A stretch of DNA of 44,234 nt. Source: Pseudomonadota bacterium. Its GTDB lineage: Bacteria; Pseudomonadota; Gammaproteobacteria; Burkholderiales; Thiobacillaceae. Made by a program: the position numbers and the translations under genes. Below, piece by piece: positions 1-44,234 of this stretch. The notes beneath the pieces are model-generated. The model worked only from the letters and a program-made list of their open reading frames with translations. It did no database searches and was not told the origin of the DNA. The stretch spans positions 1 to 44,234 of the forward strand of contig JAJXUA010000006.1 of assembly GCA_021783275.1 (NCBI GenBank). Reading direction: 5' to 3'. How positions within the stretch are numbered: position 1 is the first letter of the stretch; each line of letters begins with the position of its first letter.

Positions 1-484
1 CGCCGGTCCAGAAATGCTTCACGTTGATTTCGTTCCACACCTCCCACGCGTGGACGCGCCCCTTGTAGCGGCGCGCCAGCGTTTCCACATAAGCCTGCCA
101 GTCATCCAGCGAACGGGGCGCGCTGCTTGCGCCCGGCCCATAGGGAGACTCAGCATCCGGCTGCACGGCCGCCCACTGCGGCGTCTGCCCCAGCGTGAGC
201 AACACCTTCACCCCGCGCTTGTTCGCCTCGTCCACGTAACGGTCCAGCGTCGCAAAATTCCATTGTCCCTTTTGCGGTTCCAGATCGCGCCAGGTCGTGC
301 GCGTATCCCACAACCGAACATAGCCGAACGCCACGTTCGGCCAGGGCTCACCGACGGCCACAGTGTGGATGTGCAGACCAAACATGTCTTCGGTAATTGG
401 GGCAGCAAAACTCCGAGTATGTAGAGATGCCGCTAGAGCAAAAATCAGAAAAAGAAAAAATTTTGGCAAACCGAATTTATTCAT
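1..484 (-). CDS. Exported glycoside hydrolase (GH39/cellulase-like TIM barrel), C-terminus cut off by window edge
   Basis: Own translation from ATG at 484: MNKFGLPKFFLFLIFALAASLHTRSFAAPITEDMFGLHIHTVAVGEPWPNVAFGYVRLWDTRTTWRDLEPQKGQWNFATLDRYVDEANKRGVKVLLTLGQTPQWAA...HAWEVWNEINVKHFWTG. Signal peptide plus WNE acid/base motif. Open to the window edge, so missing from the ORF track. Confidence 0.8.
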   Translation of the reverse strand, partial: MNKFGLPKFFLFLIFALAASLHTRSFAAPITEDMFGLHIHTVAVGEPWPNVAFGYVRLWDTRTTWRDLEPQKGQWNFATLDRYVDEANKRGVKVLLTLGQTPQWAAVQPDAESPYGPGASSAPRSLDDWQAYVETLARRYKGRVHAWEVWNEINVKHFWTG

Positions 485-514
485 AACTTTTACCGAATCA
501 TATTGCATGGAGGA

Positions 515-1033
515 CTACAGATTAACTACTCTGTATTTGATTATTCGTCCTGGATTGCCAACAACAATCGCTCCGTCTGGGATGTCTTCGACTATCACAG
601 CCCCCGCACCGATCACCGCATAGTCTCCAACGGTTACCCCGCCCAGAATTACCGTATTCGATCCGATATCAACGTAGTTCCCAATTTTGGGGGCTTCTCC
701 AGTACCAAACTCTCCCGTCTCTTTCACGCCCAGAGTTGTGCAATGCCTCAGAATGACGCCTTCTCCGATAATCGATCTGTCGTTTACGACTAAACCAACA
801 CCATGGAAAATTCGCAAACCCTTGCCCACTTTGGTGCCCCAAGGCAACTCAATGCCCCATAACCACTCGAAGAAAATCCGATGGAATAGCAGATAGGGCA
901 CACCCAGTATGAAACTTATACGGCCTCCGTTACGAATCATCTGGGCCAGACGGAAAGACGCCAAAAATAATTGGGCTTTTGGATTCCTGCGATTTGCACT
1001 CCAATCTTGGAGTATCGTTTCGATCGCGCTCAT
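515..1033 (-). CDS. Serine acetyltransferase-like hexapeptide acyltransferase (EPS modification)
   Basis: Left-handed beta-helix repeats (GEGVILRHCTTLGVKE..IGNYVDIGSNTVILGGVTVGDYAVIGAGAVIVEDIPDGAIVVGNPGRII). Confidence 0.8.
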   Translation of the reverse strand: MSAIETILQDWSANRRNPKAQLFLASFRLAQMIRNGGRISFILGVPYLLFHRIFFEWLWGIELPWGTKVGKGLRIFHGVGLVVNDRSIIGEGVILRHCTTLGVKETGEFGTGEAPKIGNYVDIGSNTVILGGVTVGDYAVIGAGAVIVEDIPDGAIVVGNPGRIIKYRVVNL

Positions 1034-1863
1034 TGCGTTACATAGCTGGCAGAAACTGCCTTGGAATCGACAGCTCGATATCGAGGGCTATCATCTATTG
1101 CGTATAAGTAGCTCACATCTTCACGCTTGTAGGAGCCTGAAATAGCACGTTCAATAACGCGCAGCCCCATATATGGAAGTCTCAAAAGCCCGTATTTGCC
1201 ACCAAATTTTTTTCGGATTTTCAGAGTCTCCTCAATCATTTCCGGAGAGCAACTGAGGTTTCCTCCATCAAACGCGAACAACGCCAAGTATTGCTTGATA
1301 AATTTGGGCTTATAGCCTGCGGACAATAGCCTGAGAACCATATCCATATCGGAAGCATAACGAAACCCAGTGTCGAGATGAATAGCTCGCGCCTCCAACA
1401 AACGCCTGCGGAAAAACATTGTGCAAGATGCAGCGTTCAAGTATCCGTTTGAGATGTATGCCATTGAAAGCCTAATCTCCCGACGTGCCGCTATTGGATC
1501 ACCATCGGGCTTTACGACAATGTAGTTTCCATATATGAAATCAATCTCGGGAGAATTAGTGAATATCTGCGCCACCTTCTCCAGCGTGCCCGGCAGATAC
1601 TGCTCGTCGCTGTTGAGCCAGGACAGGATCTCGCCGTCGGCGCGCGCCCAGCCCCGGTTGATGGCGTCGTACATGCCGCCGTCGGCTTCCGAACGCCAGT
1701 CCAGGTCAGGCTGCGCGGCTAGCCACGCCGGCGTGCCGTCGCTGCTACAGGCGTCCTGCACGATATGGCGCACCGCCACGCCGCTCTGCCCGCGCACCGA
1801 TCCGACACAGCGCCGCAGCTTTTCGAGCGCGTTGCGGGTGGGGGTGACAATCGAAAATTTCAT
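1030..1863 (-). CDS. Glycosyltransferase family 2 (WcaE-like)
   Basis: N-terminal KFSIVTPTRNALEKLRRCVGSVRGQ, EADGGMYDAINRGWARADGEILSWLNSDEQ. Confidence 0.85.
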   Translation of the reverse strand: MKFSIVTPTRNALEKLRRCVGSVRGQSGVAVRHIVQDACSSDGTPAWLAAQPDLDWRSEADGGMYDAINRGWARADGEILSWLNSDEQYLPGTLEKVAQIFTNSPEIDFIYGNYIVVKPDGDPIAARREIRLSMAYISNGYLNAASCTMFFRRRLLEARAIHLDTGFRYASDMDMVLRLLSAGYKPKFIKQYLALFAFDGGNLSCSPEMIEETLKIRKKFGGKYGLLRLPYMGLRVIERAISGSYKREDVSYLYAIDDSPRYRAVDSKAVSASYVTQ

Positions 1864-1957
1864 CTGCTCATCCCGATTTCATATTGCACTCAGGCGCATA
1901 ACCGCTTGCACTGTGAGGAGTCAATCTGGGTGGGGGTTGCGTTGATACGGTGGGACA

Positions 1958-3232
1958 TCATGGTTGTCCCTGCTTGCTACCCGACTGACGGATGACATAT
2001 TCGGCACTTGCCAACAGGAGACCCGTACTGAACCAGAACATCACACCCACAGTCAGTGTGATGAGCGGAGAATTGAAGGCTGCCACTATCAGCCCACTAA
2101 CTACAATCAGCAACAGTCCATGGATCATAGCTTTGTCGGCGGCACTGGCCGGACTGCGTAACGCTCGAACTGCACGAGCTAACACGCGGTAGAAGCCAAA
2201 CACGAATAGTCCGGCACCGATGAGGCCGCCATGCGACAGAATGTCAAGCAGGTCGCTGTGTGAAATGAGTACGTTGTCGCCCAGCACAATGAGTGTTCCG
2301 AGATCAATCAGTGAGGAATCCGAAAATCCGGTACCCACCAGCGGATTCTCCAGAAAGCGGGTGTAGCTTGCTTCGTAGGTAATTTTGCGCACATCCACGT
2401 TCCCTGTAGGCAGGTATTCTTCCCGATTCTGTAACAGGTAGGTGACACCGACCGCTCCCCCGACCAGACCAATCAAGAGTCCATAGACCACCAGCACCCT
2501 GCGCAACGACCCGGAACGCGTCGGCTTGCTCGCCAGCCCGAGCACAATCAGGTACACGAGACACAGCAGCAGGACCAGAAAGGCGGTGTTCTTGAAGCTG
2601 ACGACAGCCAGAAAAATGTTTGTCAGCAGAATCAGCCAGCCCAGCCAGCGCTGTTTCAACGCCAGGAAAAAATAGACCCCCAGCGGCACAAACAGGAAGA
2701 TTTCGATATGAAACGCCTGGCCGCCATCCATGCGCTTGACGACCACCCAGCCGATGACCACCGGCAGGATCAGCAGTAATGCCTGCAGAAAGCGACGCGC
2801 TACCAGCATGCGCTGGTTCACACTCCAGAACAGCACCACCGCCAGCGGCAAGCCCACCATGCCTATGGCAAAGGGAAGAAAGGTTTCCTGGATATCGAAA
2901 TAGTTGCGCGCCACCAGCGCGCCGCCCAGCATGTACAGCCCGAACAGCAGCAAGGGCCAGGCGCGGGCCAGCGTCTCGCGCCAGGGGGGCTGCTTGGCAC
3001 GCGGATTCTTCAGCATCATGCCTGCCAGCGAAAAGAAGAACGCGCCCGCGCCAAACAGCAGCGCGGTGTACTTCAGCGGCCCGATGTCGCGTGTAACGCG
3101 AAACGCGCCGTAACCGGTGTAAAACGGGTCGATCAGCAGGAACAGGGCAAAGAACAGGAACAGGTAAAAGTAGACCTTGCCGATATCAAAATCGAGCGGG
3201 TTCTCAATTCTCGCGGTAGTACCCGTAAGCAT
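1958..3232 (-). CDS. O-antigen ligase / polymerase-like multipass membrane protein
   Basis: Many hydrophobic TM segments; central LVGTGFSDSSLIDLGTLIVLGDNVLISHSDLLDILSHGGLIGAGLF motif. Start taken at MLTGTTARIENP (3232), not the upstream ATG of the ORF track. Confidence 0.75.
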   Translation of the reverse strand: MLTGTTARIENPLDFDIGKVYFYLFLFFALFLLIDPFYTGYGAFRVTRDIGPLKYTALLFGAGAFFFSLAGMMLKNPRAKQPPWRETLARAWPLLLFGLYMLGGALVARNYFDIQETFLPFAIGMVGLPLAVVLFWSVNQRMLVARRFLQALLLILPVVIGWVVVKRMDGGQAFHIEIFLFVPLGVYFFLALKQRWLGWLILLTNIFLAVVSFKNTAFLVLLLCLVYLIVLGLASKPTRSGSLRRVLVVYGLLIGLVGGAVGVTYLLQNREEYLPTGNVDVRKITYEASYTRFLENPLVGTGFSDSSLIDLGTLIVLGDNVLISHSDLLDILSHGGLIGAGLFVFGFYRVLARAVRALRSPASAADKAMIHGLLLIVVSGLIVAAFNSPLITLTVGVMFWFSTGLLLASAEYVIRQSGSKQGQP

Positions 3233-4187
3233 GGGGGGCTCCTTGTCGGCGGGCGCGCCAGCGCGCCTGCAGGTAACGGAAATCGACCACGCGCGCGAGA
3301 CTGCCTGTCGCGCGGTCGATGCGACTGCGCCAGTCTGCACCGGCGCGCGGTGGCTTTGCGTGCAACTGTTCGAGCAGCCGTGGCAGGGGATACCCCAGCG
3401 TGTCCAGATCGCGTGGATCGAGTCGGCGCAGCATCTGCTCGGCAACACGGCGGCGGTACGCGGTATCGTAGAAACCCTGCCATTTGTCGATCGACGCGTT
3501 GCTCACCGAGGCATACCGGTGCACCCCGGTGGGGTCACCCATGCGGCCTGGCAGGGCTGCGGATTTGTAGTTGCGCACCATTTCGTCCGAGTACGCCAGG
3601 CCGATATCCGTACACAGTCCGCGCAGGATGGCTTCGGGCTCGGCCACCAGGTTTTCGTAGTGCACCACCACCTGATGGCTGCCGCCCTCGCGCACTGCCT
3701 GTGCCAGACAGCGGTGGCCTTCGATCCAGTCCAGCCAGTATTCGAACCAGATGAAGCGGCCCCGGTTGAAGGTTTCGCAGATCGACGCCAGTACCGCCAG
3801 CGGATTGCGCAGCAGCACCACGGTGCGCGCCTCGGGTAGCGCCTGTCGCAACAGTGGCAACATCAGGTAGTAGCGCGGGGTCTTGTCAACGAAAACAGGT
3901 CGGTCTTGGGCAGCTGCTGTGTACATACGGCGTGCGAAATCGCCAACCGCATCAGCAAAGACGGCCTCACCGTTGGGCACGTTACCGACAAAATCATTGA
4001 TCGCATCAGCCGCAACGTAATGAAAGTAAATTGAGCGTCCTGTATCGGGACGCCGCATACCCCAGAACGGCAGCATGATCCAGGGTTCGGCGCTGCTGGC
4101 CACCTGCGGGCTGGCCGACAACATCTTCTGCAGCAGGGTGGACCCTGAACGCGGAAGCGAAGCGATGAAGACGATTTGCGGGGTCAT
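3204..4187 (-). CDS. Sulfotransferase family protein
   Basis: PAPS-binding-like IVFIASLPRSGSTLLQKMLSASPQVASSAEPW; start at MTPQIVF overlapping the upstream stop. Confidence 0.8.
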   Translation of the reverse strand: MTPQIVFIASLPRSGSTLLQKMLSASPQVASSAEPWIMLPFWGMRRPDTGRSIYFHYVAADAINDFVGNVPNGEAVFADAVGDFARRMYTAAAQDRPVFVDKTPRYYLMLPLLRQALPEARTVVLLRNPLAVLASICETFNRGRFIWFEYWLDWIEGHRCLAQAVREGGSHQVVVHYENLVAEPEAILRGLCTDIGLAYSDEMVRNYKSAALPGRMGDPTGVHRYASVSNASIDKWQGFYDTAYRRRVAEQMLRRLDPRDLDTLGYPLPRLLEQLHAKPPRAGADWRSRIDRATGSLARVVDFRYLQARWRARRQGAPHAYGYYREN

Positions 4188-5443
4188 GCCCAGATCAGCA
4201 AGGGGTTCATGGTCAGTCGCCGGCGGATGAAATACATCATCAGGCCATTCCAGATCAGCGTGGATATCAGGACAGCCCAAGCCACACCCACCAAGCTATA
4301 GACCGGCACCAGAACGGCAATGAGAGCAGCCTGAACGACCAGACTCACAAACATGGCGCGTAGATGATCCTGCTCATGCCGGGTCATCAGCAGGAGTTGG
4401 CCTGTTGGCCCGGCAAAGGCATTAATGAAAACCGAGGCGAGCAGGATGTGCAGAACCGGCTCGGCTTCGGCAAAGCCGTTGCCATAGATGCCCAGCAGGG
4501 GCTGGGCGGCCAGCGCGACGATGACGCATAGCAATAGGGTGGCAGCAGATACGCCACGTGTGACCTTCCGCACCAAAGCGCGTAGTTGCCCGGCCTCACC
4601 GCGCACATGGTGGGCTGCCAGACGTGAAGCCACGGCCAGATAGACAGCCTGCCCCACCAGGCCGGCGGCAAGCGCGTAGCGTTCGGCAGCGGCATAGCGC
4701 CCGGCGTCGGCGGCAGACGAAAGGGCGCCGGTGGCGATCAGCGCCAGTTGCGAGACAAGCACGGCCAGGATGGACGAGAAAAAAATGGCGCTGGAAAAAC
4801 CTTTCGCGACGCTTTCCTTCGCGCCGCTTACAGCGTGGCCGGCCAGGGTGCGGCGTTCGAGGACGATGCCGTAAATCAGGGCCAGCACGGCACTGAGAAC
4901 CATGGTTAAGACAAAGGCGGCGTTACCGGTGTGGCCGGCCAGACTCAGTGTCAGCAGGAAAATGATGGCGAGGCCGGGCCGGGCGATGCCATCGGGAATG
5001 AGCGATAGGCTGGCGCGATGCGCGCCGCGGATGAGTCCCTGGCTGAGGCGCGTGCGGGTGATGAGCGGTATGAGCACGAGCAGGGCCAGCAGGGCGGTGC
5101 CGGCCTGGGCGCCGAGGGGGAGCAGGGCCACGACGAGTGCGGTAAGGACGAGGACGACGAGGCCGGCAAGCCAGGACTGGCGTACGGCACTGCGGCGATA
5201 GATGTTGACGGCGCGCGCGCCGAGGGTGGCGACCTGGCGGGTGGCCAGGGTTTCGTGTCCGAGCAGGGCAAATACGACGCCGACGTTGACGATGCCGAGG
5301 AGGACGCTTGCGAGGCCGAAACGCTCGACGCCCAGCATACGGGCGGCGGCAATGCCAAAGCCGAAGGAGAGCGCGGCAGCAATCAGCCGGAAGGCCAGCG
5401 CGTAGGCCGGCTGGTCGAGTCGCAGAACGTGCGTGTCACGCAT
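4184..5443 (-). CDS. Polysaccharide biosynthesis flippase (Wzx/MOP superfamily)
   Basis: Polytopic; N-terminal FRLIAAALSFGFGIAAARMLGVERFGLASVLLGIVNV typical of MATE/MOP flippases. Confidence 0.8.
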   Translation of the reverse strand: MRDTHVLRLDQPAYALAFRLIAAALSFGFGIAAARMLGVERFGLASVLLGIVNVGVVFALLGHETLATRQVATLGARAVNIYRRSAVRQSWLAGLVVLVLTALVVALLPLGAQAGTALLALLVLIPLITRTRLSQGLIRGAHRASLSLIPDGIARPGLAIIFLLTLSLAGHTGNAAFVLTMVLSAVLALIYGIVLERRTLAGHAVSGAKESVAKGFSSAIFFSSILAVLVSQLALIATGALSSAADAGRYAAAERYALAAGLVGQAVYLAVASRLAAHHVRGEAGQLRALVRKVTRGVSAATLLLCVIVALAAQPLLGIYGNGFAEAEPVLHILLASVFINAFAGPTGQLLLMTRHEQDHLRAMFVSLVVQAALIAVLVPVYSLVGVAWAVLISTLIWNGLMMYFIRRRLTMNPLLIWA

Positions 5444-5448
5444 GGGTG

Positions 5449-6420
5449 TCAACCTGCGCTGACGAGAAAATCCCTGTACGCCCGCGTCAGCCCTTCGCGC
5501 ATGTCCGTTATTGCTTTCCAACCCATGGTGTTCAGCCGGTCGACGTTCATCAGCTTGCGCGGCGTGCCGTCGGGTTTGCTGGCGTCGAACTCCAGTTTAC
5601 CGGCATAGCCGACGGCGGCGGCGACGGTTTCGGCGAGCTCGCGGATGCTGATGTCATGCCCCACACCGATGTTCATCAGCGGGGCCAGTCCGTCATTGCG
5701 ATCCTGACCCAGCAGCGGCACGAACTGTTCATCCGGCAGGTTCATGAGATACACGCAGGCGTCGGCCATGTCTTCGCTGTAGAGGAATTCGCGTTTGGGG
5801 GTGCCGCTGCCCCAGACGGTGACGCTGGGGGCGTTGGCGAGCTTGGCTTCGTGAAACCTGCGGATTAGCGCGGGGATGACGTGGGAGTTTTCGGGGTGGT
5901 AGTTGTCGCCGGGGCCGTAGAGGTTGGTGGGCATGACGGCGAGGTACTGGGTTTTGTACTGGCGGTTGTAGGCCCAGCACATTTCGATGCCAGCGATCTT
6001 GGCCAGGGCATAGGGCCGGTTGGTGGGTTCGAGTTCGCTGGTGAGCAGGTGTTCTTCGCGCATAGGCTGCGGCGCAAGCTTGGGGTAGATGCAGCTGGAG
6101 CCGAGGAATAGCAGGCGCTTCACATCATGCTTGTACGCGGCGTGGATGATGTTGGTCTGAATGGCGAGGTTGTCGCGGATGAATTCGGCGGGGTAGGTGT
6201 TGTTGGCGTGGATGCCGCCGACTTTGGCTGCGGCGAGGAAGACGTAGTCGGGCTTTTCGGCGGCGAAGAAGGCTTCGACGGCGGCCTGGTCGGTGAGGTC
6301 GAGTTCGGCGTGGGTGCGGGTGATAAAGTTCGCGTACCCCCTGGCGCGCAGATTGCCAAGTAGCGCAGTTCCCACCAGACCCCGGTGGCCGGCGATGTAA
6401 ATCCTGGCGTTCTGGTCCAT
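5449..6420 (-). CDS. fcl: GDP-L-fucose synthase
   Basis: [17 protein letters not shown](P)-binding motif; [19 protein letters not shown]; full-length match to GDP-fucose synthetase family. Confidence 0.93.
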
Positions 6421-6424
6421 GGAT

Positions 6425-7510
6425 TTATTCGTGGTAATCCATGGCCTTGTAGCCGTGCTTCTTCACCAGCTCGTCGCGTTCCGCCGCCTTCAGGTCTTCG
6501 CGCACCATCTCGGCCACGAGTTCGGCAAAGCTGATTCTCGGCGTCCAGCCGAGTTTTGCTTTCGCCTTGGCGGGGTCGCCCAGCAGGGTTTCGACTTCGG
6601 TAGGACGGAAGTAACGCGCATCAACGGCGACGATGCATTTGCCGTTAGCATCGTAGCCTTTTTCGTCAACGCCCTGCCCGTCCCAGCGGATGGTCATGCC
6701 CAGCTCTTTTGCGGCGGCGTTGACAAAGTCGCGCACGCTGTATTGCACACCGGTGGCAATCACGAAGTCTTCGGGCGTGTCCTGTTGCAGCATCAGCCAC
6801 TGCATTTCGACATAGTCCTTGGCATGGCCCCAGTCGCGCTTGGCGTCCATGTTGCCGAGGAAGAGGCAATCCTGCAGGCCAAGCTTGATGCGGGCGAGGG
6901 CGCGGGTGATCTTGCGGGTCACAAACGTTTCGCCCCGTATCGGCGACTCGTGGTTGAAGAGGATGCCGTTGCACGCATACATGCCATAGGCTTCGCGATA
7001 GTTCACGGTAATCCAGTAGGCATAGAGCTTGGCGCAGGCGTAGGGGCTGCGTGGGTAAAAGGGCGTGGTTTCCTTCTGCGGGATTTCCTGCACCAGGCCG
7101 AAAAGTTCGGAGGTGCTCGCCTGATAGAAACGGGTTTTCTTTTCCAGGCCAAGGATGCGGATGGCTTCCAGTATGCGCAGCGAGCCCAGTGCATCGGAGT
7201 TGGCGGTGTATTCCGGTTCCTCGAACGACACCGCAACGTGTGACTGCGCGGCGAGGTTGTAGATTTCGTCGGGCTGCACCTGCTGGATGATGCGGATCAG
7301 GCTCGACGAGTCAGTCAGGTCGCCGTGATGCAGGACGAACTTGCGGGTCTTGACCTCGGGGCCTTCGTACAGATGGTCGATGCGGTCGGTGTTGAACAGC
7401 GACGTGCGGCGCTTGATGCCGTGGACTTCGTAGCCCTTGTCCAGCAGAAACTCGGCGAGGTAGGCACCGTCCTGGCCGGTGACGCCGGTGATGAGAGCCT
7501 TGCGGTTCAT
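6425..7510 (-). CDS. gmd: GDP-mannose 4,6-dehydratase
   Basis: [82 protein letters not shown]. Confidence 0.95.
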
Positions 7511-7538
7511 GGTTATCCTTATCGGTTGTAGTGCGGGA

Positions 7539-8222
7539 TCAAAGTGTGCCTGTGAGGCGGACGCGCTGCGCCGTATCAAGTGAATCGAGCATGTCCTTAA
7601 CAAAACGATCCTGGTTTTGGTAGCCCTTGTTGATATCAGGTGTAATGGACGAAACACGGATGAGCATGCCGTCGGGAATTTTTCCGGTAAGCCCGTAGGA
7701 AAGCTGGGTCAATTTGCGCCCAATTCCCGGCAAAGTGGCCTGATCGCCAATGGTGATCCAGTAGGTGATGGGTTCGACACGGTCACCTTGCGTGGCCTCC
7801 AGCCTTTTGACCTGCAGTTTTCCTGGGCCATACGCGAGCACGTCTTCACCACCTTGACGCACCTGGAAACCTTGGGCGGCATAACAATATTCTGGACGAT
7901 GTACCTGCAAATCCTCTGACACCTGGTTAGCGCCATAGGCAATGGACAGCATAACTCGCTCACCCTTGTCGTTGACGTAGGTGCGCGACAGGGTTTGACC
8001 GTAAATCTTGTCGAGCTGCGCCTGAACGTCAGGACTGACCATGATGGGCACAATGGTCTGATCGATTGTCCAGGTACCAAATTTTGTCGGAATGAGCGTT
8101 TCCAGATTGATCGCCGGTCCCGATGCCGAAACCTGTTGCGTGGGCTTGAGGGCAAGCGCGAGACCCGCCCCGCTGAACATGCAAGCCGCTACAAGTAAAT
8201 GTTTTAAGCTGAATTTAGTCAT
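7539..8222 (-). CDS. epsI: EpsI family protein (exosortase-associated)
   Basis: Adjacent to and overlapping xrt[14 protein letters not shown]..., [29 protein letters not shown] typical of the EpsI domain. Confidence 0.85.
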
Positions 8223-9117
8223 TGGGTGTCTCCAGTTTTGTGTTCTGTTTGCGGTTGGGGAAAACAAATCCCAAGAGTCCATCAAGCATGAACAGGAAAA
8301 GTAATCCGATGACGAATAGCATAATGCCGGCAAAGTCATGCAGGAAACCCTGGCCAGCCTCGTCGCCAAGATGGTAGGTCACCAGGATCAATACCATGAC
8401 ACGCACGACATTGGCAGCGAACGCGATGGGCAGAATGGCGATGATGATAATCAAGTTGCGCGACAAGCTGTCGTGGCGCATCAGGTAGAGATAGAGCAGC
8501 CCCATGGCCGACAGGCTGAACATGGAATGCAGGCCTGAACAGGCATCAGCTACCAGCAGCTGATATGGGCCCACTGTAAGCGTCACACCGCTGCGCGCAA
8601 TGGGATAACCGGCGGCATAGAGCACTTGTTCTGCAATCACCGAGATATATTGCTTGAGTGGCCCGGTTGCCGCGTCGACAATGAAGCCGGGAAGCGGAAT
8701 CATGAAGAACAGGAAGAAAAGCGGAAACCAGAGTGCCTTGGCGGAACGTGCCCCAAGTGTGACAAGCAACATGCCAAGCACCACGGGTAGCTGGGAACCC
8801 ACTTCGAGAAAGACAATCTGCTGGGAACGCCCGACCGCATAGGTAAGCAATCCGAAGATCAGTAGTGCCCAGCCCGGTGTCGCAGCTAATGCGCTGGGCT
8901 TGCTGGGGGCGTCGAAGACCGAGCGTTTGCTCCAGATGAGATAGAGCGTGACGACCAGTATGATAGGCCCGTGCGCGTGGTCATCTGAATTCCACAGACC
9001 GTGGGCAAGTGTCCAGTAGGTAGGTGCATAGAGTGCAATAAATCCAAGGATCACCGGCACCCACATGCCGATCCAGACGCCACTGCCCGGTGTTTTCACT
9101 TGACTGAGTGTATTCAT
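8215..9117 (-). CDS. xrtB: Exosortase B
   Basis: Multipass protein with catalytic Cys (VADACSGLHSMFSLSAMGLLYLYL), Arg (AANVVRVMVLILVTYHLGDEAGQGFLHDFAGIMLF) and His. Confidence 0.9.
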   Translation of the reverse strand: MNTLSQVKTPGSGVWIGMWVPVILGFIALYAPTYWTLAHGLWNSDDHAHGPIILVVTLYLIWSKRSVFDAPSKPSALAATPGWALLIFGLLTYAVGRSQQIVFLEVGSQLPVVLGMLLVTLGARSAKALWFPLFFLFFMIPLPGFIVDAATGPLKQYISVIAEQVLYAAGYPIARSGVTLTVGPYQLLVADACSGLHSMFSLSAMGLLYLYLMRHDSLSRNLIIIIAILPIAFAANVVRVMVLILVTYHLGDEAGQGFLHDFAGIMLFVIGLLFLFMLDGLLGFVFPNRKQNTKLETPND

Positions 9118-9124
9118 GTTCGAG

Positions 9125-10012
9125 TTAATCCAGTACCACAGCGCCCAGTATCTCTGCGCCTGTGTAAATGATACGGTCCTTGAGTTCTGCAAGCGGTGCA
9201 AGACGACTCAGGTTCCTTCGTGCAGCAAGCAGCACCCCGCCTGCAATCGCAACGACCGGCTGAAAATCCGAACCCAGCTCAGACGGCGAAGTAACAATTA
9301 AAACAATATCGAAATCGGCTTGCACTTTTGTGATCACAGTGGCAAATGCAGGGCGCGTCAACAATTCAGCCGGGTTGGGGGGCTGGGATCCCCTCGTCAG
9401 AATTGATAGCGTTCGGAACGGCGAGGCACTTTGCATGCGTATTGACTGGACACGACCCGCCAGCAAATCGGATAAGCCCAAGCCAGGAGACAGCTTGAAC
9501 AATTCATGCAGATTTCCCTGGCGCATATCCGCATCAACAAGCAACACTCTACATCCCATTTGGGCAAACGACACGGCAAGATTGGCCGCCAGATAACTGG
9601 CACCTTCGTTGGGTTTTGTGTCACTAATAGCAAGGAGCTTGTGACCATTTTTGAACCAGCGCAGCAGCAGCTCGGAGCGGACAGAGCGCAAGGCTTCTGC
9701 GACCTTGCCGTGGGGCGCACTCGCTGCGACCAAATCGGGAGAAAAATGCTCGTCCCCTGCCGGGACGAAGGGGTATTCAAACTGCTTCGACAGGGCGAGC
9801 TGGATATCTTCACCACTGACCAGACCGAGTTTTATGGCCGCGTCACCGAAACGTATGTTTTTATCCTGCTGCAGGGCGAGCACCCGTTCCAGATCGGTCT
9901 GCGTAAGTTTGCCCGCATCAAGCAATAGTTTGCCGATATGTGCATCAGCCCGAATTGCCACAGACGCCAACGCAACCCGGTCATCTTCTGCAGCAGATGT
10001 CAGTATGTTCAT
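9125..10012 (-). CDS. epsG: EpsG family chain-length determinant tyrosine-kinase-like ATPase with N-terminal tandem MshEN-like domain
   Basis: N-term HIGKLLLDAGKLTQTDLERVLALQ-QDKNI-RFGDAAIKLGLVSGEDIQLALSKQ; C-term BY-kinase fold with Walker A' VLLVDADMR; Walker A/B degenerate. Confidence 0.85.
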   Translation of the reverse strand: MNILTSAAEDDRVALASVAIRADAHIGKLLLDAGKLTQTDLERVLALQQDKNIRFGDAAIKLGLVSGEDIQLALSKQFEYPFVPAGDEHFSPDLVAASAPHGKVAEALRSVRSELLLRWFKNGHKLLAISDTKPNEGASYLAANLAVSFAQMGCRVLLVDADMRQGNLHELFKLSPGLGLSDLLAGRVQSIRMQSASPFRTLSILTRGSQPPNPAELLTRPAFATVITKVQADFDIVLIVTSPSELGSDFQPVVAIAGGVLLAARRNLSRLAPLAELKDRIIYTGAEILGAVVLD

Positions 10013-10038
10013 GTAGTAATGACCTCGTTCAACTTTTC

Positions 10039-11460
10039 TTATAGCGAACTCGCCGGCACGGCATGCTTACGCGACCGCAGGAATACTCGGCGACGCTGGA
10101 AGTAGCCCCGTAGCGCAGCCATGATGCGGGATGTACGAGGCACTTCTGCCAATACCGGAATGTCGAGCCAGGCAACAATATCCTGGCCGGTACGCACCCG
10201 CCGATCAAACAACTCGACGATGAGACCAGCACTCAGGCCCAATAGGCCCCCGAGAAAAATACCTATGGCCAAATAAAGAACAATATTTGGGCTGGACGGT
10301 TTGGTAGGCGGAAATCCGGGATTCAACACTGCGATGTCCGTCTGTGTGGACTGCGCTTCCATGCGGCTTTGTCCGTAGCGTTGCAAGGCAGAATCGTAAA
10401 TTTGCTGGGCGTTTGCGACGTCACGCGCGAGCAGGGATGCTTCCTCGCGTTGCTGTTTGAGACCGAGTACCCTGGATTTCTGGCGTTCGAAGGCAGCCGA
10501 GAGATCAGTGAACCGCTGCCGCGATGCATCTGCAGTCGCACCCACACCCCGAGTAGCAGTGCTAAGCTCTTGCGCCAGCTTGGCTTTATAACTTGCCACT
10601 TCGGCTTGCAGTCTCAGATAATCCGGGTGGTTCAAGCCCACGCGCTTGGAAAGCTCGGCAAGCTTACCTTCGCCTTGTGCGACTTGAAGCTTGAGGTTCT
10701 GGACGATCGGACTGTTATTCACTTCCGGAAGATCAGCACTCTGTCCACGACGCGATGCCGCATCGAAAGAAGTGGACTGTGCAGCGACCATTTGACCCGC
10801 AATATCTGCCAAGCGGCGCGTTTCTACGTCAAGACGTTCCTCAGATTCGACGATACCCTTCTCGCGCTGGTAGGCCGTAAGTTTCTGCTGGGCATCGTCC
10901 AGTCTTTCGCGCAACTGCACGATCTGCTGATCAAACCATGCCGCAGTCTGACGAGCAGGCTCAACGCGCAGTTCGAGATTGGTCTCGATGTAAGCCTTGG
11001 CAAATGAATTGACCAGTGCCGCCGCAAACTGCGGATCTGCGCCAGAGAAAGACAATTCGATAGTGCTGGATTCCCGCGAAGGTTCAGCATCTAAACTTTT
11101 AATCAAAACGGACGCAAGCCACTGTTCAATATCACTGTATTCCTTACCGGCCTCCGCGAATTGCTGGCGTGTGGCGGGATTATCCGTGAGCTTGAATTCA
11201 CGGATTACACGACGCGCGACTTGAGTGCTTGTTATGACGTCGATCTGTGTAGCCATATACCCTGGGAAAAGCTGCACGGGAAACAACTGGCCTGAGACAG
11301 GATCCTTGCTTTTGGAATCAATGATGAGTGTGGCGGTAGCGGTGTACTCCCTGGGTGTCAGCACAATAAGCACTGTGGTTACGACGAGTACAAGTGCCAC
11401 GACGCTCAGGATGATCCATTTGCGTGCCTTGATAATAAGCAGGAATTGAGTGAAGTTCAT
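10039..11460 (-). CDS. epsF: EpsF family chain-length determinant (Wzz/GumC-like)
   Basis: N- and C-terminal TM helices, central coiled coil, PxxP-like NPGFPPTKPSSPN before TM2. Confidence 0.88.
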   Translation of the reverse strand: MNFTQFLLIIKARKWIILSVVALVLVVTTVLIVLTPREYTATATLIIDSKSKDPVSGQLFPVQLFPGYMATQIDVITSTQVARRVIREFKLTDNPATRQQFAEAGKEYSDIEQWLASVLIKSLDAEPSRESSTIELSFSGADPQFAAALVNSFAKAYIETNLELRVEPARQTAAWFDQQIVQLRERLDDAQQKLTAYQREKGIVESEERLDVETRRLADIAGQMVAAQSTSFDAASRRGQSADLPEVNNSPIVQNLKLQVAQGEGKLAELSKRVGLNHPDYLRLQAEVASYKAKLAQELSTATRGVGATADASRQRFTDLSAAFERQKSRVLGLKQQREEASLLARDVANAQQIYDSALQRYGQSRMEAQSTQTDIAVLNPGFPPTKPSSPNIVLYLAIGIFLGGLLGLSAGLIVELFDRRVRTGQDIVAWLDIPVLAEVPRTSRIMAALRGYFQRRRVFLRSRKHAVPASSL

Positions 11461-11473
11461 GGTCGTGGTGTTC

Positions 11474-12277
11474 TCAGAACAGGCTTTCCTTGACGTAAAT
11501 CACGTCATCTTTTTTTACGGGCGTATCAAGACTGGCCTTGAACTCAACAAGCTCGCCCTTGGCGTCGCGCCGCTTGATGCGGATGCCGCGCTGCGTTCCA
11601 CGCGGAGTAACCCCGCCGCCCATGGCCAGTGCCTGCACGACGCTCATGTTCTTTTCGAGCCTGAACGAGCCGGGGCGCTGGACTTCGCCGTAAATGAAAA
11701 ACATCGGCTGTCGCGCCACATTGATGATGTCACCATCCTCGATCTGCAGATTGCTGGCTTCGCCTTGTGCGGTAAACAGACTGGGGACATCAATCTCGAT
11801 GTACTCGGTTTTTCCATCACGCACCCGCACCAGGGTCGCCACATCCGCGCCATCGGCAATAATGCCGCCCGCCAGCGCCAGGACATCGGTCACGCGGCTG
11901 CTTTTTTCCAGATTGTATTGCCCGGGACGATTGACACGCCCCAGCACGGAGACCTGCTGGCCGCGGTATTGCACGATGTTGAGTGTCACAAACGGCTCCA
12001 GAATAAAACCGCCCTTGCTTAGCCGCTTGGCGATTTCCTCTTCACCTTGTGCCGGCGTCTGATCCGCGAGCCGGATTTCACCGATCAGCGGGAAGGTGAT
12101 GTTGCCACTCTCGCCAACCCGCGCCTCCGTGGTGAGGTCGGGCTGACCATAAACGGCAATCCGCACCACATCACCCGTACCCATGCGGTATTCGTTATCA
12201 GCCAGCGCTGGCCCTGCCAGCAGGAGTGCACACAACACCAGCAATTTTTGCCAAATACAATTCATCAATCTCTCCAA
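11474..12277 (-). CDS. epsE: EpsE polysaccharide export outer membrane protein (Wza family)
   Basis: Signal peptide; YRMGTGDVVRIAVYGQPDLTTEARVGESGNITFPLIGEI; SLBB repeats. Start may be MNCIWQ at 12265. Confidence 0.9.
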   Translation of the reverse strand: MERLMNCIWQKLLVLCALLLAGPALADNEYRMGTGDVVRIAVYGQPDLTTEARVGESGNITFPLIGEIRLADQTPAQGEEEIAKRLSKGGFILEPFVTLNIVQYRGQQVSVLGRVNRPGQYNLEKSSRVTDVLALAGGIIADGADVATLVRVRDGKTEYIEIDVPSLFTAQGEASNLQIEDGDIINVARQPMFFIYGEVQRPGSFRLEKNMSVVQALAMGGGVTPRGTQRGIRIKRRDAKGELVEFKASLDTPVKKDDVIYVKESLF

Positions 12278-12398
12278 AAATCACGCCACCCGGTTTTGTT
12301 TACTGCGTTTCGTTTACTGCAGCAGGTGGTCCGCCTTTATCTTATCGGTTTGAGCCCAGCTTAATCCAGGGGTGTGAACCCGACTTGGCTCACCTGCC

Positions 12399-12414
12399 CC
12401 CGCTTTTCAGCGGG
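12399..12414. repeat. Hairpin CCCGCT-TTTC-AGCGGG in epsL-epsE intergenic region
   Basis: Perfect 6-bp inverted repeat read directly. Confidence 0.5.
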
Positions 12415-12472
12415 TGTCCATCTGCCCAAGCTTACAATCAATCCGTGTATTTATTCAGTGTGACGTTATCAA

Positions 12473-13720
12473 TCAAAAGTCCGCCCGTATATTGGCGAAC
12501 AAGGTCTGGTAGTCATAGTCTTCGTTAGTGCGGTTCGAATCTCTTTTACCTGCCAGAATTCCCATATCGAGCGACACGACCGGGTGCGGACGGTAATTGA
12601 GGCTCAGCGAAGAACCAAGGGTTTCATCGGTGCGCGCGGGTTGCGCCGAGGGCACGTCACCTTTGTAATCGCGGCTCAGGTACTCTGCTCCGACATTGAG
12701 TCGCCATTTTTCGCGAAAAGCCCAGACGCCGCTCACGCTGCCTCCTGTACGCAATACGGAGCTGGCGTTGATATCGGTTGCACCCCCCAGCTCCTGGAAG
12801 ACCGCAACATTCACCAGGGTCTTGCTGGTGGCAAACCAGTCGAGCGAGGCACGCCCGGTAAACCCTTCGAAATCCGGGCGCTCCCTGAGCGTGGGCGTGC
12901 CACCAAAATCATCCCGCAGTACGTTCTCGTAGTGCCGGTCCACTCTGCCCGCCTGGCCACGCAGTGTCAATTTCCCCGTCAGCGCCCAGTCAGCCAGCAT
13001 GTTGTATTCGGTTTGCGTGTAGCTGTTGTCGGCAACCTCAAAAAAGAACGGGAAGAAGAAGGCGCTCACGATCTGCGGATTGGGGAACGTCGCGTCGATC
13101 TTGCGTACTTGGGCGCGCAAGCTGCTGCCCTTGGGTGTCTTGTAACCGAGGGTAATGTCGCGTGCCTCCTGATCAACATTCTGCGAGCGCTGCGACGGAG
13201 CGCTGTTGAGGTTCTCGGTGGAATCAATCCCCGCAGAAATTCGCCACCGTGGATGAAACTCCCATTCTGCCCGACCAAAACGCCGTTCCCGGTCAACCTG
13301 GTTGTTGAACTGGTCAATATCATCAAAACTGCTCTGACTGGTGGAGCGTGTTGCCCCGACCGTGCCCGAAAGCCGGTTACCGAGACGCCAGTTCCATCGG
13401 CCTTCCAGGTCTTCGCCGTCAAAATCAAGAAAGGTATTTTCGTTGTAACGAATCAGGGTCTTGGTCAGATTGGCCGTGAATTGCTGTCGCGCGACTTTCC
13501 AGTCCACATTGAGGCCGGCCTCCAGGAGCGCGAAACGATCCTCACGCTGTGTTCCCGGACTGTCATTGTCGTCCAGCCGGAACAGGTTGTTGTCGAAGTA
13601 ATACCCTGCTGACACGAACGGGCGCAGGGTGTCGCCTTCCTTTGCCAGCACCGGCACGCTCAGGCACAGACACACGCCCAGGACCTGCCAGCGCAACCGC
13701 CGGATCACCAGAAACTCCAT
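12473..13720 (-). CDS. epsL: EpsL-like outer-membrane beta-barrel (exosortase B-associated EPS secretion)
   Basis: Signal peptide MEFLVIRRLRWQVLGVCLCLSVPVLAKEG, FVSAGYYFDNNLFRLDD, repeated amphipathic strands, C-terminal aromatic-rich LFANIRADF. Confidence 0.82.
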   Translation of the reverse strand: MEFLVIRRLRWQVLGVCLCLSVPVLAKEGDTLRPFVSAGYYFDNNLFRLDDNDSPGTQREDRFALLEAGLNVDWKVARQQFTANLTKTLIRYNENTFLDFDGEDLEGRWNWRLGNRLSGTVGATRSTSQSSFDDIDQFNNQVDRERRFGRAEWEFHPRWRISAGIDSTENLNSAPSQRSQNVDQEARDITLGYKTPKGSSLRAQVRKIDATFPNPQIVSAFFFPFFFEVADNSYTQTEYNMLADWALTGKLTLRGQAGRVDRHYENVLRDDFGGTPTLRERPDFEGFTGRASLDWFATSKTLVNVAVFQELGGATDINASSVLRTGGSVSGVWAFREKWRLNVGAEYLSRDYKGDVPSAQPARTDETLGSSLSLNYRPHPVVSLDMGILAGKRDSNRTNEDYDYQTLFANIRADF

Positions 13721-14367
13721 TGCCGCGTCATCACCACATACACGCCGAGGCCAAAGTTGGTCATGGCATGGGCAATGATCGGCGCCCACAGGTTGCGCGT
13801 ATGGATGTACAGCCAGCCGTAAGCCAGTCCGGCGATCACTGCAGCAAACCATTGCACATGCGCGGTGGCAAACAGGGCGCTGGCAATCAACAGGGCTTTG
13901 AGACCGATCTGCGCAGGATCCAGCGTCAGGAAGTCCGGCTTCTGTACCCAACGCTGCAGAAACGAGCGCCAGAACAATTCTTCCATCACCGGCACCACCA
14001 GCGCCGCGCCCGCAATGCGAAACGCCACCAGCAGCCAGTCGATCTGGCCCGCAGCGCTGATCGGGTTAAAACCCTCGCCCATTTCGCCGCCGACCAGCAT
14101 CCAGCCGGTATCAAGATTGACCCACAGCACCAGCACGACGATGCCGACGGCCACCGACAGCAGTCCATTCAGTGCCGACAAGCCCCAGCTTTTCAGCTCG
14201 GCGTAATAACGCCACAAAACGACGAGCGCCAGCGCCACCAGACCGGCCTTGACCGGATAGACCCAGCGCACATCAAAATCGGGGGCGTAATCCGCCAGCA
14301 AGCCTTCCAGCGCCAGCAAAGCGATGTACAGGCCGAAGGGCAGGCAGCGAACGAAAATCGGAGACAT
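13705..14367 (-). CDS. CPBP (CAAX) intramembrane metalloprotease, exosortase-associated
   Basis: VPVMEELFWRSFLQRW (EExxxR-like) and ALFATAHVQWFAAVIAGLAYGWLYIHTRNLWAPIIAHAMTNF; overlaps epsL start. Confidence 0.87.
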   Translation of the reverse strand: MSPIFVRCLPFGLYIALLALEGLLADYAPDFDVRWVYPVKAGLVALALVVLWRYYAELKSWGLSALNGLLSVAVGIVVLVLWVNLDTGWMLVGGEMGEGFNPISAAGQIDWLLVAFRIAGAALVVPVMEELFWRSFLQRWVQKPDFLTLDPAQIGLKALLIASALFATAHVQWFAAVIAGLAYGWLYIHTRNLWAPIIAHAMTNFGLGVYVVMTRQWSFW

Positions 14368-14411
14368 GAGATCAGGCGAGGCCAGTGTACCGGCCTCGCT
14401 CCGTAAGGCGC

Positions 14412-15401
14412 TTACAAGCCCGAGACGCCCTTGCTGATGGCTTCAGCATCAACATCAGATGCCTCGGCTTTCGGGGTGGTCGGTGCCGGTGTGGACGGTG
14501 TCGGGGCGGCGGCTTCAGGCGCAGCGGCATCCGACGCGGGCGCTTTGCCCGCATCGACAAACTCGCCCAGATATTCGATCTTGGCTGTAGCCTTCAGTGT
14601 ATCCAGCTCAGCCTTCGCGGCTTTTTGCTGCGCCTGCGTTTTCAGCAGATTCGCGATTGCCGGCTTGGCCTGCTCCAGCGTCACGGGCTGATCCTGGGTA
14701 TCGGCCAATACGATGACCAGCAAACCCTCAGGAGTATTGACCACGACGGCTTGTCCCTTGGGCATGGTCGACAGTTTGGGCAGCAGGCTCAAGGGCAACT
14801 GCTCGGCCGGTTTGACGCCCTGTTTAGCCTGGACTTCATATTTTTCGGCTTTCAGCCAAGCCGCAAAATCATTGAGCGTTTTCGACTCTCCCAGCCTGGC
14901 CTGAATCTGGGCCTGTTTTTCTTTGGGCGTCTTGATCGATATCTCTTGCAAGCCATACAGCTTGCGCTTGCTGAAGAGCTCGGGGTGTTCGTTGTAATAC
15001 GCCTGTATTTCGGCATCACTGGGTTCTGCAGGCGTGCCCAGCTTGCGGCCCATGTATGCCTCGGCGAGTATTTGACGGCGGGCGGCGTCCAGTGCCTGAA
15101 CCACCATCGGATCACGATCCAGTTTATCCGCGATCGCTTTTTGCACGACGATTTCCTGATCCACGAGATTCTTGATCACCTGCAGCGAAGCCGCCTTGCT
15201 CTGATCCGGCGTCAAATTGGGAATACGCTGCAAAGCGTAGTTCACTTGATGCACCGTCAACTCCGTATCGTTGACTTTGGCAGCAACTTGAGTAGGTGCT
15301 TTTTCATCTGTGGCGACTTCGTCTTTTTTGTCGCCACAACCCGCTGCCAACGCAGCAATCATGATCGTCAGCAGCCAGGTTTTGGGGTTGATCGTCAGCA
15401 T
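14412..15401 (-). CDS. epsD: EpsD family peptidyl-prolyl cis-trans isomerase lipoprotein
   Basis: Lipobox-like ALAAGCGDKK; SurA/PpiC-like domain; Ala/Pro-rich C-terminal tail. Confidence 0.85.
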   Translation of the reverse strand: MLTINPKTWLLTIMIAALAAGCGDKKDEVATDEKAPTQVAAKVNDTELTVHQVNYALQRIPNLTPDQSKAASLQVIKNLVDQEIVVQKAIADKLDRDPMVVQALDAARRQILAEAYMGRKLGTPAEPSDAEIQAYYNEHPELFSKRKLYGLQEISIKTPKEKQAQIQARLGESKTLNDFAAWLKAEKYEVQAKQGVKPAEQLPLSLLPKLSTMPKGQAVVVNTPEGLLVIVLADTQDQPVTLEQAKPAIANLLKTQAQQKAAKAELDTLKATAKIEYLGEFVDAGKAPASDAAAPEAAAPTPSTPAPTTPKAEASDVDAEAISKGVSGL

Positions 15402-15553
15402 GTTGTCTTCCTCTGTTGCAGATTGTTTAAATTATCCATTGCCAATGTTACATCAGGGCTATGCACCATGACAAAAGTAGCTCACTCGAACAAGCCTGAT
15501 CGGGTTGTGTACGAGACACTTCAGGGCATAAAAAGTTTTTGGGAAACGGTTTT

Positions 15554-15568
15554 CTGATTACGAATCAG
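15554..15568. repeat. Inverted repeat CTGATT-ACG-AATCAG upstream of epsD
   Basis: Read directly; about 150 nt upstream of the epsD start. Confidence 0.4.
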
Positions 15569-15641
15569 CCCCGCGGACAGATGCAGATTCTTTTCTCAGA
15601 ACACTGCTCACAATTCATTTAATTAGATATGCAAGGCAAAA

Positions 15642-15672
15642 AAAAAAGCCGGGGTTAAGCCCGGCTTTTTTC
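15642..15672. terminator. Rho-independent terminator downstream of FadL-like gene
   Basis: AAAAAAGCCGGG-gttaag-CCCGGCTTTTTT. Confidence 0.85.
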
Positions 15673-15683
15673 AAACGGGATGC

Positions 15684-17600
15684 TTAGAAGCGTACTGCAA
15701 AACCAGCCGTCACCAGATCAACGTCATAGTCGCTGTCGATGGCATAACGCTCCCACTCGGCGCGGAGATCCAGTCCCTCAATCAGGGTGTAGCTCACGCC
15801 CACCCCATAGTAGAGATCGATTCCGTCATCGCTGGTGTTCAGGCTGGGAACGATGCTGCTGGTCGATCCGATACTGGGATGGACACTCCAGAAATGCGCA
15901 CCCACCTTGCCAAAAACATCAATGTTATCAGTCACCGGAAGCGTCCCCGTGCCGCCGAGAAACCAGGTATCTGCCGCGACCTTAGTGTTGATCCGACCGA
16001 CCGCCGGGGCCGGTGCGGTTACCAGCGTGGTCGCCGTGGCGTCGTTCAGGTTGACATAACCCCCTTCAATACCAAAGTTCGGTGTCAGCTGGTAGCCTGT
16101 GAAAACCTTCCATCCTTCGCTACGCTTATTGACCGCAGTGGTATTTGCCGTTCCCCCTCCCAGCGCCGCTGCAGATTCTGCAATATCACCATTCATGTCC
16201 ACATGGTTGGACTGACCAAAGCCCATACCGATGTAGAAACCAGAAAAGTCATATGGATCGATTTCCACGTCGCCGTAGTCATCCTTGCCGGGCTCAAGCA
16301 CCCAGCCGAGGCTTATGCCAAACAGGTTCTGGTGCATACCAATTTCGACACCACCCACAATATTCTGGTCTCTAGCCACCTGGCTGTTCGGGGCAGCATA
16401 CATATAGGTACCACTAACTTCCAGCGTGTCACTGGCCTTGTAGGTAAAGCCCACCGAATAATGGTGCTCAACTGTGGCCGGGGCCAGGGTATTGAAAGTC
16501 AGTTGATCATCCAGAATCGGGCTTTTACCATAGTTGTAACCTGCGCGCAGCTGGAGGCGATTGTTTACGCCATACTGGACACCGAGTTTGTATACAGTCT
16601 GGTTGACCCAGCCGAAACCCAAGCCTCTGTCTTCACCCAGGCAAAGCGCGGCATCACCAAGGTTTCCACACGGAAAACCTGCCGCAATACCCTGAAACCC
16701 CGGGCCGCTATCGAAACCCGGACCGCGATTCGACACCGCGGCGACCCCCTCGTACTCGATCCGTAACACATCGGCAGCAATCACCAGATTTTTAGCAGGT
16801 TTGAGCGCGATGCCGATTCCGTAGTTCGACGGAATATCGAACCCGCCCTGCTCGGCAAACAAACCTCGGTATTTGTCAAATTTCGTCATGTAACTCTTGG
16901 TTGCATAGGTCAAACCCAAGGTCAACTTGTCATCGAGAAACTCACCCAGCCAACCCAAACGAAGTGCCGCGCCATAGGAATAGTCATAGCCGTTGTTGGT
17001 CAGATTGGCCGGATCAGCCGAAATGGCAGCAAAAGACTGTATCCCATAGGCCCGGAAACGGGTCTCTGCCAGCACGACCGAGGCACCGAAAGCATGGTCG
17101 TCATTCAACTTGTAGGCCAGAGTAACCGGCACCAGCAACTGGAGCAGATCCACGCCTAGCTGATATGTTGAGTTATTCTGGAAGAAATTGGTCGAGTAGT
17201 TCGTGTTCATCCCGCCATTCCCTACAACAGCCACCCCCAGATGGAGTTGCTCGGTCAGCGGCATGGTAAAGCCCATTTCAGGCACAACAAAATATTGCAA
17301 ATCGCTTTCTGAGCTACCGTTAAACCCGAAGAAGGTGGTATCGCCCGCCGGCGTGCCGACAGCCGCGTATCGCTCCGGGTTGAAAATACCGAAACCCATG
17401 TCGCCCCGCATACCCGTGTTTACAGCATTGGCCGGGTTGGCCGCCACCGAGAGTGAATCACGCCCGTAGGCAATCCCCACCCCACCCATGCCCTGGGAGC
17501 GAAAACCGAACCCGGGCAGAAAATAACCGTTTGTGGCATAAGCGGGAAAAGCCGCCATACAAGCCGCCGCCAGCACCGCATGTTTCATGATTTTACGCAT
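15684..17600 (-). CDS. Outer-membrane protein: N-terminal OmpP1/FadL/TodX barrel fused to C-terminal OmpA-like 8-strand barrel
   Basis: Start MRKIMKHAVLAAACMAAFPAYATNGYFLPGFGFRSQGMGGVGIAYGRDSLSVAANPAN (FadL); C-term FSGFYIGMGFGQSN...GWKVFTGYQLTPNFGIEGGYVNLND...VFGKVGAHFW...YYGVGVSYTLIEGLDLRAEWERY...AGFAVRF (OmpA-like barrel). Confidence 0.82.
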   Translation of the reverse strand: MRKIMKHAVLAAACMAAFPAYATNGYFLPGFGFRSQGMGGVGIAYGRDSLSVAANPANAVNTGMRGDMGFGIFNPERYAAVGTPAGDTTFFGFNGSSESDLQYFVVPEMGFTMPLTEQLHLGVAVVGNGGMNTNYSTNFFQNNSTYQLGVDLLQLLVPVTLAYKLNDDHAFGASVVLAETRFRAYGIQSFAAISADPANLTNNGYDYSYGAALRLGWLGEFLDDKLTLGLTYATKSYMTKFDKYRGLFAEQGGFDIPSNYGIGIALKPAKNLVIAADVLRIEYEGVAAVSNRGPGFDSGPGFQGIAAGFPCGNLGDAALCLGEDRGLGFGWVNQTVYKLGVQYGVNNRLQLRAGYNYGKSPILDDQLTFNTLAPATVEHHYSVGFTYKASDTLEVSGTYMYAAPNSQVARDQNIVGGVEIGMHQNLFGISLGWVLEPGKDDYGDVEIDPYDFSGFYIGMGFGQSNHVDMNGDIAESAAALGGGTANTTAVNKRSEGWKVFTGYQLTPNFGIEGGYVNLNDATATTLVTAPAPAVGRINTKVAADTWFLGGTGTLPVTDNIDVFGKVGAHFWSVHPSIGSTSSIVPSLNTSDDGIDLYYGVGVSYTLIEGLDLRAEWERYAIDSDYDVDLVTAGFAVRF

Positions 17601-17630
17601 CAACGCCTCCTTCAATTGGACTAAACATTC

Positions 17631-17647
17631 ACGGGGCTTATCCCCGT
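17631..17647 (-). repeat. Leader hairpin ACGGGG-ATAAG-CCCCGT upstream of FadL-like gene
   Basis: Perfect 6-bp stem about 30 nt upstream of the start codon. Confidence 0.4.
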
Positions 17648-17869
17648 CTTTATTGGCATCAAAAAACCTGGTCGAATTGTACTGTGAACAGAAGCAACAG
17701 ACACCGCCAACCATACAATTTCGGTGGCCGTTGGATTTTTACCACGGCTCCAAGCATAAACGCTTCGCGGCTGACCACTTAGTAAGCTACCCCTGTTCCA
17801 GTGCAGCTCGTACAAGCCCCCACCCCCGCCGAACCACTAATCTCTCAAAACCTCCGCAAGACAGATATA

Positions 17870-17903
17870 AAAAAACACGGCGGGATATCCCGCCGTGTTT
17901 TTT
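17870..17903. terminator. Bidirectional Rho-independent terminator
   Basis: Perfect palindrome AAAAAACACGGCGGGATATCCCGCCGTGTTTTTT. Confidence 0.9.
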
Positions 17904-17965
17904 GACACCCACAAACAGTAACCACTACACAAAACAGCCCCGACAGCGCAGGGCCGTTTGGATAT

Positions 17966-18592
17966 TCAGGCCACCAGTTTGCGGCGGCGTGCCACCATCG
18001 TGCCGACCAAGCCCAGACCTGCAAGCATCATCGCATAGGTTTCAGCTTCCGGAACAGCAGCAGCAGCAGTACCATTAATGATCCAGTTTGCCGCCTGTCC
18101 ATTGAACGGGCCACCAACAATCGTGGTAGTCCAAGCAATACTGAAGGCGCCGGTGGACGAATCATAACTACCCGTTGCAGCCGCAGTACCGGTGTTGAAG
18201 TTCGTGCCATTCCAGTAGTTGGTCCACGAAGACAGATCCATCGTGATGGTAGAGGCAGTAGTTACGCCAGAGGGGAAAGCACCTCCGCCAACAGCAACAC
18301 CACCATAGGGGTTATCGTCGGTAGCTAAGGGGGTATTGGTGAAGATCGCTACCGGACCACCGAAGAATTGAAAAGCATTTACGATACCACCGGTTGCGCC
18401 ACCTGCGTCAACAAAATCCCAAGGCAGAGCTGCGATAGCGATGCTGGGAGCCGCACCCAGTCCGAACAAGCCACCGGTCACATTGAAGTCAACGACAGCA
18501 CCGATACCACCATCGGGGGCTTCGTCAATAGCGTAAGCGCTAACAGAAGCAACGGTCAGCGCAAGCGCCAGAGCAGTTTTCTTGAAAATCAT
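17966..18592 (-). CDS. PEP-CTERM sorting domain protein
   Basis: Signal peptide MIFKKTALALALTVASVSAYA; C-term VPEAETYAMMLAGLGLVGTMVARRRKLVA. Confidence 0.93.
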   Translation of the reverse strand: MIFKKTALALALTVASVSAYAIDEAPDGGIGAVVDFNVTGGLFGLGAAPSIAIAALPWDFVDAGGATGGIVNAFQFFGGPVAIFTNTPLATDDNPYGGVAVGGGAFPSGVTTASTITMDLSSWTNYWNGTNFNTGTAAATGSYDSSTGAFSIAWTTTIVGGPFNGQAANWIINGTAAAAVPEAETYAMMLAGLGLVGTMVARRRKLVA

Positions 18593-18711
18593 TTGTTTCT
18601 CCTCGAAAAATTTATAGATCGATCTATCTACTTGTTGCCACCTACAACACACCCTTATTAGTTCCGGGTGCCAGTACCACCGGGTAACGCTGAAGTGGTA
18701 CGAACTACTTA

Positions 18712-18727
18712 AGCAACAGCTGTTCCA
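18712..18727 (-). promoter_or_regulatory. Sigma54-like -24/-12 promoter for PEP-CTERM gene 17966-18592
   Basis: Minus strand CTGGAACAGCTGTTGCT: GG-N10-GC, close to TGGCACGNNNNTTGCW. Confidence 0.75.
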
Positions 18728-18822
18728 GTTTTATACGCTAAAATTTATCTTCTTTGTTTACATAGATTTAATTCATTAATTTGTTTTTCATCCAGCATGC
18801 ACTGTGGTTTCCTCCGGTGTTA

Positions 18823-18839
18823 GTGTAAAAAAAACCGAC
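18823..18839. promoter_or_regulatory. Conserved upstream element GTGTAAAAAAAACCGAC (copy 1)
   Basis: 16/17 identity to the element at 20059-20075; same spacing to the sigma54-like box. Confidence 0.75.
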
Positions 18840-19090
18840 GATTTGGCCTGTCTTTTTAGCAGAGTTAAGACCATTTCTCTCATTCGCGTTCATGGTGACA
18901 TCAAAAATATCATTATTATTCAATGTGATTTCGACATAACCCCGTAAAACACAATATGTAAAATTTATCGACAAGTTCGGGTATTCATAAAATATTCGAG
19001 TTGTCCAGGCACGGACGTCACTGGCGGCTGGATGTTCAGGTTCGATTCAGGTCCCGCCCCAGACAAAATTCCCCGCAAGACCGAAAGTAA

Positions 19091-19119
19091 AAATGCCCCG
19101 ACCAGCGGGGCATTTCCTT
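19091..19119. terminator. Rho-independent terminator for PEP-CTERM gene 19145-19891
   Basis: AAATGCCCCGACCAGCGGGGCATTT. Confidence 0.8.
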
Positions 19120-19144
19120 CCATGCCAGGGAACTCGATTTTAGT

Positions 19145-19891
19145 TCACGCCGCCACCAGTGCCTGACGCCGACGCGCTGCCGCACCGACAAGGCCCAGAC
19201 CCACCAGCATCATTGCCCATTCAGCAGGCTCGGGTACGGGGGTAATCGGAATGCAGATATCCGGGTTAGGGATAGGCGAACCCAGCAGATTGATGCCTAC
19301 CAGAGTAGCCGTGCCCGAAAAGAACGGGCTAAAACCCGCAAACGGGAAAGCCGTGATTTCGGTACCAGGAATACCATTGCCATCGGTATCAATTGAAGCC
19401 ACTGCAAACTCGGCCCCCAGGTTCAGGCTGAGCAAATCGGTCAGGCCCGGAATGACCGGGTTCAGGCCAAACGCCGCCTGCACAGGGACAATGATCCCGT
19501 TATACGAAAAGTCAATTTCCGAATGCGCACACATGAACGCACCCGCGCACTTGTCCCCGGCGAGCAATCCCACATAGGCCGACAAATCGCCATCCGCGAA
19601 GAATGGAACATTAAAAAACTCGCCTGTCATCGAGGCCGTACCGCCAAAGCTCACGGCGTCGAGCGTGATTGTGCCCATGACACCAGGGGTTTCGTTTGGT
19701 ACAACTTCGCCATTTCGGTCGTACATCGTAAACTGGCCATCAAAATCGAAAGTGAGGATGGTGCTCACCGGCAATATGGGTGGCAGAATATCACCCAGCA
19801 ACGCATGGGCATTGGCAGATAAAGCCAGCATCGCACTACCGGCCAGCACTGCGACCGCGTTTTTTTTGCGCACAAGTTCAAGTTGCAACAT
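19145..19891 (-). CDS. PEP-CTERM sorting domain protein
   Basis: Start MLQLELVRKKNAVAVLAGSAMLALSANAHA with GAGGAGG SD; C-term TPVPEPAEWAMMLVGLGLVGAAARRRQALVAA. Confidence 0.93.
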   Translation of the reverse strand: MLQLELVRKKNAVAVLAGSAMLALSANAHALLGDILPPILPVSTILTFDFDGQFTMYDRNGEVVPNETPGVMGTITLDAVSFGGTASMTGEFFNVPFFADGDLSAYVGLLAGDKCAGAFMCAHSEIDFSYNGIIVPVQAAFGLNPVIPGLTDLLSLNLGAEFAVASIDTDGNGIPGTEITAFPFAGFSPFFSGTATLVGINLLGSPIPNPDICIPITPVPEPAEWAMMLVGLGLVGAAARRRQALVAA

Positions 19892-19947
19892 GGAAGCCTC
19901 CTCGATATTGAAATATCTCGTACTGGTATACGAGTACCAAGGACAGA

Positions 19948-19963
19948 GGCACAAAACATTCCA
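19948..19963 (-). promoter_or_regulatory. Sigma54-like -24/-12 promoter for PEP-CTERM gene 19145-19891
   Basis: Minus strand CTGGAATGTTTTGTGCC: GG-N10-GC. Confidence 0.65.
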
Positions 19964-20058
19964 GAATTAATGCAGAACGTGCAAGTTTTTGAATTTGCAG
20001 CACATTCTAGTATTCACAGCCATTAAGCGCATGAATACACACTGGTCAAATTCATCTG

Positions 20059-20075
20059 GTGTAAAGAAAACCGAC
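20059..20075. promoter_or_regulatory. Conserved upstream element GTGTAAAGAAAACCGAC (copy 2)
   Basis: 16/17 identity to 18823-18839. Confidence 0.75.
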
Positions 20076-20119
20076 TTGTCTGCCAACGAGCACGGGAGCC
20101 TTGCCAGCAAGCACTTAAT

Positions 20120-21502
20120 TCAATACGCGTTCTGATCCCGCCACACCACCACCAGGGTCTTGCCGATGATCATCAGGTCGAACATCAGCGACCAGTTGCG
20201 CATGTAGTCGATGTCGTACTGAACGCGGGCGCGCATTTTGTCGAGGGTTTCGGTTTCGCCGCGCAGGCCGTTGACCTGCGCCCAGCCAGTGATGCCGGGT
20301 TTGACCTTGTGGCGCAGCATGTAGCCCTTGATGAGCTTGCGGTACTGCTCGTTATGGGAAACAGCGTGGGGGCGCGGGCCGACGACGCTCATGCGGCCCT
20401 GCAGCACGTTGATGAACTGCGGCAGTTCGTCGAGCGAGGTTTTGCGGATGAAAGCACCAAACGCAGTGATGCGGCAGTCGGTGCGGCTGGCCTGGTTGAT
20501 GATGCTGCCGTCTTCGCACACGCTCATGGAACGGAATTTGTAGATAAGGATTTCCTGCCCGTCCAGCCCGTAGCGGCGCTGCTTGAAGATGATGGGGCCG
20601 GGCGAGGACAGCTTGACGCCGATGGCCAGGGCTATCAGCAGTGGCCAGATCAGCAGCAGAATGAAACTGGCGATGACGACATCGCTGATGCGCTTGCCGA
20701 TACCGCTGACACCGAGGGTGGGCGATTCGGTGAGCGCCACTACTGGCATGCCCTGGATGTGATCGACTCGCGCCTGGATCAGGTCGGAGACAAAGATATC
20801 CGGTACGAAATACACCGACGCGGTGGTGTCACGCAGGGCATCGAGCAGGCTGAGGGTGCGGGGCTGCGACGCCATCGGCAGGGTGATGTACACCAGATCG
20901 ACGGTGTGGAGATTGACGTACTCCGGGATATCCAACAGTTTGCCCAGCAATTTCTCGGGATCGGTCAGTTCGGTACGCTCGATCAGCCGGTCGTCAAAGA
21001 AGCCGATCACATCCACGCCCAGCGCCCGATCGTTGGCAAAACGCCCGCGCAGTTCGGTGCCCAGATGGCCTGCCCCCACAATAATGGCGCGGCGGCGCCC
21101 GCCTTCCAGCAGCAACAGGCGCGGCAGGATTTTGCGCACCACCCGGTGCGCCAGCCACATGGCCACCGGCGTAATCAGCATCCAGGCCATGACCAGCTCG
21201 GGCGGGAAGAAATCGAGATAGCCGGTGGAATAGCCAAACAGCAGGATCAGGCCGGAGAGGAAAAACCACGGCATGATGACTTCGTTCCAGAATGCGCGCA
21301 GCGTCACCTCGGGCCATTTGCCGGGGAAGGTCAGCGTGAACACGATCAGGGCCAGGATCGGGTACGGCCCCTGGAACGGTTCATGGAAATAAATCGTGCA
21401 GCCGATCAGCACCAGCACGGCCACAAACGGGTCGAGCAGGATTTTGGTCAGGGAAACAACGGAGAGTTGCTGTCGAAACAGCCACTGATTGTGATTGGTC
21501 AT
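20120..21502 (-). CDS. Undecaprenyl-phosphate glucose phosphotransferase (WcaJ/EpsB-like initiating glycosyltransferase)
   Basis: C-term PLLIALAIGVKLSSPGPIIFKQRRYGLDGQEILIYKFRSM...RKTSLDELPQFINVLQGRMSVVGPRPHAVSHNEQYRKLIKGYMLRHKVKPGITGWAQVNGLRGE. Confidence 0.93.
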   Translation of the reverse strand: MTNHNQWLFRQQLSVVSLTKILLDPFVAVLVLIGCTIYFHEPFQGPYPILALIVFTLTFPGKWPEVTLRAFWNEVIMPWFFLSGLILLFGYSTGYLDFFPPELVMAWMLITPVAMWLAHRVVRKILPRLLLLEGGRRRAIIVGAGHLGTELRGRFANDRALGVDVIGFFDDRLIERTELTDPEKLLGKLLDIPEYVNLHTVDLVYITLPMASQPRTLSLLDALRDTTASVYFVPDIFVSDLIQARVDHIQGMPVVALTESPTLGVSGIGKRISDVVIASFILLLIWPLLIALAIGVKLSSPGPIIFKQRRYGLDGQEILIYKFRSMSVCEDGSIINQASRTDCRITAFGAFIRKTSLDELPQFINVLQGRMSVVGPRPHAVSHNEQYRKLIKGYMLRHKVKPGITGWAQVNGLRGETETLDKMRARVQYDIDYMRNWSLMFDLMIIGKTLVVVWRDQNAY

Positions 21503-21783
21503 GGCTCCGGGATCTGGGCACGGATGATTTCTTGTGGTCTTGCTCCGGATCAACTCCGGACCCCCTGCCCCCGATGATGGCAGGGCAGGGGCATTATGGC
21601 GCAAAAATGCCGACTCTGCGCCAAGCTGGATACAAACCCCAGACCAAGCCCGAACCCAATAACAAGTGTATGACTGCCGCGGCTCCCAGCTTAGTGGCTG
21701 ACACACGATCATCTGGCTGGGCAGTGGTCCGCCGCGCCATGCTATGCTCCATGCCACTTTATGGATCTATCGGGATATTCCCT

Positions 21784-22011
21784 GTGCTTATCAAGATTCT
21801 GCTGCTGATTGCCATTGTCTTTGTAATCTTGGCGCTGTTGCGTGCCTACAAGCGGTCACTGACCCAGCCCCACGCTTCAGCTGATCCGCAACCTGTTGAA
21901 AACATGGTGAAATGCGCGCATTGCGGGGTGAATCTGCCGCGCAGCGAAGCGATCTATTCGGCGGGCGAGCTGTATTGCTCGGCCGAACACCAGCAACTGG
22001 GCAAACGGTAA
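21784..22011 (+). CDS. PP0621 family small membrane protein with Cys-containing C-terminus (start uncertain, GTG assumed)
   Basis: VLIKILLLIAIVFVILALLRAYKRS...MVKCAHCGVNLPRSEAIYSAGELYCSAEHQ. Confidence 0.75.
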   Translation: MLIKILLLIAIVFVILALLRAYKRSLTQPHASADPQPVENMVKCAHCGVNLPRSEAIYSAGELYCSAEHQQLGKR

Positions 22012-22021
22012 GCGCCACGCC

Positions 22022-23599
22022 ATGAAACCTGCGGCCATGCCGCGCCCTGTGACCCGGGGCTATTACGCGTCACACTGGCGCAGTCTCGATTATTTCAACC
22101 TGTATCGTCTGACGCTGGCGGTGGCGCTGGTGTTTACCGGGCTGATTTTCAGCGGCTCGGATGTCTTTCCCGAAACTTCGGGTGAGCGTTTCCGCAGCTA
22201 TGCTTTTGCCTATCTGGTGTGCGCCGCCCTGTTTGTGCTGGGGATACGGGCACGCTGGCCCCGCTTTCAGCTCCAGCTCAGCGCGCACATTCTCACCGAC
22301 ATCATTTTCGTGATGCTGCTGATGGGAACCAGCGCACGTCTGTCCTCCGGGTTGGGCTTGCTGCTGCTGATTTCGATTGCATCGGGCGGGCTGGTCGGCA
22401 GCGGCCGACTGACGCTGCTATATGCCGCACTGGCCTCGATTGCCCTGCTGTTGCAGCACGGTTTCAGTCTGCTGGGTGGGCGCCTCGGTCTGGACAGCTA
22501 TTTCCAGGTGGGTCTGCTGTGTGCCGGTTACTTCGCTATCGGCTGGCTGGCCCATGCCTTGACCCAGCGCGCGCTGCGTTCGGAAACCCTGGCGCTGCTT
22601 CAGGCCGACGAGCTGGCCATGCTGAACCGGATCAACGCGGTGGCGATTGAAAATTCGCCAGACGGCCTGCTGGCGGTGCGCGGCGACGGGGTGATCAGCC
22701 ATGCCAGTCCGCGCGCGCTGGCTTTGCTGGGGGTGCGCGCGACGATCAGTCCGGGCATCAGCCGCCTGGCTGAACTGGCACCAGAATTTGCCGAGGCGCT
22801 GTCGCCGCAATGCCTGCCCGATAAAACCTATCCCTTGAGCATCCCCGGTGTCCAGTTGCGGGTGCGCTGCATTCCGCTGGACACCGCCGACCACAGCCGC
22901 ATCCTGCTACTGGAAGACCAGAGCCAGGCTGATCAGGCGGCCCAACGCCTCAAACTGGCCGCATTGGGGCGGCTGACGGCCAACATTGCCCATGAAATCC
23001 GCAATCCGCTGTCGGCGATCAGCCACGCGGCACAGTTGCTGCGCGAGGAGTCGCAGGACGCCGGACAGATTCGCCTGACCGGGATCATCGACAACAACGC
23101 GCAGCGGCTGGACCGGCTGGTGGAAGAAGTGCTGACCCTCAACCGGCGTGACCGGCTCAACCCCGCAGATTTCAACGCCAGCACGCTAACCGCCCTGATT
23201 GCGGAACTGCGCCAGACTGAAGAAATCCCGGACGCCGCCGTCATAGTGCACATGCCCGATACCCTGCATTTCCGCTTTGATCCCGACCACTTGCGCCAGA
23301 TTATGTGGAACCTGCTGCGCAACGCCTGGCGTTTCAGCCGCCGTCAGCCCGGCAGTATCCGCATCTCGGGCACAACGCTGAACGGCCACGTACACATCGA
23401 TCTCCAGGACGACGGGCCGGGCATCCTTGCCGAACACCGCAGCAAACTGTTTGAACCGTTTTTCACCACCGACGCACAGGGAACCGGGCTGGGACTCTTT
23501 CTCGCACGCGAACTGGCCGAGGCGAACCATGCCATGCTGGCTTACCTGCCGGAATCCACCGGCGGCCATTTCCGCATCAGCCTGCACGAGCGCGCCTGA
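22022..23599 (+). CDS. pilS: PilS-type sensor histidine kinase
   Basis: Six-TM N-terminus, PAS-like region, H box NIAHEIRNPLSAISHAAQLL, HATPase DDGPGILAEHRSKLFEPFFTTDAQGTGLGL; followed by pilR. Confidence 0.88.
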   Translation: MKPAAMPRPVTRGYYASHWRSLDYFNLYRLTLAVALVFTGLIFSGSDVFPETSGERFRSYAFAYLVCAALFVLGIRARWPRFQLQLSAHILTDIIFVMLLMGTSARLSSGLGLLLLISIASGGLVGSGRLTLLYAALASIALLLQHGFSLLGGRLGLDSYFQVGLLCAGYFAIGWLAHALTQRALRSETLALLQADELAMLNRINAVAIENSPDGLLAVRGDGVISHASPRALALLGVRATISPGISRLAELAPEFAEALSPQCLPDKTYPLSIPGVQLRVRCIPLDTADHSRILLLEDQSQADQAAQRLKLAALGRLTANIAHEIRNPLSAISHAAQLLREESQDAGQIRLTGIIDNNAQRLDRLVEEVLTLNRRDRLNPADFNASTLTALIAELRQTEEIPDAAVIVHMPDTLHFRFDPDHLRQIMWNLLRNAWRFSRRQPGSIRISGTTLNGHVHIDLQDDGPGILAEHRSKLFEPFFTTDAQGTGLGLFLARELAEANHAMLAYLPESTGGHFRISLHERA

Positions 23600-23600
23600 C

Positions 23601-24920
23601 ATGGCCACCGGAACGCGCATTCTGCTGGTGGATGACGAGCCCGACCTGCTCGACCTGATGGAGCTGACCCTGGTGAAAATGGGACTGGAGGCCGACCGCG
23701 CCACCAGTGTGGCCGAAGCGCGCGGGCATTTAGCGCAAACCCGTTACGACCTGTGTCTGACGGATATGCGACTGACCGATGGCGAAGGCCTGGAAGTGAT
23801 TGCCATCGCCAGCGCGTTGGCTACACCGGTGCCGGTGGCGGTCATCACCGCATTTGGCAACGCCGGCAATGCGGTCGCCGCGCTCAAGGCGGGCGCGTTC
23901 GATTATCTGGCCAAGCCGGTGGCACTGGATCAACTGCGCACGCTGATCAAGTCGGCGCTGAAAATACCTGCCCTGGCCCAGGGCGACGATCCGACCCGCG
24001 AATTGATTGGCAACTCGCCCGCGATGCAGGATATCCGGGCGCGTATCGTCAAACTTGCGCGCACCCAGGCTCCGGTACACATCACCGGCGAATCGGGTAG
24101 CGGCAAAGAGCTGGCAGCGCGTCTGATTCACCGCTTGGGCAGCCGGGCCGAACAGCCGTTTGTTGCAGTGAATTGCGGCGCGATTCCGGAAACGCTGATG
24201 GAAAGTGAGTTCTTTGGCTATCGCAAAGGGGCTTTTACCGGTGCCGAAACAGACCGCAATGGATTTTTTCAGGCTGCCGACGGGGGCACCCTGTTTCTCG
24301 ACGAAGTGGCCGACCTGCCCCTGTCCATGCAGGTGAAATTGCTGCGCGTGTTGCAGGAAAAAAAAGTACGCAAAGTCGGTGCCACGCAGGAAGACCCGGT
24401 GGATGTGCGCATCGTCAGCGCCACCCATCAGAATTTATCCACGCTGGTGGAGGGCGGGCGCTTTCGCCAGGACCTGTACTACCGCCTCAACGTCATCGAC
24501 CTGCTGATGCCCAGCCTGCGTGAACGGGTGGAAGACATACCCGTCATGGCGCGTTTTCTGCTCGACAAACTGGGCGGCAGCGCCATCAAGCTGGATCGCG
24601 CTGCCGAACAGGCGCTGTGCGCCTACGCTTTCCCCGGCAACGTGCGCGAACTGGAGAACACACTGGAACGCGCCGTTGCCCTGTGTGAAGCCCAGCACAT
24701 CACCTGCGCCGATCTCAGCCTCGCCCCCCCTGCCCTACCTGCATCCGCCCATGTGCCGGGCGGGAAATATCCGCTACAGGATTATCTCGACCAGACCGAG
24801 CGGGTTGCCATTCTCGAAGCACTGGAGCAGACGCGACACAACAAGACTGCGGCCGCGCGCATCCTCGGCGTCACCTTCCGCAGCCTGCGCTATCGCCTGG
24901 AGCGGCTGGGAATCGACTGA
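23601..24920 (+). CDS. pilR: PilR-type sigma54-dependent response regulator
   Basis: Receiver ILLVDDEPDLL, AAA+ GESGSGKELAARLIH, GAFTGA motif (RKGAFTGAETDRNGFF), C-term Fis HTH. Confidence 0.92.
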   Translation: MATGTRILLVDDEPDLLDLMELTLVKMGLEADRATSVAEARGHLAQTRYDLCLTDMRLTDGEGLEVIAIASALATPVPVAVITAFGNAGNAVAALKAGAFDYLAKPVALDQLRTLIKSALKIPALAQGDDPTRELIGNSPAMQDIRARIVKLARTQAPVHITGESGSGKELAARLIHRLGSRAEQPFVAVNCGAIPETLMESEFFGYRKGAFTGAETDRNGFFQAADGGTLFLDEVADLPLSMQVKLLRVLQEKKVRKVGATQEDPVDVRIVSATHQNLSTLVEGGRFRQDLYYRLNVIDLLMPSLRERVEDIPVMARFLLDKLGGSAIKLDRAAEQALCAYAFPGNVRELENTLERAVALCEAQHITCADLSLAPPALPASAHVPGGKYPLQDYLDQTERVAILEALEQTRHNKTAAARILGVTFRSLRYRLERLGID

Positions 24921-24933
24921 CGGCGGACGGGAT

Positions 24934-25200
24934 TCAGCCTGCTGAGTAGTGAAACCGGCAGGCCACTATGCGCAACTCGGTATCGGTCGCCTCATAAACC
25001 AGCCGGTGGGCTTCGTCGATACGTCTTGACCAGAAGCCCGACAAGTCCCCACGCAGGGGTTCGGGCTTGCCTATGCCTATGAACGGGTCACGGGCGGCGG
25101 CTTCTATCAGGATATTGATGCGTTTGAGTGTTTTGCGGTCTTGACCCTGCCAGTAAACGTAATCTGCCCATGCGCCGGGCGTGAATACGAATAGCCGCAT
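24934..25200 (-). CDS. yoeB: Toxin, YoeB/Txe family mRNA interferase
   Basis: RLFVFTPGAWADYVYWQGQDRKTLKRINILI...GIGKPEPLRGDLSGFWSRRIDEAHRLVYEATDTELRIVACRFHY. Confidence 0.92.
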   Translation of the reverse strand: MRLFVFTPGAWADYVYWQGQDRKTLKRINILIEAAARDPFIGIGKPEPLRGDLSGFWSRRIDEAHRLVYEATDTELRIVACRFHYSAG

Positions 25201-25457
25201 CAGGCTTCCAGCAGTTTTCGCGGCCTGGCTTTGCCGGTGCGCAGCTGATGAATGGATTTGGCCAGGTGCGCGGCATTGGCCGGGTTGCTGGTCAAATGCA
25301 GGGTTTCCATGATGCTGTTGTAATGCGCAAGCGACATGACCACTGCGTCATCTTCGCTGTCGCGACGGCTGATGACGGTGATGTCCGCGTCTTGCGCCAC
25401 GGTGTCCAGCACGTCTTTTAGCGCATTGCGCGCATGGGAATAAGTGACGATGCGCAT
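25200..25457 (-). CDS. yefM: Antitoxin, YefM/Phd family
   Basis: MRIVTYSHARNALKDVLDTVAQDADITVISRRDSEDDAVVMSLAHYNSIMETLHLTSNPANAAHL. Confidence 0.92.
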   Translation of the reverse strand: MRIVTYSHARNALKDVLDTVAQDADITVISRRDSEDDAVVMSLAHYNSIMETLHLTSNPANAAHLAKSIHQLRTGKARPRKLLEA

Positions 25458-25653
25458 GATGGTGTTGACCTATATGTCCAGCTAATTGATCAACTATAGC
25501 GCGGGTTGCTACAGGAGACAACGGTTCGCAGCATCGATCAGGCTGTATGGTGCAACTGAACAACTCAAGGTTGGCCACATGTCGCATACCGTCATTGCGT
25601 ACCGCCAACAAGACAGTATTTCCCGGTTGTGCCATGCCATGGCGTGGACAACA

Positions 25654-25685
25654 AAAAACCCGCAATCCATTGCCAGATGCGGGTT
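25654..25685 (-). terminator. Terminator downstream of tRNA-Thr
   Basis: Minus strand AAACCCGCATCTGGCAATGGATTGCGGGTTTTTT. Confidence 0.75.
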
Positions 25686-25720
25686 TAGCTTACTTCATGT
25701 CAAGTGCTGATACGGGTATG

Positions 25721-25795
25721 TGGTGCCGCTTGTCGGATTTGAACTGACGACCTACCGCTTACAAGGCGGTTGCTCTACCCCTGAGCTAAAGCGGC
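25721..25795 (-). tRNA. tRNA-Thr (anticodon TGT), CCA encoded
   Basis: GCCGCTTTAGCTCAGGGGTAGAGCAACCGCCTTGTAAGCGGTAGGTCGTCAGTTCAAATCCGACAAGCGGCACCA; 7-bp acceptor stem. Confidence 0.95.
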
Positions 25796-25836
25796 AACGG
25801 GCGACATTATAACGATGCGCACGCAGGTGAAACGGA

Positions 25837-26244
25837 TTACTTGACGACTTTGAGCGTGGGGCGGCCTTTCGGCGGTGCGGGCGGTTCAGTGCCTGCATCA
25901 ACAGCGGCAGGCGCTTCGGAGGATGCACCGGCATCGACTGGCTCGAAGTGCAGGCCCTGCCCATTCTCGCGCGCAAAAATGGCGGCAACGCGATCCACCG
26001 GCACCGAGATTTCGTGTGAAACCCCGCCAAAGCGTGCAGAAAACTGGATCCAGTCGTTGTCCAGCCGCAGGTCGCGGGTGGCCCCGGCGCTGATGTTGAG
26101 GACGATTTTGCCGTCTTTGACAAAGCCCATCGGCACGCGCGTGTGGGCATCGACTGCCACCAGGATCTGCGGGGTGCAGCCGGAATCCACGCACCATTCA
26201 TACAGGGCGCGGATCAGGTAGGGTTTGGTGGAGAGGTCAGCCAC
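25837..26244 (-). CDS. sspB: ClpXP protease specificity-enhancing factor SspB
   Basis: STKPYLIRALYEWCVDSGCTPQILVAVD...VPMGFVKDGKIVLNISAGATRDLRLDNDWIQFSARFGG. Confidence 0.92.
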   Translation of the reverse strand: MADLSTKPYLIRALYEWCVDSGCTPQILVAVDAHTRVPMGFVKDGKIVLNISAGATRDLRLDNDWIQFSARFGGVSHEISVPVDRVAAIFARENGQGLHFEPVDAGASSEAPAAVDAGTEPPAPPKGRPTLKVVK

Positions 26245-26252
26245 AGCCGTGC

Positions 26253-26852
26253 TTATTTACGCAGGGCCTTTTCGGTCGGCGTCAACGCCAGGATGAAGGC
26301 CGGGCGGCTGAACAGGCGTTCACGGTATTTGAGCACCGGTGCCGCCATTTTCGGCAGTTCGATCCCGTAATGCTCCAGCCGCCACAGCAAGGGCGCGATG
26401 GCGACGTCGAGCATGGAAAACTCGTCGTTCATCAGGTACTTCTGCTTGGTGAGGATGGGGGTGAGCTGCGACAGGCTGTCGCGAATTTCGACCCGCGCCT
26501 TGTCCGATGCCTTGCTGAGCGAATGCTCCAGCGTGTTCACATGGGTGAACAGATCGTGCTCGAAATTGAACAGCACCAGCCGCGCGCGGGCGCGCATCAC
26601 CGGATCCGGCGGCATCAGCTGCGGGTGCGGGAAACGTTCGTCGATGTATTCGTTGATGATGTTGGATTCGGTCAGGATCAGGTCGCGCTCGACCAGCACC
26701 GGCATCTTGCCGCTGGGGCTGATGCTGGCCACTTCTTCGGGATTGTTGTGCATGTCCACGTCGATCACTTCAAAATCCATGTCCTTTTCGAACAGGACTA
26801 TGCGGCAGCGATGGCTGTAGGGGTCGGTACTGCCGGAATATAAAGTCATCAT
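26253..26852 (-). CDS. sspA: Stringent starvation protein A (GST fold)
   Basis: MTLYSGSTDPYSHRCRIVLFEKDMDFEVIDVDMHNNPEEVASISPSGKMPVLVERDL. Confidence 0.92.
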   Translation of the reverse strand: MMTLYSGSTDPYSHRCRIVLFEKDMDFEVIDVDMHNNPEEVASISPSGKMPVLVERDLILTESNIINEYIDERFPHPQLMPPDPVMRARARLVLFNFEHDLFTHVNTLEHSLSKASDKARVEIRDSLSQLTPILTKQKYLMNDEFSMLDVAIAPLLWRLEHYGIELPKMAAPVLKYRERLFSRPAFILALTPTEKALRK

Positions 26853-26902
26853 GGTGAGGCTCCCGTGGTGTTACGTGCAGGCTGGGCTTGCAGGCTTAAA
26901 AC

Positions 26903-26940
26903 GCCAACAGCCGGACACAGTCCGGCTGTTGGCAAAAAAT
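26903..26940 (-). terminator. Terminator after cytochrome bc1 operon
   Basis: GCCAACAGCCGGA-cacag-TCCGGCTGTTGGC. The orientation of the adjacent A/T-run is ambiguous. Confidence 0.6.
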
Positions 26941-26948
26941 CACTGGTT

Positions 26949-27674
26949 TCAGTGGATGTCTTTCCAGAACTCTTTTTTCAGGTAGTAGGCCACGACGAAA
27001 AAGACCGCCAGAAACGCCAGCACGATCAAGCCCAGCTGCTTGCGCTGGAGTTGTGCCGGTTCGCCCATCCAGACCATGTAGTTGACCAGGTCGCCCACCA
27101 TCGAATCGTATTCGGCGAGGGTGACGCTGCCCGGTTTGACGAGTTCGAGGCGGTCGATCACCTCGTGGCCGTGCTCGGTCTTGTACACCGGGGCCATTTC
27201 GCCCTGCAGGCTCCACATCACGTGCGGCATCCCCACCTTGTCAAACACCGTGTTGTTCCAGCCGGTGGCCCGGCTGTCGTCACGGTAAAAGCCGCGCAGA
27301 TAGGTGTAGAGCCAGTCGGCACCGCGTGAGCGCGACACCACGCTGAGGTCGGGCGGCGTGGCACCGAACCAGGCTTTGCCGTCGGCTTTGGTCATGCCGA
27401 CTTTCATCAGCTCGCCGGGTTTTTCGCCGGCAAACAGCAGGTTGTCCTTGATCTGATCTTCGGTCAGGCCAATATCCTGCAGGCGGTTGTAGCGCATGTA
27501 ACCGGCGCTGTGGCAGTTAAGGCAATAGTTGACGAACAGGCGCGCGCCACGTTGCAGCGATTCCTGGTCGGCCACGTTGACCGGGGCCTTGTCGAGCGCC
27601 ACGGTCGGGGCTGACGCACTGGCCAGCATGGGCAGCGCCGCCAGCAGGAACAGAAGATTCTTCAAGCGTTTCAT
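26949..27674 (-). CDS. petC: Cytochrome c1
   Basis: LFVNYCLNCHSAGYMRYNRL heme motif; C-terminal TM anchor. Confidence 0.93.
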   Translation of the reverse strand: MKRLKNLLFLLAALPMLASASAPTVALDKAPVNVADQESLQRGARLFVNYCLNCHSAGYMRYNRLQDIGLTEDQIKDNLLFAGEKPGELMKVGMTKADGKAWFGATPPDLSVVSRSRGADWLYTYLRGFYRDDSRATGWNNTVFDKVGMPHVMWSLQGEMAPVYKTEHGHEVIDRLELVKPGSVTLAEYDSMVGDLVNYMVWMGEPAQLQRKQLGLIVLAFLAVFFVVAYYLKKEFWKDIH

Positions 27675-28910
27675 TTAGCCAGTCACCCTTTCCGGTTCCG
27701 GTTTGGTTTTGTCAATCGAGGTGTACCAGGGCATCAACAGGAAAAACAGGAAGTAGATGACCGAGAAAACCTGGGCAAAAATCGTTGCGATCGGCGTGGA
27801 CGGCAACAGACCGAGATACCCCAGGCCGACGAAAGACACAATGAACAGCACCAGCGCGATTTTGTAGATCGGGCCGCGATAGCGGATCGATTTGACCTTG
27901 CTGCGATCCAGCCACGGCAGGAAGAACAGCAGCACGATCGACATGCCCATGGCCACCACGCCGGGGAATTGCGAGCCGAACAGCGGCGGCACCGCACGCA
28001 GAATCGCGTAGAAGGGCGTGAAATACCACAGCGGCGCGATGTGTTCCGGGGTCTTCAGCGGGTCGGCCGGAATGAAGTTGGCGGCTTCCAGGAAATAACC
28101 GCCCATCTCCGGCGCAAAGAACATGATCGCCGAGAACACCATGAGAAACACCACGACGCCGACGATGTCCTTGACCGTGTAATACGGATGGAAGGGAATG
28201 CCGTCGAGCGGAATGTGGGTAACCGGGTCTTTGTGTTTCTTGATCTCGACACCGTCGGGGTTGTTGGAGCCGACTTCATGCAGCGCGACCAGATGCACCA
28301 CCACCAAGCCCAGCAGCACCAGCGGCAGGGCGATGACATGGAAGGCAAAGAAGCGGTTGAGCGTGGCATCACCGATGACGTAATCGCCGCGGATCCAGAT
28401 CGACAGGTCTTCGCCGATGATGGGTACGGCGGCAAACAGGTTGACGATGACCTGCGCGCCCCAGTACGACATCTGGCCCCACGGCAGCAGGTAGCCCAGG
28501 AAAGCTTCAGCCATCAGCGCAAGGTAGATGCACACGCCGAAAATCCAGATCAGCTCGCGCGGCTTGCGGTACGAGCCGTACATGAGCCCGCGGAACATGT
28601 GCAGGTAAACGACGACAAAGAACATCGACGCGCCGGTGGAGTGGATGTAGCGGATCAGCCAGCCCCAGTCCACATCGCGCATGATGTATTCGACCGACGC
28701 GAAAGCCAGTTCCGAATCCGGCTTGTAGTTCATCGTCAGGAAGATGCCGGTAACGATCTGGATCACCAGCACCAAAAGGGCCAGCGAACCGAAGAAGTAC
28801 CAGAAATTGAAATTCTTGGGCGCGTAATACTCGGACAGGTGCGCCTTGTAGGTCGCGGTCAGCGGCAGGCGTTCGTCGATCCAGCCCATCAGCTTTTGCA
28901 TGGCAGACAT
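27675..28910 (-). CDS. petB: Cytochrome b of bc1 complex
   Basis: Typical cytochrome b sequence incl. LLPWGQMSYWGAQVIVNLFAAVPIIGEDL, PEWY-region variant and C-terminal TMs. Confidence 0.95.
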   Translation of the reverse strand: MSAMQKLMGWIDERLPLTATYKAHLSEYYAPKNFNFWYFFGSLALLVLVIQIVTGIFLTMNYKPDSELAFASVEYIMRDVDWGWLIRYIHSTGASMFFVVVYLHMFRGLMYGSYRKPRELIWIFGVCIYLALMAEAFLGYLLPWGQMSYWGAQVIVNLFAAVPIIGEDLSIWIRGDYVIGDATLNRFFAFHVIALPLVLLGLVVVHLVALHEVGSNNPDGVEIKKHKDPVTHIPLDGIPFHPYYTVKDIVGVVVFLMVFSAIMFFAPEMGGYFLEAANFIPADPLKTPEHIAPLWYFTPFYAILRAVPPLFGSQFPGVVAMGMSIVLLFFLPWLDRSKVKSIRYRGPIYKIALVLFIVSFVGLGYLGLLPSTPIATIFAQVFSVIYFLFFLLMPWYTSIDKTKPEPERVTG

Positions 28911-28913
28911 TGA

Positions 28914-29519
28914 TTAAGCTCCTTTTGCGTCTACGCCGATCAGCAATTTTGCGTCGCTGAGGTATTGATGGGGCGGGATCACCATGTTGGTCGGTGCCGG
29001 TACGCCGCTGTAAACGCGTGCTGCCAGGTCAAAACGCGAACCGTGGCAGGGGCAGAAGAAGCCGCCCTTCCAGTCCGCGCCCAGATCCGCCGCGCCCACA
29101 TCCTTGCGGAAAGTCGGCGAACAGCCCAGGTGGGTGCAGATGCCGACAGCCACCAGATACTCGGGCTTGATCGAACGGGTGGGATTCTTGCAGTACTCGG
29201 GTTGCTGCGGCATCTCGCTGCCGGGGTCGGCCAGCTGGCTGTCCAGCGTGGGCAGGTCTTTCAGCATTTCCGGCGTGCGGTTGACGATCCACACCGGTTT
29301 ACCGCGCCATTCCACGGTCAGGATCGCGCCGGGTTCCACCTTGCTGATATCCACTTCCACCGGCGCCCCGGCAGCCTTGGCACGCGCACTCGGCAGCATG
29401 CTCATTACCAGGGGAATCGCCACACTCGCCGCTGCCACACCCCCGACCGCACTGGTCGCTGCGATCAGGAATTTGCGCTTGCTGGCGTTCATTTTTTGCC
29501 CATTAACTTCCTGGCTCAT
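28914..29519 (-). CDS. petA: Ubiquinol-cytochrome c reductase Rieske iron-sulfur subunit
   Basis: CTHLGCSPTF...FFCPCHGSRFDLAARVYSGVPAPTNM. Confidence 0.95.
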   Translation of the reverse strand: MSQEVNGQKMNASKRKFLIAATSAVGGVAAASVAIPLVMSMLPSARAKAAGAPVEVDISKVEPGAILTVEWRGKPVWIVNRTPEMLKDLPTLDSQLADPGSEMPQQPEYCKNPTRSIKPEYLVAVGICTHLGCSPTFRKDVGAADLGADWKGGFFCPCHGSRFDLAARVYSGVPAPTNMVIPPHQYLSDAKLLIGVDAKGA

Positions 29520-29666
29520 CTTTGTCTGACCTGAACGTGTTTGCAATAAGACCGGCATTCTAACCAAATTGGCCCCGTCTCCGGAAGCCCACCCGCGCAT
29601 GATCCCGACCGTGGGCTATAATCGCCGCGTGCCAAAACCCTGGCCAAGTCCCTGAATTCAATCGAT

Positions 29667-30845
29667 ATGCGCAAACTCTGGCTGCTGTTCGCCCAATCCA
29701 CCACGGTGGCGCTGGGCGTGCTGTTCATCATTGCAATGTTCAAACCGGACCTGTTGCGCTGGCAGCCGCAAGTGCAAAGCGTCACCATCCAGCAGGCCGT
29801 GCCACCTGCACCCGGCCGCGCCGTCAGCGGCGAGTCGTTTGCCCCGGCTGCGCAAAAAGTCATTCCGGCGGTGGTCAATATTTTCACCCAGCAGAAAATC
29901 CGCAGCCCGGCGCACCCTGCGCTGCAGGATCCGGTCTTCCGCTATTTCTTTGGCGATCGCCTGGATGCCCGCCCGCGCGAAGCGTCCAATCTGGGCTCGG
30001 GGGTGATCGTCAGCTCCAATGGTTACATCCTCACCAATCATCACGTGGTCGATGCGGCAGACGAAATCCAGGTGGCACTGGCGGATGGCAAAACCCTGCC
30101 CGCGCGGGTGGTGGGCAGCGACCCCGAAACCGACCTCGCGGTGCTGAAAATCGATGCCGGCACGCTGCCCACCATCACCTTTGCCCAAGCCGACAGCCTG
30201 CAGGTGGGCGACTGGGTGCTGGCAGTCGGCAATCCTTTCGGTGTCGGCCAGACCGTGACCGCAGGCATAGTCAGCGCGCTGGGCCGTACGCATCTGGGGA
30301 TCAACACTTTCGAAAACTTCATCCAGACCGACGCCGCAATCAACCCCGGCAATTCGGGGGGGGCGCTGGTCGATGCCGCAGGCCATCTGGTCGGCGTCAA
30401 CAGTGCGATTTATTCACGCACCGGGGGGTCGCAAGGCATCGGTTTCGCGATTCCGGTATCGATAGCCCGGCAGGTGATGGAACAGATCGTGAAATCCGGC
30501 AGCGTGACGCGTGGCTGGGTCGGCGTCGAAATTCAGGACCTCACCCCCGAACTCGCTGAATCCTTCAATCTGAAAACCGTGCAGGGTGCCCTCATCGCCG
30601 GGGTACTCAAAGGCGGTCCGGCTGACGCGGGCGGGGTCCGTCCGGGCGATATTTTGCAGGCGGTGAACGGCAAACCGGTCACGGACGCTTCGTCCCTGCT
30701 GAACCTGATCGCCGCGCTGAAGCCGGGTGACAACACACAGTTGACGCTGGAGCGCAAACAAAAGTCGCTCACGGTGACGATCCTGGTGGGCCGCCGCCCG
30801 CCCCAGCGCTCACTGGCAATGAATCCGGAAGCCGAACTCAACTGA
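29667..30845 (+). CDS. HtrA/DegS-like trypsin-family serine protease with PDZ
   Basis: TM anchor, TNHHVVDAA, DLAVLKID, TDAAINPGNSGGALV, PDZ GWVGVEIQDLTPELAESFNL. Confidence 0.92.
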   Translation: MRKLWLLFAQSTTVALGVLFIIAMFKPDLLRWQPQVQSVTIQQAVPPAPGRAVSGESFAPAAQKVIPAVVNIFTQQKIRSPAHPALQDPVFRYFFGDRLDARPREASNLGSGVIVSSNGYILTNHHVVDAADEIQVALADGKTLPARVVGSDPETDLAVLKIDAGTLPTITFAQADSLQVGDWVLAVGNPFGVGQTVTAGIVSALGRTHLGINTFENFIQTDAAINPGNSGGALVDAAGHLVGVNSAIYSRTGGSQGIGFAIPVSIARQVMEQIVKSGSVTRGWVGVEIQDLTPELAESFNLKTVQGALIAGVLKGGPADAGGVRPGDILQAVNGKPVTDASSLLNLIAALKPGDNTQLTLERKQKSLTVTILVGRRPPQRSLAMNPEAELN

Positions 30846-30872
30846 ATCCGGGCCAGCCGGGCTGGATCCGTT

Positions 30873-31421
30873 TCAAGCTGGGCGGATGAAGTGCTCGCGG
30901 TAGTACTTCATCTCGTCGATGGACTCGTAAATGTCTGCCAGCGCCTCGTGCTTGCTGGATTTCTTGAAGCCTTCGGCGAGACCCGGACGCCAGCGCTTGG
31001 CCAGCTCTTTCAGCGTGCTGACATCCAGATTGCGGTAATGAAAGAAGGCTTCGAGTTGCGGCATGTAGCGCGCCATGAAGCGGCGATCCTGACAGATCGA
31101 GTTGCCGCACATGGGTGAGGTTCGCGCAGGCAGGTGCTGCTTCACGAAGGCCAGCATCTGCGCTTCGGCATCGGCCTCGGTCAGCGTGGACGCCTTCACG
31201 CGGTCGATCAAACCCGATTTGCCATGCGTGCCCTTGTTCCAGTTGTCCATGCCATTCATCACCTCGTCGGTCTGATGCACAACGAGCACCGGACCTTCGG
31301 CCACGGTGTTGAGATCGGCATCGGTCACCACGATGGCGATTTCAATAATGCGGTCGGTGTCGGGTGACAGGCCGGTCATTTCCATGTCCAGCCAGAGCAG
31401 ATGCGTGGGGGTAAGCGCCAT
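30873..31421 (-). CDS. orn: Oligoribonuclease
   Basis: [31 protein letters not shown]...[33 protein letters not shown]. Confidence 0.94.
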
Positions 31422-31557
31422 GACGATTCCTGATTGAAGTGAGCGCGCATTTTCGCACACCCATGACCCTGCCCCATACGCCGCCTGGCTGCCCCCCAGA
31501 CTGGCAGAAGCCAGCGCTTGCACCCATAATCCTCACATCGCTTGATGGAGACGGATC

Positions 31558-31863
31558 ATGAAAACCCTGATACTTGCCTGCCTGACCCTGCTTGCAAGCC
31601 CCGCGTGGGCTGCGCCCTTTGCCCAGGGCGACGCCAAACTGGGCAAAGGCCTGCATGACAAATCCTGCACCAGCTGCCATATCCGCCTGTATGGCGGTGA
31701 CGGCAGCAAAATGTATCTTCGCGCTGACCGTAAAACCCGTTCCGCTGCGCAGCTTGCGGCGCGCATTTCCGGTTGCAATGCCAATACCGGTGCAGGCTGG
31801 TTTCCCGAGGATGAGCTGCATGTGGCGGCCTATCTCAACCAGCAGTTTTACAAATTCAAATAA
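31558..31863 (+). CDS. Small exported c-type cytochrome
   Basis: Signal peptide MKTLILACLTLLASPAWA; CTSCH heme motif. Confidence 0.85.
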   Translation: MKTLILACLTLLASPAWAAPFAQGDAKLGKGLHDKSCTSCHIRLYGGDGSKMYLRADRKTRSAAQLAARISGCNANTGAGWFPEDELHVAAYLNQQFYKFK

Positions 31864-31872
31864 GGAAACAGC

Positions 31873-32214
31873 ATGACGACTATCGTTGAAGAACTCGTTC
31901 GCAAGAAATGTGCGCCCTGCGAAGGGGGCGTTGCAGCCATGACCGATGCGCAGATCGCGCCCATGCTCAAGGGGCTGACCGGCTGGCAGCGTGATGGCAT
32001 CAAAATCACCCGGGAATACAAATTCAAGGATCACTATCAGGCCCAGGCGTTTACTAACGCAGTGATGTGGGTATCGCACCGTGAAGACCACCATCCCTAT
32101 CTGCTGGTCGGCTATAACACAGTCAAGGTCGAATTCTGGACGCACGCCATCAACGGGCTATCGGAAAACGATTTCATTTGTGCGGCCAAGGTCGATAGTC
32201 TGTTCGAGATTTAA
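31873..32214 (+). CDS. phhB: Pterin-4a-carbinolamine dehydratase
   Basis: [16 protein letters not shown]...[60 protein letters not shown]. Confidence 0.92.
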
Positions 32215-32249
32215 CGCAGGCTCATGGCCTCCGTCGCGAGGAGCGCGTC

Positions 32250-32624
32250 ATGGACTGGATGGAAATAATCCGTGCACACGTCATGTGGAAGCAACGGCTG
32301 ACGACTTTACTGGCGGGCGAAAGCACCGAAGTGCTCGACCCGGAAAGCATCCGCGAAGATAACCGCTGTGCCCTGGGCATCTGGATATACGGTGAGGGCG
32401 CGGCCATGTCGCAGCTGTCGCGTTATGAGGACGTGCGGGAATTGCATGCGCAATTTCATGAATATGCGGCAAACGTGGTGGCGCTGTATCTGGCGGGACG
32501 GATCGACGACGCGCGGCAATTGCTGAGTGGCGACTATTCCAGGCTGTCGGAAAAGCTCAAGCACCGCATCCTCGGGCTGTCGCAGCAGGTCAAGACCGCC
32601 AGCGACGACACCCCCCGATTCTGA
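32250..32624 (+). CDS. Stand-alone CZB (chemoreceptor zinc-binding) domain protein
   Basis: AHVMWKQRLTTLL...DNRCALGIWIYGEG...FHEYAANV. Confidence 0.75.
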   Translation: MDWMEIIRAHVMWKQRLTTLLAGESTEVLDPESIREDNRCALGIWIYGEGAAMSQLSRYEDVRELHAQFHEYAANVVALYLAGRIDDARQLLSGDYSRLSEKLKHRILGLSQQVKTASDDTPRF

Positions 32625-33499
32625 ATACCCTGACAGGCGAGGTCATCGCCGCTTTCAGCCGACGTTTCATCGTGGCCACGGCGGCAGGCACCCTGCCCTG
32701 CCAGGTCAAGGGACGCCATCTGCAAGTGGTGTGTGGCGACCAGATCACCCTCGAACGCACCGGTGACAGCGGCGTGATCCAGTCGGTTCTGCCGCGCAGC
32801 AGCCTGTTTTATCGATCCGATGCCTACAAGACCAAGGCCATCGCCGCCAATATCACGCAGCTGGCCGTGGTGGTGGCGGCACGGCCGAGTTTTTCGATGG
32901 AACTGGTGCAGCGCTGCATCCTGGCCGCAGAAGACCAGGGCATTGCCAGTCTGGTCATCCTCAATAAAACCGATTTGCCGGAAACACCCGCCGCCCGCGA
33001 ACGCCTGACCCTGCTTACGCGTATCGGCTACCCGTCGATTGCCCTGTCGGCCCTGGCCGACCCTGCCCCGCTGCGCCCGGCGCTGACAGGACACACCACG
33101 CTGATGATCGGTCAGTCCGGCATGGGCAAATCGACACTGGTAAACGCGCTGTTTCCGGATGCCGACGTGTTGACCGCCGATTATTCCGAAGCACTCGACA
33201 GTGGCCGCCACACCACGACACACACCCGTCTGCACCGGCTCGACGCGAACTCTGCGCTGGTGGATTCGCCCGGCCTGCAGGAGTTTGCCCTGCAGCATCT
33301 GGATACCGATGCGCTGGCGCACGCTTTTGTCGAATTTCGCCCCTATCTGGGCACCTGCCGATTCCGTGACTGCCAGCATGAAAGCGAGCCAGGTTGCCGG
33401 TTGCACGAAGCAGTAGACGCAGGCGAACTGGATCCGGCGCGTCTCAGCCTGTTCCGGATGCTGCGCCGTACCCGGCAACACGCCGCACAGCGGCTATAA
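32621..33499 (+). CDS. rsgA: Ribosome small subunit-dependent GTPase RsgA (start uncertain; no upstream in-frame ATG)
   Basis: GQSGMGKSTLVNALFPDA, DSPGLQEF, C-term zinc motif CRFRDCQHESEPGCRLHEA; homology-type N-term LNTLTGEVIAAFSRRFIVAT extends upstream of the track's GTG at 32672. Confidence 0.88.
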   Translation: MNTLTGEVIAAFSRRFIVATAAGTLPCQVKGRHLQVVCGDQITLERTGDSGVIQSVLPRSSLFYRSDAYKTKAIAANITQLAVVVAARPSFSMELVQRCILAAEDQGIASLVILNKTDLPETPAARERLTLLTRIGYPSIALSALADPAPLRPALTGHTTLMIGQSGMGKSTLVNALFPDADVLTADYSEALDSGRHTTTHTRLHRLDANSALVDSPGLQEFALQHLDTDALAHAFVEFRPYLGTCRFRDCQHESEPGCRLHEAVDAGELDPARLSLFRMLRRTRQHAAQRL

Positions 33500-33549
33500 A
33501 TCAAGCCGGATTCGTCAACTCCGGTCTGACCGGAATACAGGAGGCTGCG

Positions 33550-34095
33550 ATGAAAACACGGACGTGGAAAAGAGTGACCGGCTGGTTGGACAGACTCATT
33601 TGGCTGGGCGCAATCGTCGGGCTGGGACTGGCCACTCCGGCACAGGCAGCCGGCACCTGGACGCAAACCCCCTACGCGCCGGCCCGCGTACTGTTCGATT
33701 TTTATCTGGACCATCCGCACAAAATCGGCAGTGCGCTCTATTGGCTGCGTTCGCTGGCCAATACGCTCCAGGCGTCGCCCTACGACCAGTCGCCGGAAGA
33801 CATGAAAATCGTGGTCGTGATTCACGGTCTGGAGATTGTGACGGTGGCCAAAAAGAACGAAGCGACCTATCAGGAAGCAGTGGATCGGATGCGCTATTAC
33901 GCCGATCTTGGGGTGACGTTCAAGGTATGCGGCCAGGCCGCCGAGGACTATGGCTATGCGGTGAAAGACTTTCAGGATTTCATCGAAGTCGTGCCCAACG
34001 CCATCACCGAACTGGCGCACTGGCAGCAACAGGGCTACGCGCTGATCACACCGAACATCATGGACAAGACGCTCGATATCGAATCAATCCGCTGA
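33550..34095 (+). CDS. Exported DsrE/YchN-like family protein
   Basis: Signal peptide LGLATPAQAAG; DMKIVVVIHGLEIVTVAKKN...MRYYADLGVTFKVCGQAAEDYGY typical of DsrE fold. Confidence 0.75.
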   Translation: MKTRTWKRVTGWLDRLIWLGAIVGLGLATPAQAAGTWTQTPYAPARVLFDFYLDHPHKIGSALYWLRSLANTLQASPYDQSPEDMKIVVVIHGLEIVTVAKKNEATYQEAVDRMRYYADLGVTFKVCGQAAEDYGYAVKDFQDFIEVVPNAITELAHWQQQGYALITPNIMDKTLDIESIR

Positions 34096-34116
34096 GGGGT
34101 TCCGAAAACACCCTTA

Positions 34117-34245
34117 CACCACAGAGGCACAGAGAAAAACCTGAGATTCTGAAGTTCCGGATGTCGCTACGAACGGTCTGGCCTGCTTCTGAAACAGGGC
34201 GACCATCCCCTGTGGTTTTCTCCGTGTCTCTGTGCCTCTGTGGTG
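34117..34245. repeat. Intergenic inverted-repeat element (CACCACAGAGGCACAGAG arms)
   Basis: Perfect 18-bp arms at 34117-34134 and 34228-34245, further imperfect pairing of adjacent AGAAAACC. Confidence 0.85.
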
Positions 34246-34252
34246 AGCGGTT

Positions 34253-34693
34253 TTAGTTCGTTTCCGGCCAGTGCTTGATATAGCGCTTCAACAGACTGTT
34301 TTCGAACTTCGCTTCCTTGAGGCTGGCGCGTGCCACGTCGTGGAAGGAGATGATCCCTAAAAGCTTGCTGCCGTCGAGGATGGGCAAATGACCGATGTGC
34401 GACTTGGTCATCACGTCGCGCGCATAGTCGAGCGAGTCATCGCCGCTCGCCACCACCGGTTCGGTGACCATGATGGTGCTGATGTCGGCGTCCTTCAGGT
34501 CGCAGCCCTGCTTGACCATGCCGTGCACCACGTCACGCTCGGTCAGGAGTCCAACCATTTCGCCGTCTTTCATCACCACCAGCGAACCGATGCCCAGCTC
34601 GACCATTTTCGCGACCCCGACCGCGACCGAATCATTCGGCGCAATGGAGTAGATGGTGTCGGTTTTCTGGGTGAGGATGTCGCGTATCTGCAT
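34253..34693 (-). CDS. CBS-domain pair protein
   Basis: TIYSIAPNDSVAVGVAKMVELGIGSLVVMKDGEMVGLLTERDVV...ISFHDVA. Confidence 0.9.
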   Translation of the reverse strand: MQIRDILTQKTDTIYSIAPNDSVAVGVAKMVELGIGSLVVMKDGEMVGLLTERDVVHGMVKQGCDLKDADISTIMVTEPVVASGDDSLDYARDVMTKSHIGHLPILDGSKLLGIISFHDVARASLKEAKFENSLLKRYIKHWPETN

Positions 34694-34753
34694 GGCAATC
34701 TCCGGGTGTAACAGTCAATACGGGATGATAAACGGATTGGCGGGCCCGGTGGG

Positions 34754-35299
34754 CTAGGGCCGCATCAAGGGCGCTTCGACCTGCCTGCGCGTGTCCTCGC
34801 CCAGCAGGGTCTCGATCAGCGCCAAGGCAAAGTCCATTGCCGTGCCCGGCCCGCGCGAGGTCAGCACCGTGCCGTCGCGCACCACGCTGTCGGTACTCAG
34901 CCGGATGTCCGGCTGGCCATCCAGCGCACCGGGGTAACTGGTCGCCGCTTTGCCTTTAAGCAGCCCCGCTTCCGACAGCACCATGGGCGCGGCGCAAATC
35001 GCCGCCGTGTATTTTCCGTCCGCCGCCATGCGCTTCAGCACATCCAGAATGCGCGGATCGGCCTTAAGATGCGCCGCCCCCGGCATGCCGCCCGGCAGCA
35101 CCACCATGGCGTAGTCCTGCGCCAGTGCGGCGTCGAGCGTCATATCCGGCACCAGCACCACGCCACGGCTGCACCGGACAGGCCCGGGCTGCAAACCCGC
35201 GCAGACCACCTCGATGCCGGCGCGGCGCAGCAGGTCGATCACGGTCACGGCTTCGAGCTCTTCACAGCCGTCTGCCAGCGGTACCAGCACCCTCACCAT
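34754..35299 (-). CDS. DJ-1/PfpI family protein
   Basis: MVRVLVPLADGCEELEAVTVIDLLRRAGIEVV...DYAMVVLPGGMPGAAHL...AAICAAPMVLSEAGLL. Confidence 0.92.
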   Translation of the reverse strand: MVRVLVPLADGCEELEAVTVIDLLRRAGIEVVCAGLQPGPVRCSRGVVLVPDMTLDAALAQDYAMVVLPGGMPGAAHLKADPRILDVLKRMAADGKYTAAICAAPMVLSEAGLLKGKAATSYPGALDGQPDIRLSTDSVVRDGTVLTSRGPGTAMDFALALIETLLGEDTRRQVEAPLMRP

Positions 35300-35307
35300 G
35301 GCTCCCG

Positions 35308-35793
35308 TCAGTCGCGGAAGTTCTGGTACTGCAGGGGAAAGTCGCTGATCTCTTTGCGCACCAGCGCGATCGTGTCCTGCAACAGGTCGCGCTTGGCTCC
35401 GGACACCCGCACGGTATCGCCCTGAATGCTGGCCTGCACTTTCAGCTTGCTGTCCTTGATGATGCGCACGATTTTCTTGGCCAGCTCGATCTCGACACCG
35501 GTCTTCACCGTGACGCTGCGCTTGACCTTGTTGCCCGAGACTTTTTCGACGTCGCTTTTGTCCAGGCATTTCACATCGACACTGCGCTTGGCAAGCTTCT
35601 GCGCGAGGATGTCGTAAACCTGATCGAGCTGGAAATCGGTATCGGCAAACAGCGTCAGCACATAGTCCGCCTGCTCGACCCGCGCATCGCTGCCCTTGAA
35701 ATCAAAACGCGTCGAGACTTCCTTGTTGACCTGATCGACCGCGTTGCGCACTTCCTGCTTGTCCACCTCGGACACGATATCAAAGCTGGGCAT
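35308..35793 (-). CDS. YajQ family nucleotide-binding protein
   Basis: [41 protein letters not shown]...[21 protein letters not shown]. Confidence 0.94.
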
Positions 35794-35796
35794 GAT

Positions 35797-36372
35797 TCAC
35801 GCCTCCAGATTCAGCACAAAAGACTGCACCGGCGGGCCGGATTCGTCGTGGAATTCGGTCGCTGCCAGCACGCCCAGGCGGGCAATATTCTCCGCATCGA
35901 GCGTCGGTGAACGATACGCCACAAACATCGCCCCCAGCGCATAGGGACTGCCGCTGCCGTAGGCATAAAATTTCGAGAATTCCTGCACCGTGCGGTGCGC
36001 CGATACGCCGAAAATGCCGTGCCGGTTGGCAATCAGCACATCCATGCGACTCGATTCGAGCTCGTCTTCCTTGTCTTCTTCAGCCTGCAGAAAATAGTGC
36101 TCCTTCATCGCCCCGTGCAGGCCGTTCCAGGTGCGGAAAATTTCTGCGGGCGACGCCAGCGTGGGCGTTTCCTCCAGACTGGAAAAATAGTCACCCAGAA
36201 TCAGATGCGCCGTTGCCGATCCCGTGATCCCCAGCCAGCTCTCGCCCACGCGGATGATTTTCTGGTGGTTGACAACGTAATCCGCCGATTCCTTGCCGCC
36301 GCCCCACTTGGTCAGCGTATCCGCAGCAATCGCGATCTGGCCATTCTTTTTGACAACGGTTACGGTGGACAT
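35797..36372 (-). CDS. Proteasome/HslV-like Ntn hydrolase, resembling betaproteobacterial proteasome homologue (BPH)
   Basis: (M)STVTVVKKNGQIAIAADTLTKWGG...HQKIIRVGESWLGITGS...YGSGSPYALGAMFVAY; Asp17 position conserved. Confidence 0.8.
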   Translation of the reverse strand: MSTVTVVKKNGQIAIAADTLTKWGGGKESADYVVNHQKIIRVGESWLGITGSATAHLILGDYFSSLEETPTLASPAEIFRTWNGLHGAMKEHYFLQAEEDKEDELESSRMDVLIANRHGIFGVSAHRTVQEFSKFYAYGSGSPYALGAMFVAYRSPTLDAENIARLGVLAATEFHDESGPPVQSFVLNLEA

Positions 36373-36380
36373 GGCAGCGC

Positions 36381-36692
36381 TCAGCCGAAATGACAGACGT
36401 AATGATACGGCTCGCCGCTCACTTCGATGTCGAAGCTGGAATTGCCGGGAATTTCGAAGGACTCGCCCTCTTTACTCGTCTGCCAGTCCGCGCCGGCGAG
36501 CTTGTAGCGGCACGCACCCGCTACACACTCCATGATTTCCGGCGCGCCTGTGTTGAAGGTCAGCGTGGCCGGCAGAATCACCCCGACCGATTTTTTCGTG
36601 CCATTCGGCAGCCGGATCGTGTGCGAGACGCACTTGCCGTCGAAGTAGACGTTGGCTTTGGCGACGACGGAGACGTTGTTGAATTGGCTCAT
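36381..36692 (-). CDS. ppnP: Pyrimidine/purine nucleoside phosphorylase PpnP (DUF1255)
   Basis: [56 protein letters not shown]...[13 protein letters not shown]. Confidence 0.92.
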
Positions 36693-36705
36693 GGTTTTAA
36701 GGATC

Positions 36706-37929
<1,224 letters not shown>

Positions 37930-37945
37930 GGGGTGATCCTGGTTT

Positions 37946-38185
37946 TCAATGCGTGGAGCCGGACTGGCTCTTGTCGATGACTTCGACCATGCCGGGGAAG
38001 CCGCCGATTTTCAGGATGTCGAGATTGGCGGCTAGGCTGGCTTTTTCGATTTCGATGCCGACGACGCGACCGTCCGCCGAGAGGTTGAGCACGATGCCTT
38101 CGTGCGCTTCCCAGGCGTGGTCGGGGTTTTCGGCGCTGATTTCGATGTACAAGGAATCCATGTCCTTGAGGTAGGCGATGTTCAT
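37946..38185 (-). CDS. DUF2283 family protein
   Basis: [17 protein letters not shown]...[22 protein letters not shown]. Confidence 0.8.
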
Positions 38186-38248
38186 TTTTGGGCGTGAGGG
38201 GTCAAAAACGGCGGGCAAATGACAATTTGTGGCGTCTCTAGAAAACCA

Positions 38249-38518
38249 TTAACCATTTAGTATGATCGAGACTGCAATGAGGCTGCCGACAAATGCCCCT
38301 ATCGCTGCACCCACTGCAACAGCTTGAAGTACAGGTTTTTTAAATGACAGCAACAAGCCGCCGCCACTTAGCAGGAGAAAAGACAAAACAAGCGCCAGAA
38401 GAAAGTCTCTCTGCCAAAGCCATGAAAAAAGAGCACCCCCAAGCAAAGTGGAAACAGCCAGAAGCAGGATCACTTTCCGTAACTGGCTTTCGGCAAGGTT
38501 AGTGCGCAGGACGCTCAT
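38249..38518 (-). CDS. Small hypothetical membrane protein
   Basis: MSVLRTNLAESQLRKVILLLAVSTLLGGALF... 3-4 hydrophobic helices; abuts argF. Confidence 0.6.
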   Translation of the reverse strand: MSVLRTNLAESQLRKVILLLAVSTLLGGALFSWLWQRDFLLALVLSFLLLSGGGLLLSFKKPVLQAVAVGAAIGAFVGSLIAVSIILNG

Positions 38519-38520
38519 GC

Positions 38521-39441
38521 TCAACCCTGCACCTTGCCGAGCAGCAAAAATTCCATCAGCGCTTTTTGCACGTGCAGGCGGTTTTCGGCTTCGTCCCACA
38601 CGACCGACTGCGGGCCGTCCATGACCTCGGCCGAGACTTCTTCACCACGATGCGCGGGCAGGCAGTGCATGAAGAGCGCGTCGGGTTTGGCAACTTTCAT
38701 CATGTCGGCGTCGACCTGCCAGTCGGCGAAGTCTTTTTGCCGCTCGGCGTTTTCGGCTTCCCAGCCCATGCTGGTCCACACGTCGGTGGTAACGAGGTCG
38801 GCGTCGCGGCAGGCATCCATCGGGTCGGCGAAGCTCTCGAAATGGTCGTTGCCGTACAAACCCGCGCGCTCGGGTTCGACCTCGTAACCGGGCGGGGTCG
38901 AAACATGGACGTTGAAATCGAGCACCTCGGCGGCTTGCAGCCAGGTGTTGCACATGTTGTTCGAGTCGCCGACCCACGCGACGGTTTTACCTTGAATACT
39001 GCCGCGATGCTCGATGAAGGTGAAGATGTCGGCGAGGATCTGGCAGGGGTGGTATTCGTTGGTCAGCCCGTTGATGACGGGCACGCGCGAGTGCGCGGCG
39101 AAGCGCTCGATGATGTCCTGCTCGAAGGTGCGGATCATCACGATGTCGACCATGCGCGAGATGACTTCGCCCGCGTCTTCGACCGGCTCACCGCGCCCGA
39201 GCTGGGTGTCGCGCGTGTTGAGATAAATCGCGCTGCCGCCCAACTGGTGCATCCCGGCTTCAAAGCTCAAGCGCGTACGCGTCGAGCTTTTCTCGAAGAT
39301 CATCGCCAGCGTCCGGTCGACCAGCGGGTGATACGGCTGGTAACGCTTGAAGCGCGACTTGATCAACCGCGCGCGCTCGAACAGGTAATTCAGTTCCTCA
39401 CGTGACAGATCCTTGAATTGCAGGAAATGTCTCAACATCAC
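38521..39441 (-). CDS. argF: Ornithine carbamoyltransferase
   Basis: FEKSSTRTRLSFEAGMHQLGG, HPCQILADIFT, MHCLPAHRGEEV. Confidence 0.96.
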   Translation of the reverse strand: MMLRHFLQFKDLSREELNYLFERARLIKSRFKRYQPYHPLVDRTLAMIFEKSSTRTRLSFEAGMHQLGGSAIYLNTRDTQLGRGEPVEDAGEVISRMVDIVMIRTFEQDIIERFAAHSRVPVINGLTNEYHPCQILADIFTFIEHRGSIQGKTVAWVGDSNNMCNTWLQAAEVLDFNVHVSTPPGYEVEPERAGLYGNDHFESFADPMDACRDADLVTTDVWTSMGWEAENAERQKDFADWQVDADMMKVAKPDALFMHCLPAHRGEEVSAEVMDGPQSVVWDEAENRLHVQKALMEFLLLGKVQG

Positions 39442-40619
39442 GCCGCCTGCTGCAAATAATGTTTGACGATGCCAGCCACGGCGGCAACCAGTGCGCTGGA
39501 TTCGGCGGCGCCATATACCAGCGGGGGAACCAGACGGATCACCCGGTCGGCGGTGACATTGATCAGGACACCCGCATCGCGCGCGACCCCGACCAGTTCG
39601 CCACAGGCACGATCGAGTTCGATGCCGATCATCATGCCTTCGCCACGAATATCGATCACGCCATACACGCCGGCCAGTGCTTCGCGCAGGCCCTGCCGGA
39701 TGGCTTCGCCCTGTGTACGCGCATTGTCCAGCAAGCCTTCCGATTCAATCGCGTCCAGCGTAGCCAACGCCGCTGCGCAGGCCAACGGATTGCCGCCAAA
39801 AGTCGAGCCATGATTGCCCGGCTTGAAGACATCTGCCGCCACGCCGCGCGCGAGGCAGGCTCCAATCGGCATACCCGACCCCAGGCCCTTGGCGAGTGCC
39901 ATCACATCGGGCAGCACCCCCGAATGCTGGAAACCGAACCAGGTACCGGTACGGCCGATGCCGGTCTGCACTTCGTCCAGCATCAGCAGCCAGCCCTGTG
40001 CGTCACAAATCTGGCGCAATCCGGCCAGGTAATCCGGTGCCAGCAGATTGATGCCGCCTTCGCCCTGCACCACTTCCACCAGCACCGCGACCACATTCTT
40101 GTTGTGCTCAGCGACCTGGCGCACGGCTTCGATATCGTTGTAGGGCACACGGGCAAAGCCGGTGAGCAGCGGCTCAAAGCCCGCCTGGATTTTGCGCGAA
40201 CCCGTAGCGGTGAGCGTGGCCATGGTGCGGCCATGAAAGGCCTTTTCCATGACGATAATGGTTGGCAGTTCGATCCCTTTGCCATGCCCGTACAGACGGG
40301 CCAGCTTGATCGCTGCCTCATTGGCTTCGCAGCCGGAATTGCAGAAAAAGACCTTGTCCATGCCCGACAGCGCACAGAGCCTGTCTGCCAGTTCTTCCTG
40401 ACGCGGGATGCGGTAAAGATTGGAGGTGTGGATCAGCGTCGCCGCCTGATCGGCGATGGCTTTTGCCAGCCCGGGGTGGGCGTGACCCAGACCATTCACC
40501 GCCACACCGGCCACCGCGTCAAGATAACGCTTGCCGGTTTCGTCCCACAGATACGCGCCTTCGCCACGCACAAAGGCCAGCGGCTGGCGGGCGTAGGTGT
40601 TCATTAAATGTGTCGTCAT
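39438..40619 (-). CDS. argD: Acetylornithine aminotransferase
   Basis: LMLDEVQTGIGRTGTWFGFQHSGVLPDVMALAKGLGSGMPIGA; overlaps argF start. Confidence 0.93.
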   Translation of the reverse strand: MTTHLMNTYARQPLAFVRGEGAYLWDETGKRYLDAVAGVAVNGLGHAHPGLAKAIADQAATLIHTSNLYRIPRQEELADRLCALSGMDKVFFCNSGCEANEAAIKLARLYGHGKGIELPTIIVMEKAFHGRTMATLTATGSRKIQAGFEPLLTGFARVPYNDIEAVRQVAEHNKNVVAVLVEVVQGEGGINLLAPDYLAGLRQICDAQGWLLMLDEVQTGIGRTGTWFGFQHSGVLPDVMALAKGLGSGMPIGACLARGVAADVFKPGNHGSTFGGNPLACAAALATLDAIESEGLLDNARTQGEAIRQGLREALAGVYGVIDIRGEGMMIGIELDRACGELVGVARDAGVLINVTADRVIRLVPPLVYGAAESSALVAAVAGIVKHYLQQAA

Positions 40620-40734
40620 GGCAGTTCCTGTGAAGCTGTCTCCGGTAGTCACTGTTTTTCTGTAAAGCCCGTACGTTGAAAAGCCACAATAGAAAACGGC
40701 GGCCAGAGCCACCGTTCTTGTTGCAGCACTTTGA

Positions 40735-41235
40735 TTATAGGCCGAAAAGTGCCCGGTGCGACCAGCCGCCCGCCATGAAAAAAAGCATCGGGATCGACAG
40801 CATGGTGTTGGTGCGCGACGCCAGGAACGCGACCCGGCGGGCCCGGTTCTTGTCGTCGTCGGACACGGGCACGAGGCCCAGTATCTTCTTCTGGTTCGGC
40901 CAGATCAGCACCCACACGTTAAACAGCATGATGGTACCGAGCCAGGCACCGATACCGATGGCGCCCATGCCGTTGCGCAGCAGGAAGGCATCGACAAAGT
41001 AAGGCCCGAGTAACGCGGCACCCGCGAGCCAGGTCACCACCGCAGCCCAGCGAAAAAACAGCAGGGCGCGCGGCGCAACATGCTTGGTAATGCCCGCCGC
41101 CGTGCCGTCTGCACCCGCGTTCTTGAGCGCGGCCACCTGTACGAAATTGAAGTAATACAGCAGACCGATCCACATCACCCCTGCCATGAAATGAATCCAG
41201 CGCGCCAGCGCGGCGACAATATCAACGTTTTCCAT
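40735..41235 (-). CDS. Urate hydroxylase PuuD N-terminal-like (DUF989) membrane protein, no cytochrome c domain
   Basis: WIHFMAGVMWIGLLYYFNFVQ...NVWVLIWPNQKKILG...SRTNTMLSIPMLFFMAGGWSH. Confidence 0.8.
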   Translation of the reverse strand: MENVDIVAALARWIHFMAGVMWIGLLYYFNFVQVAALKNAGADGTAAGITKHVAPRALLFFRWAAVVTWLAGAALLGPYFVDAFLLRNGMGAIGIGAWLGTIMLFNVWVLIWPNQKKILGLVPVSDDDKNRARRVAFLASRTNTMLSIPMLFFMAGGWSHRALFGL

Positions 41236-41246
41236 GATTCAGCCTT

Positions 41247-41342
41247 TCAGGCGAGAAAGTTTCGGGCGAACACATAGAGCACTGCGGTCAGCACAACGCC
41301 CGCGATAACCGTGCCCCACAGCGAATCCAGGGGATTTTTCAT
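41247..41342 (-). CDS. 31-aa single-TM small membrane protein (below ORF-track length cutoff)
   Basis: Own translation MKNPLDSLWGTVIAGVVLTAVLYVFARNFLA*; AAGGAG SD just upstream; 12 nt before the PuuD-like gene start. Confidence 0.65.
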   Translation of the reverse strand: MKNPLDSLWGTVIAGVVLTAVLYVFARNFLA

Positions 41343-41497
41343 GCGTGGTTCTCCTTGTTGATGGTTGACAGCGGTCTGGACCGGCGAAATGACCGGCGCT
41401 CAGTATCTGCAAAATGTCAGCTGCCTGCAAGCAGGCGGCAGGCAGCGCACCGACGGCTGCATGTTAAAATCCGGCATCTCATCAAGATTTTCTGTCC

Positions 41498-41776
41498 ATG
41501 GACGCTGCCGCCGACGCCCCTTTCATCATTCGTGGCATCACGCTACAGGGTGCGCGTTTTCGTCCTGGCGACTGGGCCGACCGGCTGGCCGGTGCCTTCT
41601 GCGTCATCGACCCCAACAACCGCACGCACTATTCCCCGTATGTCCAGCCGACAGCGCTGGACGGCATACCCTGTGTGGTGATCGATAAAAAACTCAAAAC
41701 CAGTGATCTCGCGGCCTACCGGTTTCTCGAAGCATTTGCCCGCAGCAACGAGTTGCAGACCGAAAACGCCGGCTGA
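41498..41776 (+). CDS. DUF3579 family protein
   Basis: FIIRGITLQGARFRPGDWADRLAGAFCVID...YSPYVQPTALDGIPCVVIDKKL. Confidence 0.82.
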   Translation: MDAAADAPFIIRGITLQGARFRPGDWADRLAGAFCVIDPNNRTHYSPYVQPTALDGIPCVVIDKKLKTSDLAAYRFLEAFARSNELQTENAG

Positions 41777-41866
41777 ACCCGGCCTGGGATCCCGCTGGCC
41801 TCACGCTGGTTTCGCAAGCCGTATCCATCGCCCCCCACCGGATACGCCATAAAAAAACGCCGCTGC

Positions 41867-41896
41867 CAAAAAAAACGCCGCATTAGCGGCGTTTTT
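41867..41896. terminator. Bidirectional terminator between DUF3579 gene and rpsT
   Basis: AAAAACGCCGC-ATTA-GCGGCGTTTTT. Confidence 0.88.
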
Positions 41897-41915
41897 CAGG
41901 CGCACCGGAAACCGG

Positions 41916-42179
41916 TCAGGCCATGGCTTTCACTGCCTGTGCGAGACGGCTCTTGTGACGGGCGGCCTTGTTCTTGTGAACAATTTTCTTGTCGGCAATG
42001 CTGTCGATCGTGCTCATCGACGCCTGAAACAGGGTTTGCGCTGCGGCTTTATCGCCGGCTTCAATCGCCTTGCGGACTTTCTTGATTGCGGTACGCAATT
42101 CGGAACGCTGGCTCATGTTGTGGTCGCGCTGAACGACGGCTTGACGGGCGCGTTTGCGGGCCTGGGCGGAATTCGCCAT
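41916..42179 (-). CDS. rpsT: 30S ribosomal protein S20
   Basis: [43 protein letters not shown]...[19 protein letters not shown]. Confidence 0.96.
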
Positions 42180-42372
42180 ATGTATGCTCCTGTACACCCC
42201 GCACGGATAGGCAGGGCTGATTGATCGGGTTCGGGCAGTCCGGAAACGGAGCCTGCCGCAACGAAGCCCGCGATTGTAAGCGACTATCGCGCCTAAAATC
42301 AAGCCCGCTCCAGACAGGAGTTGCAGCCCGGGAGCGCGACCCGCACAATGCGCGCGGAAACCCCATTTATCC

Positions 42373-43911
42373 ATGAATCTTCTCAAAGCCCTCGCTGCGG
42401 TCAGCAGCATGACCCTGCTCTCGCGCATCCTGGGGTTCGTCCGCGACACGGTCATTGCCCGTACTTTTGGTGCCGGACTGCTCACTGACGCCTTTTTCGT
42501 CGCGTTCAAGATTCCCAACCTGTTGCGGCGGCTGTTTGCCGAAGGCGCGTTTTCGCAGGCTTTTGTGCCCATTCTGGCGGAATACAAAAACCGCCAGGGG
42601 CAGGATGCGACCCGCCTGCTGGTGAGCCAGGTGGGCAGCGCGCTGACGCTGGTGCTGGTGCTGGTGGCGCTGGTCGGCGTGCTCGCCGCGCCGTGGGTGG
42701 CTTATGTCAGTGCGCCGGGGTTTCGCGCCGACCCGGAAAAATTCGCGCTCACCGTCACCCTGCTGCGCATCACCTTTCCTTACATTATTTTCATATCGCT
42801 GGTGGCGCTGGCCGCCGGCATCCTCAACACCTACAGCCGGTTTTCGGTTCCTGCCTTTGCCCCGGTGCTGCTCAATGTGGCGATGATCGGCGCTGCGTTA
42901 TGGCTGGCCCCCTACTTTGACCCGCCGGTGCTGGCGCTGGGATGGGGGGTGGCGCTGGGCGGCGTGCTGCAACTGGCGTGGATGTTGCCGCATCTGGCCA
43001 GAATCGGCATGTTGCCCAGCCCCACCCTGCGTTTCAATGATCCCGGGGTGCGCCGCATCCTGACCCTGATGGCACCCGCCACCCTGGGCGTGTCGGTGGC
43101 GCAGATCAGCCTGCTCATCAACACCATCTTCGCCTCGTTCCTGGTAACCGGCAGTGTCTCCTGGCTGTATTACGCCGACCGCCTGATGGAGTTTCCCGCC
43201 GGGATGCTGGGGGTGGCGCTGGGGACGATTTTGCTGCCGAGTCTGGCCAAGCACTACGCGGATGACTCGCCCGCCGAATATTCCAGGCTGCTCGACTGGG
43301 GCTTGCGCCTGACGCTGCTGCTGGCGCTGCCTGCATCTGCGGCACTGGCCGTGCTGGCGGTTCCGTTGATCGCCTCGCTGTTTCACTACGGTGCATTCAC
43401 CGCGCACGATGTCAGCATGACACAGCAGGCGCTGGTGGCTTACAGCCTGGGGCTGCTGGGACTGATCCTGGTGAAAGTGCTGGCCCCCGGGTTTTATGCG
43501 CGGCAAAACATACGCACGCCGGTCAAGGTTGCGCTGTTTACCCTGGCCGCCACACAGTTGATGAATCTGGCTTTCATACGCCCGTTTGGCCATGCCGGGC
43601 TGGCGCTGGCGATCGGACTCGGCGCGTGTCTCAATGCCGGGCTGCTGCTGCATTTACTGAAAAAACACGGGATATACCAACCCCAGCCCGGCTGGACAGG
43701 CTACATCCTGCGTGTGGTGCTGGCAGTCATGCTGATGGCCGCATTGCTGTTTTACGGCATGGGCCCGGCCTCCTGGTGGCTGGCAGCCGGATTGGGCGAA
43801 CGGCTGCTGCGCCTGACAGTGCTGGTGGGCGCGGGCGCGGGCGTATATTTTGCCGCACTGGTGCTGATGGGCTTTCGCCCTCGCCAGTTTGCACGCCGCG
43901 CAGCCGAATAA
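42373..43911 (+). CDS. murJ: Lipid II flippase MurJ (MviN)
   Basis: [72 protein letters not shown]. Confidence 0.96.
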
Positions 43912-43962
43912 ACGCCGGTATCGGCTAGAATCAAGCCCTTTCGCTGGTTTTCCCTGTTTTTC

Positions 43963-44234
43963 ATGCGCATCACCCACGGTTTTGCTCCCACTGGCAGCCC
44001 CCATGCGGTCACCATCGGTAATTTTGACGGGGTGCATCGGGGGCATCAGGCCATGCTGGCGCGGTTGCAGCAGGTTGCGCACGAACGCAGCCTGCCCAGT
44101 TGCGTGCTGAGCTTTGAACCGCACCCGCGTGAGTTTTTCACCCCCGAACAGGCCCCGGCGCGGCTGTCCAGCCTGCGCGAAAAAGCCGAATGCCTGCAGC
44201 AACTGGGAATCGACCGGCTGCATGTTAGTTCGGA
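43963..44234 (+). CDS. ribF: Riboflavin kinase/FAD synthetase RibF, 5' part only
   Basis: MRITHGFAPTGSPHAVTIGNFDGVHRGHQAMLARLQQ...SFEPHPREFFTPEQAPARLSSLREKAE; runs off window end. Confidence 0.92.
   Translation, partial: MRITHGFAPTGSPHAVTIGNFDGVHRGHQAMLARLQQVAHERSLPSCVLSFEPHPREFFTPEQAPARLSSLREKAECLQQLGIDRLHVSS

Follow-up and report, generated by a model that had tools for sequence, protein, structure and literature searches.

The epsG gene of the DNA analysed here (a stretch of 44,234 nucleotides, called the window) encodes a protein with the fold of a BY-kinase but without its catalytic residues. We favour a reading, to which we assign a probability of roughly 0.55, in which EpsG is a BY pseudokinase that scaffolds the polysaccharide co-polymerase EpsF and in which tyrosine phosphorylation is replaced as the switch, probably by c-di-GMP. 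In canonical BY-kinases, phosphorylation of the tail tyrosines breaks the octamer and a phosphatase restores it. Gene order and one gene fusion suggest EpsF, which has no kinase domain, as the partner of EpsG. EpsG would occupy the cytoplasmic end of EpsF, and its N-terminal MshEN-type domain would bind c-di-GMP. This ligand, rather than tyrosine phosphorylation, would then set the assembly or release of an EpsG/EpsF ring, and the state of the ring would act on Wzx/Wzy-dependent exopolysaccharide polymerisation and export.

A sequence-only reading of the same DNA had described a non-catalytic, allosteric chain-length regulator, the word 'allosteric' being a guess. The main feature of the protein, an N-terminal MshE-type c-di-GMP-binding domain, was overlooked in that reading, whose regulator idea therefore gains a concrete ligand. 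The part of EpsG in chain length rests on the family name.

Degenerate kinase motifs on a BY-kinase fold

The gene and the elements of its product are as follows.

9125..10012, minus strand: epsG, ATG start at 10012, 295 aa; BY-pseudokinase-like protein with an N-terminal c-di-GMP-type domain
9782..9940, minus strand: MshEN-type c-di-GMP-binding domain, residues 25-77 (NF053729; MshE/PilF profile match)
9128..9712, minus strand: kinase-like SIMIBI/P-loop domain, residues 101-295, without a C-terminal Tyr tail (Foldseek)
9677..9697, minus strand: EALRSVR, the EX2RX2R ring-assembly motif, residues 106-112 (family conservation)
9596..9622, minus strand: degenerate Walker A, DTKPNEGAS, residues 131-139 (translation, family table)
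9521..9547, minus strand: Walker A' VLLVDADMR, intact (Asp160, Asp162, Arg164), residues 156-164
9278..9304, minus strand: degenerate Walker B, VLIVTSPSE, residues 237-245 (translation, family table)

The Walker A region reads SDTKPNEGASYLAANLA. Codon GCC at 9599-9601 places Ala138 at the position of the catalytic Lys, and Asn135 replaces the first Gly of the P-loop; a GxxGxGK[ST] motif with the catalytic Lys is accordingly absent from this protein. The Walker B region reads DIVLIVTSPSE, with codon GTT at 9293-9295 giving Val240 in place of Asp, and the C-terminus (AEILGAVVLD) carries no Tyr. Of the BY-kinase hallmarks, EpsG retains the unbroken Walker A' DxD and lacks the Lys, the Walker B Asp and the Tyr cluster. 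The sequence-only reading had these four features right, and the strand, which it had not given, is the minus strand.

An AlphaFold2 model of EpsG (pLDDT 85.6, pTM 0.76) comprises a helical N-domain and a kinase-like domain. In Foldseek searches, the kinase-like domain of the model superposes on the Wzc octamer structure 3la6 at about 1.5 Å over about 200 residues (31% identity), and the closest structural matches are Wzc and CapB, including Wzc K540M and CapAB K55M. EpsG thus shares with Wzc, CapB and VpsO the fold, the EX2RX2R motif, the Walker A' and a link to a co-polymerase, whereas it lacks their catalytic Lys, Walker B Asp and Tyr cluster and has an added MshEN domain.

As controls, we used 36 other BY-kinases from the order of the window, 15 of the Wzc type and 21 of the XrtA type (one from the same genome). 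In all 36, GxGK[ST] and the Walker B Asp are accompanied by a Tyr cluster, with 3-8 Tyr per tail. Judged by these residues, tyrosine kinase activity in EpsG is very unlikely, and the earlier proposal of a non-catalytic protein is well supported. The same genome also encodes a canonical XrtA-associated tyrosine autokinase (L002:1441-2463, contig C152; TIGR03018, 304.7 bits) with GEGKS and a DYYYGYYGSYGK tail, and therefore a true BY-kinase and the putative EpsG pseudokinase coexist.

Alternatively, the gene could be in early decay and its product inert. The window EpsG has diverged faster than most of its neighbours: its distance ratio (window-to-relatives versus among relatives) is 1.86, compared with 1.13-1.68 for six neighbours with broad sampling. 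Moreover, 21 of 100 kinase-domain positions that are fixed in 12 relatives have changed in the window EpsG, a larger share than in the MshEN domain (3 of 31). However, XrtB (1.68) and EpsI (1.65) of the same cluster are nearly as fast, with EpsF (1.4), EpsE (1.1) and EpsD (1.3) slower, the 295-codon frame and the operon are intact, and both the EX2RX2R motif and the MshEN glycines are preserved. Codon differences from relatives are dominated by third positions (0.31, 0.20 and 0.61 at positions 1, 2 and 3), with an NG86 dN of about 0.30-0.35 and a dS near saturation. By sequence, epsG is intact, under purifying selection and alive, and we consider decay hardly plausible.

Residues kept and lost across the EpsG family

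The window EpsG matches the NCBIfam model TIGR03029 (EpsG) with 306.3 bits over model positions 2-272 of 274, which is 7.5 bits short of the curated cut-off of 313.8. In the tree, it groups with 25 other EpsG proteins in a fully supported (SH-aLRT) set. It is placed in EpsG by phylogeny and neighbourhood, although it formally falls below the cut-off. Like TIGR03029 proteins of Methylobacillus-type eps/XrtB loci, it is full-length and has EpsF, EpsE, EpsD, EpsL, EpsI and XrtB as neighbours; it differs from them in its score and in the additional absence of the Walker B Asp. NCBIfam calls TIGR03029 a tyrosine kinase, a name for which most members lack the supporting residues, and the annotation 'tyrosine kinase EpsG' is probably wrong for most of them.

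Relatives came from profile searches within the surrounding genus, order, class and phylum and from a scan across named genomes, in which the host, a Thiobacillus-like MAG, had Thiobacillus and Hydrogenophilales as its best named relatives. Family counts refer to aligned positions read in 208 distinct EpsG-family proteins. Since Thiobacillus and Oxalobacteraceae are over-represented among these, the counts are not independent. At the Lys position (138), these proteins carry Ala (75), Arg (56), Lys (17), Val (16), Ser (14), Cys (13), Thr (12), Leu (2), Ile (1), Met (1) or His (1). A residue other than Lys is therefore the rule (191 of 208), and the loss of Lys is a family trait rather than a peculiarity of the epsG studied here. 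By parsimony, Lys and non-Lys states have interchanged at least 7-8 times, and column 138 as a whole undergoes 45 changes on the tree against a median of 42 per column, and therefore behaves as an unconstrained site. A Tyr cluster (at least three Tyr) is found in 0 of 208 proteins, and no 15-residue stretch of their tails holds more than two Tyr.

The Walker B position tells a different story, in that the Asp is present in 193 of the 208 proteins and the window EpsG belongs to the remaining 15. On the aligned positions, this loss is the sole unusual step in the window EpsG. The sequence-only view of the protein as a peculiar degenerate member of a catalytic family thus fails for the Lys and the Tyr tail and stands for the Walker B Asp. 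That substitution of the Lys is normal in EpsG is half of what that reading had named as grounds against itself; no biochemically active EpsG was found.

The Val240 codon might be an assembly or sequencing error in the MAG, in which case only the family-typical loss of Lys would be real. The change amounts to a single base (GAT to GTT), and it is known from one MAG, with the nearest EpsG among 56 genomes of the genus being 62% identical. However, codon 240 varies naturally in the 15 proteins mentioned above, Val occurs there in one other EpsG (L219), and nearby residues also differ from those of relatives (S233D, Y234F), which makes an error very improbable. Without Asp240, the window EpsG probably also binds Mg-nucleotide less well, because in Wzc this residue belongs to the switching contact between Walker A and Walker B (PMC8517177).

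Ser/Thr139 and Asp160 are kept across the family and Asp240 usually is, which suggests that nucleotide still matters in the family. This pattern, together with the Lys or Arg found at position 138 in 73 of 208 proteins, could mean that EpsG is an atypical but active enzyme in which another basic residue does the work of the Walker A Lys, the activity being ATP hydrolysis or phosphorylation of other proteins. We regard this alternative as improbable. A search for a compensating Lys elsewhere yielded no conserved basic position specific to the class with a neutral residue at 138, the Tyr cluster is missing from all 208 proteins, and the Walker B Asp too is lost in the window EpsG.

EpsG proteins fall into two classes, one with Lys or Arg at 138 and Asp162, the other with a neutral residue at 138 and Asn162 (DANLR); the window EpsG, with Ala138 and Asp162, lies outside both. 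A basic residue at 138 pairs strongly with Asp162 (66/7 versus 15/120; Fisher, 4e-31). Repeated co-evolution of the two positions was set aside as an explanation: the tree needs only about six changes, the starred branches force one, and an independent-pairs test is without power here. Though strong in counts, the association may reflect a single deep split between clades.

Two further groups of relatives were observed in the survey. Some Thiobacillus genomes encode a second, divergent EpsG (L005, L006, L007 and L009) that is 44-49% identical to that of the window and likewise has Ala at the Lys position (GDGAS), and several genomes carry both. Eight proteins (L027, L205, L209, L210, L211, L213, L214 and L215) keep GDGKS and the Walker B Asp without a Tyr cluster; this Lys-keeping, tail-less group comes entirely from one family of the order (f10).

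The ring-assembly motif is preserved in a manner that the Lys position is not. Glu106, Arg109 and Arg112 are present in 205, 206 and 208 of the 208 proteins, respectively, and the tree requires two changes at Arg109, none at Arg112 and two at Asp160. EX2RX2R forms half of the BY-kinase octamer interface, and CapAB K55M forms an octamer ring that still binds ADP-Mg (PMC3795738). In VpsO, the K551A variant lacks phosphorylation, is highly oligomeric and over-produces polysaccharide, and losing the required ExxRxxR motif lowers production (PMC7485978). With Ala138, no tail and an intact EX2RX2R, EpsG therefore resembles a ring protein that is kinase-dead by nature. Such a protein would need a different switch, for which the MshEN domain is one candidate across the family.

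The MshEN-type domain as a candidate switch

Residues 26-77 of EpsG match NF053729 with 42.3 bits (NCBIfam cut-off 38), and an EpsG profile also matches MshE (5htl) and PilF (6f8l). As in MshE, the domain is a 53-residue tandem motif, composed of two 24-residue units (HIGKLL...Q and RFGDAA...Q) with a 5-residue spacer, in which the glycines, the hydrophobic cluster and the Gln at the contacts are retained. The MshE contact set comprises R9, L10, G11, G18, L25, L29, Q32, R38, L39, G40, G47, L54, L58 and Q61, and 13 of these 14 positions in EpsG are identical or exchange one hydrophobic residue for another. The exception is R9, which is His25 in EpsG. The two proteins also differ in the partner domain, which is a putative BY-pseudokinase in EpsG and a secretion or pilus ATPase in MshE. 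Within the EpsG family, Gly27 and Gly56 are invariant (208 of 208 each, no changes on the tree), Gln77 is present in 207 (one change) and the hydrophobic positions are nearly invariant; the position of MshE Leu25 is frequently Ala.

At the Arg9 position, where the window EpsG has His25, most relatives have Ser or Asn and just 19 of 208 have Arg, so c-di-GMP binding could be weak or lost. EpsG could then serve EpsF simply as a scaffold, which is what has been proposed for EcpK and HfsB, and its MshEN-like domain would stabilise the complex without binding c-di-GMP any longer; EcpK functions although no such switch is known for it. Against this alternative, the residues that are kept (Gly27, Gly56, Gln77 and the hydrophobic cluster) are those that matter most in MshE, where changing Gly11 abolished binding and changes of Arg9 cost about fivefold at most (PMC5013675). 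We therefore consider a plain scaffold rather unlikely and c-di-GMP binding by EpsG the better reading. The genome encodes 18 GGDEF domains.

The favoured reading has a close precedent in EcpK (MXAN_7447), a Myxococcus xanthus pseudokinase that binds the kinase-less co-polymerase EpsV and is required for EPS, and HfsB/HfsA of Caulobacter are covered in the same work (PMC12004946). Like EpsG, EcpK and HfsB are stand-alone proteins with a BY-kinase fold, without catalytic residues or a Tyr tail, and each has a kinase-less co-polymerase partner in a Wzx/Wzy pathway. However, none of the three Walker motifs is left in EcpK while the Walker A' persists in EpsG, the positively charged C-terminal helix reported in EcpK has no counterpart in EpsG, and EpsG has an added N-terminal MshEN-type domain. 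The EcpK paper mentions neither EpsG, MshEN nor c-di-GMP (PMC12004946). A Methylobacillus exopolysaccharide protein is already named as an MshEN protein in the 2016 paper, in passages that do not discuss kinase residues (PMC5013675), and a full-text search for literature joining EpsG and MshEN returned one paper, on the pilus ATPase PilF. No experiment on c-di-GMP binding, phosphorylation or binding to EpsF turned up for any EpsG. The 'EpsG' of Herbaspirillum was set aside as irrelevant: it is a glucosyltransferase according to PMC4195743, in which an epsB mutant and an epsG::lacZ reporter were studied.

BY pseudokinases (EcpK, HfsB) and MshEN domains are thus already known, and what is new is their combination family-wide. 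By extension, and tentatively, the whole EpsG family of XrtB-type loci may form a c-di-GMP-gated pseudokinase ring on EpsF, with c-di-GMP replacing tyrosine phosphorylation as the PCP-2 switch. Most members would then be naturally occurring equivalents of the Walker A Lys mutants constructed for other systems, which are kinase-dead and hyper-producing. The EcpK work left unsolved how a pseudokinase drives its co-polymerase without phosphorylation, and a built-in c-di-GMP domain offers a concrete, testable answer. EpsG occurs in many Burkholderiales and also in some other proteobacteria. If the proposal is true, the main biofilm messenger would be linked directly to polymer assembly.

EpsF and the exopolysaccharide locus

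The genes around epsG form a complete-looking XrtB-type Wzx/Wzy exopolysaccharide locus.

7539..8369, minus strand: epsI, B type (NF045609, 288.3 bits); ORF as listed, true start may be downstream
8215..9117, minus strand: xrtB (epsH), exosortase B (TIGR03113, 410.2 bits)
10039..11460, minus strand: epsF, polysaccharide co-polymerase, 473 aa (TIGR03017, 600.2 bits)
11474..12277, minus strand: epsE, OPX export protein (TIGR03028, 363.3 bits)
12473..13951, minus strand: epsL, outer-membrane protein (TIGR03014, 331.5 bits from residue 94); true start downstream
14412..15401, minus strand: epsD, peptidyl-prolyl isomerase (TIGR02925, 279.6 bits)
20120..21757, minus strand: epsB-type undecaprenyl-phosphate sugar transferase (PF02397, 217.9 bits)

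The xrtB gene likely starts with the ATG at 9117, 7 bases past the epsG stop. The locus also encodes two PEP-CTERM proteins, a sulfotransferase and a protein with a Wzy_C domain.

EpsF has no kinase domain by Pfam, and in 198 of 208 loci epsF immediately precedes epsG on the same strand. At one locus (L132; G095, contig C134), EpsF, the MshEN domain and the kinase-like domain occupy a single 881-aa frame. A partnership between EpsG and EpsF is suggested by this gene order and by the one fused ORF. The L132 fusion has a C-terminal extension and Arg at the Walker A Lys position. Other long ORFs around EpsG domains were rejected as EpsF fusions, since most are out-of-frame stretches before the true start, and L132 is the sole in-frame case. 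In most EpsF tails read, the second membrane helix is followed by ...D(I/L)PVL(A/G)x(V/I)..., and the juxtamembrane ...DIPVLAEVP... of the window EpsF resembles the activating element of CapA/Wzc, with which CapA activates CapB (PMC3795738).

No Wzb-type phosphatase was found near EpsG in 75 loci with flanks of up to 10 kb or in 133 with short flanks. This absence was discarded as evidence, given that none was found around 15 Wzc-type kinases with short flanks either, which renders the observation non-discriminating.

Two barrels in a single chain are unusual. The frame at 15684-17714 (minus strand) encodes 676 aa with matches to two barrels, FadL/OmpP1 (PF03349) at residues 72-449 and OmpA-type (PF01389) at 493-654, and is either such a two-barrel chain or two genes joined. 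G+C content is 0.51-0.57 in most 2-kb blocks of positions 1-22000 of the window (with exceptions near 2-8 kb) and about 0.59-0.63 in the remainder, above that of the exopolysaccharide locus, a pattern like that of exchanged loci. Adjoining the locus at 22022-24920 on the plus strand are genes for a PilS-like histidine kinase (PF25323) and a sigma-54 response regulator.
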